Source: an uncultured Holophagaceae bacterium (GTDB lineage: Bacteria > Acidobacteriota > Holophagae > Holophagales > Holophagaceae). From it: DNA of 64,000 nt. How positions within the stretch are numbered: the stretch's first letter is position 1; every line of letters starts with the position of its first letter. Positions 1-64,000 of the stretch are shown piece after piece. The stretch lies in NCBI GenBank assembly GCA_903884655.1, contig CAISFO010000033.1, positions 62,001 through 126,000 of the forward strand, in the 5' to 3' direction. The notes below the pieces were generated by a model, which worked only from the letters and a program-made list of their open reading frames with translations, made no database searches and was not told the origin of the DNA. A program made the position numbers and the translations under genes.

Positions 1-462
1 GGCGGCCTGGTGCTGGGGGTCTGCAACGGCTTCCAGATCCTCTGCGAAGCCCAGCTGCTGCCCGGCGCCCTGCTGCGCAACGAGTCCCTGCGCTTCATTC
101 ACTCGGAGGTCCACCTGCGGGTGGAGCGGGCCGACCTGCCCTTCACCCGGGCCATGAAGCCGGGCGCCGTATTCCAGGTGCCCATCGCCCACGCGGAAGG
201 CAATTTCACCCTGGATCCGACCGACCTGGTGGATCTGGAAGCCCGGGGCGGCGTGGTCTTCCGGTATTGCTCGCCCAAAGGTGAGATCGGCGCCGACCAC
301 GTGCCCAACGGCGCCATGAACGGCATCGCCGGGATCGTGAATGTCCGGGGCAACGTGCTGGGCATGATGCCCCACCCGGAGCGGGCCGTGGACCCGAAAC
401 TCGGCTCCACCGGAGGCCTGGGCATGTTCCAGAGCCTCCTGGAGGCCTTCGCCAGGGCCTGA
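1..462 (+). CDS. purQ: Phosphoribosylformylglycinamidine synthase, glutaminase subunit (PurQ), 5' truncated by window edge
   Basis: LGVCNGFQIL nucleophile-Cys motif and C-terminal MMPHPERAVDP motif typical of PurQ class I amidotransferases. Confidence 0.93.
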   Translation, partial: GGLVLGVCNGFQILCEAQLLPGALLRNESLRFIHSEVHLRVERADLPFTRAMKPGAVFQVPIAHAEGNFTLDPTDLVDLEARGGVVFRYCSPKGEIGADHVPNGAMNGIAGIVNVRGNVLGMMPHPERAVDPKLGSTGGLGMFQSLLEAFARA

Positions 463-568
463 CCAGGGTCACAAATTCAAGGCCTGTGAAAATCTTAGGC
501 CACGAAGAAAAATTTCCTGTCATTCTTTCCGGTATGCCTCGTCAGGCATCACTTTTTATTCCTGGACC

Positions 569-1426
569 ATGAGCGACGCCGAATCCAAAAACCTCCAGAC
601 CTACACCAGCGGACCACTCCGCCTGGCCGTGCTGAAACGGGACCCTGTCCCCGCCAAGATCCTTCCTGCGCGGGACGCGTGGACCCTGCTCCAGCCCACC
701 CATGCCGTCCGCGTTTGCACCGGCGAGGATCGCGAAGAGGGCGTCATCCGCTCTGGCGATCTGGCACTCCTGCTGCCGGGCTTCGGGCACACACTCAAGC
801 GCCACCACTCCAATACCCCCTTCGGCTTCACGGCGCTGTTCATGGAAGGCCCTTTCCCCGAGCCGCTGCTGTCCTCCCTGCAGCACCCGCCCCGCAAGTG
901 GCAGGAAGCCAGCTTCGCCGTGCTGCGCAGCCTCAGTCTCAAGCAGCTCTTCAGCATCTTCAGCCAGGAGCTGGCCAATCCAGACGGCGTCCAGCTCATG
1001 ACCCGCGAGCTGTTCCTCATCCTCCTGGGCGCCGAGCTCTCCCGCCTCACGGAGAAGGAGGACCGCGGCCGCTTCCCCTACCGCCTGAACCGCTCCACGC
1101 TGCAGCTGGTGCTGGATCACATGGAAGTCCACCTGGGCGCCAAGAACAGCGTGCCCGAGCTGGCCACCATGGCACGCTGCACCCCGGACCACTTCATCCG
1201 CCTGTTCCGCGAAGCCACCAGCACCACGCCCCACCAGTACCTCATCGAGCGCCGCCTCCAGCGCGCGGTCACCCTGCTGGCCAACGGCGAGCGGCCCGGG
1301 GACGTGGCGAAGATGCTCGGCTTCTACGATGCCAGCGCCTTCACCCGCGCCTTCAAGCGGCGCTTCGACGTGCCGCCCAGCGAGTACGCCCAGGAAGCCT
1401 ACGAGCGGCAGTTCCCCAAAAAATAG
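569..1426 (+). CDS. AraC-family transcriptional regulator
   Basis: C-terminal AraC HTH (MARCTPDHFIRLFREATSTTPHQYLIERRLQRA...MLGFYDASAFTRAFKRRFDVPPSEY). Confidence 0.9.
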   Translation: MSDAESKNLQTYTSGPLRLAVLKRDPVPAKILPARDAWTLLQPTHAVRVCTGEDREEGVIRSGDLALLLPGFGHTLKRHHSNTPFGFTALFMEGPFPEPLLSSLQHPPRKWQEASFAVLRSLSLKQLFSIFSQELANPDGVQLMTRELFLILLGAELSRLTEKEDRGRFPYRLNRSTLQLVLDHMEVHLGAKNSVPELATMARCTPDHFIRLFREATSTTPHQYLIERRLQRAVTLLANGERPGDVAKMLGFYDASAFTRAFKRRFDVPPSEYAQEAYERQFPKK

Positions 1427-1441
1427 CTGGTGTACCTGCTC

Positions 1442-1475
1442 CAAAAATGGGCGCCACCCGGCGCCCATTTTTTTT
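1442..1475. terminator. Bidirectional intrinsic terminator between convergent genes
   Basis: Hairpin AAAAATGGGCGCC-ACCC-GGCGCCCATTTTTTTT. Confidence 0.85.
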
Positions 1476-1485
1476 CAACAAAGCG

Positions 1486-1854
1486 CTATTTGGCGGCCTT
1501 CTCGGTCACGGCCTTGGCCTTGGTGGCGCCCTTTTCGGCAGCTTTCTTGGTCTTGGTCTTGGCCTTGTCGGATCCTGCCTTGGCGGCACCTTCACCCTTG
1601 GCCGTGGCAGCCTTCACCTTGTCGGCCCCGCCCGGGACCTTGTCGGCCTTGGCAGCAGCCTTGGCATCAACCTTGGCCTTGGCGTCCGCGGCCTTCTGAT
1701 CGGCCTTGGCCTTGGTGGCTTCGGCCTGGGCATCAGCCTTGGCTTTACCTGAATCGACGGCGGCATCGGCCTTGGCCTTCAGCTCCTCTTTGGAAGGAAT
1801 CTGAGCGGAAAGCGCCAGCGTGGCGCAGAGCAGGACTGGAACCAAAAGCTTCAT
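1486..1854 (-). CDS. Secreted Lys/Ala-rich low-complexity protein
   Basis: Signal peptide MKLLVPVLLCATLALSAQ followed by KAKADAxA repeats; convergent terminator at its 3' end. Confidence 0.7.
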   Translation of the reverse strand: MKLLVPVLLCATLALSAQIPSKEELKAKADAAVDSGKAKADAQAEATKAKADQKAADAKAKVDAKAAAKADKVPGGADKVKAATAKGEGAAKAGSDKAKTKTKKAAEKGATKAKAVTEKAAK

Positions 1855-2131
1855 GGGGTTCTCCGGGGGGTGGGTTCAAGTGCAGGTGATGAAATCGCCC
1901 GTCAGGTTACTGTGGCAGGAGCCATAAAGCGAGGGGTTCGCCTCCTGGAACCGGCCCATTCAAAGGCCACTGCCCGGCCCATCATGCAGCCCTGTGGCCA
2001 TGGCCCACCCGCGATCGCCGCGCCCGAGCCTTGGAGCCACCCGGTGACCATCCGCCGGTCCCCGGCCATCCTTCGCCGATCCACAAGGGCCCAGCGGGGC
2101 TGGAAGCGCCATCCTGGCCCGGGAGGCTTCC

Positions 2132-2317
2132 ATGGCCGCATTCCTGCTCTGGCTCATCCTGCTGCTGGTCTGCTGGCCGCTGGCCCTCCTGGCGCTGGTC
2201 CTCTATCCGCTGATCTGGCTCCTGCTGCTGCCGTTCCGCCTCCTGGGCTTTGCCGTGGAGGGGGTGTTCGGGCTGGTGAAGGCCCTGTTCCTGCTGCCCG
2301 CTCGGCTCCTCCGTTAA
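2132..2317 (+). CDS. Small hydrophobic membrane protein
   Basis: 61-aa ORF, almost entirely Leu/Ala/Val with two predicted TM segments. Confidence 0.4.
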   Translation: MAAFLLWLILLLVCWPLALLALVLYPLIWLLLLPFRLLGFAVEGVFGLVKALFLLPARLLR

Positions 2318-2399
2318 ATTGGCGGCAGCGCCCGGAAGGACCGATATTGGCTCATGACGGACCCCTGCCCACCGAGGCTGGGCCGCATGGGAGGTCGTT

Positions 2400-2588
2400 A
2401 TGGATCTCTACCTGGACCACAAGGAAACGGAGCTGCTCACCCGGCTCCTGGATCGCTACCTCGAGGACATCCGGCGGGAAATCAACCATACCGACCGCGC
2501 CTCCTTCAAAGTGGCCCTCAAGTCGGATGAGTCCCTGATGCAGAACATCCTCACCCGACTGAAAACACCGGTCGCCCTGGGCATGTGA
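2400..2588 (+). CDS. Small conserved-looking hypothetical protein
   Basis: 62-aa charged, soluble, helical-looking ORF with GGAGG-like RBS (gggaggtcgtt ATG). Confidence 0.5.
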   Translation: MDLYLDHKETELLTRLLDRYLEDIRREINHTDRASFKVALKSDESLMQNILTRLKTPVALGM

Positions 2589-2591
2589 AGC

Positions 2592-3140
2592 CTAGCGAGC
2601 CGCCCAGCGTTCACGGACCATCAGGGCCAGCCGCCGATCCCAGGCTTGCTGGGCCACACGGTCCAGCATGTGTCTGGTCTCGGCATCATAGGTCTTTTCC
2701 AGAGCCACGTACTTCCCAAGGATCTGATCAAAGAGGCTGCGGATCTCTGAGTGGTACTGCGGTCCAAAAAGGCGTCCTGAGGCGGCCTGCTTGAATTCCA
2801 GGGCACAAAGTACACCCATGGTGTAGTGGCCTTGCTCATGGTTGAGCAGTTCTTCCTTCTTCGGATCCTTGGCCACGTAGGGTTTGACCCAGGATCGGTC
2901 ATCCAGCTGGTTCCAGACCTGGACATGGACCCGGAACCCCGTCCCTTCCTGCACCGGAGCGTCATAGCTGTAGTGGACGGACCAGTAGGTATAGGCATCA
3001 AAAGGGCGACTGGTTTCGGGAGCCCCCTGGAAATCAGCCCAGGCCAGCTTCCGGTTCTCGATCTGCCGGGGTGTCGCCGCAACGACCATGGAAGTGGCGA
3101 CCAGCATGGACAGGGCAGCAACGCATGGCTGTACCCTCAT
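2592..3140 (-). CDS. Putative secreted DUF922-like Zn-dependent protease-like protein
   Basis: Signal peptide; NHEQGHYTMG motif (HExxH-like HEQGH). Confidence 0.6.
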   Translation of the reverse strand: MRVQPCVAALSMLVATSMVVAATPRQIENRKLAWADFQGAPETSRPFDAYTYWSVHYSYDAPVQEGTGFRVHVQVWNQLDDRSWVKPYVAKDPKKEELLNHEQGHYTMGVLCALEFKQAASGRLFGPQYHSEIRSLFDQILGKYVALEKTYDAETRHMLDRVAQQAWDRRLALMVRERWAAR

Positions 3141-3541
3141 AGCCAGCGCCTGACATGCCGGGTATAGGCCTGGTAGTCATCCCCGAACTGGGCGCGCAAG
3201 CGGAGCTCTTCCCGCACGATGACGAGCCTGTCCAGGAGCAGGACCAGCGCCGGGACCAGCCCCAGAATCCACCCGGAATCCAGCAGGAACCCGAACCCGG
3301 CTAGGAGGGCCGAAAGGGCCACGTAAAGCGGATTGCGCGACCACCGGAAGGGGCCTGTGACTAGCAAGGCGGAGGCCACTCCATTGGGCTCGTGCGTGGT
3401 GCCCCGGCGCTTGAAGGTCAGCAGCCCCCAGGTCGCGAGGCTGACCGAGGCCAGCAGCAAGAAACACCCCACGGCCAGCCGGGAGATGAAGGACAGGCCC
3501 GTGCCCAGGGGAGTCACGAAGCCCAGCCCCCACCCCACCAA
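3137..3541 (-). CDS. Isoprenylcysteine carboxylmethyltransferase-family (PEMT-like) membrane methyltransferase; start uncertain
   Basis: GPFRWSRNPLYVALSALLAGFG ... REELRLRAQFGDDYQAYTRHVRRWL motifs. Confidence 0.75.
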   Translation of the reverse strand: MVGWGLGFVTPLGTGLSFISRLAVGCFLLLASVSLATWGLLTFKRRGTTHEPNGVASALLVTGPFRWSRNPLYVALSALLAGFGFLLDSGWILGLVPALVLLLDRLVIVREELRLRAQFGDDYQAYTRHVRRWL

Positions 3542-3622
3542 GAGGCATCCGAGAAACAGCAGAGGAGGCTGGGGGGACTTCCGAGGCTGGGACAGAAGAC
3601 CTCCGGAGGCTCGGACAGGAAT

Positions 3623-5923
<2,301 letters not shown>

Positions 5924-5981
5924 GGAGGCTCCGGAAGCCTTGATTCTACCGGGCCGGGGTCATGCGAACGAGGCTTGACAG

Positions 5982-7127
5982 TCAGCGGCCGGTCTCTTCC
6001 TTCTCCTTGGGCGCCATGGGCGATTCCCCGCCCTCGTAGGTGCGCCGCAACACGCCCTGGACCAGGCGCTGGAAGAACGTGCCCCGTTCGGGGTTGTAGA
6101 CGATGGAGATCGCGGCCTTCAGTTCGTTGCCCAGCTCCAGGAGCGCGCCCCCATCCACACTCGTCCCCAGGAGCATGAAGGGCGTCCGTCCCTGGATGGT
6201 CTCGGCCATGGTCTTGATTCGCCGGCGTTCATCCAGGCCGATGCTGGGCACGTGGTACAGCACCAGCGAGGGCCGCTGGTTGAGGGCGTCCTTCAGGGCG
6301 GTGATGGTGGGGGGAATCCGAGTGACGGGCTGCAACCCACCCAGCAGGTTCTGGAGGGATCCTTCCAGGTCTGCGTCAGCGGAGACCAGCAGCAGGCCCG
6401 AGGGGTTCCCCGTGGCGGGCCGACCCGCCCCGGCGGGAGCGGCCGTCTCCACGCCCCGCCGGGAGATGCGGTCCATGTCCTCCTCCCGCTTCTCGAACAC
6501 CCACCGGGAAAGAAGGTTCAGGACCTTGTCCTCGAGCTGAGGGCGGAATTCCACGCCAAAGGTGCGGCCATTCACGTGCCGCAGCTTCACCTTCGCGTTG
6601 ATGCGGATGTCATCCGTGACCTGGATGGTCACTGCCATCTCCTCGCCCACCACCAGCTCCCCCACCAGGAAGTCGCGGGTGCTGTAGATGCGGGAGCCGG
6701 TGGTGCTCAGGTCCACCAGGGTGCCCACGATCAGGTCGTATTTCGGGGTGCTGAAGGTGACGGGTATGCGGCCCACGCGATCCACCCGGTAGGCAGAGCG
6801 GTGGTCCTCCTCCTGGAGTCGGTCCGGCACCGCCAGGCGCAAGGTGCGCCGGCCATCGTGCATGCCGAAGCCCTTCAGCTCGGTGGGTGCCTCCAGGAAG
6901 CTGATGCCATGCGGGAAGCGCACCTTCAGCCCGGAGTTGCGCAACCCGTAGGTGGCATCTTCCCGACCCATGGTGGCGGCCACGTGGAACTCCTTGCCTT
7001 CCAGTTTCACGAAGGCGGATTCGAAGCGGAGGTAGGGCGTGACCAGGATCAGCAACTCCCGGCGCTCGCAGGCCCGGCGGAAGATGTCCGCGATGGTCTC
7101 CGAATTCCGGATCAGGTTGCCGGCCAA
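5982..7127 (-). CDS. PilZ-domain protein with C-terminal receiver-like domain; start uncertain (ORF open to 7208)
   Basis: RRSAYRV...LVDLSTTGSRI PilZ signature; C-terminal GLLLVSADADLEGSLQNLL... fold-like segment lacking a clear phospho-Asp. Confidence 0.7.
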   Translation of the reverse strand: MAGNLIRNSETIADIFRRACERRELLILVTPYLRFESAFVKLEGKEFHVAATMGREDATYGLRNSGLKVRFPHGISFLEAPTELKGFGMHDGRRTLRLAVPDRLQEEDHRSAYRVDRVGRIPVTFSTPKYDLIVGTLVDLSTTGSRIYSTRDFLVGELVVGEEMAVTIQVTDDIRINAKVKLRHVNGRTFGVEFRPQLEDKVLNLLSRWVFEKREEDMDRISRRGVETAAPAGAGRPATGNPSGLLLVSADADLEGSLQNLLGGLQPVTRIPPTITALKDALNQRPSLVLYHVPSIGLDERRRIKTMAETIQGRTPFMLLGTSVDGGALLELGNELKAAISIVYNPERGTFFQRLVQGVLRRTYEGGESPMAPKEKEETGR

Positions 7128-7201
7128 GGGTCCTCCATGGGTGTTCCTGCTTCCATCATGGATTCGGTCCCCTACACTGGATAGCTCTGCTTTCGGAACC
7201 C

Positions 7202-8863
7202 ATGACACCTCCCCGGACCCTTCTCGCCTACAGCGCCCCCCGGAGCGGCTTCGGGGACGAGTGGATGACTTTCCTGCCCATCGGTTTCGGCTACCTGCAG
7301 GCCATGCTCAAATCCAGGTCGTTTCCCTGCCGCCTGGCCAACCTGAGCGGGAAGGGCCGCAAGGAGGTCCTGGCCTACTTCCGAGCCCAGAATCCCGCCG
7401 TGCTGGGCGTTTCCATGTTCACCTTCAACCGGAAGCGCTCGTGCGAGCTGCTGGCCTGGGCCCGGGAGGCCTGCCCCGGCGCCATCCTCCTGGCCGGTGG
7501 CCCCCACCCCACACACCTGGCGGGCGAAGTCTTCGAGGACTGCCCGGCCCTGGACGCCATCGTGCAGGGCGAAGGCGAGACAACGCTGCTGGGGATCGTG
7601 GAGCGGTTGCGGACCGCTCCCCATTCGGAGCTCTGGAAGCGGACGCCGGGCCTGATCCTGCGGGAGGGTCCCACCCTGCCCCAGCCCCCGCTGGAAGACC
7701 TGGATACCGTGGGCATCCCCGCCGAGCATCTGGAGGCGGACTTCCTCGACCAGGTGGGCCAGCTGGCCTACCTCAGCACCAGCCGCGGTTGTCCCGCCAC
7801 CTGCAACTTCTGCAACACCCCGGAATTCTGGGGGACCTCCATCCGCTTCCGCAGCCCCGCCTCCGTGCTCCGCGAGCTGCGGCTGCTTCACGAGCGGCAT
7901 GGCCTCACCTACTTCAGCTTCCGGGATGACACCTTCACCGCCAACCGGGGCCGGGTGCTGGAGCTGATGGAAGGCATCCAGGTCAGCGGCCTGCACCCTC
8001 TCTGGAATTGCCAGAGCCGGGTGAACCTGGTGGACGAGGACCGCCTGGTGGCCATGAAACGGGCCGGCTGCGAGTTCATGCAGTTCGGCGTGGAACACGG
8101 CAGCGAGCGGGTGCTGGCCCTGCTGGACAAGGGCACGGACCTGCGGCACGCCCGCCGGGCTCTGGATCTGGTGCGCAAGGTGGGCATGAATGTGGGCATC
8201 TACCTCATCACCGGCATCCCCGGCGAGACCTGGGTCGATGTGGAAGAGACGGCCACCTTCATCCGCGACACGAGGCCCAGCGACTGCCAGATCAGTCCCC
8301 TGGCCCTCTATCCGGGCACCCGCATGTTCGACCAGTACCGCGCCGAGGGGCGCATCCAGCGGGACTTCTACCGGGTCAGCGGCGACGCGGAGATCTTCGC
8401 CAGGGTGGACGCGCACACGGAAAAGGCCCTGCGCCACCTGGATCAGGCCGCCCGGCGCGCCAAGGCCAGCTCCCGCTTCACACCCGCGGAATTTGCGGAG
8501 CAGAAGCGGTGGCTGGGCTTCTGCGCGGTCGCCAACCTGCTCTGCGGCGAGGCGGCCGAAGAGGAGCAGCGGTGGTCCGAGGCGGAGGCGGAATACACCG
8601 AAATCATCGCCCGGGAACCGGAGAATTCCTGGGGCTTCATGAAGCGGGCCGTGCTGAGAGAGAAGCTGGGACGGCTCGATGAGGCCCGGGCCGACCTCGG
8701 TGAGGTGCTGAACCTGGCCCCTGGGAACCCCGAAGCCATGGACCTGGCCACGCTTTGGGGAATGCAGCGGGGAAGGAGCAGGCCGAGGCGGCCTGCTCAC
8801 GGACCCACCGCCGAAATGAAAGGCGCCGAGACCTACCTGAACCGACCGAAGGCGCAGAAGTAA
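7202..8863 (+). CDS. B12-binding-domain radical SAM protein with C-terminal TPR-like region
   Basis: CxxxCxxC (SRGCPATCNFC), B12-binding-like N-terminus (LLAGGPHPTHL), TPR-like tail. Confidence 0.88.
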   Translation: MTPPRTLLAYSAPRSGFGDEWMTFLPIGFGYLQAMLKSRSFPCRLANLSGKGRKEVLAYFRAQNPAVLGVSMFTFNRKRSCELLAWAREACPGAILLAGGPHPTHLAGEVFEDCPALDAIVQGEGETTLLGIVERLRTAPHSELWKRTPGLILREGPTLPQPPLEDLDTVGIPAEHLEADFLDQVGQLAYLSTSRGCPATCNFCNTPEFWGTSIRFRSPASVLRELRLLHERHGLTYFSFRDDTFTANRGRVLELMEGIQVSGLHPLWNCQSRVNLVDEDRLVAMKRAGCEFMQFGVEHGSERVLALLDKGTDLRHARRALDLVRKVGMNVGIYLITGIPGETWVDVEETATFIRDTRPSDCQISPLALYPGTRMFDQYRAEGRIQRDFYRVSGDAEIFARVDAHTEKALRHLDQAARRAKASSRFTPAEFAEQKRWLGFCAVANLLCGEAAEEEQRWSEAEAEYTEIIAREPENSWGFMKRAVLREKLGRLDEARADLGEVLNLAPGNPEAMDLATLWGMQRGRSRPRRPAHGPTAEMKGAETYLNRPKAQK

Positions 8864-9037
8864 CGGGGAAGTGATAAGGCCTGCAAGCCGCGAGCGTGCA
8901 AGTGCCACGCACAGTGCGACGTCACAGGGAATCGCACAGCGCGGAACCCCGGGGGAGGCTTGGCAGACGCGCGGCTCCGCCGGGCGGATGCGCGGGGGTC
9001 CGGGGTTGGGCGCGCAGCGCGGAGCCCCCGGAGAGCA

Positions 9038-9580
9038 TCAATCCTCGTGCTTCAGGTTCGGGCTGCGTTCCAGGATTGTGAAGATCAGGCGCTCGAGTTC
9101 ATCCACCAGGAGGATGCGCAGGTTCGGGTCCTTCCGATCGCCACGACCCGGCTCGCCGCCACCCCTCAGCACGAAGAAGGGGCCGGACCGGTCGATCCGG
9201 GCGATCTGCTTCCAGAGCAGCCGCCCCGCCCCGAGCTTCCGCGCCAACGGAGTCGGAAGGGCGTTGTGCTCCACCGAGAGGCCCAGTTCATCGATCAGCA
9301 CCTGGGAACCCTCGACCATGAGGAGGCCCAGCAGGGTCCCCGCCAGCAGGAGGCTGCCGGCCACCACGGCACCGACGGCGGCCGTCACAGCGATCCAGAA
9401 GGACCAGGTGGGCTCGCCGGCGGACTCGGCCACCTTGAGGGAAGCCCGCAATACCGGCAACCGCTCCATGATCTGGGCCAGGGCCCGGACACCCACCAGC
9501 CAGGAACCGGCAAACAGCAGCATGGCCATGGCCCGTTGGGCGAAGGAAGGGCGGAAGACGAGGGGGCTGCCGACTGACAT
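9038..9580 (-). CDS. Hypothetical membrane protein
   Basis: ORF from ATG at 9580 overlapping the pyrF stop (ATGA); two hydrophobic segments. Confidence 0.6.
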   Translation of the reverse strand: MSVGSPLVFRPSFAQRAMAMLLFAGSWLVGVRALAQIMERLPVLRASLKVAESAGEPTWSFWIAVTAAVGAVVAGSLLLAGTLLGLLMVEGSQVLIDELGLSVEHNALPTPLARKLGAGRLLWKQIARIDRSGPFFVLRGGGEPGRGDRKDPNLRILLVDELERLIFTILERSPNLKHED

Positions 9581-10308
9581 CAGACGTTCTGCATCTCGGC
9601 CACGATGGCTTCCGCCGCCGCGGCGGGATCGGCCGCGTGAGTGATGGGGCGGCCCACCACCAGCCAAGTGGAACCATGCTTCAGGGCCTGGGCGGGGGTC
9701 ATCACCCGAGCCTGGTCCTGGGTGGCCGCACCCGTGGGGCGGATGCCGGGCGTGAGGCGGTGGAACCCTTCTCCGCAGGCTTCCCGGATGGCCGCAGCTT
9801 CCCAGGCGGAGCAGACGACCCCGCCACAGCCCGCCTGATGGGCCAGCCGCGCATAGGCCAGGGCGAGTTCCTCTGGAGTGTCCGCATGCCCCAGGGCCGC
9901 CAGGGCCTCTCGGTCTAGACTGGTGAGTACCGTGACCGCCAGCAGCTCGGTCTGTCCCCCCGCCTGCCGGTGGGCGCGGACGGCCTCCACCGCCGCCTCC
10001 AGCATGGCCGGCCCGCCCTGGGCATGGACGTTGATCAGGCGGGGATCCAGCTTCAGCAGCGCCTCGAGGGCCCGGCGGACCGTGGTGGGAATGTCGTGCA
10101 GCTTCAGATCGAGAAACACGGGGACCCTCGCCTGCAGGGCCTTCACGAAGGCGGGTCCCTCGGCGCAGAAGAGCTCCAGCCCCACCTTGAGCATGCCCAC
10201 CCGGCCCGACAGGCGCTCCGCCATGGCCAGGGCATCCTTCGCCGTGGCCACATCCAGGGCCACCACGAGGCGCTCGCGGGCGGTAAGGGTCGAGGCGGGC
10301 AAGGACAA
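9580..10308 (-). CDS. pyrF: Orotidine 5'-phosphate decarboxylase
   Basis: VALDVATAKDALAMAERL, FLDLKLHDIPTTV, TPGIRP motifs. Confidence 0.95.
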   Translation of the reverse strand: MSLPASTLTARERLVVALDVATAKDALAMAERLSGRVGMLKVGLELFCAEGPAFVKALQARVPVFLDLKLHDIPTTVRRALEALLKLDPRLINVHAQGGPAMLEAAVEAVRAHRQAGGQTELLAVTVLTSLDREALAALGHADTPEELALAYARLAHQAGCGGVVCSAWEAAAIREACGEGFHRLTPGIRPTGAATQDQARVMTPAQALKHGSTWLVVGRPITHAADPAAAAEAIVAEMQNV

Positions 10309-10358
10309 GGGGACTCCCGTATGATGCGGAGGACCATTCTGCCATCAAGGGACCCTCC

Positions 10359-11315
10359 ATGCCCCTCCCTCCGCCGCAATCCCCGCCCGCCATCGCCGTA
10401 CCCGCACCCAGCGGCCAGGAGGCGGAGGGGGCCCTGCTGGAAGCCTATGACTGGGGACGCCCGCTGCCGAAGGGCTCGGGCCTCAAGGGGCCGGTCGCCC
10501 TGGAATACCGGTGGCTGCAGGCCTCCGCCACGTTCGATCCCGCGCGGGATCTGCCTGCCAATCCCTTTGCGACGGGAGCGCGGCGGCAGGAGGCGGAGGC
10601 CCTCCGGCACCTGTTGAGGGCCCCCAGGGAGCGCCTGATGCAGGCACTGAAGGCCCTGCCCCTGAAGGAATCCGGAACGGCCCTGGCCCTCTGGCGCTGG
10701 GGCCAGGCCCAGGTGAGGTCCGGGACCTTAGATGCGGGGCTCCGGCGGACCTGGGAAGACCGCCTTCTCCGCAAGGGACCGGCCCTGACACGCGGGTACG
10801 CCCTGCGCCACGCCCTCTGCTGGGCCCTGGCCGAGCAGGACGAGGCCCGCTTCGCCGCTCTCCGGAACACCGCAGGCGATGGGGCTGCGGACTTCTCGGG
10901 CATGCAGCGGCTCTTCGGTCTGCTGGGCGGGCCTTCGCCCCTCTTTCGCCTGTGGGCCTTGCCGGGCCTGTCCTACCGGGATCTCTCGCTGGATCAACTG
11001 GGCGGGTCCCGTCTCTGGATCTGCCCCATGGAGGACGACCGCTTCCCGGTCCTGCCACCCGGCACCCGCTGGATCATCCCCAGCGCCGCTGGGGAACTGG
11101 ACGAGCGGGAGGCGAGCCTGCCTGAAACCATCCGGTCGGAAGCCAATGCAATCGCGGCCAGGCTCGAATTCGCGAAGCGCACCGCCTCCTTCGCGCCCAG
11201 CCGGCAGGCCTTCGAGCATCTGGGCCTGGTCTGGTTCCCCATCCTCATCGAACTGGACGACAAGGGGAACATTCAATCCGTGCGCATGGGGGATGCGGCG
11301 CCGCAAAAGCCCTAG
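10359..11315 (+). CDS. Hypothetical protein
   Basis: 318-aa ORF with consistent GC-rich codon usage; family not recognised. Confidence 0.6.
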   Translation: MPLPPPQSPPAIAVPAPSGQEAEGALLEAYDWGRPLPKGSGLKGPVALEYRWLQASATFDPARDLPANPFATGARRQEAEALRHLLRAPRERLMQALKALPLKESGTALALWRWGQAQVRSGTLDAGLRRTWEDRLLRKGPALTRGYALRHALCWALAEQDEARFAALRNTAGDGAADFSGMQRLFGLLGGPSPLFRLWALPGLSYRDLSLDQLGGSRLWICPMEDDRFPVLPPGTRWIIPSAAGELDEREASLPETIRSEANAIAARLEFAKRTASFAPSRQAFEHLGLVWFPILIELDDKGNIQSVRMGDAAPQKP

Positions 11316-13258
11316 CCGATTCCGCAGCCCTGCATCCAGCCGGCCACGGCGCCCCAGACCATCTGGGCCCAGTAGTGGAAGCCCCGCCGCACGGGTTTCG
11401 GCGTGTAGCTGGCGTGCAGGCGGTCCTTCAGCATGGGATAGTTGCCATCGGGATCCAGCACGGCCGCAGTCACAGGGGAATCGAACTCGTAGGTGATCCA
11501 CCGGTCCTGCCCATCCCAGGTGAGCCGCTGCTCTTCCCGGTTCTCCAGACGGACCCAGAGGGTGATGGGCACCCGGATGCCGCCCTTCCGCTCGAGGGTG
11601 ATGGAGCCCACCCGGCCGGGCGTCTCAGGTTGTGGAGCGGCAAACACGGGCGCCTTGTCCGAGAAGAGCCAGCCGCCCTGGAGGGTGTCCCGGCTTCTCA
11701 CTCCGCGAATGACGTAGTCCAGCGCCTCCGTGCCTTCCACGAAATCCCGCCAGAAGGAGCTCAGGTCGCGGCCAGACACCCGCTCGGCAATGCGCTTGAA
11801 GTCGTTCCGGTTCGGATGATGGAAGGCCATCTCCTGCGTGTAGGCGCGCATGACCTGCTCCATCACCGGGCGACCCAGCATGGCCTCCAGCTGGTTCAGC
11901 ACGTGCATGGGCTTCGCGTAGGCCGAAACGAGATAGCTATGCACATTGAGGGTCTTGAACCCGAACCGGGTGAGCGGATCGGCGCTGGGGAGGGACCAGT
12001 AGCTTTCCCATTTCATGAAGTCCGTACCGATCTGGAAGCGGCGTCCACCCAGCAGCGAGTGGTAGCTGCGTTCCATGGCCTTGTGCGTGAACCAGGTGGT
12101 GAAGCCCTCGTCGAGCCAGGGTTCTTCGAATTCATTGTTGGCCAGCATGCCGTAGAAGAACTGGTGGCCGCATTCATGGATGGCCGTCTCTTCGAGCGGA
12201 CCCCGCAGCTGGAAGGGATCGAAAGCCACGGAACTGGAGGTGATGAGGGTCGGGTATTCCATGCCATCCGCCCCCTCGGCCTCCTTCGGGGTATCGATGA
12301 CCGTCAAGGTCGGATAGGGGTATTTGAAATACCACTCCTCGCTCCAGCGCAATGCGTTTTCCACCGCCCGGCGCTGCCGCTGGAAGTTGCCACGATTGGC
12401 CCCATCGATGTAGTAGAAGACCTGCACGCCGCGGTACTCGGCCATGGCGGGCTTCCGCCAGCTTTCCTGGGGCATCACGGCCCAGGCGAAATCGTGGACG
12501 TCCTCGGCGTGTAGACGCCAGATGACATTCAGGGGAAGCTTGGGATCCCGCTCGACCTCCGTCACGAAGTTGGTCTGGGTGCCCGTATGGGCCAGTCCCA
12601 AGGCGTTCGGCAGGGACAGGGCCACGTCGTAGACGCCGAAATCCGCGAAGAATTCCGTGTTGGCGTGGTAGGCGTGGCAATTCCAGCGGTCCCCCTGATA
12701 GACGCCCACCTTGGGGAACCACTGGCCGGACATGAGGAAGTTCCCGGACCACCCACTGCGGGCAAGGACTTTCGGATAGCGGTTCTCCCAGGCGATCTCT
12801 ACATGGATGGTCTCGCCCGGGGCCACGACCCGGGGCAGGTTCACCCAGCGGACGGTCTCATCCTCACCGTCGTGCCCCACCAGGTCTCGCCCTTCCATGC
12901 GCACACTGAGGAGACGGCAATACCCCCAGCTGGAGGCGCTTGCTGGGCGCCCCAGGCGATCGGGACTCGACGCGCCACCACTTTCCCTCATGAAAAGACT
13001 CTGGGGACCTTTGAATGCGTTGAGATAAAGATGCAGTGGCAATTCCTGGGTCGGGGCTGTGCCCGTATTCCGCCAAGTGATCGTCTCCCGACCTTCCAGC
13101 GTCTTGTGTTCGAAGTCCAGCGTCGCCTCGATGCGGTAGTTGGCAACCCGGGGCGACCTGGGCTTGTCGAACCACTTTTCCGTCGTCCAGGTCCGCGGAC
13201 CCGCCGCCAGTGCCACGGCGGCAACCATCCCCAGCAGAGCCAGCCAGCGGCGTCCCAT
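11312..13258 (-). CDS. Secreted M1-family (gluzincin) metallopeptidase
   Basis: HECGHQFFYGML zinc motif, GMEYPTLI substrate motif, N-terminal signal sequence. Confidence 0.9.
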   Translation of the reverse strand: MGRRWLALLGMVAAVALAAGPRTWTTEKWFDKPRSPRVANYRIEATLDFEHKTLEGRETITWRNTGTAPTQELPLHLYLNAFKGPQSLFMRESGGASSPDRLGRPASASSWGYCRLLSVRMEGRDLVGHDGEDETVRWVNLPRVVAPGETIHVEIAWENRYPKVLARSGWSGNFLMSGQWFPKVGVYQGDRWNCHAYHANTEFFADFGVYDVALSLPNALGLAHTGTQTNFVTEVERDPKLPLNVIWRLHAEDVHDFAWAVMPQESWRKPAMAEYRGVQVFYYIDGANRGNFQRQRRAVENALRWSEEWYFKYPYPTLTVIDTPKEAEGADGMEYPTLITSSSVAFDPFQLRGPLEETAIHECGHQFFYGMLANNEFEEPWLDEGFTTWFTHKAMERSYHSLLGGRRFQIGTDFMKWESYWSLPSADPLTRFGFKTLNVHSYLVSAYAKPMHVLNQLEAMLGRPVMEQVMRAYTQEMAFHHPNRNDFKRIAERVSGRDLSSFWRDFVEGTEALDYVIRGVRSRDTLQGGWLFSDKAPVFAAPQPETPGRVGSITLERKGGIRVPITLWVRLENREEQRLTWDGQDRWITYEFDSPVTAAVLDPDGNYPMLKDRLHASYTPKPVRRGFHYWAQMVWGAVAGWMQGCGIG

Positions 13259-13349
13259 CGAAACTCCCCTACCTCCGGCCAGCATACCAAGGGTGGACCA
13301 AGGTGCGTCCTTGCCGTTCCCCCAATCCCTGCTACACTCAGATTCCTAC

Positions 13350-13427
<78 letters not shown>

Positions 13428-13438
13428 TGAAAGACCCG

Positions 13439-13475
13439 AAGAGGCCCGCCAACACTACGTTTGCGGGCCTCTTGC
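13439..13475 (+). terminator. Hairpin after the tRNA
   Basis: agaggcccgc-caacactacgttt-gcgggcctct. Confidence 0.6.
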
Positions 13476-13979
13476 TTTGTGCCTGATGACTTTGCCTTTG
13501 GACACAAGCGGACACCCCAGGACACCGGAAACACCCATGTGGACACCCCTAGGTGGCACAAAGGTGGCACAAGAGTTTCTACGCCATGACACTGCAGACC
13601 GCCTTGCCTTGGGTACACACATTCCGGAAGAGAGTCCAATCAGGATGATGTGCTACTCCTCCAAATTGAAAAGGGTTCAGCTACTACCAGGAGCCGAAAG
13701 AAAGCATGTGATTTCCGGATGTGCGGGCCGGTAGGTAATAGGCTCATGAGTTTATGGAGCGCATCAGCCCCAATCTGGATTTGTGGATTGCACAGCCTGG
13801 TTCTTGCTCTTGTCGCACATGGGGATTTGCGATACCCGCACGTTTGAAAGAGTCAAGCAACTGGAAGGCCTCCCCACGGGAAGGCAGGTGGCCATGGTCA
13901 GTCGCATGGCCCTTTCATGATGCGCCCTGCACTCACGCTTACGGCCCTCGTGGTGGTAGTCCCGCCAATGCCATTGCTT

Positions 13980-14333
13980 TCAGCAGTGACCGCCGTGGTA
14001 TTCGACCCTCGGACCGGGTTTTCGCTTCGGTTTGGCCTCTTCCGTTGGCTTGGGCTTGGCAAACATTGAAAGATGAGTACGTATTGCCCAGGCAAAGCGG
14101 GCGGGAAGGCTAGCCTTGCGCCTGTGCGCCCTTCTTCGTTGGAGTGGGAGCACAAAGTCCCTGTGCCTCCGTTCCTGTCTCCGTCTATTGACCCTGTAGA
14201 GCGAATAGATAGCAAACACGATGAATGAGGCTGAGATCAGGAAGATGAAGAGGTCAACGTTCAATGGGAAATCCATGGAGAACGGGGGAACCAGACTAGC
14301 AGGCACTGAGACCGCCTTGTAATAAGGTGACAT
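13980..14333 (-). CDS. Small membrane protein with basic cytoplasmic tail
   Basis: One strong TM (VDLFIFLISASFIVFAIYSLY) followed by Arg/Lys-rich tail. Confidence 0.4.
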   Translation of the reverse strand: MSPYYKAVSVPASLVPPFSMDFPLNVDLFIFLISASFIVFAIYSLYRVNRRRQERRHRDFVLPLQRRRAHRRKASLPARFAWAIRTHLSMFAKPKPTEEAKPKRKPGPRVEYHGGHC

Positions 14334-14456
14334 CAGATACGGAGGTTTGACGGGATTTGTCTACCCCACGGGCCTATACTTGACCTGCATGAAGAGTCCC
14401 TATGGCAGGGACGGCAATCGAGCAAGCTGCCACGGCGCCCTGGATCGAGAGGTTCC

Positions 14457-14648
14457 ATGCGCGAGGACATCGGCAAACCGAAGGACCGCTCCCAGGCCGA
14501 CCTGCTGGAAGAGCGGATCGCTCGCCTGGAGAAGCGGAACCCCCAGGCCCTCATCCTGTTCCTTCATAGGACCCAGTTGGACAGTCTTAGGCGCCAGGAG
14601 AGGCAGCGGGCGGGGTTGGAGAGGCCCTGGCCGGACCTGTGCGAGTAG
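14457..14648 (+). CDS. Small charged hypothetical protein
   Basis: 63-aa ORF; weak. Confidence 0.3.
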   Translation: MREDIGKPKDRSQADLLEERIARLEKRNPQALILFLHRTQLDSLRRQERQRAGLERPWPDLCE

Positions 14649-15018
14649 GCACCGCGGATGCGGATCTTGCCTGCCTTGAAAACGAGGCAGCCAAGGAAGC
14701 CCATATCCTCCCGCGAGGTTGGCACCTCCACATGGTGGTTTGGCACTACCGATGTGGATTCGTGGATCGGGGTTCCAGGAGCACATTCAGATCGGTCGAA
14801 AAGCTCATGTCATCGGGCAAATTGGTAGCCGATTGCTCGGCTTCATCAGAACCTCACGGATCCAGGAGGAAGTTGGGCAGCAGCGGGGTGACCCCAAGAT
14901 CTGCCAAGGCGCAGGTCACGCTCATCTCGTCAATTCGACCCGTGGTGAACTGGACTGGCACCTCTGGACGAGAGCCACTCTGGTGCGGCAGGGGTTCCCG
15001 GCACACTCTAGACACTGG

Positions 15019-18000
15019 TCAGGTCACAAAGGCATGGGCAGCTTCACTGAAGCGCTCGAATTCGTCGAGCAGGATTGGCAACCCGGCGGCCAGGGAGGCG
15101 AGGTCTCCGGCCAGGAGCGTCTGCTCCAGTTTCTGGGCCTGGAGGAACAAACCCCTGCCCCCAACCGTGACACTGGATCCGGCCAGGGAATGCAGCAGCT
15201 GCCCGACCACTTGGGGATCGGGAACCGTCGCAGCGTTCTCGATTTGCGTGAGGATGGTCGGGGCGGCCACCAGAAAGGTTTGCAGAATCTCGGCAGCAGC
15301 CTTCTGGTTCCCCATGAGGCGTCCCACGAAGTCCTCACTGTCGAAGGCGGGGAACGGCGCCTCCCTGGCCATGGCCCCAGCCGGTGCCGGTCGGTTGCTG
15401 GCGACAGGAGGCACCCCGAGGACCGGCAGGTGCCGTTGCAGGGCCTCCAGCAGGAGCGTTGGCTCGATGGGCTTAGAGAGGTAGTCATCCATGCCCGCAG
15501 CCAGGCACCACTCCCGGTCCTCGGTCATGGCGTGGGCCGTCATGGCCACGACGGGTATCTGGGGGTTCAGGACCCCGGACGCCGGCTTCCTCAGAGTGGC
15601 GGTGGCGGTCAGGCCGTCCATCACCGGCATCTGCACATCCATCAGGACGAGGTCGAAGGCCTGCCTCCGCAGCGCCGCGAGGGCCTCCTGGCCATCGGCG
15701 GCGACGGTCACCTGGACTCCCCACATATCAAGCAGAGCCACAGCGCATTCCACGTTGACCCCATTGTCCTCGGCCAGCAGGATCCTAGCACCCGCCAGCT
15801 GCGGGTTCGGTCTGCTGCAACTCTGCTCCTGGGCAGGCGACCCATGCTGGTTACGGGGCTGCAAGCCAAGCCTGGCAGTGAACCAGAACTCGGAGCCCTT
15901 GCCTGCTTCGCTCGTGACGCCGATTTCCCCACCCATCAGGCCGGTGATCCTGCGGGAGATGGCCAGCCCGAGACCCGTGCCCCTGTGCAGCCGCGTGCTG
16001 GAGGAGTCCACCTGAGTGAAGTTGTCGAAGATGGACTCCAGATGGGCTGCAGCGATGCCGATCCCGGTGTCCTTGACGCTGAACCGGAGCAGGGTTTCCT
16101 GCTCAGCCAAGGCCACCAGGCCAACTTGGAGGGTCACCGCGCCGGCGTCCGTGAACTTGATCGCGTTGCCGATCAGGTTGGTAAGCACCTGCCTCAGGCG
16201 GGTCGCGTCCCCGCAGAGCTGCTCCCGGGTATCTGGTTGAACCGTGAAGCTCAGGTCCAGACCCTTCGCCCGGGCAGAGAGCTGGAAGGAGGCGTGCAGC
16301 TCATCCAGCAACGCCCGGAGGTCGAAGTCGGCCCTCTTCAACTCGAACTTGCCCGCCTCGATCTTGGACAAGTCCAGGATGTCATTGATGATCTCCAGAA
16401 GGGCCTTCCCGCTGGCGTGCGCCAACTCCGCCTGGCGGCTCTGCTTGGCGTCCAGGGGGCTCATCAGTAACAGATTGAGCATGCCGAGGATGCCGTTCAT
16501 GGGGGTCCGGATCTCATGGCTCATGTTTGCAAGGAACTCCGACTTCGCCTGGGTGGCCTTTTCGGCCTGGAGCGCCAGCTGGTTGGCCCGGTTCCTCTCC
16601 TCCAGCAGGCGGGCATTCGCGTCGACGTTTTCCGTGATGTCCGTCATGGCACCCACCATCCGGATGGGACGGCCCTCCAGGTCCCACTCCACCACCTTCC
16701 CGCGGTCGAGCACCCAGATCAGCTTGCCTGTCTCATGCCGCATGCGGTGCTGGCTCAGGAAGGGCGTTCCGTGAGCTAGGGTTGCCGCGACCTTCGCCAG
16801 GACCCCCGGGCGATCCTCCTCCACGATCTTCGACGCGAAGAAGTCATTGGGGTGCTCGATGTAGCTCTCGTCCAGTCCCAGGATCTGGCACCAGCGGGCG
16901 TTGTGCCGCGCCCGGTCGAGGGAGAGGTTCCAGTCCCAGATCCCTTCCCCCGAGGCCTCGAGGGCGTAGGCCAGCCGCGATTCCAGGTCCAGGCGGGAGG
17001 CCTCCGCCTGTTCGAGGTGGGTCGTGTCGCGGAGGGTCACGATCAGCCCCGCCACCTCGTCCCCGCTGTAAAGCAGGTGGGTCGAATACTGCGCCGGGAA
17101 GTCCGATCCGTCTGCCCGCCGGAGCCTTGCGCCCTGCATGGTGATGCCTCCGCCATGGCTGAGCGCCTGGAAGACGTCGCAGGGGCCCGCCACCGGAGGC
17201 TGCACCGCTTCCGGCACCGGCTCCAGGACGGACCGGGAGGTCTTCCCTGCGCCCCTGTGCTCAAGGGCGGGCCACTGCAGCCCGTTGCAGGGCCGCTCGC
17301 AGGCTTCGCAGCTGCCGCGCAGACCGATGCCAACGAGGCGGTTCATGTTCTGGCCGAGCAGCTGAGCTTCGTGTTCGTAGCCCAGCAGCCGGACGCAGGC
17401 CGCATTGCAGAAGAGGCAGGCGCCCGTGCGGTCCATGCCGTAGATGGCCTCGTCCGTGGACGCCATCAGTGCCTGGAGCCGTCCCAACCGAGCCTCGGCC
17501 AGGCTGGCCTCGCCCTGCTTGGCCCTGGCCAGTGAATTCAACAGGAGGAAGACGGCGCCGCTGGCCAGCGCTCCGAGCAGCAGGATCGACAGGTGCCCCG
17601 TCCGCCCGAAGGAGACGCCGGCGCCGCTCAGAGGTCGAGTGCGCAGGGTCCAGACCCGGCCGGCCACGTTGAGCCGCTGCTCGGTCCCCAGAGCCGGTGT
17701 ATCGCTGCCCAGGCTACCCAGGCTTATCATCCGGTCCCCATCCCAGGCCGAGGCGCCGTCGAAGAGCTCCAGACCGATCTGCGGGGCCCCGGGGGCGGCC
17801 AGAATTGCGCTCATCAGGTCCTGCATCCGGAAGGCCATGTAAGTCCAGCCCAGGAGGGCCTGCCGCCTTTCCGGGACCGTGCCCAGGGGGGCGCCCCGCC
17901 GGTAGACCGGAGCGAAGAGCAGGGTCCCGGCCTGGACATTGGTGGAGAATTCCTGGAAAAGCTGCACCTTCCCCGAGAGGACGGTTTCTCCCGTGTCGCG

Positions 18001-18540
18001 GGCGCGGTGCAGCGCCTCCCTCCGAACGGGCTCGGCGAGCATGTCCCGGAAGAAGGCCTGCCGGTTGCGCTCGTCTCCGGGTTCGAGGTAGAGGATCGAG
18101 CTGATGCCGCCCTCTGGCGGCAGGGGTCCCCCGGGGATGACCTCATAGCGGGGGAAGCCTTCAGCCCGCATCCGCCGGACGTGGGCAGCGAGGGCTGCCG
18201 TGGGAATCCACCTGGCGAAGCCGAGCCCCTGGACGCCTTGATCGTTGCGACCCAGGTCCAGGCTCTGAACATAGCGTCGCCAGGCCTCCCGGTCAGGCAG
18301 AACGGGCTGCTGGGCGAGGAACGCGGCCGCGGCCGCGATGACCTGCCCGTGACGCTCCATTCGCAGGGCGATCCGGCTCTGCAGGTAGGCGGCATCGGCC
18401 AGGAAGCGCGCCTGGCTGCGCTGGGCCTCCTCATTCCGGATGTAGGCCCAGGCGGCGGTGGTCATGCTCAGGCCCACCAGCAGCCCCAGCAAGGGCTGCC
18501 CGTAGCGCATCAAGAAGGATGGTAGGCGGGACATCGGCAT
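15019..18540 (-). CDS. Hybrid sensor histidine kinase (CHASE - PAS x2 - HisKA - HATPase - REC - Hpt)
   Basis: [19 protein letters not shown]-box, [11 protein letters not shown]-box, [24 protein letters not shown] receiver, LHSLAGSS Hpt; N-terminal CHASE-like periplasmic domain. Confidence 0.93.
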
Positions 18541-18698
18541 CTCCGTAGATTCTTCGGGTGCTTGGGTGTGGCCGGTGCCGTCCGGGTTACCTCTGTCTGG
18601 CCAAGGCCCCGGAACGGGTGGAAGGTCTGCATCCCGGCCCTCGGTCCAACCCGCCAGGGGTGTTCCTCGGTGGAGCAGGTGCCGCCTTGCCTTTCTCC

Positions 18699-18715
18699 AT
18701 TCAGGTCTCGTGCCA
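18699..18715 (-). promoter_or_regulatory. Putative -24/-12 element, copy A (upstream of hybrid kinase 15019-18540)
   Basis: Minus strand TGGCACGAGACCTGAAT. Confidence 0.55.
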
Positions 18716-18793
18716 GCTGGGACAGAACTTGCAACAAGCCGCATTCATTCAGTTGCGGATTCACAGAGCGGGACAGTGCCGGCCCTTTTCAGC

Positions 18794-18818
18794 GAATCCG
18801 GTACGACTTTCGCGATTC
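18794..18818 (-). promoter_or_regulatory. 25-bp putative activator site (UAS), copy A
   Basis: Plus strand GAATCCGGTACGACTTTCGCGATTC. Confidence 0.6.
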
Positions 18819-18949
18819 CGGGCTGCCTTTGGATGGTGGCCAGCTTCTAGCGACCGGGCCGAGGCCTCGGTAGCCCGGCGGCAGCTCCTTATGTCAACCT
18901 TCTCCTCACTGAGCCGAAGAGTGGTTGGACAGCCCGCCTGGAGTCACCC

Positions 18950-19360
18950 GTGGACATGCCCGACCGCCTCCGCCCGACCCGTCGCCAAGCCCTTGGGCTG
19001 CTGCTCGCCACCCTGCTGGCGGGCCCAGCCTGGGCCCAGGCCACGGCCAGCATTCCCATCTCCGTCCATATCCGGTCCCACGCGGCGGGCGGTTACGAGC
19101 CCTCCTCTGAGCTGCTCCTGCGCGGCCGGGTGATCGGCCGCGACCAGGGTCTGTTCCTGGTGCGCATCGCGGCCGGGGTTGTGCGGGTGAACGCGGGAGC
19201 ATGGCCTGGCCCCGAGCCCCGGGACGCCAAGGCCAGCCTCGAGATCCTCGCCGCCCGGCGCCAGGAGAACGGCCGCCAGATCTTCCTGGCCCGGGAGATC
19301 CGCACCGCCAGCGGCACCGTGGTCCTGCGGGACACCCAAGGTGTGCCCCTGCCCCGCTGA
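18950..19360 (+). CDS. Small secreted protein
   Basis: Signal peptide RRQALGLLLATLLAGPAWAQA; convergent with the pilus operon. Confidence 0.6.
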   Translation: MDMPDRLRPTRRQALGLLLATLLAGPAWAQATASIPISVHIRSHAAGGYEPSSELLLRGRVIGRDQGLFLVRIAAGVVRVNAGAWPGPEPRDAKASLEILAARRQENGRQIFLAREIRTASGTVVLRDTQGVPLPR

Positions 19361-20344
19361 TCAGTTGTAGGTCACGGTCACGGTAAAGGTCCCGTTGTAG
19401 TCCCCGTCCGCCTGGTTCGCGTTTACGCGCAGTGTGGCGCCGACCGTGAGTGCTTGGCTGCCCAGGGAACTGAGCGTTCCTGTTGGGCCCGGGCTACTCG
19501 TGAAGGTGTCCACGATCATGGCGGTCCCCGGACCGGTCAGGCTGATGGAAGAGGGCAGCCCGATGGAGTAGCCGGCACTGGCCGCGCCGGTAACGGTGAA
19601 GGCCGCGGCTGTTCCCACGTGGAGGCTGCATGAGGTTGGTCCGTTAGTTCCGCCGGTGAAACTCCGCACCCCGGCCGCGGTGAGCTGCACCGTGCCGGCG
19701 ACCGTGCCCCTGAAGACATCGCCAAAGTCCAGGCCGACGCTGCTGGTGATGCCGATGGCCTGTTCGACGACCACTGTGACATTGAAAACCTGAGTGTCTG
19801 TTTTATTGTAGGTGTTGGTGGTGTCCGTAGCCGTCAGGGTGAAGGAACCGGTGTAGGTGCCTGCGGTCGGGTTGGGCCCTAGGGAGATGGTTACGCCGAG
19901 GGTGATCGTGGGGGTGGTACCGGTGCCGCTGTTCCCAGGAAAAGTGCCGCTGGAACTTGACAGGATTACGGGGTTGGCCGAGAGGGAGGTGGCTCCCGAC
20001 TTGATCAGGCTGAAGGAGCCGGTGGTATTGGCCAGGGAATAACCGTGCTTGTGGGTTCCCGTCACGGTGAAGCTGCCCACGGCCACGGGCGCAGTCTGCT
20101 CAAGGCTTGTGCCGAGGGTGACGGTGCGGTTCCCGGAGGAGTTGAGGGTGACGGTCCCGGCGCTCGTGCCGGCGACGACGGTCCCGGCGTTGATGCCCGA
20201 GATCAAATTGATGACCGGGGCTGTCTGCGCTTTGAGGGGCAGCGCTGCCGGCGCAAGCAGCAATCCGAGGGCAAGGGTCCGGCAGAGGAAGGATCGGCAA
20301 CTCTCGGGGCGCATGGGGTTCCTCCTCGGGGACGGACTGGTCAT
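19361..20344 (-). CDS. Secreted pilin/adhesin subunit with DUF4402/SCPU-like domains
   Basis: Signal peptide; beta-rich repeats; C-terminal GDYNGTFTVTVTYN shared with the other subunits; overlaps usher stop. Confidence 0.7.
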   Translation of the reverse strand: MTSPSPRRNPMRPESCRSFLCRTLALGLLLAPAALPLKAQTAPVINLISGINAGTVVAGTSAGTVTLNSSGNRTVTLGTSLEQTAPVAVGSFTVTGTHKHGYSLANTTGSFSLIKSGATSLSANPVILSSSSGTFPGNSGTGTTPTITLGVTISLGPNPTAGTYTGSFTLTATDTTNTYNKTDTQVFNVTVVVEQAIGITSSVGLDFGDVFRGTVAGTVQLTAAGVRSFTGGTNGPTSCSLHVGTAAAFTVTGAASAGYSIGLPSSISLTGPGTAMIVDTFTSSPGPTGTLSSLGSQALTVGATLRVNANQADGDYNGTFTVTVTYN

Positions 20345-23058
20345 GGCTGCACCGGGGGAACCGGGGCGGGAAGCAGTATCAAATCCAGCCCGTCGATGAC
20401 CGTGCCGTCGGGCGCAATCCGGACTTCCCGGGGGGGCGGGACCTGGACCCCGAAGCGCCGGGCTTCCGCGGCCGAGACCTGGAGCCGGTAGCTGCCCGCC
20501 GGCAGGCCCGGCAGGGTGTAGAAGCCGTCGTAGGCCGTGCGGACCGTGCGGACCACCTGGCCCGCGGGGGTCGCCAGCTCCAGCGTGAAGCCCGGCAGCT
20601 CCTGGTTCCGGGGCTCCTGCTGCTGGTAGACGGTGCCGTTGAGCTCGCCCAGGACGATCAGGGGGAACTCCAGGGCCGTCACGTGGCCCGGCCGGGGGGT
20701 CACCCGGAGGCCAGGCGTGCTGGGCCGCATCAGGGGATCTTCCAGGCTGCCGGTGGCCACCGAGAGGTTGGCGTCCAGGCCGCCGCTAAGGTGGGTGAGG
20801 AAGGCCACGCCCTGCTTGTTGGTCGTGGCGGGCTGGGGCACCCCGTTCACCAGGAAGCGGACGCCCTCCAGGTCCTTCTCCCCGGGGTCCTGGCGACCGT
20901 TGCCGTTGCTGTCGATGAAGGCGTGGGCCGAGACCGCCCCCTGGCTGGCGAGGCCCTGGGCGTCGGCGGCGAGGCGCCCCTGGCGGGGCTCCCGGCCCAG
21001 ACCCAGACGGAGCGTGAGGCTCGCCGTAAGGTGGCTGAGGCTGGAGTAGCTGAAGTTCAGGCCGAGGCTGAAGGCGCCCTTGGACTTGTTGGCGCCGAGC
21101 TGGACCAGGGTCTCCCCCGTGGCCACGGTGTGGGTGAGGCCCGCCCGCAGGATCAGGGGCGCGAGGACCGGGGTCTCCGCTGTGAGGCCGAGGCTGGTCA
21201 GCTTCCGGCCGCCGCTCAGCTGATAGTCCGCCTGGCCTCGCAGCGAGAAGGCCTTGAACAGCCTGCTGCCCAGCAGCGACCCGGTGGTGCTGGTGGGCAC
21301 GGCGGCCTGGCCCCCAGTGCCTGAGGTCCGGGTGAGCTGGTTGGAGAGGAAGTAGCCCAGGAAGGAGGTGGAGAGTCGGCTGTAGAGGCTGTCAACCTCG
21401 CCGCCGGCCACGAGCTTGTCCTGGGTGCCGCCGACCTCCACCGTGAACCAGCTGCGCTCGAGGCTGGGCAGCTGGGCCGAAGCGTCGAGGCTGCTGCGGC
21501 TGCGCAGGGGGCCGTAGAGCGGGCGGAAGACCTCGCTGGTGAAGCCGCCCTGGAGTTCCGCGTGCTTGGCGTTCAGGCTGAGGGTGCCGAGCCGCGTGCG
21601 CAGGCCCAGCTCGGTCGCGGTCCCGCCCTGGCTGTCGCTGGCGGCGGTGAAGGCGGCCGACAGCGGCTTCCAGAAACCCTGGAGGCCCGCCTCGGTGTAA
21701 GTGTGGTAGGCGCTGCCGTCGAACTCGGCTCGGGCCAGGGCGAAGGTGGCCGACAGCTGCCCGGTGAGTCCGTAGCGGGCCTCGAACTGTGCCCGGCTGC
21801 CCAGGCCGGTCGGGTGGTCCCCCGCCAGCCGGTACTGGAAGACGCCCGCGGGGGTCTGGCTTGCGGCCACGTCGAAGCGCGCCACTTCCTCCCGCCGCTG
21901 GCCCTGGGGGCCGTAGAAGACCAGGCGGAAGTCATTCCATCCGTACGTGAGGGGCAGGTTCAGGAACTCGTACTGGCCGTCGGGGCGGGAGGTCTGGAAG
22001 GCCACCAGGGCCTGGTTCCGGTAGAGCTCCACCTGCCAGCCCGGGGGCAGGTCGCCCTTGAAGCTGTGCCGGTCGAAGGCGTTCGCCTGTTCGAGGGGGA
22101 AGTTGCTGACCAGCGCCCCGGTGCCGGCGCTGGGCAGGACCGTCAGGTTCAGGCCAGGGTTCAGGACCTGGCCGAAGGCGAATTCCGTGGCCTGCAGGGG
22201 GCCCAGGAGGCCCGCAGCGGGGTCCGTCCTCCCCAGGGTGGCCCGGAAGTCCGCCGGCCCGCCCTGGGTGTCCATGTTCGCGTAGAGGCTGGTGGAGAAG
22301 CCCAGCAGATCCCCGCTGAGGAAGGTACTGCTCTGGGCCTGGAGCCTTCCGCCGCGAGCAGACTGGGACTGGGCGTTCAGGGTCAGGGTCTCGTCAACAA
22401 AGGGGACCTCGATCAGCCGGTAGGGATCGGCCACCTTCGGGAAGGCCTGGACCTGGCGCTCGGGCTGGACCCGCCCCGCCTCCCGCTCGCGCTTCCACCG
22501 CAGTTGCAGGGGGAGCGGTTCCCGGGGCTTCACCGTGACGGTGGCGCGGCCTGGCAACACCTCGAGGGCGACGGGCAGCCAGGCGGCCAGCATCCGGGCG
22601 TCCACGTAGATGTCGTCGGCATGCAGCTCGATGAGGGAGCGGTCGAGGGAGGTCCGGACCCCCTGGATCTCCACGAAGCCCGCCAGGACGTCCAGGTGGA
22701 AGCGGCACTGCTCGTTGAGGAGGAAGCCGTCCGCCAGGCCCCGGCTGGGCTCCACCCGCACGCCCAGCTCCAGCAGCCGGCAGAGCTCGCCCAGGGGGAG
22801 CAGGTAGCCACTCTTCACCGAGAAGCCCGGGAAGGTATTGCTGAGGGTGGTCTGGTCGAGGCTCAGGGCGAAGAGGAAGACCTCCTCCTCGGGGCGGCTG
22901 ATCAGGGCGTCGGCCAGCAGCATGGGCGCTGCCAACCCGCTCGGCCCGCCGGTTCCAGTGGTTCCACCGCCGATAAGGGCGGCACCGCTCAGCAGGGCGG
23001 GCAGGCCCGCCTTTGCGAGGGCGCGGCCCCATGCGGAAGAACGCCGGATCAGTGGCAT
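20341..23058 (-). CDS. Outer-membrane usher protein (secreted/SCPU chaperone-usher family)
   Basis: 905 aa; usher-type segments (LPPGWQVELYRNQALVAFQTSRPDGQYEFLNLPLTYGWNDFRLVFYGPQGQRREE); C-terminal SdrB/CNA-like DSNGNGRQDPGEKDLEGV. Confidence 0.9.
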   Translation of the reverse strand: MPLIRRSSAWGRALAKAGLPALLSGAALIGGGTTGTGGPSGLAAPMLLADALISRPEEEVFLFALSLDQTTLSNTFPGFSVKSGYLLPLGELCRLLELGVRVEPSRGLADGFLLNEQCRFHLDVLAGFVEIQGVRTSLDRSLIELHADDIYVDARMLAAWLPVALEVLPGRATVTVKPREPLPLQLRWKREREAGRVQPERQVQAFPKVADPYRLIEVPFVDETLTLNAQSQSARGGRLQAQSSTFLSGDLLGFSTSLYANMDTQGGPADFRATLGRTDPAAGLLGPLQATEFAFGQVLNPGLNLTVLPSAGTGALVSNFPLEQANAFDRHSFKGDLPPGWQVELYRNQALVAFQTSRPDGQYEFLNLPLTYGWNDFRLVFYGPQGQRREEVARFDVAASQTPAGVFQYRLAGDHPTGLGSRAQFEARYGLTGQLSATFALARAEFDGSAYHTYTEAGLQGFWKPLSAAFTAASDSQGGTATELGLRTRLGTLSLNAKHAELQGGFTSEVFRPLYGPLRSRSSLDASAQLPSLERSWFTVEVGGTQDKLVAGGEVDSLYSRLSTSFLGYFLSNQLTRTSGTGGQAAVPTSTTGSLLGSRLFKAFSLRGQADYQLSGGRKLTSLGLTAETPVLAPLILRAGLTHTVATGETLVQLGANKSKGAFSLGLNFSYSSLSHLTASLTLRLGLGREPRQGRLAADAQGLASQGAVSAHAFIDSNGNGRQDPGEKDLEGVRFLVNGVPQPATTNKQGVAFLTHLSGGLDANLSVATGSLEDPLMRPSTPGLRVTPRPGHVTALEFPLIVLGELNGTVYQQQEPRNQELPGFTLELATPAGQVVRTVRTAYDGFYTLPGLPAGSYRLQVSAAEARRFGVQVPPPREVRIAPDGTVIDGLDLILLPAPVPPVQP

Positions 23059-23957
23059 CAGGGCACGTCGAGGAAGCTTTCGGCCAACAGGGTGCCGCCC
23101 TCGGCGGGGGGCAGGCGGTAGGTCACCTTCAGGCGGCCAGCACCCAGGGCCGCGAGGCCCTTGGGGAGTTCGAGCGGCATGGCCGTCTTCCGGGTGGCAT
23201 TGGGCACGTAGACTGCGATGCCGGTGGTCTCGGAGACGGTCACCGGCGCCCCGCTGCGGGGGAGCCAGGTGGCCATGAGGTCCCCGTAGACCGACTGGTT
23301 GCCGGCCCGGTTCATGCGGAAGCGCAGGGTGCGGTCGGCGGGATCGTAGGCCAGGTCCGCCAGGGCCAGCTTCGCCGAGGTCTGGCCGTGGCGGAGGATC
23401 ACCGGAACCGCTAGGCAGTAGACCGGCTGGAGCCGAATGGAGAGGCCCTTCTTCGCACCGGGCTGGCCCGGGTCAGGGGGCTCCGGCGCGGGGGGCAGCC
23501 CCCGGAACTGTAAATAGAGCCGGTACTCGCCCTCGGGCAGGTCCGCCGGCTTGCGCACCTGCAGGCGGACCGTCTGGGATTCCTGGGCGCCGAGGACCAC
23601 CTCCCGGGGGGAGAAACGGATCAGGCCCGCCAGGTTCACGGCCCCAGGGGTGGTATCGAAGGGCTGTTCGGTGATGCCGCCCTCCTCGTTCATCTCCATC
23701 CGGATCAGGGCGATGCGGTAGGTGCCCGCCGCGAAGCCAGTGTTGGAGAGGTTCAGCTCGGCGGTGCGCTTGTGCATGTCCAGGACGACCCGGGCAGGGG
23801 CCACCAGCAGCTGTCCGGCGCCAGCGGCCGGGGCGGGCGCGGCCGGGCGAGTGGGGCTGGTCGGACCCGCCGGGGTCGGCAGGGCCTGAGCGGACAGCGG
23901 GCCCAGGAGCAGGGTCAAGGTCAGGAGCAGGTCGGCAGAGGCGGAAAGCAGGCGCAT
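23058..23957 (-). CDS. Periplasmic pilus chaperone (PapD-like)
   Basis: N-terminal Ig-like VAPARVVLDMHKRTAELNLSNTG... FSPREVVLGAQESQTVRLQVRKPADLPEGEYRLYLQF. Confidence 0.88.
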   Translation of the reverse strand: MRLLSASADLLLTLTLLLGPLSAQALPTPAGPTSPTRPAAPAPAAGAGQLLVAPARVVLDMHKRTAELNLSNTGFAAGTYRIALIRMEMNEEGGITEQPFDTTPGAVNLAGLIRFSPREVVLGAQESQTVRLQVRKPADLPEGEYRLYLQFRGLPPAPEPPDPGQPGAKKGLSIRLQPVYCLAVPVILRHGQTSAKLALADLAYDPADRTLRFRMNRAGNQSVYGDLMATWLPRSGAPVTVSETTGIAVYVPNATRKTAMPLELPKGLAALGAGRLKVTYRLPPAEGGTLLAESFLDVP

Positions 23958-24021
23958 GGCAGCTCGTTGCGGGAATGCACCCAGGGCCAGGGCCCCGGGT
24001 GCATGGGGTTTCGGACCTCGG

Positions 24022-24603
24022 TCAGTTGTAGGTGACGGTGACGGTGTAGCTGCCGCTGTAGTCGCCGTCGAGGGTTCCGGCGGGGACGTTCAGGGTGCCG
24101 CCCATCCGGAGCTGGCACTTGGAGCTGGCGATGTCTGGCAGCTTGGCGCTGGTCCCGGTGTTGCCATTGCCCAGGGCCGTCCAACTGTCTGCGCCGACGT
24201 TAGCCGTGGCGGCCGTCCAGGTGTCCACCGTCATGGTGCTGGTCGCACCACTCTGGCTGCTGGTGAGCGACGCCGTGGAGAAGGCGACGCTGAAGCTGGC
24301 ATTGCGCCGGCCGGAGACCACAATGTTGGCGCAGCTGGTGGGGTCGATGGTGCTGAGGCTCAGGCCCGTGCCGGTGGAGCTGATGGTGTTGTCGAGGGGT
24401 TTCAGGACCACGGTGCCGGCCGCAGAACCGGGGAAGACATCGCCGAACTGCATGGTCGCGGTGTAATCACCGAGCGTGATCGGGGTGAAGACCTTCGCGG
24501 TGATCGGGATGGCGCCCGAGGTGGCAGTGCCGGGGCCAGCCGCGAAGAGGGAAGCGCTGCCGACGACGAGCAGTGCGGTAAGAAGGTTGCGTGAACCACG
24601 CAT
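24022..24603 (-). CDS. Spore coat U (SCPU)-domain secreted pilin subunit
   Basis: Signal peptide MRGSRNLLTALLVVGSASLFA; C-terminal GDYSGSYTVTVTYN; RBS caggag upstream of ATG 24603. Confidence 0.85.
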   Translation of the reverse strand: MRGSRNLLTALLVVGSASLFAAGPGTATSGAIPITAKVFTPITLGDYTATMQFGDVFPGSAAGTVVLKPLDNTISSTGTGLSLSTIDPTSCANIVVSGRRNASFSVAFSTASLTSSQSGATSTMTVDTWTAATANVGADSWTALGNGNTGTSAKLPDIASSKCQLRMGGTLNVPAGTLDGDYSGSYTVTVTYN

Positions 24604-24703
24604 GAGGAACTCCTGAAGCAAGGTGCACCGGGTCGGTGCAGATTTGGGTTAGGTCTCCGGGAGGACGATCCTCCCTGGAACGGCCGCAGCCTTGCTTCCC
24701 TAT

Positions 24704-24720
24704 AATCACATCTCATGCCA
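24704..24720 (-). promoter_or_regulatory. Putative -24/-12 (sigma-54-like) element, copy B
   Basis: Minus strand TGGCATGAGATGTGATT; same position relative to the 25-bp palindrome as in copies A, C, D. Confidence 0.55.
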
Positions 24721-24799
24721 GGTCTGGATAAATCGATATGCTGTCTCATTCGTTTGTTTAGGCGCTTTTGTTTTTTGGACATTGACTGTCTTGTTCATC

Positions 24800-24824
24800 A
24801 AATCTGGTACGGCTTTCGCGATTC
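24800..24824 (-). promoter_or_regulatory. 25-bp putative activator site (UAS), copy B
   Basis: Plus strand AAATCTGGTACGGCTTTCGCGATTC. Confidence 0.6.
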
Positions 24825-24925
24825 CGTACGGGGCAGCGCCGAGGCCACTCCCGACACGAAAACGCCCTGGGCCGGGGCCCTGGGCGCAGGGAGTGCAGGC
24901 TACGGTTACCAACTCCACCCGCAGC

Positions 24926-26248
24926 TCAGACGATCAAGGGTTCAGAGTCCGGGAGAATCCAATCGAAGGCTGGACTGGGCGTTCCTGTGGCAGGGGTTGG
25001 CGTCCGCCTGGCGCTCCCGCAACCGCCAGATGCAGGCCAGCAGCGGAGGGGCTGAACGCGGGTGGAGGTGACTGCCCCAAGGGCCTGCCCTGTGTCTGGC
25101 AGGGGCAGGTAGAGGTGCAGCGTGGCGCCCCCATCCGCCGAGTTCTCCGCAAGCAGGGCGCCCCCGTGCCGATTCACGATGGCCTGGGCCAGGGTCAGGC
25201 TGAAGCCCCTGCCCCGCTGGTCCCCGCGCGCCTTGGTGGAGGCGCAGGGGCTGAAAATGATGGAGAGGATTTCCGGCGCGATGCCGGGGCCTTGGTCGGT
25301 GCAGGCCAGGTGCAGGTAGGCGCCGGGTACCAGGGGGAGAGCATCCGCTCTGCGGACCTGCCGGACCTTCCCTTCGATGCGGAGTGTGCCGGAGCCGCCC
25401 ATGGCCTCGATGGCATTGCGAGCCAGGATCTTGATCACCATCTTGATCTGAACCATGTTGAGCCGGAGGGCGGGCAGGCCCTCGGCGAACTCGGCGAATT
25501 CGAGGGCCAGCCGGCAGCTCGAGCCCCTGACCTCTTCGTCCCAGGCGGCGCTCAGGATGGACTCCAGGCTGTACGTGTCCTCGAAAGCGACAGCGCTCCT
25601 GCCAAGGAGTTCCAGCCGGTTGCCGAGTTCCCTGATCTCCGCCCAGGATGACTCGACCGTAGTCAGTAGCTCGAACACCGCGTCGGGGTCGTTCCTGCAT
25701 TCCTTGGCCAGGTCCACGAAGAGCATCAGAGCCTGGAGCAGGTTGTTGTAGTCATGGGCCATGCCATCGGCGAAAACCCCGAGGATTGCCTCGAGCTGCG
25801 CCTGGCGCTGGTCCAGCCCCTGCGGCTGCGGCTCGGTTACCCGGGTCCGCCGCAGCAGGTCCGCGCAGTGAAGCAGCGCGGCATTGAGCTGATCGGGGTG
25901 CAGGGGCTTCAAGAGGTAGCGGTTCACCCCGAGGGCGATGGCCTGGATGAAGACCGAAGGCTGATCGAGGGCCGAAGTAACGATGACTGGCAGGTGCGGG
26001 GCCTCGGAGCGGACAGCTTCGATGAAGCCCAGACCGTCCAGCTTCGGCAACATCAGGGCGGTGATGATCAGGTCCGGCCGCGCGCGTCGAAATAGCTCGA
26101 GACCCTCGGCGCCGTCCGCGGCCACGCAGAGTCGACCGACCTGGGGCCGGAGGTGTTCCGAGGCCATTCGCCGGACCGTCGGCTCGTCCTCTACGTAAAG
26201 GACGGTGAGCCCAGCGAGGAAGACCTGGTCGGCAGCCAAGGAGGACAT
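24926..26248 (-). CDS. Receiver-histidine kinase protein with degenerate receiver
   Basis: REC-like N-terminus (TVLYVEDEPTVRR...DLIITALMLPKLDG), MAHDYNNLLQALM H-box, GPGIAPEILSIIFSP ATPase. Confidence 0.85.
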   Translation of the reverse strand: MSSLAADQVFLAGLTVLYVEDEPTVRRMASEHLRPQVGRLCVAADGAEGLELFRRARPDLIITALMLPKLDGLGFIEAVRSEAPHLPVIVTSALDQPSVFIQAIALGVNRYLLKPLHPDQLNAALLHCADLLRRTRVTEPQPQGLDQRQAQLEAILGVFADGMAHDYNNLLQALMLFVDLAKECRNDPDAVFELLTTVESSWAEIRELGNRLELLGRSAVAFEDTYSLESILSAAWDEEVRGSSCRLALEFAEFAEGLPALRLNMVQIKMVIKILARNAIEAMGGSGTLRIEGKVRQVRRADALPLVPGAYLHLACTDQGPGIAPEILSIIFSPCASTKARGDQRGRGFSLTLAQAIVNRHGGALLAENSADGGATLHLYLPLPDTGQALGAVTSTRVQPLRCWPASGGCGSARRTPTPATGTPSPAFDWILPDSEPLIV

Positions 26249-26408
26249 GGGGCGCTCCTGCAGGGAAAGGGCGTGCGGGGAGGCAGGCTCCTCGCCTGGC
26301 CCAGGGTAGGCTTGGGCCAGGTGCTGAGGCGCCTGGCGCCTTCCTAGTCCGCACCAGAGACACGGCTCTGGACCTGGGGGGGGGCGGGAGCCGTGTCGGG
26401 AGCGGAAC

Positions 26409-26969
26409 CTAGTTGTAGGTCACGGTCACCAGAAAACTGCCGTTGTAGTCGCCGTCCAGGGTGGCGGCCGGAACCGTCAGGGTTCCGCCCACCCGGAGGG
26501 CGATGGTCGCGCCAACGCTATCGGGTAGCGTGCCGTTGCCGCTGGCCAGGGCCGTCCAGGTGGTACCAATGTAGGTCGCACCAGTGAAGTTGTTCACCGT
26601 CAGGGAGGAGGTAGCCCCAATCTGGGTGCTGGTGAGCGTCGCGCTGGAAGGCAGCCCAACGCTGAAGGAAGCGGCGCGCCGACCCCCGACCGTTAGGCTG
26701 GCACAGCTGACGGGGTTGATTGCCCCAGTGGTAAGCCCCGTACCAGTGAAGGTGCGGAGGTTGGTGACGGGACTCATGGTCACAGTGCCGGAGGCGGTGC
26801 CAGGGAAGACGTCGCCGAACTGCAAGGTTGCGGTGGGGCCCGTGAGTGTGATCGGCACAAAGATGTGGGTGCCCGCCGAGACGGCGCTCGACGTGGCGGC
26901 GCTCTGGGCGAACACGGGGACGCTGCCGAGGACCAGCAGCGCGGGGAGGAGGTTGCGTGGCCCACGCAT
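26409..26969 (-). CDS. SCPU-domain secreted pilin subunit (paralogue of 24022-24603)
   Basis: MRGPRNLLPALLVLGSVPVFAQ signal; GDYNGSFLVTVTYN C-terminus; homologous leader. Confidence 0.85.
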   Translation of the reverse strand: MRGPRNLLPALLVLGSVPVFAQSAATSSAVSAGTHIFVPITLTGPTATLQFGDVFPGTASGTVTMSPVTNLRTFTGTGLTTGAINPVSCASLTVGGRRAASFSVGLPSSATLTSTQIGATSSLTVNNFTGATYIGTTWTALASGNGTLPDSVGATIALRVGGTLTVPAATLDGDYNGSFLVTVTYN

Positions 26970-27069
26970 GGGGGACTCCTGAAGCTAGGTGCACCGGGTC
27001 GGCGCGGGTTTCGGGTGGGGGCTCCAGGAGGATGGTCCTCGTGGAGTGGAGACTGCCTTGTCTTTCCTT

Positions 27070-27086
27070 ATTCACGCCCCATGCCA
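27070..27086 (-). promoter_or_regulatory. Putative -24/-12 element, copy C
   Basis: Minus strand TGGCATGGGGCGTGAAT. Confidence 0.55.
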
Positions 27087-27164
27087 GCTTGGTTGGAACC
27101 TACAACCGTATGTATTGATTCAGTTGTGGATTAAGGCCGCTGGACTTTGACTGTCCAGTTCAGC

Positions 27165-27189
27165 GAATCAGGTACGGCTTTCGCGATTC
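27165..27189 (-). promoter_or_regulatory. 25-bp putative activator site (UAS), copy C
   Basis: Plus strand GAATCAGGTACGGCTTTCGCGATTC. Confidence 0.6.
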
Positions 27190-27221
27190 CGGTCCGGACT
27201 TCCGCTGGTGGCGAGGCACCC

Positions 27222-28436
27222 CTAGGACGCCTGGGCCGAGGCCCCGACCTCCCGGGTGAGCTTGCTCGCGGCGAGGTTCTCTCGGGGACTGGGCACTGGC
27301 AGGAGGAGGTGCAGCGTGGCACCGCCGCCCGTCCTGTTCTCGGCCAGGAGGGCGCCCGCATGCTGCCTCACGATGGCCTGGGCCAGGGCGAGGCTGAGAC
27401 CCATGCCCCGCTGTTTCCCGCGCGCCTTGGTGGAGGTGTAGGGGCTGAACATGATGGGCAGAATGCCAGGGGCGATGCCGGGGCCCTGGTCGCTGAAGCT
27501 CAGCTGGAGGTAGTCCCCGGGCGCCACCGGTACAGGCTCCTCCGGCATGATCCGGCGAACCTTCCCCTCGACCCGGAGCGTGCCTGATCCGCCCATGGCC
27601 TCCACGGCGTTGCTGGCCAAGATGCCCACAGCCTCCTTCATCAGGTGCCGGTTGAAGCTGACCCAGGGCAGCTGCTCAGGCAGGACCACCTCGAGCTTGC
27701 AGCCGGAAGTGCCGACCGAACTGTCCAGGGCCTCGCGCAGGTGGGTATCAAGGTTGTGAGTGTATTGGAAGGATATCTCACCGGGCTGGAGAAGACCCAG
27801 CCGGTTGCCGAGTTCTCGGATCTCCTCCCAGGCCGATTCGGCTGAATCCAGCAGCTGAAAGACCTGGTCGGGGTTGGTCCTGGATCGCTTGGCGAGGGCG
27901 ACATCGATCATCACCGCCTGGAGCAGGTTGTTGTAATCATGGGCCATGCCGCCGGCCAGGACCCCCAGTGCCACCTCATGCTGAGTCTGGACCAGGGCCA
28001 GTTTCTCCCTTTCCATGGCCGTCCGTTCCGAGGCCACCCGCAACTCATGCGCGCAGTGGAGCAGCGCGGCCTCCAGGTGGACGGCGCGCAGGGGCTTCGG
28101 GAGGAAGCAACTCACGCCAATTTCAAGACACCGGAGAAGAACTTGGGTCTGTTCGCGGGTTGTGGTGAGGATCACAGGAAGACTGGGGGCCTCTGCCCGG
28201 ATGGCTTCGATCAGAGCCAGGCTGTGGGATTCCAGCCCGAACAGGTCGCACACGAGGATGTCGGGCCGCTCGCCCAGGAAGACCTCGAAGCCCACAGCCT
28301 GGTCCGCGGCGAAGCAGAGGCGCCCCACCAGGGGTTTGAAAAACTGCGCTACCAAGTTTGGGGTCCAGGGTTGGTCCCCCACATAGAGCACGGTCAATCC
28401 AGAGAGATATCGCTGATCCGCTTGATTCGAGGGCAT
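27222..28436 (-). CDS. Receiver-histidine kinase protein with degenerate receiver (paralogue of 24926-26248)
   Basis: TVLYVGDQP...PDILVCDLFGLESHS receiver-like; GMAHDYNNLLQAVM H-box; GPGIAPGILPIMFSP. Confidence 0.85.
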   Translation of the reverse strand: MPSNQADQRYLSGLTVLYVGDQPWTPNLVAQFFKPLVGRLCFAADQAVGFEVFLGERPDILVCDLFGLESHSLALIEAIRAEAPSLPVILTTTREQTQVLLRCLEIGVSCFLPKPLRAVHLEAALLHCAHELRVASERTAMEREKLALVQTQHEVALGVLAGGMAHDYNNLLQAVMIDVALAKRSRTNPDQVFQLLDSAESAWEEIRELGNRLGLLQPGEISFQYTHNLDTHLREALDSSVGTSGCKLEVVLPEQLPWVSFNRHLMKEAVGILASNAVEAMGGSGTLRVEGKVRRIMPEEPVPVAPGDYLQLSFSDQGPGIAPGILPIMFSPYTSTKARGKQRGMGLSLALAQAIVRQHAGALLAENRTGGGATLHLLLPVPSPRENLAASKLTREVGASAQAS

Positions 28437-28544
28437 GGCCGAACTCCGGCAAGGATGGGGTTGGCGGGAGCCCTGCCCGCCCGGAAGAGAAAGACCAGCT
28501 CCATTGGGGCGCTCCTCAGCAGAGGAAGGGCTGTCAGAAACATT

Positions 28545-28561
28545 ATTCAAGTCTCATGCCG
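28545..28561 (-). promoter_or_regulatory. Putative -24/-12 element, copy D
   Basis: Minus strand CGGCATGAGACTTGAAT. Confidence 0.55.
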
Positions 28562-28639
28562 GGGTTGGCTGGCCCTGCAAGCACTCGTCCCCATGGAGTT
28601 AGGTTTCCCTGGCGGCAGGCAACGGCCAGCTTGCTCCTG

Positions 28640-28664
28640 GAATCTGGTACTGCTTTCGCGATTC
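28640..28664 (-). promoter_or_regulatory. 25-bp putative activator site (UAS), copy D
   Basis: Plus strand GAATCTGGTACTGCTTTCGCGATTC. Confidence 0.6.
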
Positions 28665-28867
28665 AGGACGGGCGGCCTACCTGGAACTCTGGGCGAGCCT
28701 GACGCGAACCTCCTGAGCAGCATCGAGACCTGAAGCCAGGGAAAAGATGCACACCCGGCCTCGTCGTGCTTAGTCCAGATACGGTTCAAGGCGCACCTCT
28801 TGGAGCAAGGGAGGAATACGATGATTGGCTCGCCGCACGGGGAATCATGGGCTTCTGCCCTAGAAGT

Positions 28868-30358
28868 TCAGGCGATGGAGTCCCTGTGCCTGGCATCAGG
28901 TCCATCCTTCGCAATTCGGGCTAGGGGCACGCCGTAGCCCTTCAGCTTCGTGTAGAGGGTGTTCCGGTGGATGCCAAGGGCTATCGCGGCCGGGTCAACC
29001 TTGAAGCCCATCGCCTCCATGACCCGGAGAATGTATCTGCGCTCCACCTCCTCTAGGGTGAGCCCCGTGGCCTCCAGGAGGGCCTCTGGGCCATTCATGG
29101 TTCTGGCTCGGCTCCCACCCAGGCTGAAGTCCTCGGCCTCGAGGACGGGTCCCCGGCGGGTGAGGATGGCCGCTTCCAGGGCATTGTGCAGCTCCCGGAG
29201 GTTCCCCGGCCAGTCGTGGCTGCGGAGGCGGTGTTCGGCTCCGCTTGAGAGCTGGAGCGGCCCCACCTCCCACCGCGCGGCAATCTGGGTCAGGATGAGC
29301 CGTGCCAGCATCAGGATGTCCTCTCGGCGATTCCTGAGCGCCGGCAGAGTCAGCTGGATCGTGCTGATCCGGTAGTAGAGATCCTCCCGAAAATGTCCGG
29401 ATGGCAGCAGCTCCTCCAGGTTCTGGTGGGTGGCCCCGATCAGGCCGAAGCTCACGGAGCGGCTGCGAGTGTCGCCCAGGCGGTGGAAGGTCTTCTCCTC
29501 AATGGCCTTCAGGATCTTGGCCTGCACGTGCAGGTCCAGGTCCGCGATCTCGTCGAGGAAGAGGGTCCCCCGGTCCGCCAGCTCGATCATGCCGACCTTG
29601 GGTGCCGAGGCCCCAGTGAAGGCCCCCTTCTCGTGGCCGAAGAGCTCGCTCTCCAGGAGTTCCCGACTTAGGCCTGCACAGTTCATCTCAACGAAGGCGT
29701 GCTCGCGGCGGCGGGTCTGCTGGTGGATCCACCTCGCCAGGACGGTCTTGCCAGTGCCCGTCTCTCCGTAGAGGAGCACAGGGACCGATACCGCCAGGAG
29801 CTTCCTGACCCGGGTCTCCAGTGCCCGGATGGCTGGGCTGACCCCATAGAAGGGATTGAGGCTCGGCTTGGGCTCCAGGTGGGCGGGCGCACGGGCGACC
29901 AAGTGCAGGTGGGCCTGCTCCAGGGTGCGCTCGCAGAGTGCCAGCAGCGCCATCGGATCCACGGGTTTCACGAGGAACTGGTCCGCCCCTTCCTTGACGA
30001 GAGACACCGCCAGCTCGATGGAAGAGGAACTGGTGATGATGATGGGGGGAAGCGTCTCGCCCCGCTTGATGCAGCGCAGAACGTCTGAGGCGGTGCCATC
30101 CGGGAGCTGGTAGTCCAACAGGATGATCTCGGGCCGGAACCTCAGCAAGGCTTCGAGAGCCATGGCCACCGAGGCCGCACACTCGACTTGATAGGGCCTG
30201 CCTTGGAAGATCCTGCAGAGGAAGCGGGACTGGGCAGGCTCATCTTCAACGATCAGGACCTTCGTCAAGTGCCTCGGCTCTGGGAGGCCCAGGCTGGCGG
30301 CGACGACCCCGCCCCTTTGGTTCTCAGGCTCAGCGGGTGATCTCTCGGTCGTCAGCAT
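28868..30358 (-). CDS. NtrC-family sigma-54-dependent response regulator (REC-AAA+-Fis HTH)
   Basis: Receiver LLDYQLPDG; Walker A GETGTGKT; GAFTGA sigma-54 contact loop; Fis-type HTH IALGIHRNTLYTKLKGYGV. Confidence 0.95.
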   Translation of the reverse strand: MLTTERSPAEPENQRGGVVAASLGLPEPRHLTKVLIVEDEPAQSRFLCRIFQGRPYQVECAASVAMALEALLRFRPEIILLDYQLPDGTASDVLRCIKRGETLPPIIITSSSSIELAVSLVKEGADQFLVKPVDPMALLALCERTLEQAHLHLVARAPAHLEPKPSLNPFYGVSPAIRALETRVRKLLAVSVPVLLYGETGTGKTVLARWIHQQTRRREHAFVEMNCAGLSRELLESELFGHEKGAFTGASAPKVGMIELADRGTLFLDEIADLDLHVQAKILKAIEEKTFHRLGDTRSRSVSFGLIGATHQNLEELLPSGHFREDLYYRISTIQLTLPALRNRREDILMLARLILTQIAARWEVGPLQLSSGAEHRLRSHDWPGNLRELHNALEAAILTRRGPVLEAEDFSLGGSRARTMNGPEALLEATGLTLEEVERRYILRVMEAMGFKVDPAAIALGIHRNTLYTKLKGYGVPLARIAKDGPDARHRDSIA

Positions 30359-31935
30359 GCCAGCCTCAGCGTCGCGAGGTAGCGTCGCAGGTCCTTCACG
30401 CTCATGGGCTTGGGCACCAGGGTGACATTCGCATGGGTCGCGGCAAGATCCATGGCGGCCTGATCAATCAGGCCCGTCGAGATCAGGATCGGGAGGCTGG
30501 GCCGCAGCGCGCGGAGGCGCTGCAGGGTCATTGCGCCGCCCATGACGGGCATGTTCATGTCGAGGATGACCGCATCGGGTTCGTAGCCGGCTTCAAGCTT
30601 GGCCAGAGCTTCTTCGCCATTCAGGGCGTGTTCCGAGCTGTGACCCAGCATCTTGAGCGTCCGGGACATGACCTGCTGCAGCACCACGTCATCGTCCACC
30701 ACCATGATCTTGAGGCTGAGGTTGTCCGCTTTCTCCGCTGGGCCGGCGCCGTTCTCGGCGACTCGGCCCCTTGGGATGGACGTTGGGAACCGCAGCGACA
30801 CGCAGGTCCCCTGGTCCAGTTCGCTTTGGATTTCCATTTGCCCGTGGTGGGACCTGACGGTGGCATAGGCCATTGGCAGCCACATGCCTAAACCCTTTCC
30901 CTTGGTCGTGAAGAGGGGCGTCAGAGCCTTCCCGCTGATCTCCTCGCTCATCCCGGTCCCCGTATCCTCCACCTGGGCTTCGACCCAGCCGGTGACTGTG
31001 TTGCGGGTCCGGATGGAAAGGGTTCCTGGGCCAGGCATGGCCTCAAGGGCATTGTTCACCAGATCCTCAAGCAGAGAGGCCAAGGCACCCAGGTCGCCGG
31101 CGATGGGTTGCAGGTCAGCAGCCAGGCCCAAGTCTGCGCGGACACGACCAGTCAAGGTCGGGTCCCGAAGGGACTGGATACAGTGCTGGACCACAATGTT
31201 CAGGTCGACGTCCTCCTGTTCGAGGAAGCGCCGGTTGGCGAAGTTGCACAGGCTCCAGGTCAGCTCCCGACCCTTGTCGCAGGCCTTCACGATGGTCTTG
31301 AAGGCGGGGTGGGCCGAGCTGTCCGGGGGCTGGATTTCCACATGGGCTGAGGCAAGGGCGAGGATGACGCACAACAAATCATTCATTTGGTCGGCAACTT
31401 CGCCCGCCAGGATTCCCAGGCTCTCCATCTTCTGGTCTTGATAGGACAGGGCGGCCAGGCGCTTTCGTTCGGTGTTGTCGGCACGGGTCCCGACCATGAC
31501 CAGCGGCTTGCCGTCAGGTGCTCGCAGGAGGACGCGGCCACGGTCATGCACCCAGAGCCAGCGGCCGTCCTTGTGCTTCATCCGGCACTCAAAGTCGTAG
31601 TAGGGAGTCTCACCCGCGAAGTGCCGCTCGAGGAGTCTGTTGGATTGTTTCAGCTCCTCTGGATGGCAGAGTCCTTCCCAGGTCTTGATGCTGACGGGGG
31701 CCAACTCAGCAAGCGAATAACCCAGGCACTGGGCCCACTGCTCATTGAAGACCGCCTGCCCCGTCGGTATGTTCCATTCCCAGGTGCCAAGCTGGCTGCT
31801 TTCGAGGATGCGCTCCATCCGCCGCAGGCCTTTGAGCCTTTGGGAGGCTGGGGCAGCGCCCCATTCTGGAGGGGACTCGCAGGTCATTTTGGGTGACCCA
31901 CGAAACGACCTGGATTGTTTATTCAAGGCCTGCAT
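30352..31935 (-). CDS. PAS-histidine kinase-like-REC hybrid protein lacking the H-box histidine
   Basis: MESLGILAGEVADQMNDLL (cf. GGVAHDxNNLL); REC DAVILDMNMPVMGG; start/stop overlap with the NtrC-like gene. Confidence 0.85.
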   Translation of the reverse strand: MQALNKQSRSFRGSPKMTCESPPEWGAAPASQRLKGLRRMERILESSQLGTWEWNIPTGQAVFNEQWAQCLGYSLAELAPVSIKTWEGLCHPEELKQSNRLLERHFAGETPYYDFECRMKHKDGRWLWVHDRGRVLLRAPDGKPLVMVGTRADNTERKRLAALSYQDQKMESLGILAGEVADQMNDLLCVILALASAHVEIQPPDSSAHPAFKTIVKACDKGRELTWSLCNFANRRFLEQEDVDLNIVVQHCIQSLRDPTLTGRVRADLGLAADLQPIAGDLGALASLLEDLVNNALEAMPGPGTLSIRTRNTVTGWVEAQVEDTGTGMSEEISGKALTPLFTTKGKGLGMWLPMAYATVRSHHGQMEIQSELDQGTCVSLRFPTSIPRGRVAENGAGPAEKADNLSLKIMVVDDDVVLQQVMSRTLKMLGHSSEHALNGEEALAKLEAGYEPDAVILDMNMPVMGGAMTLQRLRALRPSLPILISTGLIDQAAMDLAATHANVTLVPKPMSVKDLRRYLATLRLAC

Positions 31936-32087
31936 GGAAGCTCCTGGGGAAAATAATTAAATCTAAATAGAATAAAGATTCGTTCCGAAGCGCAGATCGC
32001 GCAAGATACGCTTGATTACTTAGGCATCGACGCGCTGCAGCTCTGGCCCAGCCGGGCGGCTGAGGTCGGCTCACCTGGGCCAGGGCG

Positions 32088-32843
32088 CTAGGCGGCCGGG
32101 AGACCATCGGGCACAAGGGTTTTCACATGGCCGGCAGCAGCCCCCCCGCCTACTTGGAGGTGCTCCATGATGCCCATGAGGAAGGCCTCGGCCGTGGGGC
32201 CATGGGCAAGCCAACGGTTGAGGATCCCTTTGCGGCCGGATTGGTAGATGTGTGTGCTGCCCCCCGTCAGCGCCATGGGACCGCTGAGGTCGGAGGACAG
32301 GAAGCGCACGGCTGCTGGCACTTTCAGCAGGTCTTTGATGCGCTTCTCGGCGCCCGTCGGTTCCTCGATGGTGGTGCCCAGCCAGACGTTTGTCGGGGCC
32401 TCGCCATCCAGCCAGTCCTGGAGCCAGGCAACGAAGTGGTGGCCGTTCGCACTGGGCCGCAAGGACTGCTCAGCCCGGGCCTGACTGTGAGCCGTCTCTA
32501 GCAGGCCCAGGATGGTGTCCGGCCGGCTGGTCTTGATCATCCAGGCTAGACGCGGCGTCTCGCGCATGGTCTCCAGGGCAGCCCGACGGGGTCCGTCGAG
32601 TTCCCGCAGATCCTCCCAGAACTCGCTCATGGAGTTGGTGAAGATCCTGAATTTTTGATCCTCCGCCACGGCCATGGCCTCGTAGCAGAGGGCCTGGGCC
32701 TTCGCCCCCACGACGCAAAGGCCCCGGGGGCTCCGGTATTGACCGTCCTCAGAGCAAGAGGCACAGGAGTCGGTGGACTTCAGGCAGGTGCGCCAGAAGT
32801 CCACAGAGCAGGCCTTAGGGTTGGTGCTCGAAGGTTCAGACAT
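32088..32843 (-). CDS. DUF5131 (phage Gp37/Gp68)-like protein, divergent
   Basis: VWLGTTIEEPTGAEKRIKDLLKVPAAVRFLSSDLSGPM resembles the Gp37/Gp68 core. Confidence 0.6.
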   Translation of the reverse strand: MSEPSSTNPKACSVDFWRTCLKSTDSCASCSEDGQYRSPRGLCVVGAKAQALCYEAMAVAEDQKFRIFTNSMSEFWEDLRELDGPRRAALETMRETPRLAWMIKTSRPDTILGLLETAHSQARAEQSLRPSANGHHFVAWLQDWLDGEAPTNVWLGTTIEEPTGAEKRIKDLLKVPAAVRFLSSDLSGPMALTGGSTHIYQSGRKGILNRWLAHGPTAEAFLMGIMEHLQVGGGAAAGHVKTLVPDGLPAA

Positions 32844-33069
32844 GGCGACCTCAGCGGAAAGCAGTGTCCCCACAAAGTCGGCCTTCAGCCTCAAGAGGCA
32901 ATTAAGCGATTTTACCTAGATGACACTCACTATTACTGCTAAGTCGTTTTATTCTTTTCTTATCCATTTTCTACCTATCGGTATTTTACGGACTCCCCCC
33001 GCCAAGAAGTAGGGTTTCCCCCCTCACCCAAAATGGACAGAACTTAAAGCCAGCGCTTGACCTTTCTGC

Positions 33070-34461
33070 TTGCATCTCAGTGGCCTTCAAGGTCACGGTG
33101 AGATGGGTATGTCCCTGCCAGTGGATGAATCAGACACGCGCTGCAATCACGACTGGTATGAAACGAGCGGAATGAACGACCAGGAAAGAGCGGCCAAAGC
33201 GTTGCGCAGCAGGGCGGAGTCGGCTGTCCTCAGCAGCCCCGCCAGAGCCCCCGACAGCGTCGATTCTCTCTTGCCTGTGGAGATGCTCCGGGTGCTGCAC
33301 GAGTTGCGGGTGCACCAGGTCGAATTGGAAATGGAGAATGAAGAGCTTCGCCAGACGCAACAGGAGATTGAAGCCTCACATGCACGCTACTTCCATCTCT
33401 ATGAGTTTGCGCCGGTAGGCTATTGCACCCTCAGCGAGCAGGGAGTCATCCTGCAGGCCAACCTCCACCTGAGATCCATGCTGGGCATGAGCCAGGAGAC
33501 GCTGCTCAGGCGGCCGCTCTCCCAGTTCATCCACCCCGAGGATGCAAACGAATATGAACTTTACCGCCGACTATTCTCCGACGCCGACCCCCTTCCTGCC
33601 ATGGTGCTGCGCTTGCTCTGCGCGTCAGCCCCTCCCATCTGGGCAAGTATAAAATCAGCTGCCGGGCAAGATTCAAAGGGCTCTTCGGAGCGCTTGATGG
33701 CGATCTCGGACATCACTGACCTCAAGCTGCACGAGGTGCGGCTCCAAAAATTCAATCTGGCGCTGGAAACCGAAGTCCTAGCCAGGATCAGCCAGCTCAA
33801 GCGGATGTACACGCGCCTGCTTCTGGCCCAGGAGAATGAGCGCAAGCGGATCGCCCTGGACCTGCATGACAGCCTCGGCCAGACCCTGAGCGCCATCAAG
33901 CTCATCGGAGGGCATAGGCTGGCATCCTTACACAGCCATCGGAGCCGTGCGGAGAAGGTATTCGCTTCCGCTTTGCTGAAAGACCTGGCTGGCGCCATCG
34001 AGGAGGTTCGACGCATTTCCATGAACCTGCGTCCCAGCATGCTGGATGACCTCGGCCTCCTGGCAACCATCACCTGGCTGATTGCCCACTTCAAGGCGGC
34101 CAATCCCTCCATCCATGTGACCGAACAGATCGAGCTCGAGGAAGAGGTGATCCCGGAGGTCCTGAAGATCACCCTCTTCCGGATCCTGCAGGAAGCCTCT
34201 CACAACATCGAGAAGCACAGCCAGGCAACGGGAGTCACCTTCACGCTCGCCCTGGTAGGTGGCCACCTCACCCTGTCCGTCTTTGACAACGGCCAAGGCT
34301 GCGATCCCAGGAGCGTCGGCCAGTCCAACTCGCATGGCGGACTGGGCCTGGCCTCGATGCAGGAGCGGACCGAGCTCAGTGGCGGAACATTTGAACTCAG
34401 GTCATCACCGGAAGGCGGTACCCTGGTTGTTGCGTGCTGGCACCTGCCGATTGAGACTTAG
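33070..34461 (+). CDS. PAS sensor histidine kinase (NarX/DesK-type HisKA_3); start could be internal (e.g. 33103 or 33172)
   Basis: ERKRIALDLHDSLGQTLSAIKLI, HGGLGLASMQER, GGTFELRSSPEGGT. Confidence 0.92.
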   Translation: MHLSGLQGHGEMGMSLPVDESDTRCNHDWYETSGMNDQERAAKALRSRAESAVLSSPARAPDSVDSLLPVEMLRVLHELRVHQVELEMENEELRQTQQEIEASHARYFHLYEFAPVGYCTLSEQGVILQANLHLRSMLGMSQETLLRRPLSQFIHPEDANEYELYRRLFSDADPLPAMVLRLLCASAPPIWASIKSAAGQDSKGSSERLMAISDITDLKLHEVRLQKFNLALETEVLARISQLKRMYTRLLLAQENERKRIALDLHDSLGQTLSAIKLIGGHRLASLHSHRSRAEKVFASALLKDLAGAIEEVRRISMNLRPSMLDDLGLLATITWLIAHFKAANPSIHVTEQIELEEEVIPEVLKITLFRILQEASHNIEKHSQATGVTFTLALVGGHLTLSVFDNGQGCDPRSVGQSNSHGGLGLASMQERTELSGGTFELRSSPEGGTLVVACWHLPIET

Positions 34462-35129
34462 CTCGTGACGAGGCCCTTCTCGATGGCGTAGGCAGTCAGG
34501 GCCGCGATGGAATGCAGGCCAAGGCGCTTCATCAGGTTTGAGCGGTGCTTCTCGATGGTCTTGGGGCCGAGGGAGAGGTAGGCCGCGATCTCACGGGTGT
34601 GCCAACCCTCAGCCACCAGCGCCAGCACCTCGCGTTCCCGAACAGAGAGGAGGTCGAAGACGGACTCACCCTGCGAGGACCCACCCCCAGACGCACCCTC
34701 AAGAAAGGCGGTGAGGACTTGGGTGGTGATGACTGGGCTGAGGAAACGCTTACCGTCCATCACTGTTTTCAATGCGGTCAACAGCTCTACGGAACCACAA
34801 TCCTTCAGACAATATCCGTTGGCCCCTGCCTTGAGCGCCGCAAAGACGTGCGCCTCATCCTTGTGGGCCGTCAGGACTAGGACCCGAGTCTGCCCGCTGA
34901 CCCGCTTGATCTCCTTGATCACCTCGATGCCGTTGGTACCCGGCATGGACAGATCCAGCAGCACAATGTCGGGCTGGAACTTGTCGGCGCACCGAATGGC
35001 CTCTTGGCCTTCTCCGGCCTCCCCGACCACCATGAAACCAGGATATGACCCCAAGAGCAGGCGCAGGCCATCCCGCATGATGGCGTGGTCTTCGACGATG
35101 ACCACGCGGTATCTCGTCTTTGTTACCAT
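34458..35129 (-). CDS. NarL/FixJ (LuxR HTH) response regulator
   Basis: REC DIVLLDLSMPGTNG; LSVREREVLALVAEGWHTREIAAYLSLGPKTIEKHRSNLMKRLG. Confidence 0.95.
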   Translation of the reverse strand: MVTKTRYRVVIVEDHAIMRDGLRLLLGSYPGFMVVGEAGEGQEAIRCADKFQPDIVLLDLSMPGTNGIEVIKEIKRVSGQTRVLVLTAHKDEAHVFAALKAGANGYCLKDCGSVELLTALKTVMDGKRFLSPVITTQVLTAFLEGASGGGSSQGESVFDLLSVREREVLALVAEGWHTREIAAYLSLGPKTIEKHRSNLMKRLGLHSIAALTAYAIEKGLVTS

Positions 35130-35387
35130 CCTGCCCGCCTCTCTCCCCGCATCGGGGGCCTGGAAGAAGGTAACGCGATCGTCGTGCTCCCTCCGGACTT
35201 CCTGGTCTGGGAATCCTACTCTCGCCCGGAAAGCCCTCTCCGGCCGCCGGGTCAGATAAATCAAGCGCAGGACTCACGGCGAGAAGGTCTCCCTTGGTGA
35301 GAAGGAAACGAGTCCCTGCGGCCACAGTCTGATGCGAGACAGGACCCAGCAAGGTTTAGAGATACGGCGGTAAGGTATTTGTCACTA

Positions 35388-35395
35388 ATTCCTGA
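35388..35395. repeat. Target-site duplication, left (ATTCCTGA)
   Basis: Identical 8-mer at 39168-39175 immediately outside the TIRs. Confidence 0.95.
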
Positions 35396-35529
35396 CCTGA
35401 TTATCGGCGACCCTCAGCCTGAAAGCCAGGTATCGACACCTCGGAAAGCGTAGGCGAAGCCTCAAGTTTCTCCGTATGAGACATGAAATGTCCATCACTG
35501 GAACCGATGTTTTCAGTGGAGAACGCGAC

Positions 35530-36486
35530 ATGCCGAGGTACGACATCCAATTTCAAAAGGGCCTCTCCCTCCGGGAGTTCATGGCCCGCTTCGGAACCGA
35601 GGAGCAGTGCATCGAGGCCACCTGCATGGCCCGCTGGCCCAAGGGCTTCGAGTGTCCTGAATGCGGGTCCACCCGGCATTGCCGCCTATCCCGTGGTCTG
35701 TTCCAGTGCCAGGACTGCCGGAAGCAGACCAGCCCGACCGCAGGGACCATCTTCCAGGGCACGAAGCTCCCCCTCACGGTCTGGTTCCAGGCCATGCACC
35801 TGCTCACCCAGGGCAAGCACTCGGTCTCGGCCTTGGAACTGAAGCGCCAGCTTGGGGTCCACTACGAGACGGCCTGGGCCATGAAGCAGAAGATCATGCA
35901 GGTGATGTTGGAACGGGAGGCCCGGACGGTCCTCTCGGGCCGGATCGAAGTGGACGACGCCTATGTGGGCGGTGAACGCCACCTGGGAAAGCGGGGCCGG
36001 GGCGCCGCTGGGAAGACCCCCTTCGTCGTGGCCGTCCAGACCGACCCAAAGAACCCTGCCGTGGTCCTCCACATGAGGATGAAGGTGCTCCGGAATGTCA
36101 GCGGGCGGGAACTGAAGCCCTGGTTTGCCAAGGGCTTTGCCCCGGCCTCGACCATCCTCACGGATGGCTGGCAAGCCTACAACTTCCTGTCCGAGGCTGG
36201 ATTCGAGCACGAACCACACAAGATGCCGGGCGGGTGGCGGAGCGGGCGGCACCCCTCCTTCCCCTGGGTGAACACCGTCCTGGGGAACTTGAAGGGGAAC
36301 ATCGTGGGCGTGACCCGTTGGGTTGGGAAGGCCCACCTGGACCGCTACCTGGCGGAGTTCCAGTACCGCTTCAACCGGCGCTTCGACCTGAAGTCCATGC
36401 TTTCCCGCCTGCTGTCGGTGGCCGTCCGGACTCCGGCTATGCCCCAGCCCCTCCTTAAACTCGCCTGGATGGGGCAAGCGGCCTAA
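35530..36486 (+). CDS. IS1595-family transposase
   Basis: N-terminal zinc ribbon CPECGSTRHCRLSRGLFQCQDC; IEVDDAYVGGERH; ILTDGWQAYNFL catalytic motifs. Confidence 0.95.
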   Translation: MPRYDIQFQKGLSLREFMARFGTEEQCIEATCMARWPKGFECPECGSTRHCRLSRGLFQCQDCRKQTSPTAGTIFQGTKLPLTVWFQAMHLLTQGKHSVSALELKRQLGVHYETAWAMKQKIMQVMLEREARTVLSGRIEVDDAYVGGERHLGKRGRGAAGKTPFVVAVQTDPKNPAVVLHMRMKVLRNVSGRELKPWFAKGFAPASTILTDGWQAYNFLSEAGFEHEPHKMPGGWRSGRHPSFPWVNTVLGNLKGNIVGVTRWVGKAHLDRYLAEFQYRFNRRFDLKSMLSRLLSVAVRTPAMPQPLLKLAWMGQAA

Positions 36487-36498
36487 CTAGTGGTCGAA

Positions 36499-38895
36499 TC
36501 AGCGAAGGAACCCGAGCGAATAGACCTGAGGGAGCAGCTTCTCGCCCAAGGCGTCATACGCGGATTTGAAGGGTGTAAAATCCACCGGTTCATTCTCGTT
36601 GTTGGCCTCCAGGGCTTTGCGGATCTGGTACCACCCAACATCAGGGCGGTTGAGCTTGAATTCGTCGCGGATCTTCTTTTCAAAGGTCGTGGCGTGGTAA
36701 TTCTTCCAGAGTTTTCGGCCTTCATCCAAAACACGCTTCGCTTCGGTGGAGAGCTTCTGCTTGGCGAGATACGAACTCATGAAGGCAGACTCGAAACGTC
36801 CGCTTGAGCCGACTTCCTTCTCAGTGAAGGGAATGAAGTGGTTCACGAGCGACCAGGATTTGCCGTTCCATTGGATGGACTTGGCGCCAGCGGATAGGTT
36901 CTTCCCGGCGAAAAGCATGTAAACGAGGCAGTCGGATTTGAATTCTTCGGGGAGCGGCTGCGAAGGCTGAAGAAACTGGTCATTGTGGTTGAGCCAGGTA
37001 TGGGGGACGACCATGCGGACAGTGAAGACGATGGCGGCCTGCCAGAGGTTGGATTGGGTGACGAAGAATGCGCCAGCACTGCCAAATCCGGATGAGAATA
37101 GTGCGGTCAGAGTACCGGCATTTTGAAGCATGTTGCTGTTGACCAACATGCTCCCGATTGCGCCGTCGGCCCACCTATCTCCGCGCAAATCCTTCGTGAC
37201 GGTTGCAGGCGTGATCGCATTCTTGAGCGGAATAGCTTCCTGCTTGTTTGACCGTGGACGAATTATCCATTCACTCAGCGGCGGTTGGTCGGCAGTCCGG
37301 TAGAACCTCTTCTCACCGATCTTGTTTCCATCCTTGTCCAGAGCCACAGTAAGGATTTCATCGGACGGCTTATGTTTGCTCATATCCCACAGGAGAAATC
37401 CGATTGGGAAATTTCCCTTGAGGCCATCGAATGCCTTGCTGTGGACTACGAACCCGTCTAAATACTTGGCTTTCCATTGTGCGCGGAATTCCTCAAAATT
37501 TGGCGCGTTGACATACTTTGGCGTCCCGAACATCGCAACCGTGGCATTCGGAAGTTCCTTGGAAATGCGTGTTAGGAATTGAACGAAAAGTTCTCGTGCG
37601 GCATAACCTAAACCATTCATGCTTGCCGCAATTTTTGTTGTAGCCACATCGGCCTTATGCTCTCCAGTCCCAGAAATCGTGTCCGCATTTCCCGCCTCTC
37701 CATACGGCGGATTGATCAGCACCAAAATCTTCTTCGCACCCTTCTTCTTTTCCCTCGCGTCCTTGATGGCTTGGCGCAATTCCTCCGGCACCTTCTCTGT
37801 CAGGGAGTAGTCAATCTCCCCGGACCCCCCAACATCATCGTTGAGATAGTCGTACTGGAACTTCGTCGCTGCCACGCAGGTATGGCTGGCTCCCATCACA
37901 TCAATGTCCGCCTTATCCAGCGTGCTCATGAAGATATTGCGGTGGTTGCTGTGCTTGACCTCCAGATTCCCCACACCGCAGCACATATCCCACACGATGT
38001 AGTTTTTCTGCCAGTTCTTCCCAAGAGTCTGAGCCAGCAGGTCATAGGCCTTGTCTACGATATGCAAGGGCGTGTAGTACGCGCCCTTGAAGCTCCGTTC
38101 GTCCAGCGGCAATAGGCTGTCGCGGCGCTCCAGCAGATAATGGCGGTGTTCCTCTTCTGGTGGACGGTGGTAGATCGCCCAGAACCTGCGGTATCCCCGG
38201 TCGCTTGAAAGCGCGTATGTCGTTCCGTTGAGCAGGAACACGGGTTTGCCGTCATCCTGAAGTAGCCGTGCCGGAAGATCCTTGATGGCGGCATTCTTGC
38301 CGTCGTGCATGATGTCGGCGAAGAATAGGAGCGCGTAGTCGATGGGGTCCACGCCCTCCAATTCTGTGCCGATCATTTTCACCCAATTGTCGAACACCTG
38401 TTTCAAGTTGTCAGGCGTGATGGGCGTTCGGATGAACTTGCCTTCCGCGATGGCGGTCTTGACGGCCTGGATGAACTCCTTTTCGTGGGTCTTGATGTCG
38501 TAGACAACAAAATGCGCTTCGATGCGTGGCGCAACTTGCGCTATTGATTCCTTGGTCGGCTGCGAAGGGATTTTGCTCCATTTGATGGTCTTATCCTCGA
38601 CGACCGGCATGACCTTGACCGTCTCCATAAGCGCAGCCTTCTCTCGGTCGATCACGGCTAGGAACGGCGGGATGTGCTTTCCCTTCAGCCGCGCATGACG
38701 GACATAGGCGATCAACTGCGTGAACATTTTGTGGACGGTATCCGAGCCACTCTTCGCCTCGAACCAGATTTCCTTGGTTCGGATGTCAATATCCTCGAAA
38801 CCCTGTGAGTGATTCTTCAGCCCAAGAGCTTTGATATAGAGGCCCTTCACATCCTCTTCGGTATGCGCCTTCTGCAACTCAGCATAGAGGGTCAC
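36499..38895 (-). CDS. Type IIG-like N6-adenine DNA methyltransferase with N-terminal nuclease-like domain (transposon passenger)
   Basis: VWDMCCGVGNLE (motif I), LVLINPPYGEAG (NPPY motif IV), N-terminal DIDIRTKEIWFEAKSG (PD-(D/E)xK-like). Confidence 0.85.
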   Translation of the reverse strand: MTLYAELQKAHTEEDVKGLYIKALGLKNHSQGFEDIDIRTKEIWFEAKSGSDTVHKMFTQLIAYVRHARLKGKHIPPFLAVIDREKAALMETVKVMPVVEDKTIKWSKIPSQPTKESIAQVAPRIEAHFVVYDIKTHEKEFIQAVKTAIAEGKFIRTPITPDNLKQVFDNWVKMIGTELEGVDPIDYALLFFADIMHDGKNAAIKDLPARLLQDDGKPVFLLNGTTYALSSDRGYRRFWAIYHRPPEEEHRHYLLERRDSLLPLDERSFKGAYYTPLHIVDKAYDLLAQTLGKNWQKNYIVWDMCCGVGNLEVKHSNHRNIFMSTLDKADIDVMGASHTCVAATKFQYDYLNDDVGGSGEIDYSLTEKVPEELRQAIKDAREKKKGAKKILVLINPPYGEAGNADTISGTGEHKADVATTKIAASMNGLGYAARELFVQFLTRISKELPNATVAMFGTPKYVNAPNFEEFRAQWKAKYLDGFVVHSKAFDGLKGNFPIGFLLWDMSKHKPSDEILTVALDKDGNKIGEKRFYRTADQPPLSEWIIRPRSNKQEAIPLKNAITPATVTKDLRGDRWADGAIGSMLVNSNMLQNAGTLTALFSSGFGSAGAFFVTQSNLWQAAIVFTVRMVVPHTWLNHNDQFLQPSQPLPEEFKSDCLVYMLFAGKNLSAGAKSIQWNGKSWSLVNHFIPFTEKEVGSSGRFESAFMSSYLAKQKLSTEAKRVLDEGRKLWKNYHATTFEKKIRDEFKLNRPDVGWYQIRKALEANNENEPVDFTPFKSAYDALGEKLLPQVYSLGFLR

Positions 38896-39098
38896 TTTCG
38901 CCGCCTTTCCGTCTCGGTCTTTCCAGGGTTACGGTCGGCCAGGTAACCAGCCACGGCTTCTCTCACCACGCTTCCAATGGAAATTCGACGCTCAAAGGCG
39001 ATTTCCGCCAGTGCGTCGTAAATCTGCCGCTCAAGGCTCACGGTTGTCCTGACCTCCAGCAGAGGTCTCCGTTTCGTCTTGGGTGGGGTGCGTGGCAT
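38892..39098 (-). CDS. Ribbon-helix-helix/CopG-like small DNA-binding protein (transposon passenger)
   Basis: RTTVSLERQIYDALAEIAFERRISIGSVVREAVAGYLADR. Confidence 0.8.
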   Translation of the reverse strand: MPRTPPKTKRRPLLEVRTTVSLERQIYDALAEIAFERRISIGSVVREAVAGYLADRNPGKTETERRRK

Positions 39099-39167
39099 GG
39101 TTTCGTCCTCTGCATCAGTCTACACCAAAGTGATGCAGTTTTAAGCTGAGACTCGCCGATAATCAGG

Positions 39168-39175
39168 ATTCCTGA
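39168..39175. repeat. Target-site duplication, right (ATTCCTGA)
   Basis: Matches 35388-35395. Confidence 0.95.
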
Positions 39176-39353
39176 TTTGTCCTTGCATTCGGCTGTCAAT
39201 AAACCAACCTAGGTTAATCATTTCTTACGTGGCCTAGGATGCCATTGGAAGAAATCGATTACATTTTAAATTTTGGCGGCGCATTGTTGCCGGTCGGACT
39301 TGTCTCGCTCGGACCTGTTTTTGAAGAATTCATTGTCAACCCTGGAGCCAGCC

Positions 39354-39947
39354 ATGCTGAAGGATCTAGCGTTGCCTTACCTTCGTGTTCGGACCTTGGG
39401 AGATGAGATCTGCACCCGTCCCGGAGTCCGCCGCGTTGTAAAGGTGCTGCTCGACGCAGGCTTTGCGGCCATCGCCTGGGTGGTGGCTTACAGCCTTTTC
39501 CGCCGCGCCTACCCCACTCCCCTCTCTACGCTCGGATGGGTGGCCTGTGCGATGGCCGTGAACGCCGCCTTTCAGCACACTCGGCAGCTCTACCGGTTCA
39601 CGGGGTTCGAGGAAGTCCGATCCCTGCTCCTGAGCCTGGTGGCCATGATCGGGATCGCCCTCGGCGGATTTGTCATGGATAGATACCTCAGGCTGGGAAT
39701 CGAGAATCCAGACATCACCCTGGCTGCGAGCCTGCTGACCTTCATGCTGTGGGTCCTGTTCCGCGCGGCCACTGTGGACTTCTTCCGGCACCGATTCCTG
39801 AAAACCCATCCCCACCACCCCACCGTGGAGCGCAGGAAAACACCCCGTGTGGGTTCGCCGACCATGGGCGGCCTGGCGCGCAGGACCCTCATCATCGTCT
39901 TGGCAGCCCGGTTAATAAGGACACCTATTCACAGCGTCCTTTATTGA
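39354..39947 (+). pseudogene. Truncated N-terminal TM domain of a CapD/WbpM-like polysaccharide biosynthesis protein
   Basis: 4-TM N-terminus then RRTLIIVLAARL where a TLIIGAG-type Rossmann motif would be expected; stops soon after. Confidence 0.5.
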
Positions 39948-40319
39948 TGCGGCGTAGATTACCGGATGGCCCTTGAGGTTTGCCTTGGATACACGGACTC
40001 CCCGATCTCACTTCTGTTCCGCGTTGCCCTGATTCGAACCGACCTGAAACTCGGTCTCTTGGAACAGGCCTCGATTCACGTTGCCGAGGCGCTCAACGAA
40101 GCACGCATGTATCCCGAGGAGTCGTTTGAAGAGGAACTGACCCGGCTTTCCAGGGAACTCAGTGCCCTACTTGGCCCGGAAGGAGCGACCAAGGCAAGCA
40201 GGAGAGTTCTCTTTCAGGAAATGGAAAAGGTGGCACAAAAGGTGGCACAGTCCTGCTTCACCCCTCTCAAGACTTGAAATGATTTAGCTTTGCCATGCCA
40301 TGCACCCATCGCCGACGCT

Positions 40320-40365
40320 CTCATAACCCAAAGGTCGTAGGTTCAAATCCTACCCCCGCTACCAA
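40320..40365. repeat. attR-like 46-nt partial tRNA-fMet copy
   Basis: ctcataacccaaaggtcgTaggttcaaatcctAcccccgctaccaa; differs from 13382-13427 at two paired T-stem positions. Confidence 0.9.
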
Positions 40366-40368
40366 CTC

Positions 40369-40397
40369 AAAAAGCCGACTATAAGTCGGCTTTTTTG
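40369..40397 (+). terminator. Intrinsic terminator after attR
   Basis: aaaaagccgact-ata-agtcggcttttttg hairpin plus T-run. Confidence 0.85.
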
Positions 40398-40839
40398 TTA
40401 TATTTACGAGAATCGCGAATTCACCACGTGCCCCTAAGTTGAGAGTGAATGCAACAATGATTTTCGTTCGTAAGTGAACCCGGATTTCACGGAGTGTGAG
40501 GGGCCACAAGCTCTGCATTCTCGCGATTCTCAGAGGAATTTGGGCGGAAAAGGCCGGATGAACTTACGTGGGTTACGCAACGCAGAGATTCTGCCCCAAA
40601 CTCTCTCTCGCCCGGGAGTTCGAACACGCTTCGCACGCGGGAAGTGAGTGAATTCAGGGCTCCGCGACATCTATTTCCCCTCGTTGTTCATTCTCGAGTC
40701 TCTCTCGCCCCGCATGGATCACATCAGAGCCTCCCCGCGCACGACACAGACCAGAGAGAGTTTGGTTATGCGACGAGAGAAGTCCATGTTGATGGTTGGA
40801 TAATCTGTGCCTGCCGAAGTGCTGGCACATAGGAGTTCT

Positions 40840-41286
40840 ATGAACGAACCGGGCACGACGACACCGCAGGATTGCCGCTTCTGTATTTCCATTTCGAGCC
40901 GCGTGATTGCCTCCAATGCCCTGGCCTTTGCCATCCGGGATGCCTTTCCCGTCACTCCCCTGCATGCCCTCGTGATCCCCCAGCGCCACGTGGCGGATTT
41001 CTTCGGCCTGACCCCGGAGGAGCGGGAAGCCTGCGCAGAGCTGATCCATCAGCTTCGACGGGACATCCTCCAGGAGGATCCTACGGTGGAGGGGTTCAAC
41101 ATCGGGATGAACGTGGGTGAGATGGCCGGGCAGACCATCTTACACTGCCACATCCACCTCATCCCGAGGCGAAGGGGCGATGTGCCGAATCCGCGGGGCG
41201 GCGTGCGGATGGTGATTCCACATAAGGGACATCAGATGCTGGACGTGTGCCCGTTCAGCCAGGAAGGTGGGGAACCTGGGTTCTAG
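40840..41286 (+). CDS. HIT-family protein
   Basis: CRFC N-terminus and HCHIHLIPRR histidine triad; aggag RBS upstream of ATG 40840. Confidence 0.92.
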   Translation: MNEPGTTTPQDCRFCISISSRVIASNALAFAIRDAFPVTPLHALVIPQRHVADFFGLTPEEREACAELIHQLRRDILQEDPTVEGFNIGMNVGEMAGQTILHCHIHLIPRRRGDVPNPRGGVRMVIPHKGHQMLDVCPFSQEGGEPGF

Positions 41287-42563
41287 CCGATGGCGACGGG
41301 CACCTTCACGTATGGGATGGTCAAGGGCCCGTAGGGCAGGACCGCCACGCGGACCTTGGGGCCCTGGCGCTGGATGAGCTCACTCATGGTCTTGGCCAGA
41401 TCGGCGATGGGCGTGAACTTCGCCTTCCGGACGGTGTCCTCGTCCAGCAGGGAGTACAGCAGGCACTCGGCCTTGAGCTGGATGATGGCCTGCACCTGCA
41501 CCTGCCACTGGTCGAACATGCTGAAGGAGCGGTCATTGATCATGTCCAGCAACTCCTGCGGCGTGTCGCGCATCTGGAGGATCTTGGCGTAGTTGCCATG
41601 GTTGGGCACGCCATCGCAGCATTCCGAGGTGCTGACGATGACGCCCCCCTGACGGACGATGAGGGCCGCGGCGCTCATGCCCTTCACTGTCTGATAGAGG
41701 TTCTGGTCCAGGGGATAGCCCGAGTTGGTGGTGACCACGATGTCGAAGGGCTCGTCGACGGCGTACATCGCGCTCTCCTTGACGAACTCGCAGCCCACCC
41801 GGTGGGCCTGGATGACGTCCCCGGCGAAGACGTTGGTGATGTCCTTTTCGCCGTTCAGGGTCACGTTCAACATGAAGTCTGGCTTGGCCATCAGGCAGTT
41901 CTGGGTGGCCGAGTCCTGCAGGATGTTGCCTTCGATGAGTCCCCAGGTGCTGTTCGGATGGCCGATCATTTCGGCGTTGTGGAAGTCCAGAATGGTCTTG
42001 ATGCCCGCAATGCCGGGCTGGATGCCCTTGGGGCCCCCGGAGAAGCCCGCGAAGAAATGCGGTTCGATGAAGCCCGTGACGATCTTGAAGTCGGACTCGA
42101 CATAGGTTTTGTTGAAGTACACCTCGGAGCCATAGGTGTTGCGGCCGACGTGGAGCAGCTTGCTGTCGTCGAAGGCATCGTGGTTCTCGATGGCGATGGT
42201 GTCGACGATCTCCTGCCCCAGCATCTGGATCAGCTCGTCCCGGGTGTTGGCGCGGTGGCTGCCCAGCCCGTTGATGATCACGAACCGCTCTTTCGGCACG
42301 TGAGCCAGCTCCTGCAGCAGCCAGGGCACCAGCTTGTGGTTGGGCGTGGGCCGCGTGATGTCCGAAATGACGATGGAGACCCGGTCGGAGGGCTTCACCA
42401 TCTCTTTCAGGGCGGGTGTGCCGATGGGGTTCCGCAGGGCGGCCAGGACGGCGCCGCGCTCATCGGCCAGTCCTGGGAGGTGCCTCGGTTCGATGATGTG
42501 CGCGTCATCGGGCACGGACATGCTCAAACCCGTCTTGCCGTAGGCCAGCTGGACTGTCTTCAT
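41283..42563 (-). CDS. larA: Nickel-dependent lactate racemase family protein
   Basis: SDITRPTPNHKLVPWLL, GSHRANTRDE, GFIEPHFFAGFSGGPKGIQPGIAG motifs. Confidence 0.92.
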   Translation of the reverse strand: MKTVQLAYGKTGLSMSVPDDAHIIEPRHLPGLADERGAVLAALRNPIGTPALKEMVKPSDRVSIVISDITRPTPNHKLVPWLLQELAHVPKERFVIINGLGSHRANTRDELIQMLGQEIVDTIAIENHDAFDDSKLLHVGRNTYGSEVYFNKTYVESDFKIVTGFIEPHFFAGFSGGPKGIQPGIAGIKTILDFHNAEMIGHPNSTWGLIEGNILQDSATQNCLMAKPDFMLNVTLNGEKDITNVFAGDVIQAHRVGCEFVKESAMYAVDEPFDIVVTTNSGYPLDQNLYQTVKGMSAAALIVRQGGVIVSTSECCDGVPNHGNYAKILQMRDTPQELLDMINDRSFSMFDQWQVQVQAIIQLKAECLLYSLLDEDTVRKAKFTPIADLAKTMSELIQRQGPKVRVAVLPYGPLTIPYVKVPVAIG

Positions 42564-42578
42564 GGTTGTCCTTTCGAT

Positions 42579-43001
42579 TCAAATGACTGGACGCAAACGC
42601 TGCCTTCGTTCCTGGAGGAGGGCCCAGGCCGCCTCTGGATCCTGGGTGTCCGCCAACAGCGCTTCGGTGGCGCAGGAGATCTGGTCCACCAGCTCATCGC
42701 AGCGGTACCGGATGCCGTGGCGTTCCAGCACCGGAATGGCCCGGCGGCTGAGGAGCAGCGCGTGGAGCTCCGGGATGCGGAGCCGGGCCACCAGGAAGGC
42801 CGCGGCCCGGCCGGTGATCCTGTCCACCAGGCGGGTCTGGGCGGGATCCTGGCCACTTTGTGCAAAGAAGGCCTCCAGCTCGAACAGCGGATGCAACCAG
42901 TGTCCGTCGCTGGAGAAGATCACCTCGTCCGCAGCATAGAGCCGCAGCGTCAGGGGCGCCGGCAGCGGCGACCCCGGACCCGGGTGGGGTTCATCCTTCA
43001 C
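42579..43001 (-). CDS. DUF1893-like protein
   Basis: RLYAADEVIFSSDG ... VDRITGRAAAFLVA ... EALLADTQDPEAAW. Confidence 0.65.
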   Translation of the reverse strand: MKDEPHPGPGSPLPAPLTLRLYAADEVIFSSDGHWLHPLFELEAFFAQSGQDPAQTRLVDRITGRAAAFLVARLRIPELHALLLSRRAIPVLERHGIRYRCDELVDQISCATEALLADTQDPEAAWALLQERRQRLRPVI

Positions 43002-43686
43002 GGGTGGGGGCCGGGGTCTGGGGCAGCTGGCGGCCCAGGAACCAGAGCAACGCGAAGCCGCCCAGGATCTGCAGCAGAATGCCCGGCAGGCGCAGTTCGA
43101 AGGTGGCGAAGGCGGGCCGCATGCCGGCCTGGAGGATTTGGGGGATCAGGATCAGCGCCTGGTGCAGGAGTACCACTCGCGCAAGGATCGGCAGGGTCAG
43201 CCGGTGGCTGCGCGAGGCGATCAGGGCGGCCAGGACACCCAGCAGGGCGGACTGCAGCATGAGAGCCTGGAGCACCGGGGCCGGTGGCATGCCCGTCAGA
43301 TAGTGGTTGGCCAAGGGGGAAAGCACGCCGGTGAGGAGGCCCGCCTTGGCCCCGAAGCGCCATCCGGCGATGAGGGTGAAGAAGAGGATCGGCAGGAAGG
43401 TCCGGCCCGCATCGGGAATCCGGTGCAGCGCCATGGGCAGTAGGAGGTTGCCCAGGACCATGGCGGCGATGGCGAGGTACAGCCTCGCGTCCTTGAGTCC
43501 GAGGGGTTGCGGGATGGCCAAGTGGTTCGCGCCGGATCGGGTCACAGGAACTCCGTTATAGAGGAAGGCACTGAAGCCCGATGATCCTAGCATCCGCTCT
43601 GTGGGTGACCGATCGAATAACTCAGAGTGAGTAATCATTAGGCTTAAACTTGGAGGTTCTAGCCCTCGATGCAATCCCTGGATCAA
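42991..43686 (-). CDS. ECF-transporter S-component-like membrane protein; start uncertain
   Basis: GRTFLPILFFTLIAGWRFGAKAGLLTGVLSPLANHYLTGMPP, multiple TM segments. Confidence 0.65.
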   Translation of the reverse strand: MIQGLHRGLEPPSLSLMITHSELFDRSPTERMLGSSGFSAFLYNGVPVTRSGANHLAIPQPLGLKDARLYLAIAAMVLGNLLLPMALHRIPDAGRTFLPILFFTLIAGWRFGAKAGLLTGVLSPLANHYLTGMPPAPVLQALMLQSALLGVLAALIASRSHRLTLPILARVVLLHQALILIPQILQAGMRPAFATFELRLPGILLQILGGFALLWFLGRQLPQTPAPTREG

Positions 43687-44216
43687 TCAGCCAGTCAGAT
43701 CAGCCCAATTTGAATGGGAGGCGGGGTGAAGGAAGGAACCTATGGCTGCCGGATTAACATGTAAAAAATCAATAGTTAGCTATTGCTTAAATTATAAATT
43801 ACACAAAATAACTTATAAGGCAGGAATTCCAGCCGCTCGAGCGAGCAGGAATTGAAGGTCGACCATTTCAAGATTTGTGGGCCACTTATCGCATCTGGAG
43901 GTCCAGGATCTGCTGGCTCCTCAGAGGATTTCGGGCGTCAGAAGGTACCTTGAGTTAAGGATCAGAGAATTTGTGCCCGAATTGCTCTCGCCGCGGACGG
44001 TTCACATCAGCGCCGCTTCTCCGCGCACGGCAAAAAACCAAAAGGAGTTGGGTTATGTGCTGAGAGCTGTCTGAAGTTGTGGTTTGACGCCGAGGACACC
44101 GCAATTCCCTTTTTGCGTCTGGGGGGTGCTTAAATCAATTCCAGTCCCTCAGATTTCGATATTTGCAGCAACGCTGTTTGGAACTGTCCTGAAGACTCCC
44201 CTGATCGGAGCGTGCA

Positions 44217-47200
44217 ATGTCCTGGTGGAAACTCCCCCTAGTCATCCTGGCCGTGGTCGGTGCTGTGTGGCCCGCAGAGGAAGCAAAGCGAAAATGGGAT
44301 GTGAATGCTCCTCCGGGCGAGAAGAGCGTCGTGAAGCTGGACACCCGCACTGGCACCTGGATGACCGTGGACGTCAGTCCCGACGGGAAGCAGATTCTCT
44401 TCGATCTTCTGGGGGACCTTTATGTCATGCCCATCAGCGGGGGCGAGGCCAAGGCCCTGACGCATTCCATGGCCTGGGAGAACCAAGCGCGCTTTTCCCC
44501 CGATGGCAGACGCATCACCTATATGAGTGATGCTGGAGGCGGGGACAACATCTGGGTCATGGACGCCGACGGTGCCAACGCCCATGCCCTCACCAACGAG
44601 GACTTCCGCCTTCTCAGCAACCCTGTCTGGCATCCCGGCGACGATTACATTGTTGCCCGGAAACATTTCACGGGAACCCGCTCCCTCGGCTCGGGTGAGC
44701 TCTGGATGTACCACGTCGGTGGCGGCAAGGGCATCCAACTCGTGGAAAAACCCAACTGGCAGAAGGACCTGGGCGAACCCGCCTTCTCTCCGGACGGCCG
44801 GTATCTTTACTACTCCCGGGATACGACTCCCGGCCAGTCCTTTGAATACAACCGGGATTCCAACGGCCGGATCTTTGAAATCCTACGCCTGGACCTACGG
44901 AACGGCCGAAGCAGACCCCTGGTGAGCGGCCCCGGTGGCTCAATCAGGCCCATCCCATCTCCGGATGGCAAACACCTGGCGTTTGTGCGACGGGTGCGTA
45001 ACCAGAGCACGCTCTTCCTGAAGAACCTCGAGGATGGTCGCGAGTTCCCGGTGTGGAGCGGACTGGAGCGGGACCTCCAGGAGGCCTGGTCCGTGCATGG
45101 GGTGTATCCCGCCTTCAGTTGGACTCCGGGTGGGCAGCACCTGGTCGTGTGGGCCCAAGGCAAGATCTGGAACGTGGACTGGAAGAGCAAGACCGCCCGG
45201 GAAATTCCCTTCCATGTGACCGACACCCGCCAGGTGCTGAAGGCCGTGCGTTTCGAGACTCCCGTGGCTCCGGAAACTTTCGACGTCAAGATGTTGCGCT
45301 GGGTCAATGTGGCGCCTCAGGGCGAGGCGGTCGTCTACTCCGCCCTGGGCCACCTCTATGCCAAGCCCCTGCCCGAGGGCCCGGCCCGTCGCCTTACCAA
45401 ACAAACGGACCACTTCGAGTTCTTTCCCCGATTTTCCCCGAATGGGCGGGAGGTGGTGTTCGTGACCTGGGACGACGAGGCCATGGGCACTGTGCGCAAA
45501 CTCGACCTCGGTTCCGGCCGCGAATCGATCCTGGTCAAGGAACCGGGCAAGTACAGCGAGCCTTGTTTCTCCCCTGACGGCAGTACGGTGGCATTCGTGA
45601 AGTCCCGCGGTGGCTACCTCACCTCCCCCTGGCACGCCATGGAAACCGGAGTTTTCACGGTTGCCTCAAATGGCCAGGGCACTCCGGTTCGTGTGACGGA
45701 AGATGGTGAAGCCCCCCAGTTCAGCCCAGACGGTACAGCGGTTTATGTCACGCGTTCCGGGGTGGAGAAGGAGGTGGATCTTTACAGCAAGCTGGTGCGC
45801 ATCAACCTGGTCGGAGACGCCACAGGCAACCGGGAGACGGACATCGCCACCAGCGAATTCGCCACGGAGTTCGCCATTTCCCCGAACGGGAAGTGGCTGT
45901 CCTTCGTGGAACGCTTCCACACCTATGTCACTCCCCTGCCCGGCTCCAGCAAGCCCCTGCGCCTGAGTCCGAAAATGGACACCCTCCCAGTGCAGCAATT
46001 GGACGTAAACGCTGGACACTACATGCACTGGTCTGGCGACAGCAGCAAGGTGTATTTCTCCTTGGGCGACGAACTGTTTACCAGTGAACTGAAGCATGCC
46101 TTCGCCTTCATGCCCGGCGCGCCCAAGGAATTGCCCAAGGTTGCAGAGCATGGCCTCAAGATCGGCTTCCGACAGGCTGCTGACAAGCCAAAGGCGGTTA
46201 CTGCCATCACCGGCGCCCGCATCATTACCATGAAGGGCGACGAGGTCATCGAGAACGGCACCCTGGTCATCGAGGACAATCGCATCTCCGCCGTGGGAAG
46301 TGGCCTTCAAGCTCCAGTCGGGGCGACCATCATCGACGGGAAGGGACGCACCATCATTCCCGGCCTCATCGATGTCCATTGGCATGGAGGCATGGGCGAG
46401 GACGAGATCATTCCTCAGCAGAGCTGGGTCAACTACGCCTCCCTGGCCTTCGGCGTGACAACCATCCATGACCCCTCCAACTCCACCACAGAAATCTTTA
46501 CTCAAGCTGAGCTCCAGAAGGCGGGAGCTGTCGTGGGCCCACGCATCTTCTCCACCGGGACCATCCTGTACGGCGCCAAGTCCAGCTTCACAGCCGTGGT
46601 GAATAGCGAAGAGGATGCCCTCACTCACCTCAAGCGCATGAAGGCCGCAGGCGCCATCAGCGTCAAGAGCTACAACCAGCCTCGGCGCGACCAACGTCAG
46701 CAGATTCTGGAAGCCGCTCGCAGGACCGGCATGATGGTGGTACCCGAAGGGGCCTCGCTGTTCCAGTCCAACATGAACATGATCGTCGATGGACACACCG
46801 GCATCGAGCACGCCATCCCGGTACCCATCGCCTACGACGATGTGAAGCAACTCTGGTCACAGACCCAGGTTGGCTACACCCCTACGCTGATCGTAGGCTA
46901 CGGCGGCTTGGACGGTGAACACTACTTCTATGACACCACTGAAGTCTGGCGCCATCCGATCCTGTCCGCCTTCGTGCCCAAGGCCATCCTGGAGCCCCGA
47001 AGCATCCGTCGGCAGAAAGCGCCCCTGGAGGACTACAACGTCTTCCGCATTGCCAAGACAGCTACTGAGCTCCTCCATGCTGGCGTGCCTGTGAACATTG
47101 GAGCCCATGGTCAGCGCGAAGGCTTGGGCGCCCACTGGGAGATGTGGATGTTCGGGCTGGGCGGCATGACTTCCCTGGAAGCGATCCGGGCTGCCACCCT

Positions 47201-47471
47201 TAGTCCCGCCCGCTACCTGGGCATGGAGAAGGAGATCGGCTCCCTTGAAAAAGGCAAGTTGGCAGACCTTGTCATCCTGGACGGGGACATCCTGGGAGAC
47301 ATTCGCCAATCCGACAGGATCCACTCCGTCATGATCAACGGCCGCCTCTACGACCTGCCAACCATGAACGAAGTGAGTCCCCGGAAGAAGCCTCGGAAAG
47401 CCTTCTTCTTCGAAACCAAGGACGGCAGCGCGGTACCGGTTAATGCATTCACCCATGGTGATGGAGACTGA
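44217..47471 (+). CDS. PD40/TolB-like beta-propeller plus amidohydrolase fusion protein
   Basis: FSPDGRRITYMSDAGGGDNIWVMD repeats; IIPGLIDVHWHGG amidohydrolase motif. Confidence 0.9.
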   Translation: MSWWKLPLVILAVVGAVWPAEEAKRKWDVNAPPGEKSVVKLDTRTGTWMTVDVSPDGKQILFDLLGDLYVMPISGGEAKALTHSMAWENQARFSPDGRRITYMSDAGGGDNIWVMDADGANAHALTNEDFRLLSNPVWHPGDDYIVARKHFTGTRSLGSGELWMYHVGGGKGIQLVEKPNWQKDLGEPAFSPDGRYLYYSRDTTPGQSFEYNRDSNGRIFEILRLDLRNGRSRPLVSGPGGSIRPIPSPDGKHLAFVRRVRNQSTLFLKNLEDGREFPVWSGLERDLQEAWSVHGVYPAFSWTPGGQHLVVWAQGKIWNVDWKSKTAREIPFHVTDTRQVLKAVRFETPVAPETFDVKMLRWVNVAPQGEAVVYSALGHLYAKPLPEGPARRLTKQTDHFEFFPRFSPNGREVVFVTWDDEAMGTVRKLDLGSGRESILVKEPGKYSEPCFSPDGSTVAFVKSRGGYLTSPWHAMETGVFTVASNGQGTPVRVTEDGEAPQFSPDGTAVYVTRSGVEKEVDLYSKLVRINLVGDATGNRETDIATSEFATEFAISPNGKWLSFVERFHTYVTPLPGSSKPLRLSPKMDTLPVQQLDVNAGHYMHWSGDSSKVYFSLGDELFTSELKHAFAFMPGAPKELPKVAEHGLKIGFRQAADKPKAVTAITGARIITMKGDEVIENGTLVIEDNRISAVGSGLQAPVGATIIDGKGRTIIPGLIDVHWHGGMGEDEIIPQQSWVNYASLAFGVTTIHDPSNSTTEIFTQAELQKAGAVVGPRIFSTGTILYGAKSSFTAVVNSEEDALTHLKRMKAAGAISVKSYNQPRRDQRQQILEAARRTGMMVVPEGASLFQSNMNMIVDGHTGIEHAIPVPIAYDDVKQLWSQTQVGYTPTLIVGYGGLDGEHYFYDTTEVWRHPILSAFVPKAILEPRSIRRQKAPLEDYNVFRIAKTATELLHAGVPVNIGAHGQREGLGAHWEMWMFGLGGMTSLEAIRAATLSPARYLGMEKEIGSLEKGKLADLVILDGDILGDIRQSDRIHSVMINGRLYDLPTMNEVSPRKKPRKAFFFETKDGSAVPVNAFTHGDGD

Positions 47472-47882
47472 AAACACCGGACCTGGGTCTGACCTTCTCA
47501 CTGCGCGTGTGTCCGATCTGTTTGGGGACCATTCGCCAAGGCTTGCGAGTTCGATTCGACCCCAGGGCTACACAAGGCTGAAAGCCAGAACCAGACTGAA
47601 GAATCAACTACCGATTTAGCGAAAGACCTGGAACATCTGGACTGGTTGTTCGGGAGGACGTCGATCCTGCCAGCTTCGGGTCGGTGTCCTTCCGGCAGCT
47701 ACTCGCCGAAAGGGTTTGGCTTCCCGGAACCCCAATCTGGCTGCTTGACGTTCCCCCAACAGCAGAGAGGCCACGCCTGTTCGGCCCAAAGCACTCCAAC
47801 AGTCGGTACAAATTTTTCGGGAACCCAAGATACCTGCAGTTTGGATTGAGTCGGTGCCAGTCAGGTGGGTTCAGGTTCGGAT

Positions 47883-49901
47883 TCAGTTTCCGGCAGCCTG
47901 ATCAGCTGGGCTCCCCGGGACCACATGGTTAAGCCGCTTGTCAGGTTGGGCTCGATTCGATAGCGGGCCTCCGATGAAGATGAGCGTCTCCGCCTCCGCC
48001 ACCCGCAGGCCTTCGTCGTCGAGCACTCCCGCGGCGTGGAGCTTTGCGAGTAGGTCACCCACCCTCGCTTCCCAGGCAGGTGTGAGTGCGCCGCGCCTGC
48101 GGTACATTTCATAGCGCACTGGATTCGGGATCACGGTTGCGAGCAGGGCAGCCTCCTTGGGGCTCAGGGCGCGTGCATCCTTGCCGAACCAGTGCTGGGC
48201 TGCCTCGCCGATCCCGATCACACCGTCACCCCACTCCGCCAGGTTGAGATAGATTTCGAGGATCCGGCGCTTCCCCACCGCCACCTCGAGCGCGACGGTT
48301 GCGAGTGCCTCGCGAGCCTTGCGCGACAGCGTGCGGTCGTGCGACAGGAAAAGATTCTTCGCGAGCTGCTGGGTGAGGGTGGAAGCGCCGCGCAGTCGGC
48401 CCCCATTCGACAAGGCCTCCTGGACTTCGGACAGGTCGAACCCCTTGTGTCCGTAGAACCCGGCGTCCTCGCTTTCGAGCACTGCCCGGACGAGGTGGTT
48501 CGGAAGCTCGCTCAGTGGGACGAACGCAGGGTTATCCGGGCCGATGAACACCCGCCGCGTACCGCCACGCGTGAGGTGCGCCTCGTAGACAAAGGGGTGC
48601 GAGAAATCGGGTCCCCCGCTGACCAGTGCCGACGCGAGGTGGTTCAGTTCCACCTCACCATCGAGCCGCCATGCGACCGGCCGGCGAAGCGGACCGGCGA
48701 TTTTGATAGCACCGGCGAGGTTGCCCGTGAGCCCCGGGGCTCCGCCCGGAGGGGCGAGTGTCGGGGGGAGTGATGCGGCGAGGACCGTCCAGTCCACCGA
48801 GGTCGCGTGAACCGAGAGCTCGAAGTGAGGCTCGGGACGCGCCGCAACCGAGAGCGCAACTTTCAGCGCGGCCCGGCCCGCTTCGTCCAGGGCCACCCTT
48901 CCGTCCACCAGGGCCGCAGTCCGCGCGTCAGCGTCCCAGCGCACGCGACCCTCCAGGTGGACTGCGAGGGGGCTCACAGGCTCGGGAGCGAGCCACGCCG
49001 CGAATACCGCGAGGTTGCGTGCGGCGAGGGTGAGACGGCCCTCACCCTGTGAGAGCGCCACAAGGTGCGGCGCCTCGAACGAGAGGTCGACCGCGCCGGC
49101 TCGGATCTCGAAGGGAAGGTCCGCGCGCAGGTTTGCTGGGAGCGCCTCGGCACCCAGCCCGAGAAGCCGGATCTGCAGTGCGCCAGGGCCGCCGCCCCAC
49201 CTGACCTCGATGGCTCCCTCGGCGCGCCCTGGCCCCTCGGTTGCGATCGAGGCCTCGGTGCGCTCTCCCAGGCGATTGAAGTGAATGCGTCCGCCCAGCG
49301 GACCCAAGACAATGGGTGGATGCCTGGACGGCGGGCCTTCGATACAAACCTCCAGCCCAGAGAAAGCCACCACCGGCGGTTCAGGCGCATCGTGTCCCGG
49401 CCCTGAGCTGGTCGCCCGCGACTTGCCCGGGCGGAGGGCGCCGAAGAGGTCCGCGAGACGCTCCCCCTGCCCACCCGCCTGGAGGTGCACACCTTGAAGG
49501 GTGACCCCTCCAGCCTCCAGGTGACCTCTGATCAGGCGCCAAAGACGGAGTTGAACGGTGACTCGGTCAACCACGAGGAGCGGCGTCCTCTCCCCGGGCG
49601 GGCCGAGCACGACCCGTCCCATGACGAGTCGGAACGCAGCATCGACACTTACCGCTCCCTCGAGGCGAGCGCCTGGGAGCCGGGTGACAAGCGCGGCGAC
49701 GACGCGTTCGCGGAGAGCACCCTGGGCGGGTGCAGAGCGGAGCAGCGTCAGGGCACCAAGATAAAGGAGGATCCCCAGGACCAGCGCCCCACCGGGCGCA
49801 ATCCACCGCCACTGGGTGCGCGCTAGGGCACCCGCTGGTTGCAGCAGCCCAGGACGTTCGGGCTGAAGGCGAGGGGATTGGATAAAAGGGATGTGAGGCA
49901 C
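47883..49901 (-). CDS. GT51 peptidoglycan glycosyltransferase with long N-terminal AsmA-like region
   Basis: ESEDAGFYGHKGFDL, GASTLTQQLAKNLFLS, RKAREALATVALE, EIYLNLAEWGDGVIGI motifs in the C-terminal third. Confidence 0.85.
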   Translation of the reverse strand: MPHIPFIQSPRLQPERPGLLQPAGALARTQWRWIAPGGALVLGILLYLGALTLLRSAPAQGALRERVVAALVTRLPGARLEGAVSVDAAFRLVMGRVVLGPPGERTPLLVVDRVTVQLRLWRLIRGHLEAGGVTLQGVHLQAGGQGERLADLFGALRPGKSRATSSGPGHDAPEPPVVAFSGLEVCIEGPPSRHPPIVLGPLGGRIHFNRLGERTEASIATEGPGRAEGAIEVRWGGGPGALQIRLLGLGAEALPANLRADLPFEIRAGAVDLSFEAPHLVALSQGEGRLTLAARNLAVFAAWLAPEPVSPLAVHLEGRVRWDADARTAALVDGRVALDEAGRAALKVALSVAARPEPHFELSVHATSVDWTVLAASLPPTLAPPGGAPGLTGNLAGAIKIAGPLRRPVAWRLDGEVELNHLASALVSGGPDFSHPFVYEAHLTRGGTRRVFIGPDNPAFVPLSELPNHLVRAVLESEDAGFYGHKGFDLSEVQEALSNGGRLRGASTLTQQLAKNLFLSHDRTLSRKAREALATVALEVAVGKRRILEIYLNLAEWGDGVIGIGEAAQHWFGKDARALSPKEAALLATVIPNPVRYEMYRRRGALTPAWEARVGDLLAKLHAAGVLDDEGLRVAEAETLIFIGGPLSNRAQPDKRLNHVVPGSPADQAAGN

Positions 49902-50005
49902 GAGATTCTGCTGTTGAGAGACCAGGAGGGTGGACAGACCGGGACGCAGGAGAGGTCTCTGTTGATATTGACCCCGAAGGTGCCTTCGCGCTTCTGGCTT
50001 CGATT

Positions 50006-50266
50006 TTGTTGCTCGTTCCAGGCATGGTCTCGGCCCACACCCACCAGGAGGTCATGGGCACTGTCAAGGTCATCGATTCAACGTGGATCGCGTTGATGGT
50101 GACGGGTGGCAAGGTGGTTGCCGTCTCCATTACCAAGACCAGCATGGTTATGCGTGGAAAGGACATGGTGGGGGCCGATCAAGTGCAGCCAGGAATGGAT
50201 GTCGTGGTGGTGCTTGCTGAGGACGATCAAGACAGCGGAAAGCAACAAACTCGTCGGGGCCCCTAA
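50006..50266 (+). CDS. Small secreted protein; start uncertain
   Basis: ASILLLVPGMVSAHTHQEVMGTVKVIDSTWIALMVTGG; signal-like hydrophobic N-terminus in frame. Confidence 0.4.
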   Translation: MLLVPGMVSAHTHQEVMGTVKVIDSTWIALMVTGGKVVAVSITKTSMVMRGKDMVGADQVQPGMDVVVVLAEDDQDSGKQQTRRGP

Positions 50267-50452
50267 GAAGAAATCGTCTTCGCCCAGGCCGTCTTCTCCT
50301 CCGCCCAATTGATTGGGTCCGGTGCAGAACCTGACCCAGTCTTGAGTCGGTAATTTCCTCCAGACTTTCGAACGGGGGTGGTCCGTGGCGTCCAGGGCGG
50401 CCACGAATCCGGGTCCGCAAGAACAGCCTGGACGACAGTTGTCATTCCGGGT

Positions 50453-51301
50453 TCACGGAAGGAGGGCAACGGCAGTCGGATGGGGGAGCCTCTCCGCGGC
50501 TGGCTCCGTTGAGGCTGGGAGCGCAGCGCAGGTCCAATCCAGATGCGCCGAGAGTGCGGCATGGTCCGAGATCTTCGACCAGGGCTTTCCGGAATGCATC
50601 TCGGCCTGTTGGACCTTGAAGCCGCGCACATAGATGCGGTCCAGCCGCAGCATGGGGCGCTTGGAGGGGAAACTCCGCCCGGGCGAATGGAGACCCCCAA
50701 ATGCGCCGCCGAAGGCCTCGGTCATCCCAAGGCGATGGGCCAGCAGTTCATCGGCCTCGTTCCGCCAGTCGTTGAAGTCACCGGCGATGATGAGCGGCGA
50801 GTCGGCGTCGGCAATGCCCTCAAGGTATCCTGCGAGAGCATCCATTTGCCGGCGCCGGGAGCGGGCAAACACCGAAAGATGGACACAGACGCAATGAAGC
50901 GCCTTCGGCAGGCCTGGCAGGGGAATGGTGCAATGCAGCAAGCCTCGACGCTCGAACCTCAGTTGAGTGACATCCTGATTGTGTGAATGCTCTATCGGAA
51001 AACGGGCGAGGATGGCATTGCCATGGTGCCCGTGTCCGTAGATCACGTTGCCTCCATAGGCGGTCGACTGCCAGACACCCTCGGCCAGGAATTCATACTG
51101 GGGCTTGTAGGGCCAGGCTTCGAATTTCTTGGCATTCCTGCTGTTCAGTCCCTGGACCTCCTGGAGAAACACGATGTCCGGACCCAGGTTCCGCAATTGC
51201 TCCCGAAGCTCATGCACCATCAGATGCTGATGGAATTGCGAGAACCCCTTGTGGATGTTGTAGGTGACGATGTGGAGTCGCATATGGTCCGTGGCGTTCA
51301 C
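50453..51301 (-). CDS. Endonuclease/exonuclease/phosphatase-family protein
   Basis: VTYNIHKG, FLQEVQG, GHHGNAIL, IAGDFNDWR, SDHAALSAHL motifs. Confidence 0.93.
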   Translation of the reverse strand: MNATDHMRLHIVTYNIHKGFSQFHQHLMVHELREQLRNLGPDIVFLQEVQGLNSRNAKKFEAWPYKPQYEFLAEGVWQSTAYGGNVIYGHGHHGNAILARFPIEHSHNQDVTQLRFERRGLLHCTIPLPGLPKALHCVCVHLSVFARSRRRQMDALAGYLEGIADADSPLIIAGDFNDWRNEADELLAHRLGMTEAFGGAFGGLHSPGRSFPSKRPMLRLDRIYVRGFKVQQAEMHSGKPWSKISDHAALSAHLDWTCAALPASTEPAAERLPHPTAVALLP

Positions 51302-51381
51302 GAGAGTGAGAAGATCCTATCCTGCGCCTGGGTGACTGCCCTTTCTCGCGGGGAAGGCTTTCAAAAGAGGAAGTCGACGGC

Positions 51382-51648
51382 CTAATCCGCCTGCCTGTCC
51401 GCCTCCTCCTCCTGCAGGTCTGCGAAGAGATCCTCCACACCTTCGCGGCTCTCTGGAGTCACTTCTCCGACCAGGGCCTCGGTCACGTCATCTTCTGTCA
51501 GTGACCAGCTGACCTGCTCATGAAGAGGCTTCTCCCGCCTTTCCACGGATACCGGGGTTGGCTCTTCCGGAAACACCACCCCCATGGATTCCGATTCCTC
51601 CTGGGTCAGGTTCAAGCCGTCCTTCCTCTTGGTTTTTCGGGAACCCAT
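51382..51648 (-). CDS. Small acidic hypothetical protein
   Basis: 88-aa ORF adjacent to a CsbD-like gene. Confidence 0.45.
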   Translation of the reverse strand: MGSRKTKRKDGLNLTQEESESMGVVFPEEPTPVSVERREKPLHEQVSWSLTEDDVTEALVGEVTPESREGVEDLFADLQEEEADRQAD

Positions 51649-51654
51649 GGGCGC

Positions 51655-51834
51655 CTACTTGCCCAGGACCTTTTCCACTTGGCCCACCTTCTTCTGAACG
51701 CGGCCGCCGGTCTTCTCGGCGGTTCCTTCGGATTCAAGGCGAGGGTTGTCGGTCACCTTCCCGGCGATCTCCTTGACCTTGCCCTTTAATACGTGGATGT
51801 TCCCTGCGACCTGGTCCTTCGTGCTTGATTTCAT
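51655..51834 (-). CDS. CsbD-family stress protein (59 aa, absent from supplied ORF track)
   Basis: Translated by eye: MKSSTKDQVAGNIHVLKGKVKEIAGKVTDNPRLESEGTAEKTGGRVQKKVGQVEKVLGK*. Confidence 0.85.
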   Translation of the reverse strand: MKSSTKDQVAGNIHVLKGKVKEIAGKVTDNPRLESEGTAEKTGGRVQKKVGQVEKVLGK

Positions 51835-52377
51835 GGTGCGATCTCCTTGAGGTCAGCCTGGAAGAGGACTTCCGGCACCCTGGGGTTACGCACCCTTCGA
51901 GCCACAACCTAAGGCCATTTAAGTATTTCATTTATAAGCACGGCTCCCCTGGTGCTCCTCGGTCATCCAATCAAATTGAAAGGTTGTGGGCCTCAAAACA
52001 GGGCCATTGTGGCCTTCTCCCCCTATGTGAGTGGGCTCATCTCTTGGGATCATGAACCTAGGGAGAGGCAGTCCGGGCAGGCTTCGAATCATTCCAGCCC
52101 ACGCTGATCAGTGCCCTCGAAATGGGCGTCTCTTTGGGGTTCCTGGACTGTCCCTCTGGGCGCCATCCGAGTTGAGTTTTCGGTTCCTGAGTTTCACGCG
52201 CGAATCATTTGGCGTGTCGAGAGGTCCCCTCCTGCGCGGGCCGGCAGTGATCTGGGATCCATTGACAAGTGCAAACGAAGGAGGGAGAGTCCAGGCACGT
52301 TTCCGCGCCGCCCGCATTGCCGGCCCGATTCGCGTGCAGAAGGAAAGCTCCGCTAGGCTGGAAACAGGAGGTGCTCT

Positions 52378-52854
52378 ATGGCGCAGCCCATCCATTTCAC
52401 CCTGAACGGCAAGCCCGCGCACGTGTCTGCGGACCCCAAGCGGATGCTGGTGTGGGTGCTCCGGGAGGACCTGGGCCAGACCGGAACCAAGGTGGGCTGC
52501 GGTGCCGGTCTGTGTGGCGCCTGCACCGTCCTCGTGGACGGTGAGCCGACCTTGTCCTGCTCCACGCCTCTGGCGGACGTGGCCGGGAAGTCCGTGGTCA
52601 CCATTGAAGGTCTGGCCAAGGACGGGATCCTGCATCCCGTTCAGCAGGCTTTCCTGGAGCACAACGCCTTCCAGTGCGGCTACTGCACGCCCGGCATGAT
52701 CCTGCGGGCCTGCGCCCTCCTGATGAGGAAGCCGCGCGCCACCCGGGCCGAGATCCTGGAGCATATGGAGGGCAACCTCTGCCGCTGCGGCGCCCAGGTG
52801 CGGATCGTGACTGCGATCGAAGCGGCGGGCAAGGCGATGGGAGGTGCACAATGA
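52378..52854 (+). CDS. (2Fe-2S)-binding small subunit of xanthine oxidase-family (isoquinoline 1-oxidoreductase-like) enzyme
   Basis: CGAGLCGACTVLVDGEPTLSC and QCGYCTPGMIL...NLCRCG [2Fe-2S] motifs. Confidence 0.95.
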   Translation: MAQPIHFTLNGKPAHVSADPKRMLVWVLREDLGQTGTKVGCGAGLCGACTVLVDGEPTLSCSTPLADVAGKSVVTIEGLAKDGILHPVQQAFLEHNAFQCGYCTPGMILRACALLMRKPRATRAEILEHMEGNLCRCGAQVRIVTAIEAAGKAMGGAQ

Positions 52855-54956
52855 GACGGCGCGATTTCTTCCAGACCACCGGCGCCACCGGGCTGTTCAT
52901 CCTCTTCCGGAATTACCTGGAGGCCGCGCCCCAGCTGGTACCGACCCGCCCCACTAGCTACCCCATGGACTTCAACGCCTATCTGCGCATTGGCGGTGAC
53001 GGTCGGGTGAGCTGCCTCGTGGGCAAGGTGGAGATGGGCCAGGGCAACATGACTTCCCTCGCCATGCTGGCGGCGGAGGAGTTGGATGTGCCCCTGGATG
53101 TGGTGGACATGCTCATGGGCGATACGGACCTCTGTCCCTGGGACGGCGGCACCGGAGGGTCGCTCAGCATCTGGCAGTTTGGCCCGGTGTTGTGCGGAGC
53201 CGCCGCCGAGGCCCGGGCCGTGCTGCTGCAGATGGCAGGCGACCACCTGCACGTCCCGCTGGACCGCCTCGAGGTGAAGGCCGGCGTCGTTTCGGTCAAG
53301 GGTGCCCCGGCCAGACAGGTGACCTATGGGCAGCTGGTCCAGGGCAAGCGGATCGAGCGACACCTTGCGGATGTGAAGCCGAAACCGGTTTCGGCCCACA
53401 CGCTGGTGGGCACTTCCGCCCCCCGCAAGGACGGCCGGGAGAAAGTCCTCGGCGCCGCCCGTTACACGGCTGACCAGAGAATGCCCGGCACGCTGCATGC
53501 CTGCATCGTGCGGCCCCCGGCCCACGGCGCCACCCTCAAGAGCGTCGACACGTCCGCAGCCGAGCGGGTGCCCGGCGTGCGCGTACTGCGCGATGGCAAC
53601 ATGGTGGCGGTCCTGCACGCGTCCCCGGACCTGGCCCGCAAGGCCCTGGGTCTGGTCAAGGTCACCTTCGAAGGCACACCCCCGGCCCTGGATGACATCA
53701 CCATCCGCCGTCATCTCGCCTCCAAGTCGGCCTCCGGCAAAGTGAGCGTGCAGGAGGGTGACCTCAAGGCCGCCGAAGCCCGCGCCATCGCACCGGTGGA
53801 CGCGGAGTATTTCAACGCCTACGTGGCCCACGCCGCCCTGGAACCGCACGCCGCCCTGGCCCAGTGGAAGGACGGCCGGATGACCGTCTGGGCCGGTGTC
53901 CAGTCCCCGTTCCGGGTGAAGACCCAGGTGGCGGAGGCCCTCAAGCTGCCCGCCCAGCAGGTCCGCATCATCACGCCCCATATCGGTGGCGCCTTCGGTG
54001 GCAAGGCCACGGGCCCCCAGGCGGTGGAAGCCGCGCGGCTGGCCCTGAAGGCCGGCGCGCCGGTGCAGGTGGTCTGGGACCGCCGGGAGGAGTTCTTCCT
54101 GGACACCTTCCGCCCGGCGGCTGTCGTGAAGATCCGCTCCGGGCTGGACCCGGCCGGGCACATCGCCTACTGGGACCACGCCGTGGCCGGCACCAGTGAC
54201 CGGGAGGCCCAGATCGGCTATGAACTCCCCGCCAAGCGGTTCTCCTCCACGGGCGATGGCGGCGACCTCGGCACCAGCGCCGGCGGCCTGCACCCCTTCC
54301 CCACCGGCGCCTGGCGGGCCCCGGGGGCCAACACCAACGTGTTCGCCCGGGAATCCCACATGGACCTCCTGGCCGCCAAGGCCCATGTCGATCCACTGGC
54401 CTTCCGCCTGCGCCACCTCACGGACAAGCGGGTGATCTGTGTACTGGAAGCCGCGGCGGAGCGCTTCGGCTGGGTGGCCGGGGCAACTCCGTCCGGGCGC
54501 GGCGTGGGGGTCGCCTGCGGCTCCTGGCGCGGCACCCTGGTCGCCGCCATGGCCGAGGTGGCCGTCGACAGACAGACCGGCCAGGTGCGGGTCAAGCGCG
54601 TGGTGCTCGCCCAGGACATGGGCGTGGTCATCAACCCCGACGGCGCCCGCCAGCAGATGGAGGGCGCCATCACCATGGGCATCGGTTACGCCCTCAGCGA
54701 AGGCATCCGGTTCAAGGACGGCCGGATCCTGGACGAGAACTTCGACACCTACCAGATCCCCCGGTTCTCCTGGATTCCGGTGATGGACACGGTGCTGATC
54801 TCCAACCCCGATCTTCAGGCCCAGGGCGGGGGTGAACCGCCGATCGTCTGCATGGGCGCGGTCCTCGCCAACGCCATCCACGATGCGGTGGGGGTCCGGG
54901 TGTTCGAGCTGCCGATGACGCCGGAGCGTATCCTCGAGGCCATCAAGAAAGGCTAG
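52851..54956 (+). CDS. Molybdopterin-binding large subunit (isoquinoline 1-oxidoreductase beta-like), Tat-type N-terminus
   Basis: MRRRDFFQTTGATG Tat signal; VEMGQGNMTSLAMLAAEEL; GGAFGGKA; ATG overlaps previous stop. Confidence 0.93.
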   Translation: MRRRDFFQTTGATGLFILFRNYLEAAPQLVPTRPTSYPMDFNAYLRIGGDGRVSCLVGKVEMGQGNMTSLAMLAAEELDVPLDVVDMLMGDTDLCPWDGGTGGSLSIWQFGPVLCGAAAEARAVLLQMAGDHLHVPLDRLEVKAGVVSVKGAPARQVTYGQLVQGKRIERHLADVKPKPVSAHTLVGTSAPRKDGREKVLGAARYTADQRMPGTLHACIVRPPAHGATLKSVDTSAAERVPGVRVLRDGNMVAVLHASPDLARKALGLVKVTFEGTPPALDDITIRRHLASKSASGKVSVQEGDLKAAEARAIAPVDAEYFNAYVAHAALEPHAALAQWKDGRMTVWAGVQSPFRVKTQVAEALKLPAQQVRIITPHIGGAFGGKATGPQAVEAARLALKAGAPVQVVWDRREEFFLDTFRPAAVVKIRSGLDPAGHIAYWDHAVAGTSDREAQIGYELPAKRFSSTGDGGDLGTSAGGLHPFPTGAWRAPGANTNVFARESHMDLLAAKAHVDPLAFRLRHLTDKRVICVLEAAAERFGWVAGATPSGRGVGVACGSWRGTLVAAMAEVAVDRQTGQVRVKRVVLAQDMGVVINPDGARQQMEGAITMGIGYALSEGIRFKDGRILDENFDTYQIPRFSWIPVMDTVLISNPDLQAQGGGEPPIVCMGAVLANAIHDAVGVRVFELPMTPERILEAIKKG

Positions 54957-55183
54957 CCAATTGGGGCTTGCAGTCACGGTCACCCTAATCTGTATCAGTC
55001 GCATTCTTCAGAGGGTGTTTGGCGCCAGCTAGAGCCTTGGACCAAGGACCCGAAGGTTCGGGACTGAATCACGCTCACTGTGGATGAGGCACATTTGGAC
55101 AGCTGACCTGCCGTTCCACGTCGAAAACGACATTCGTCAGGCATTGTCCAACCCAACCTCGCACCATCGTGCCAGGAGTGAGC

Positions 55184-55504
55184 ATGTGCTTGGGACCGGA
55201 GTTCTTCGACCAGCGTGATGAGACCACCAGGACTCGGGAGGCCGCCGGGGAAATCGAAGTTGAACATTTCATGCGGACCAGGCGCCTGAGGTTCGGTCTC
55301 CTCCTAGAGCTGGGCTATCTCGAGGACAGCCAGGAATCACCAAACACAGCCGATTTGTTCAGCTACCAGGTTCCCCTTGCATCTGAATCCTACTTCAGTG
55401 AGGACAGCGACCTGCAACTGATCTTTGTCCGCCCAGAATCTGCACGGACCCTGACCTCGAGATTGAGGAACAACCTCCAAGTCATGGATCCGAACAGGCT
55501 TTGA
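55184..55504 (+). CDS. Hypothetical protein
   Basis: 106-aa ORF; weak. Confidence 0.35.
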   Translation: MCLGPEFFDQRDETTRTREAAGEIEVEHFMRTRRLRFGLLLELGYLEDSQESPNTADLFSYQVPLASESYFSEDSDLQLIFVRPESARTLTSRLRNNLQVMDPNRL

Positions 55505-55844
55505 TGCGTGAACGAGGCATGCCCCGATTGCCACTTCGAATGTTCCGGTTCCGGACAGTCCTGGATGTGACAGGTCACGGGTGTCCCATGGGCGCAGCCG
55601 CGAAGCCTGAGCTGCCTCGCGAAGAACGCCACGAATCGATTCATGAGTTCCTTGTGATTGAAGTCCGGGCTTAGGCGCAAGGCTCACCTAATCTTAGATA
55701 TTATTGATTACCCGTATGTCTTTTTAATAGACACCTATCTCTCTTGATGTCCAGATGCCCCATCAGATTGAGGGTTCGGGTCATCGATTCGCGCTACGAA
55801 ATCGAATGCCTGTCCCACAAATCGTTTCTCTGGAAGGAGTTGAA

Positions 55845-56816
55845 ATGGCGATTGAACGCAAGCTCGCGGCATTTCTGATTCTGATTGGACTCGGGTGCAG
55901 TTCCAGAGGTCCCATGCAGGATCCTCATGGCGTCTGGGACAACTACTACAAGGTCCATGCCACGGAGTTCAGCAATGATCCCATCGGGTGCACCACCTGC
56001 CATGGATCCACTTCGGATCCGGCCAAAGCCGGGGGACCAGCCAATTCTAGCTGCTATGAATGCCACAGCCCGGCCACGCACTCGACGAATGCAACCTGCG
56101 CCTCCTGCCACTCGATTCAACAGAGCCAGTGGGCCAGCAGCTGGAATCTGCATGCGGCGTCCGCTTCGGATGTCCTGACGAATGCTGACCATAACTCTGC
56201 TGAATTGCTCAACGACAACTGTGTGAAGTGCCATTCTTCCTTCCAGGTTCCACTCGGTGTGGGACATTTTGTGACACCCATCGACCAGATTGGTCAGCCG
56301 GGAGCAGGAACCTGGGCCGCTCTCAACAACGGGGATTGGCAGGCCACCAAATGTGAGGTCTGCCATGATCCGTCCTCCACGGACTCATGCAAACTCGCCA
56401 AGTACGGTTCGGTGCTGGATGGACCCTGGATCGCCGGGTATACAAAAATCTCTGACCTCCCCGATGCCTACCAGACCGTGATTGGTGCAACAGGTGTTGC
56501 CTCGACCTTCACCTACCCAGATCAGACAACCCTTGCCGTCCGGGCGACCAAACTCTGTCATTCATGCCATGACCCGGCGGACCAGGGCGGCGACCCGAAT
56601 GTCTCGGTGGGGGGCATCGATTATGGCCCCCAGGGCGGAGACAGCCGCGCCTATGTGACTTCCAGCCACAAAGGTCTGGGTTGCATCGACTGCCATCCCA
56701 CTCACGACTTCACACCAGCCCGCCCCGAGACCAGAGCCTCCTGTGGAGGATCGGCATGCCATTCCACCAGCAGGACGGGGTCCCTGCCCGGCAAGGTGCA
56801 CGTCAACCACCTCTAA
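55845..56816 (+). CDS. Multihaem c-type cytochrome lipoprotein
   Basis: Lipobox LIGLGC; seven CxxCH (CTTCH, CYECH, CASCH, CVKCH, CEVCH, CHSCH, CIDCH) plus CGGSACH (CX4CH). Confidence 0.93.
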   Translation: MAIERKLAAFLILIGLGCSSRGPMQDPHGVWDNYYKVHATEFSNDPIGCTTCHGSTSDPAKAGGPANSSCYECHSPATHSTNATCASCHSIQQSQWASSWNLHAASASDVLTNADHNSAELLNDNCVKCHSSFQVPLGVGHFVTPIDQIGQPGAGTWAALNNGDWQATKCEVCHDPSSTDSCKLAKYGSVLDGPWIAGYTKISDLPDAYQTVIGATGVASTFTYPDQTTLAVRATKLCHSCHDPADQGGDPNVSVGGIDYGPQGGDSRAYVTSSHKGLGCIDCHPTHDFTPARPETRASCGGSACHSTSRTGSLPGKVHVNHL

Positions 56817-56845
56817 GGAACCATTGCATCATTTGGTGGACGCCC

Positions 56846-57067
56846 TTACGACCGGGCGACCGTCTTTGGCGGAAATGCACGATGCCAGACCACAATCGCA
56901 TCGAAGGGGCATTCTTCCACGCAGACCAGGCATCCCGTGCAGGTCCCATCGATACCTGCGGGGTAGGCCTGTTCCGCAGGCATGCTGATGGCCGCATGAG
57001 GGCAGAGGTCCGCGCATATTCCGCAACCAGTACATTCCACCTCATTCAGGGCCCAGGTCCAGTCCAT
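56846..57067 (-). CDS. 2x[4Fe-4S] ferredoxin
   Basis: CTGCGICADLCP and CTGCLVCVEECP. Confidence 0.95.
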   Translation of the reverse strand: MDWTWALNEVECTGCGICADLCPHAAISMPAEQAYPAGIDGTCTGCLVCVEECPFDAIVVWHRAFPPKTVARS

Positions 57068-57070
57068 GGA

Positions 57071-57703
57071 TCATGCCTTGGGGGGGCTTGGTTTCATTCC
57101 CACCAAGGCGGACTTGACCGCCCAGGCACTGAGCAGGAGCAAGAGGGGGAAACAGACAAGGAACGTGACCTGAGATACCTCCAGACCAATGGGGTCGGCG
57201 TTGGAACGGAAGTGGGTCTTGAGATAGGTCCAGAAGGGGCTGGCATGGTGCGCGAGATACTCGTCACTGGCGGCTTCCGCCACGAAGGTGAAGCCCAGCA
57301 CATTGATGAAGTTCCCGGCCAGGGTCAGGCGAAGGGACCAATCGAAGTTTGGCGAATCCACATCATGGCCACCCTTGAACAGCCGCAGGACCAGAGCCGC
57401 AGTAAACAGCAGCGTAGCGATGGGGTAGAAGGGAACGGCCATCTTGATGTCGGCCATGATGTCCGGGTTGAGAACGACATAGCCCACCAGGAACACTGCC
57501 ACCAGCATCAGATCCGCCAGGAGGACCGTGAGCAGGTTCCAGAGTTCCCTGGATACCCGTAGGTTCAAGTGTCGGCTGAGTTCGCGGTAGTAGCCCTGGG
57601 CCAGCAACAAGCCTGAAGCCATGATTCCCAGGAGGATCGAGACGTTCAGCAGGTTCTGAAGGATCCATACCTCCAGTCCCTTGGCGATTTCATGTTCATT
57701 CAT
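57071..57703 (-). CDS. Integral membrane protein adjacent to ferredoxin
   Basis: About five hydrophobic segments; family not recognised. Confidence 0.7.
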   Translation of the reverse strand: MNEHEIAKGLEVWILQNLLNVSILLGIMASGLLLAQGYYRELSRHLNLRVSRELWNLLTVLLADLMLVAVFLVGYVVLNPDIMADIKMAVPFYPIATLLFTAALVLRLFKGGHDVDSPNFDWSLRLTLAGNFINVLGFTFVAEAASDEYLAHHASPFWTYLKTHFRSNADPIGLEVSQVTFLVCFPLLLLLSAWAVKSALVGMKPSPPKA

Positions 57704-57867
57704 GGCTCATACCTTGCTGAAGGACGCCTGGAGGAAGCGTCTCGGGGGTGTCCCTATTTCACTCACTGGAAACGCGGGGCAGCGCCAACACGATGGGGGT
57801 GCTCTGGCATGTGCCGAAGCACCCCCTGGGCCGGGCCGCAGATCTGTTTCCTGCCAAAAAGGACCCG

Positions 57868-58182
57868 CTAGTTCTTGCTGGCGCCAACTGAATCAGCTGG
57901 GCCCTTGGTCTTCGCAAGGTGATCGAGGAGGGTCTTCAGTTTGTCCTTCGACGGTACTGGATCCAAGAACGCAGAATCGATCATGCGATCAACTGCTTCC
58001 TTCCACTTATCCCGTGTCAAGCGCACTTGGTCGAGGGTCTCCTTGCCCTTGTGACAACTCAGGCAGGTCTCCTCGAAGATCTTGGCGCCCGGTTCCACCG
58101 CCTTCTCTTCTACCGCAAACGTAAAAGAGGTTGAGGCAAGGAACACGATCAGGAACCAGTGAAGGAAACGGGTCGATCGCAT
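57868..58182 (-). CDS. Monohaem c-type cytochrome
   Basis: Signal sequence then ETCLSCHKGKETLDQVRLTRDKWKEAVDRM. Confidence 0.9.
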   Translation of the reverse strand: MRSTRFLHWFLIVFLASTSFTFAVEEKAVEPGAKIFEETCLSCHKGKETLDQVRLTRDKWKEAVDRMIDSAFLDPVPSKDKLKTLLDHLAKTKGPADSVGASKN

Positions 58183-58205
58183 GGGGTCATCCTTCCGTGA
58201 GTGCA

Positions 58206-59771
58206 TCAGAAGCCGAGCATGCACTTCAGTGTGAAACCGTCGTCGGTCAACCGCGCGGGGTTGGTCGCAACGCCCAGTGCGGGGATGATGCCACCCTTGG
58301 CCATGTCATCGAACTGGTGGTGACGGTACTCGAACACCCACTTGAAGTGTTCCTGGACCATGCGCTGGTAGCCGAAAATCCAGTCGTTTTCCTTGGGGGT
58401 GGAGCGGGTTATGCCCCGGGCGCCGTTCAGGACCACGCTGGTGTCGTCGTAGGCATCGCCCTTGATGTAGTCAAAGCGAACATAGAGGGCCTGGGTGTTG
58501 GTGGGGCGGTAGTTGATCTGATGGAAGCCGCCCTTCCAGGTCAGTTCCTTGCCGAAGCCGGTCGGGTTGCTTTCCTTGTTGGACATGTACTGGTTTTCCA
58601 TGTTCACGGGAATCCCCCAGGGCGCGAGGCTAAGGGTCATGTCGGGGCCGAAGCGAGTCACTTCGTTGGGGTTGTTGAGGCCGGACATGATGCCGTTCCC
58701 AGCTGGATTCCCGGCGAAGGATCCAGTGAAACGGATCTTGTCGCTGTAGGAATCAGACGACTTCCAGCCGAAGACACCGAAGGACTGACCGTAGTACCGG
58801 AAGACGAGACGCCCGTAGGTGCTGGGTGTGGAACTGTTCGCAGCCTTCCCGTTGGCGCCATTCGAAACACCAATGTGGTATTCCGCCCAGAGGGTGTCTT
58901 TCTTGGCCACATCCGTCACGGGCTTGCCGAAGGTCAGCATGCCAAAGGCCTCAGCCAGAACCTGGGGTTCGCTGAGACGGAAGATGAAGTCGTTGGGATC
59001 GCCACCGACGACATCATCCACCTTTCGGGGACTGATCAAATCCAGGCCCGTCCGCTCGTAGACGAGGTACTGGTTGACGGAGAGACGAACTTTGCCGGGG
59101 GAGTAGGCGAGGGGTGGATGGGTGATGCCCGCCAGGACGTTCACGCTGTCGCGGGGTGCGCTTTCGCCAAAGAGGTTGTTCCAGAAGAACTTGGCAACCT
59201 CGAAGCTCGGGATCTCGGTGACGAACTTGAGTTGCTTGTCGGGGTTGGTGTTGTAGCGCGCCTCGTAGTTGCCCGTGGGCGTGAATTCCCAGGCCTTGGT
59301 CTCATACATGGGGAATTCGATGAAGTAGGCGAAATGCTTGCCCATGGAGGAGGTGAGGAAAATACTCAAATCTTCCAGGGCGAGCGAAGTGCCCTTTGTC
59401 GTGACCGAAGGGCCGCTGCCCACAGCAGATTCGCGCTTCTCCGTCCGGCTCTCAAGACCCACTCCGGTGATGATGGACAACGGAAGGGAGCCCGGCAGGC
59501 TGAAGTCCTTCGTGATTTCGATATCAGGGTTTACGGGCTTCAGGTCCCTGCCGCTCATGGCCCGGTAACCACTCAATTTGAAAGTGAGACCCGGGGGCGT
59601 GAGCCCACCCCAGGGGTTGTGACAGGCCGAGCACTTTTGCCCGTACTGGCGGGAATAGGAGGGCACCGCTTTGGCCACTGGCATGAGCTGAATGGCAACA
59701 CCGACCAGGACAGCCAAGGACAGTGCCTTCCTGGCTGCCTTGGCCAACACGGAACTGCGAGGTGCGTGCAT
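58206..59771 (-). CDS. Cyc2-like fused monohaem cytochrome-outer-membrane porin
   Basis: Signal peptide, QYGQKCSACHNPWGGLTPPGLTFKLSGY haem/turn motif followed by ~450 aa beta-barrel-like sequence ending in aromatic F (KCMLGF). Confidence 0.75.
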   Translation of the reverse strand: MHAPRSSVLAKAARKALSLAVLVGVAIQLMPVAKAVPSYSRQYGQKCSACHNPWGGLTPPGLTFKLSGYRAMSGRDLKPVNPDIEITKDFSLPGSLPLSIITGVGLESRTEKRESAVGSGPSVTTKGTSLALEDLSIFLTSSMGKHFAYFIEFPMYETKAWEFTPTGNYEARYNTNPDKQLKFVTEIPSFEVAKFFWNNLFGESAPRDSVNVLAGITHPPLAYSPGKVRLSVNQYLVYERTGLDLISPRKVDDVVGGDPNDFIFRLSEPQVLAEAFGMLTFGKPVTDVAKKDTLWAEYHIGVSNGANGKAANSSTPSTYGRLVFRYYGQSFGVFGWKSSDSYSDKIRFTGSFAGNPAGNGIMSGLNNPNEVTRFGPDMTLSLAPWGIPVNMENQYMSNKESNPTGFGKELTWKGGFHQINYRPTNTQALYVRFDYIKGDAYDDTSVVLNGARGITRSTPKENDWIFGYQRMVQEHFKWVFEYRHHQFDDMAKGGIIPALGVATNPARLTDDGFTLKCMLGF

Positions 59772-59849
59772 GGTCTTCCTCCTGTGGGGGTGGGGGAAAG
59801 GGAACCTCGGAGGATCCGGGCCCATCTTGTCCCCACAGGAATACAGGCC

Positions 59850-59883
59850 GAACCTGATGAACCCGTGATGTGAACCTGATGAA
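59850..59883 (-). promoter_or_regulatory. 11-bp-phased direct repeats, putative OmpR/PhoB-type operator
   Basis: GAACCTGATGA-ACCCGTGATGT-GAACCTGATGAA; TGATG repeated at 11-bp phase. Confidence 0.6.
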
Positions 59884-59887
59884 ATGA

Positions 59888-61243
59888 TCAGGATTGAGGG
59901 ATTGTGACCGTTGCCACCGTCCCGATGCCCTCGGTGCTCTGGAGCGAAAGCGACCCGTGATGCAGCCTGGCTATTCCCTGCACGATGGCGAGACCCAGGC
60001 CTGCGCCTCCGCTCCTGCGACTGCGGGAAGCATCCTGCCGAACGAATCTGCGGCCGAGTTGTCCCAACAGGGCCGCAGGGATGCCCTCGCCCTGGTCCGA
60101 CACCGCCAGCAGGCAGTGCTCCCCATCCCGAATGGCTGAGATCCGAACCCGCGCGCCGTGGGGCGAATGCCGGATGGCGTTGCCGAGGAGGTTGTGGAGG
60201 GCCCGCTTGAGCAGCGTCGCATCACCCCGGAGGGTGAGGCCGGGGGAAGTGGCCAATTCGATGGAGACGGCCTTTTCTTCCGCGAGGGGTTCGAAGGGGG
60301 CGATGGCTTCCCGGATCAAGGCATCCGCCTGGAGGGTGACGGGTGAAATGCTGGTCGAAGGATCCTCGAATCTGGCCAGGACAAGCATCTGTTCGATCAC
60401 GGCCCCCATGTGGTCCATGGTCTCCATCATGGACACAAGCTGATCCAAAGTCTGCTCAGGCAGATCCCGGCGGGAGAGCAGGCTTTCACATCCCAGCTGG
60501 AGCGCATGGACCGGCGACCGGAGTTCATGGGCGAGATCACTGTTCAGTTCGGAAAGGCGGGTGAATCCCGATTCCAGCTTGTCCAAGGCGCTATTCACCG
60601 TTTGGACGAGGGGATCAAGCTCCTTGGGAAAGGGGGAGGGATCGATTCGCGACTGGAGCGTTTCCGGACCGATATCTCCGGCCTTGGAGCGGAGGCGTTC
60701 CAAGGGTGAGAACCCAAGCCTCAGCAGGCCAAAGCCCAAGGCAGCGGCGGCAAAGGGAATGATGGCCAGCAGTGCCAGCATGGCTTTCCTGAAGTCCTTC
60801 AGGACTCCTTCTTCCGGGTGCATGTCCCTGGCGAGTTGGATCCATCCCCCCTGGTAGCGGAACGTGACGGCTTTGATTCGAATCCCGGAAGTCCTCGAGC
60901 TTTCCCACCAGGACCAGTTTTCCATCGGCATGGCAGTGTCCCTGGGCAGCAGCAGCGCCATATCCTTGCTTTCAAGGATCACTTCCCGCGAAGGCGTCAT
61001 CACGCGCAGGTACAGGTTGTCCCCCAGATCAAGCAGTTCCTTGTCTGGCTTCATTCGGTCTTCATCAAGCCGATGCAGTGTCAATCGGGCGGAGTCGATC
61101 AGATCTCGATTCACCTGGGCATATACGGCACGGGTCACAGAAGAGTGCAAGAAAATGCCCGCACCCCCGACCATGGCCAGTATCCCCACAGCGAATACCA
61201 AGGCCAGCTGGAGGATCATCGACCGCCTGAGGATTTCAATCAT
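59888..61243 (-). CDS. Two-component sensor histidine kinase (HAMP, HisKA, HATPase)
   Basis: LNSDLAHELRSPVHALQ, NLLGNAIRHSPHG, GAGLGLAIVQGIARLHHG. Confidence 0.94.
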   Translation of the reverse strand: MIEILRRSMILQLALVFAVGILAMVGGAGIFLHSSVTRAVYAQVNRDLIDSARLTLHRLDEDRMKPDKELLDLGDNLYLRVMTPSREVILESKDMALLLPRDTAMPMENWSWWESSRTSGIRIKAVTFRYQGGWIQLARDMHPEEGVLKDFRKAMLALLAIIPFAAAALGFGLLRLGFSPLERLRSKAGDIGPETLQSRIDPSPFPKELDPLVQTVNSALDKLESGFTRLSELNSDLAHELRSPVHALQLGCESLLSRRDLPEQTLDQLVSMMETMDHMGAVIEQMLVLARFEDPSTSISPVTLQADALIREAIAPFEPLAEEKAVSIELATSPGLTLRGDATLLKRALHNLLGNAIRHSPHGARVRISAIRDGEHCLLAVSDQGEGIPAALLGQLGRRFVRQDASRSRRSGGAGLGLAIVQGIARLHHGSLSLQSTEGIGTVATVTIPQS

Positions 61244-61913
61244 GGCCAGCCTCGACCAGATAGCCCACGCCACGCCGAGTCTCGATGATCTTCCGGGGAT
61301 AGGGGTCGTCGACTTTCTTCCTCAGCCTGCGCACCGCAGCATCCACCAGGTTCGGATCCCCTTGGTAAGACAGCTCCCACAACTCCTCGGCGATGCGCGT
61401 CCGGGTGACGATATGACCGGCATTCCGGATCAGCAGTTCCAGTAGGGAATATTCCTGTGCGCTGAGTTCAATGCGATCTCCCCCTCGATAGACCTTCCGC
61501 TGGAATGGGTTCACGGTCAGGTCCCCGATGACCCAGGTCTTGGGGCCAGCTGCGGATCCCCGAGCCAGCAGGTTGTTGATCCGAAGCAACAGCTCAGAGA
61601 AGGCAAATGGCTTGACTAGGTAGTCCCCGCCACCCAATTCCAGACCACGAACCTTGTCTGGAAGTGAATCCCTGGCCGTCAGGAACATCACGGGAGTATC
61701 CACGCCTGCGGCCCGGAGCTCCCAGAGCAGCGAAAATCCGTCCATCCCAGGCAACATCACATCGAGGATCAGGCAGTCGAAGGTCGATGACTTTCCTAGT
61801 TCCAGCCCCTTGGCACCATCCAGCGCCACTTCGACCGAGAAGCCTTGCTCCCGCAGACTTCGCTCAAGGGTTGCAGCAGCCCGCTGATCGTCTTCGACAA
61901 GGAGTATCTTCAT
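61236..61913 (-). CDS. OmpR/PhoB-family response regulator
   Basis: MKILLVEDDQRAA, DCLILDVMLPGMDG, winged-helix ELLIRNAGHIVTRTRIAEELW. Confidence 0.95.
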   Translation of the reverse strand: MKILLVEDDQRAAATLERSLREQGFSVEVALDGAKGLELGKSSTFDCLILDVMLPGMDGFSLLWELRAAGVDTPVMFLTARDSLPDKVRGLELGGGDYLVKPFAFSELLLRINNLLARGSAAGPKTWVIGDLTVNPFQRKVYRGGDRIELSAQEYSLLELLIRNAGHIVTRTRIAEELWELSYQGDPNLVDAAVRRLRKKVDDPYPRKIIETRRGVGYLVEAGHD

Positions 61914-62276
61914 CGTTCGCGAACCTTCCTGAGCCAAGGATAGGAGAGTCTCGGCTTGAGTGGGTGTTTCCAGGTCATCCGACGCGGCACCACTTCCCCT
62001 GGCACCAGATGGTTCCGAATTGCCCACCGCTCGCCTCCTGGATAATGGTGAAGCGGAGGTGAGAACGAGCCTTGATCCTTGGGATCAGGCCTGTCGACCG
62101 GGTCACCGTCTGCTTCAGACGTGCCCTCCGCAGCCGCCTGCGGCCTTTGCTCCGGACCACCCATTGGTGGGGCAAGGGCCCCCGCAGACTTAGCAGGAGA
62201 CTCACTGATGGCAGGCGGGCCCGCTGCCTACTCCCGCTCAGCACGTGATCATCAGGAACCGCCCGCCTGGAGGGGT

Positions 62277-64000
62277 TTATTGCGGTGGCCTCAGTTCTTC
62301 CAGGGAATGTTTGAGTTCTTTCATGCTGAACGGCTTGGAAAGCAGGGTGACCATGGGATGGGCCGCCGCCAGGTCCAGGGCAGTCTGATCGGCTCGCCCC
62401 GTGGCCAGCAGGACCGGCAGTGTGGGGCGCAGGGCGCGCAGGCGTGGCAGGGTGCCTGTGCCCCCCAGTCCGGGCATGTTCATGTCGAGCAGGACGACGT
62501 CGGGCTGGAAACCGGCTTCGAGTTTCGCCAGGGCCTCTTCTCCGCTGGCAACCCAACTGGCGTGATGACCAAGCTCTTCCAGTAGCGCCCGCATCGAAAC
62601 CTGGATCAGTTCATCGTCATCCACCAGCAAGACCGTCAGCGCTGGCCCCGGGCATTCGATTTGAGGGTCAGGGACCCGTTCGCTGGCTTGGAATACCGGT
62701 ACCCAGATCGGGAAGTGCAGTCTCACCTTGGTGCCATGGCCAGGCTCGCTCTGGAGTTCCATCTGACCCTGGTGGGACTTCACGGTGCTGTAGACCATGG
62801 AGAGGCCCAAGCCCGTGCCCTTGCCGACATCCTTGGTCGTGAAGAAGGGGTCCAGGGCCCGGTCCAGGACGTCCCTCGGCATCCCGCTACCCGTGTCAGC
62901 CACTTCTATGAGGACCCATCCGCCCACCTCGTTGCGGGTGCAGAGTGTGAGGACTCCCCCATCGGGCATGGCATCCACCGCGTTGATACAGAGGTTCATG
63001 AGGGAATGGCTCAGGGCCGCCGGGTCCCCTTTCACGGCATGAAGGCCCTCGGTGAGATCGGTCACCAGGCGGACTCTTTGCAGGGTCGTCCGCTTGAGGA
63101 GGGCGACGACCTCCAGCACCATGACATTGAGGTCGATGACCACTTCCAGGGTGAGTCCCTCATGGGCGAAGCTCAGGAGGCTTTTCACCATGGAGCCGCC
63201 CCGCTCACAGGCCTTGATGATGGTCTCCATGTTCTTGCGCAGCAGGTGATCGTCCTGGGCTCTGTGCTGATGCAGGCTGGCCAGACCCAGGATCGCTCCA
63301 AGCACGTTGTTCATGTCGTGCGCGACCCCCCCGGCTAGGCAGCCGAGGCTCTCCATCCTCTGCGCCCGGTTCAGCTGAGCCTGCAGTCTGGCCTTCTCCT
63401 CCTCGGTTCGATGCAGTTCCGTGATGTCCGAGACGACACCGTCGATGATCAGTTCACCCTCGGGCGTGCGATGGCACCTGGCACGGTCCCGCAGCCACCT
63501 CTGCTGGCCGGCAGCATGCCGGATCCGGTAGATGAGGTCGAAGCCCGTCTGGCTGGCCAGATTCTCCTTGATGGCGGCGTCGACTTTGGGAAGATCGTCC
63601 GGGTCGATGGCGTCGTGCCAGAGCCAGGGTGCCTCCAGCAGCTGCTTGGCGGAATAGCCAAGAATCTCTTCGGTACGGGGTGAATAGTAGAGGCCGCCGC
63701 GACGGTCAGAGTAGCGATAGATGGCCACCGGGGCGTTCTCGGCCATGGAAGCGAACTGCTCATCGCTCTCCCGCAAGGCGCTTTCCGCCAGCTTGCGCGC
63801 GGTGATGTCGATGAGGTTGCCCAGGACCTTGACGACACGCCCCTCCGCCCAGGTGGCTTCCGCCACGGTGCGAATCCACAGGTGGCGGCCCTTGGCGGTC
63901 GTGAAGGGGAATTCCAGATCATAGGGTTCGCCCAACTCGGCACAACGCTGGAACGAGGCCAGGATCGTGGGGCGGTCGTCCGGTGCATAGCACGACAGGC
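62277..64000 (-). CDS. PAS-PAS-HisKA-HATPase-REC hybrid histidine kinase, N-terminus beyond window
   Basis: [52 protein letters not shown]; reading frame stays open to position 64000. Confidence 0.92.

Follow-up and report, generated by a model that had tools for sequence, protein, structure and literature searches.

The locus analyzed here resembles several described systems in part. In the PrsK/PrsR-RpoN regulon, sigma-54 promoters with predicted upstream enhancers are located at PEP-CTERM genes, such as Aquincola pepA with TGGCAC...CTGCTT (PMC9850573), and in Desulfovibrio vulgaris the regulons of two-component enhancer-binding proteins (EBPs) have been reconstructed by comparative genomics (PMC4641369). 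A description of sigma-54 or RpoN in Geothrix or Holophagaceae was not found in the literature. We analyzed a window of 64,000 nucleotides from an uncultured Holophagaceae bacterium (Acidobacteriota) and define in it a complete candidate sigma-54 circuit. On the one hand, this circuit shares with the PrsK/PrsR-RpoN system an NtrC-type response regulator with a kinase, candidate sigma-54 promoters, and surface-protein targets. On the other hand, its proposed targets comprise a chaperone-usher pilus together with kinases instead of PEP-CTERM proteins, and its -12 element reads GA. The best NCBIfam match of the EBP is TIGR02915 (PrsR), but the score of 315.9 bits lies far below the family cut-off of 502.6, so that by score the EBP is not PrsR. 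As in D. vulgaris, conservation pointed to an EBP site that precedes a sigma-54 promoter next to the EBP gene; here, however, most relatives have the site partly within the end of the EBP coding sequence, and the lineage has A as the second -12 base. PilR/RpoN-dependent pilA promoters show the same -24/-12 element shape in the genus of the window, but the window system has another activator and site, and concerns chaperone-usher, not type IV, pili. The locus resembles archaic chaperone-usher (Csu) pili in that the chaperone model matches CsuC best and that the gene order is subunit, chaperone, usher-like protein, and two-domain probable adhesin. It differs in that the window subunits, labeled SCPU in the preliminary description, are DUF4402 by Pfam and that the usher is recognized by no model. 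Since DUF4402 stands in place of SCPU, we consider that the locus works like a Csu pilus locus rather than being one.

The window holds four modules, each composed of a 25-mer and a 17-mer element. We consider it very likely that these are enhancer-promoter units of one small sigma-54 regulon driven by the adjacent EBP. Judged from sequence comparison, this would be a new candidate regulon with a lineage-specific -12 element, and its variant features would be the GA at -12 of the lineage and an operator overlapping the coding end of its activator. The elements are as follows.

28893-28917, minus strand: decayed 25-mer GAATTGCGAAGGATGGACCTGATGC with 4 mismatches, inside the 3' coding end of the EBP gene
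28640-28664, minus strand: 25-mer, candidate upstream activating site (UAS) for the REC-kinase gene at 27222-28436; position kept in the paralogous cluster L012/L020
28545-28561, minus strand: candidate sigma-54 -24/-12 promoter CGGCATGAGACTTGAAT
27165-27189, minus strand: 25-mer, candidate activator site for the DUF4402 gene at 26409-26969 and the kinase after it
27070-27086, minus strand: candidate sigma-54 promoter TGGCATGGGGCGTGAAT
24800-24824, minus strand: 25-mer, candidate activator site for the DUF4402-chaperone-usher-DUF4402 operon
24704-24720, minus strand: candidate sigma-54 promoter TGGCATGAGATGTGATT, 117 nt before the first codon of the DUF4402 gene
18794-18818, minus strand: 25-mer, candidate activator site for the CHASE hybrid kinase
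18699-18715, minus strand: candidate sigma-54 promoter TGGCACGAGACCTGAAT

The genes concerned are the following.

30352-31935, minus strand: PAS-histidine kinase-REC protein, overlapping the EBP start; likely partner kinase
28868-30358, minus strand: NtrC-type enhancer-binding response regulator (EBP) with REC, AAA+ with GAFTGA, and Fis-type HTH (HTH_8); proposed activator
27222-28436, minus strand: REC-HATPase kinase (the "third kinase"), proposed target
26409-26969, minus strand: DUF4402 pilus-subunit-like protein, proposed target
24926-26248, minus strand: REC-HATPase kinase, probably in one transcription unit with the preceding DUF4402 gene
24022-24603, minus strand: DUF4402 subunit, first gene of the pilus operon
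23058-23957, minus strand: PapD/CsuC-like periplasmic chaperone (AlphaFold model and Foldseek; weak PapD_N)
20341-23058, minus strand: usher-like outer-membrane protein with a carboxypeptidase-regulatory-like C-terminal domain; usher by position only
19361-20344, minus strand: two-domain DUF4402 protein, probable tip adhesin
15019-18540, minus strand: CHASE-PAS-HisKA-REC-Hpt hybrid kinase, proposed target; in relatives, its orthologue adjoins the EBP

The preliminary description had located the four 25-mers and, on the minus strand, the four 17-mers correctly: pattern search recovered all of them, and dinucleotide shuffles expect zero 25-mers. The 25-bp site takes the form of a dyad, GAATC-N15-GATTC, with GAATC at the 5' end of three of the four copies and AAATC in the second. 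In the direction of the genes, the layout is 25-mer, about 79 bp, 17-mer, and gene. The start-to-end spacings of 79, 80, 79, and 79 given earlier are right and correspond to 104, 105, 104, and 104 bp from the start of the 25-mer to the -24 GG, in the order of window coordinates; across six modules this distance is 102-105 bp. It also holds that all four modules precede minus-strand genes near the EBP. The 17-mer alone is not rare, with 30 matches against 28 expected at 2 mismatches. The two strands of the window together contain the pattern YGGCAYGN5TGAW five times, with four of these occurrences at the paired offset. The non-random feature is thus the pairing at fixed spacing and not the 17-mer by itself. 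An additional exact 17-mer match at 27935-27951, inside the third kinase, encodes the H-box of that kinase and is due to chance. The element GGCATGAAGTCTGATT is also present on two short contigs of the same genome (L015 and L016; G000:C21 and C59), where the 25-mer was not found nearby. Window positions 27141-27157, just downstream of a 25-mer, contain another imperfect dyad, TGGACTTTGACTGTCCA; it is found in three of six modules and is absent from the module at 28640.

Modules of this kind could also represent a dispersed repeat or a duplicated segment with no regulatory role. The module copies retain residual similarity outside both elements, which indicates that they probably arose by duplication, and fragments of the EBP tail are duplicated in relatives. 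However, conservation is concentrated in the 25-mer and the 17-mer: any two of six modules are 84-96% identical in the 25-mer, whereas their spacers and flanks are mostly 45-65% identical and reach 83% for the most similar two modules. The spacing is held despite this divergence of the spacer and despite one relocated site. Moreover, pattern searches of the 3.92-Mb genome in 98 contigs with the 25-mer returned only the four copies at up to 3 mismatches, in one orientation and all at promoters. We therefore regard a mere repeat as very improbable. In viral contigs, the exact 19-base core gave two matches without the rest of the site, which is about the level of chance.

Regarding the 17-mers as sigma-54 promoters, GG at -24 stands in a TGGCAYG context in all six modules and in 16 promoters of relatives. 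GC at -12, 10 bp after the GG, is absent; all modules read GA, which describes a sigma-54-like promoter with a variant -12 element. This had been put forward as a caveat, and the caveat dissolves when the genus is considered. In a family-wide search with TGGCAYGN5TGNWT, in which the -12 base was left free and the TTGN sites of the genus were counted by hand, this base was A at 15 sites, C at 1, G at 2, and T at 3, and one match was located just before pilA. A scan of pilA loci (L236-L265) revealed that nearly every pilA gene of the genus has an element of the TGGCAC-N5-TTGAT type about 50-64 bp upstream of its start. The pilA gene of the genome itself (L255) carries TGGCACGAGACTTGATA 51 bp before its ATG, in the same -24/-12 form. 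The pilA promoters read GA in 29 of 35 cases in the genus, that of the window genome included (5 GC and 1 GT), and GA in 15, GC in 12, and GG in 1 case in other genera; a few loci overlap and enter the count two times. Accordingly, GA is the norm of the genus and no argument against sigma-54, and searches for the canonical TTGC would miss sigma-54 promoters in Holophagaceae. The count of the canonical TGGCRYN5TTGCW in this genome was uninformative, with 8 matches against 8 in a reversed-pattern control.

The genome encodes a single RpoN (L099:406-1974; Sigma54_DBD E 8e-56) with an intact RpoN box, ARRTVNKYR. The helix region reading the -12 element, HESTISRVVKAKTIHTPQGLF, differs from enterobacterial RpoN at several positions. 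This difference is common to all family members checked, and the region is nearly invariant across the family. Within the family, the helix change could not be tied to GA versus GC, because the helix is nearly identical in all sampled genera and the pilA promoters are mixed outside the genus.

The EBP carries an intact GAFTGA loop, in agreement with the preliminary description. At nine related loci, the EBP coding sequence extends at its 3' end into the site, which makes a clear case of a putative operator overlapping the coding end of its own activator. In a paralogue, the intact 25-mer is positioned within the last codons of the EBP gene, at working distance (L020:9109-9133). In the window, the copy in the EBP tail is decayed, and an intact 25-mer lies about 250 bp beyond it, exactly at the working distance of 79 bp from the promoter. 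We consider this relocation direct evidence for a distance constraint.

Among 78 family genomes, the 25-mer is present in only two, both with this EBP type (81-100% identical). The second assembly, G040, has three near-identical copies and two further copies on a contig of the paralogous cluster, whose EBP is 81% identical. In G040 (CAIMQW01), contigs identical to the window locus occur, and its RpoN is 89% identical versus 100% for one EBP, so that a mixed bin or a transfer is probable. Since G040 may be a mixed bin, its near-identical copies are not independent evidence. In Chloracidobacterium and in a deltaproteobacterial MAG, which have EBP relatives with 46% identity, a matching module was not found near the EBP gene.

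Eight genomes encode an EBP 59-63% identical to that of the window. They show the same layout with a different activating site (TCYAGAWTCYAGA pairs); the EBP adjoins DUF4402 genes and a CHASE kinase that is 45-48% identical to that of the window, and TGGCACGGGACTTGATA-type promoters precede DUF4402 and chaperone genes. Their site is typically TCCAGAATCCAGA, with a second copy, e.g., TCCAGATTCTAGA, 20-28 bp later, and the EBP gene ends, with SRIQK-stop, in the first half-site. This paired 13-mer site starts at -104 to -106 from the promoter, and the 25-mer of the window at -103. These sites bear on the alternative that the 25-mer is itself a sigma-54 promoter facing the other way, as the plus-strand TGGTACGGCTTTCGC with its GG-N10-GC within the 25-mer had suggested. 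The equivalent site of the relatives, at the same position, lacks GG-N10-GC and contradicts an outward promoter. In addition, such a promoter would have no plus-strand gene ahead of it and would yield RNA antisense to the preceding gene, and the 25-mer has a dyad and sits at normal enhancer distance. We therefore reject this alternative of the preliminary description and give it hardly any weight.

The recognition-helix region of the EBP differs in step with the site, IHRNTLYTKLK versus IPRSTLYVKLK. Based on this comparison, the activator and the site co-diverge and can be considered a candidate pair. Another regulator, either a different EBP or a repressor, might instead use the 25-mer in front of true sigma-54 promoters, and the genome offers many EBP-like candidates (123 at first look; 9 matches at or below 1e-60 among 20 scored). 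However, such a regulator would leave three observations aside, namely that the 25-mer is confined to the two assemblies with this EBP type, that the site changes when the EBP recognition helix changes, and that it overlaps the 3' end of the EBP gene itself. Accordingly, we consider another regulator unlikely and the adjacent EBP the preferred activator. The promoter precedes the pilus genes in nine of nine EBP-bearing genomes, versus none of 18 genomes with an orthologous chaperone-usher locus and no EBP above 50% identity there, in which no sigma-54 site scoring at least 20 was found upstream of the operon (Fisher p 2e-7, uncorrected for the kinship of the genomes).

Stand-alone 3'-end fragments of the EBP, containing only the HTH, were observed with the same promoter directly before extra DUF4402 genes in three genomes (G017, G041, and G042).

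L218:9368-9577: HTH-only EBP fragment, open frame of 129 aa
L219:5693-5902: HTH-only EBP fragment, open frame of 129 aa
L229:755-964: HTH-only EBP fragment

From their location before DUF4402 genes, it seems that the EBP tail is copied together with the site and the promoter, as one cassette. We tentatively propose, at somewhat less than even chances, that sigma-54 of Holophagaceae reads a changed -12 element (TTGAW, not TTGCW), linked to the family-wide change in the -12 helix of RpoN (HESTISRVVKAKTIHTPQG versus enterobacterial HESTISRVTTQKYLHSPRG), and that the operator recognized by an activator is contained in the 3' coding end of the activator gene, with regulator and operator duplicating and diverging as one cassette. 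A published study attributes to the C at -12 a role in limiting transcription that does not depend on an activator (PMC4551910). If the reading of TTGAW is true, the lineage would therefore need other means of checking such basal transcription. The co-diverged activator/site pairs also form a natural set of material for studying how Fis-type recognition helices read DNA.

The preliminary description had modeled the 25-mer as a UAS and the 17-mer as a minus-strand sigma-54 promoter, and this model is well supported by comparative evidence: geometry, co-divergence, co-occurrence, the GA of the genus, and an rpoN gene with an intact RpoN box. A conserved dyad is common to the proposed targets and precedes the promoter by a distance in the range of about 80-150 bp. 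Enhancers usually lie about 100-150 bp upstream (PMC7057263), and the center of the 25-mer, at about -116, falls inside this range. We infer the following order of events. The adjacent PAS kinase and/or the hybrid kinases under control of the EBP would probably phosphorylate it, and the EBP would then bind GAATC-N15-GATTC, the center of which lies about 116 bp upstream of the transcription start. Through a DNA loop, the AAA+ ring of the EBP may open the sigma-54 polymerase waiting at TGGCAYG-N5-TGAW, and the expected output is the assembly of a Csu-like pilus from the chaperone-usher operon with its DUF4402 subunits, together with three signaling kinases. In this way, one activator probably switches on a surface-pilus operon and its signaling kinases together via sigma-54. 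Considering that three kinases are among the targets, the circuit would regulate its own signaling inputs.

As for the target genes, the starts of the CHASE and third kinases have to be shortened to near 18540 and near 28436, respectively, because their longest open reading frames span the promoter. The usher-like protein has no Pfam usher match, and its predicted structure has a pLDDT of 48; the carboxypeptidase-regulatory-like C-terminal domain is present in all five homologues. The AlphaFold model of the chaperone gave CsuC of the Acinetobacter Csu pilus (5d6h) as the top Foldseek match with an E-value of 1.7e-10. The other best matches of this model were PapD-type chaperones, and PapD_N was matched weakly by all eight chaperone homologues.

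Follow-up and report, generated by a model that had tools for sequence, protein, structure and literature searches.

Structure and insertion site of the element

The window, a stretch of 64,000 nucleotides from the genome of an uncultured Holophagaceae bacterium (G000), contains a transposon at positions 35396-39167, the boundaries of which could be placed to the exact base by reading the sequence. Between its ends lie the gene of an IS1595-family transposase (35476..36486, plus strand; 336 aa), the gene of a type IIG-like restriction-modification (R-M) protein (36499..38895, minus strand; 798 aa) and the gene of an RHH (CopG/Arc-like) DNA-binding protein (38892..39098, minus strand; 68 aa). 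The left terminal inverted repeat (TIR; 35396..35424, plus strand) pairs with the right one (39139..39167, minus strand), both carrying CCTGATTATCGGCGA; the two agree fully over 15 bp and differ at 4 positions in 29 bp. The element is flanked by the 8-bp target-site duplication (TSD) ATTCCTGA on the left (35388..35395) and on the right (39168..39175). By a rough count, a 15-bp TIR together with an 8-bp TSD would be expected by coincidence about 5e-6 times per 64-kb window. In G003, a genome of the same genus, the locus is empty and has a single ATTCCTGA, and the joined flanks align continuously over 2,440 bp (99.6% identity, 10 mismatches). Because G003 keeps this empty site, the insertion can be regarded as real and recent; entry of the element postdates the split of the host and G003 lineages, precise loss of the element in G003 being the less likely course of events. 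The insertion is located upstream of the genes for a LuxR-type response regulator and its sensor kinase (34458-35264), which it may have separated from their upstream regulatory DNA.

The transposase gene is an intact open reading frame (ORF), and its product has an N-terminal zinc ribbon and a DDE-type domain (DDE_Tnp_IS1595), with HMM matches to NF033547 (4e-60; 203 bits at a cut-off of 75), PF12762 (1.2e-31) and PF12760 (8.4e-14). It shows what we take to be a DDNK/ER4R7-like pattern, which bears on the placement within the family (IS1595/ISSod11-like subgroup). The 8-bp length of the TSD, typical of IS1595, is seen here, in sister elements and at the empty site. The nearest transposases outside the genus share 48-52% amino acid identity (ISKpn3 is the nearest named relative), and no related transposase was found at E<1e-60 beyond this genus elsewhere in the phylum (297 genomes). 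With passenger genes that are unrelated to transposition inside its terminal repeats, the element is an IS1595-family transposon of the tIS type, and the TSDs and the empty site suggest that it was inserted by its encoded transposase acting at the shared ends. The initial annotation had described an intact IS1595-family transposon with perfect 15-bp termini (29 bp with 4 mismatches) and a perfect 8-bp TSD, and it is borne out by the ends, the empty site and the profile matches; its remark that passengers occur in some IS1595 elements agrees with the literature, where such elements are known as tIS (PMC5704250).

The predicted restriction-modification protein and its RHH partner

The passenger gene has a GC content of 53.7%, compared to 63.8% in the transposase gene and 63.4% in the window, and so is AT-richer than its surroundings, as had been noted before. 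It is present once in G000 and absent from 59 relatives. In an alignment of 69 members from several phyla, the predicted nuclease domain of the protein (residues 1-~150) contains the invariant residues D37, E42, E46-A-K48, Q60 and Y64 (Q60xxxY64), and the methyltransferase domain (~265-500) the invariant motifs YTP274-276, WDMCCGVGNL302-311 and NPPY395-398. The combination of D...E-A-K with QxxxY reads as a PD-(D/E)xK site accompanied by a QxxxY motif of the RecB-like type, and YTP, DMCCGVGNL and NPPY are the motifs X, I and IV of gamma-class N6-adenine methyltransferases, a class to which the protein also belongs by its fold matches (M.TaqI, CamA, MmeI). According to the variability profile the most variable stretch, a short loop after NPPY aside, comprises residues 501-625, which probably represent the target-recognition region (~500-625).

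Library HMMs recognised only a weak methyltransferase in the passenger (TIGR02987, 4e-6; PADLOC MTase_II, 4e-6), the nuclease domain was named by no HMM library searched, and a PDB sequence search with both the single sequence and a profile revealed no detectable similarity to any solved chain. The closest folds to the full-length model (pLDDT 84) were DrdV (3.8e-8), BpuSI and MmeI, followed by BrxX, EcoKI M, CamA and M.TaqI, at low TM-scores (0.2-0.3); for a separate model of the nuclease domain (pLDDT 91), DrdV was again the top match, but a weak one (E 0.04, TM 0.3).

Relatives of the passenger are encoded at 147 loci of the genome collection, and the analysis retained the best 80, which are mostly full-length and 55-70% identical; among these 80, the hosts are Bacteroidota, Beta- and Gammaproteobacteria, and others. 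Seven further relatives are located on viral contigs, and a protein-level search of the phage collection found none. Plasmids of 10-16 kb carry relatives as lone genes annotated as hypothetical protein. Distant relatives are found on the mobilisable plasmids pUM157 of H. pylori and pMP118 of L. salivarius, in both cases with a Fic family gene within a few kb. At the best 80 of the 147 loci the family has no conserved neighbour, and at none of the 80 was it adjoined by an IS1595 transposase; a separate R, M or S gene thus seems not to be required. Because the motifs of nuclease and methyltransferase are invariant within one ORF, a variable region follows them, the closest folds are of this type and no neighbour is conserved, the data support a type IIG-like R-M enzyme that consists of one polypeptide and stands alone, and which would be expected both to methylate and to cleave DNA. 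Such an enzyme had been proposed in the initial annotation on the basis of methyltransferase motifs I and NPPY and a PD-(D/E)xK-like N-terminus, and the proposal is now well supported.

The RHH protein matches PF13467 (8e-6) and PF01402 (4e-5), both above the cut-offs. Its gene is the leading one of the operon, and 4 nt (GTGA) are shared by its stop and the start of the passenger, in agreement with the overlap described earlier, which suggests translational coupling of the two genes. A possible operator (39110..39138, minus strand) lies in the interval that separates the RHH start codon from the right end. It consists of the perfect inverted repeat CTGCATCA-N13-TGATGCAG, and an 8-bp perfect inverted repeat with a 13-bp spacer was equalled in about 0.5% of shuffles and in 1.2% of random window segments of the same length. 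A sigma-70 promoter scan placed its sole promoter-like site inside the passenger and none at the RHH start; TTAAAA-N16-TAGACT, read by hand before the RHH gene, is only suggestive. No RHH gene was found beside the passenger relatives (0 of 80 loci, best of 147), no conserved upstream partner of any kind was found in the R-M family, and the RHH search of the plasmid collection gave no match. As judged from these gene neighbourhoods, the RHH protein is not part of the R-M family. Rather than an antitoxin, it is probably an autoregulator of local effect that presumably represses its own operon and was acquired together with the enzyme gene or earlier. The earlier idea of an RHH control protein is plausible in view of the coupled start and the inverted repeat in the promoter region, although the protein does not belong to the R-M family as such.

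Sister elements with a common chassis and different cargo

Other copies with the same TIRs, the search for which had been suggested, were found both in the same genome and across the genus: the 15-bp end has many occurrences in G000, and the 24-bp end pattern is present in 28 of the 47 genomes of the genus. At least ten elements of the genus have these ends in common, and those with a complete transposase share it as well (65-90% DNA identity). Six further elements were counted as closed, i.e., with 8-bp duplications or complete ends (G000:C20, TSD AAAATGGT; G000:C38, TATCTTTA; G014:C260, TTCCGTTA; G030:C161, TAAACAAG; G003:C114, AAAAGCTT, with small ORFs as cargo; and G003:C44, TAGTTCTT, without cargo). 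Four more are complete without a matching TSD or are cut at a contig end (G014:C146, G002:C2, G003:C248, and G016:C132, which has no cargo), and G000:C97 shows the cargo-side end only. Oriented by the transposase, the sister elements can be aligned from position 1 as far as the transposase stop at ~1090, and the alignment resumes for the final ~25-28 bp; the cargo between the aligned parts is unrelated, except in the DinD and Bro-N elements, which have ~400 bp in common beside the end. Eight of the elements carry unrelated cargo in one and the same place, which extends from the stop of the transposase gene to the opposite end. Since cargo-less relatives end 5-17 bp past the transposase stop, we regard the gap between this stop codon and the distal end as the cargo slot. 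A remnant of the original right end beside the transposase stop, as would be left by capture via a farther end, was sought in the cargo elements and gave no convincing match.

Besides the RHH and R-M operon of the window element, the slot contains DinD (NF008573, 1.9e-114), a second Bro-N protein, RhuM (PF13310, 5.6e-109), a Fic protein with DUF4172, an NTP_transf_8 protein, a protein of 264 aa that has no HMM match but shows a nucleotidyltransferase-like GGLAVGVHG motif, a two-gene HTH pair resembling toxin-antitoxin (TA) systems, and a 147-aa protein of no known kind. DinD, Bro-N, RhuM and Fic matched candidate or known PADLOC defence models at 1e-36 to 1e-153 (the “PDC” families among these models being candidate defence families only), and three cargo types had no defence match; as a baseline, ten ordinary genes of the window gave one strong match, to a regulator. 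The enrichment of defence-type cargo is an estimate from about ten elements. The DinD-, Bro-N- and Fic-type cargo proteins have a common low-complexity N-terminal leader (TAASVSMDVGGPVGADEPTGLAEDF-like), a pattern that resembles domain exchange behind a common leader; the leaders of the remaining cargo proteins are also of this kind but unrelated to it.

In G000, four or more contigs (among them C76, C78, C89 and C35) terminate within one cargo-side end that is 87% identical to that of the HTH-pair element G003:C248; therefore the HTH-pair type is multi-copy in the genome of the window, where, to judge from these contig ends, it is probably active. Three other contig ends of G000 (C5, C8 and C80) lie within a further multi-copy element, ~138 bp in from its transposase-side end, and the cargo of this element is unassembled. 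Five genomes (G008, G060, G022, G026 and G035) contain many paired ends of the same type ~250-430 bp apart, which are MITE-like (non-autonomous derivatives) and are numerous where a full-length transposase was not found.

A proposed carrier of exchangeable genes and its relation to known systems

The element is best explained as a tIS with a cargo slot, occupied here by an RHH autoregulator and a type IIG-like enzyme, the chassis of which spreads exchangeable genes for defence or competition (probability about 0.8). The transposase would act on the CCTGATTATCGGCGA ends and generate the 8-bp target duplications; the slot, bounded by the stop codon of the transposase gene and the distal end, holds a two-gene operon, RHH followed by the enzyme. 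The latter is predicted to methylate the adenine of its own site in the host DNA and to cut unmodified incoming DNA, which might benefit the host or the element. The same transposase-plus-ends chassis appears in the sister elements with other, mostly defence-associated or TA-like cargo, which is why we consider it a small vehicle for exchangeable genes. Two routes of cargo exchange are possible, namely recombination in the conserved parts (transposase and end) and the use of a more distant copy of the end. A stronger version, in which this IS1595 lineage is a dedicated 2-4 kb defence carrier with a fixed slot and a specific capture mechanism that has repeatedly exchanged anti-phage or TA cassettes within the genus, is tentative and, in our opinion, rather doubtful.

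Two other explanations concern the function of the passenger. It might be an orphan methyltransferase that methylates without cleaving and provides an epigenetic or self-protection mark; the presence of CamA and BrxX among the fold matches and the failure of all HMMs to recognise the nuclease are in line with this, but the invariance of the nuclease residues across the 69 sequences is hard to explain without catalytic use, and the strand and helix order of the nuclease-domain model appears to fit a PD-(D/E)xK core, so that we consider such a function unlikely. The initial annotation had proposed a transposon-stabilising addiction module, in which loss of the element would allow residual nuclease to kill the cell. 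The operon-like arrangement, in which a small DNA-binding protein comes first and the starts are coupled, could be read in this way, some sister elements hold a TA-like small-gene pair (at least four copies in the genome of the window), and TA pairs belong to the transposition module in Tn3-family transposons (PMC7157771). According to PMC12707154 (citing Kozlova 2024), however, post-segregational killing requires long-lasting nuclease activity. An addiction module combines a stable toxin with an unstable, separable antidote, and here both predicted activities reside in one polypeptide; the fused nuclease and methylase would be diluted together after loss, and because the fused enzyme cannot leave the nuclease behind without the methylase, the addiction reading is weak. 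In addition, the sister cargo is mixed and only in part TA-like, with DinD, RhuM, Bro-N and nucleotidyltransferase genes that are not obviously addictive. The proposal is thus unsupported and addiction quite improbable; an R-M system carried for defence or competition is the more convincing interpretation.

That the passenger is hitch-hiking DNA captured once by chance, with no cargo slot, might be thought from the window alone, in which a single cargo is visible, and from an R-M family that is otherwise unlinked to IS1595. This is very improbable: nine same-end sister elements, complete or one-ended, with different cargo at one position already contradict it, as do the cargo-less relatives that stop directly beyond the transposase.

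Islands, prophages, plasmids and large transposons are known carriers of anti-phage genes. An element of 4 kb that has a single transposase and a complete one-gene R-M system, inserts with an 8-bp target duplication, and has siblings with DinD, RhuM, Fic or TA-like genes in the same slot would rank among the smallest vehicles of such genes. Since the cargo changes as one block, with a precise border on each side, the nucleotidyltransferase-like and the 147-aa cargo can be nominated as defence candidates. These elements make the acquisition of passengers by insertion sequences testable by comparison and experiment.

Among known systems, the IS1595-family tIS tISCpe8 and MTnSag1/tISSag10 (PMC5704250) are similar in having an IS1595 DDE transposase, ends of ~25 bp and an internal passenger gene. 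Their cargo consists of lincomycin resistance and mobilisation functions, whereas the window element has an R-M operon and no mobilisation gene, and its chassis, unlike theirs, is combined with numerous unrelated cargoes within one genus. The simple ISKpn3-like IS1595 elements (on plasmids of Marinobacter, Acidiphilium and Allochromatium) have TIRs that start with CCTGATTA or CCTGCTTA and, in contrast to the window element, are ~1.05 kb long and cargo-free, with ends immediately around the transposase. According to the fold search, the passenger resembles DrdV, BpuSI and MmeI (IIL) in that a single polypeptide combines a candidate PD-(D/E)xK nuclease at the N-terminus, a gamma N6-adenine methyltransferase and a probable recognition region towards the C-terminus, although it has no detectable sequence similarity to solved chains and its overall TM-score is low. 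Tn3-family transposons, which exchange TA modules (PMC7157771), likewise have exchangeable small modules adjoining the transposition genes; here the transposase is of another family, the cargo is broader than TA and the slot is downstream of the transposase. A literature search beyond the founding IS1595 paper (Siguier 2009) and its passenger list found no publication on IS1595 elements with R-M or exchangeable defence cargo. A swappable cassette slot, mostly filled with defence- or TA-like genes, on a genus-restricted chassis and with R-M among its cargo appears to be new, and the slot with its swapped cargo is a more important novelty than the R-M cargo itself.
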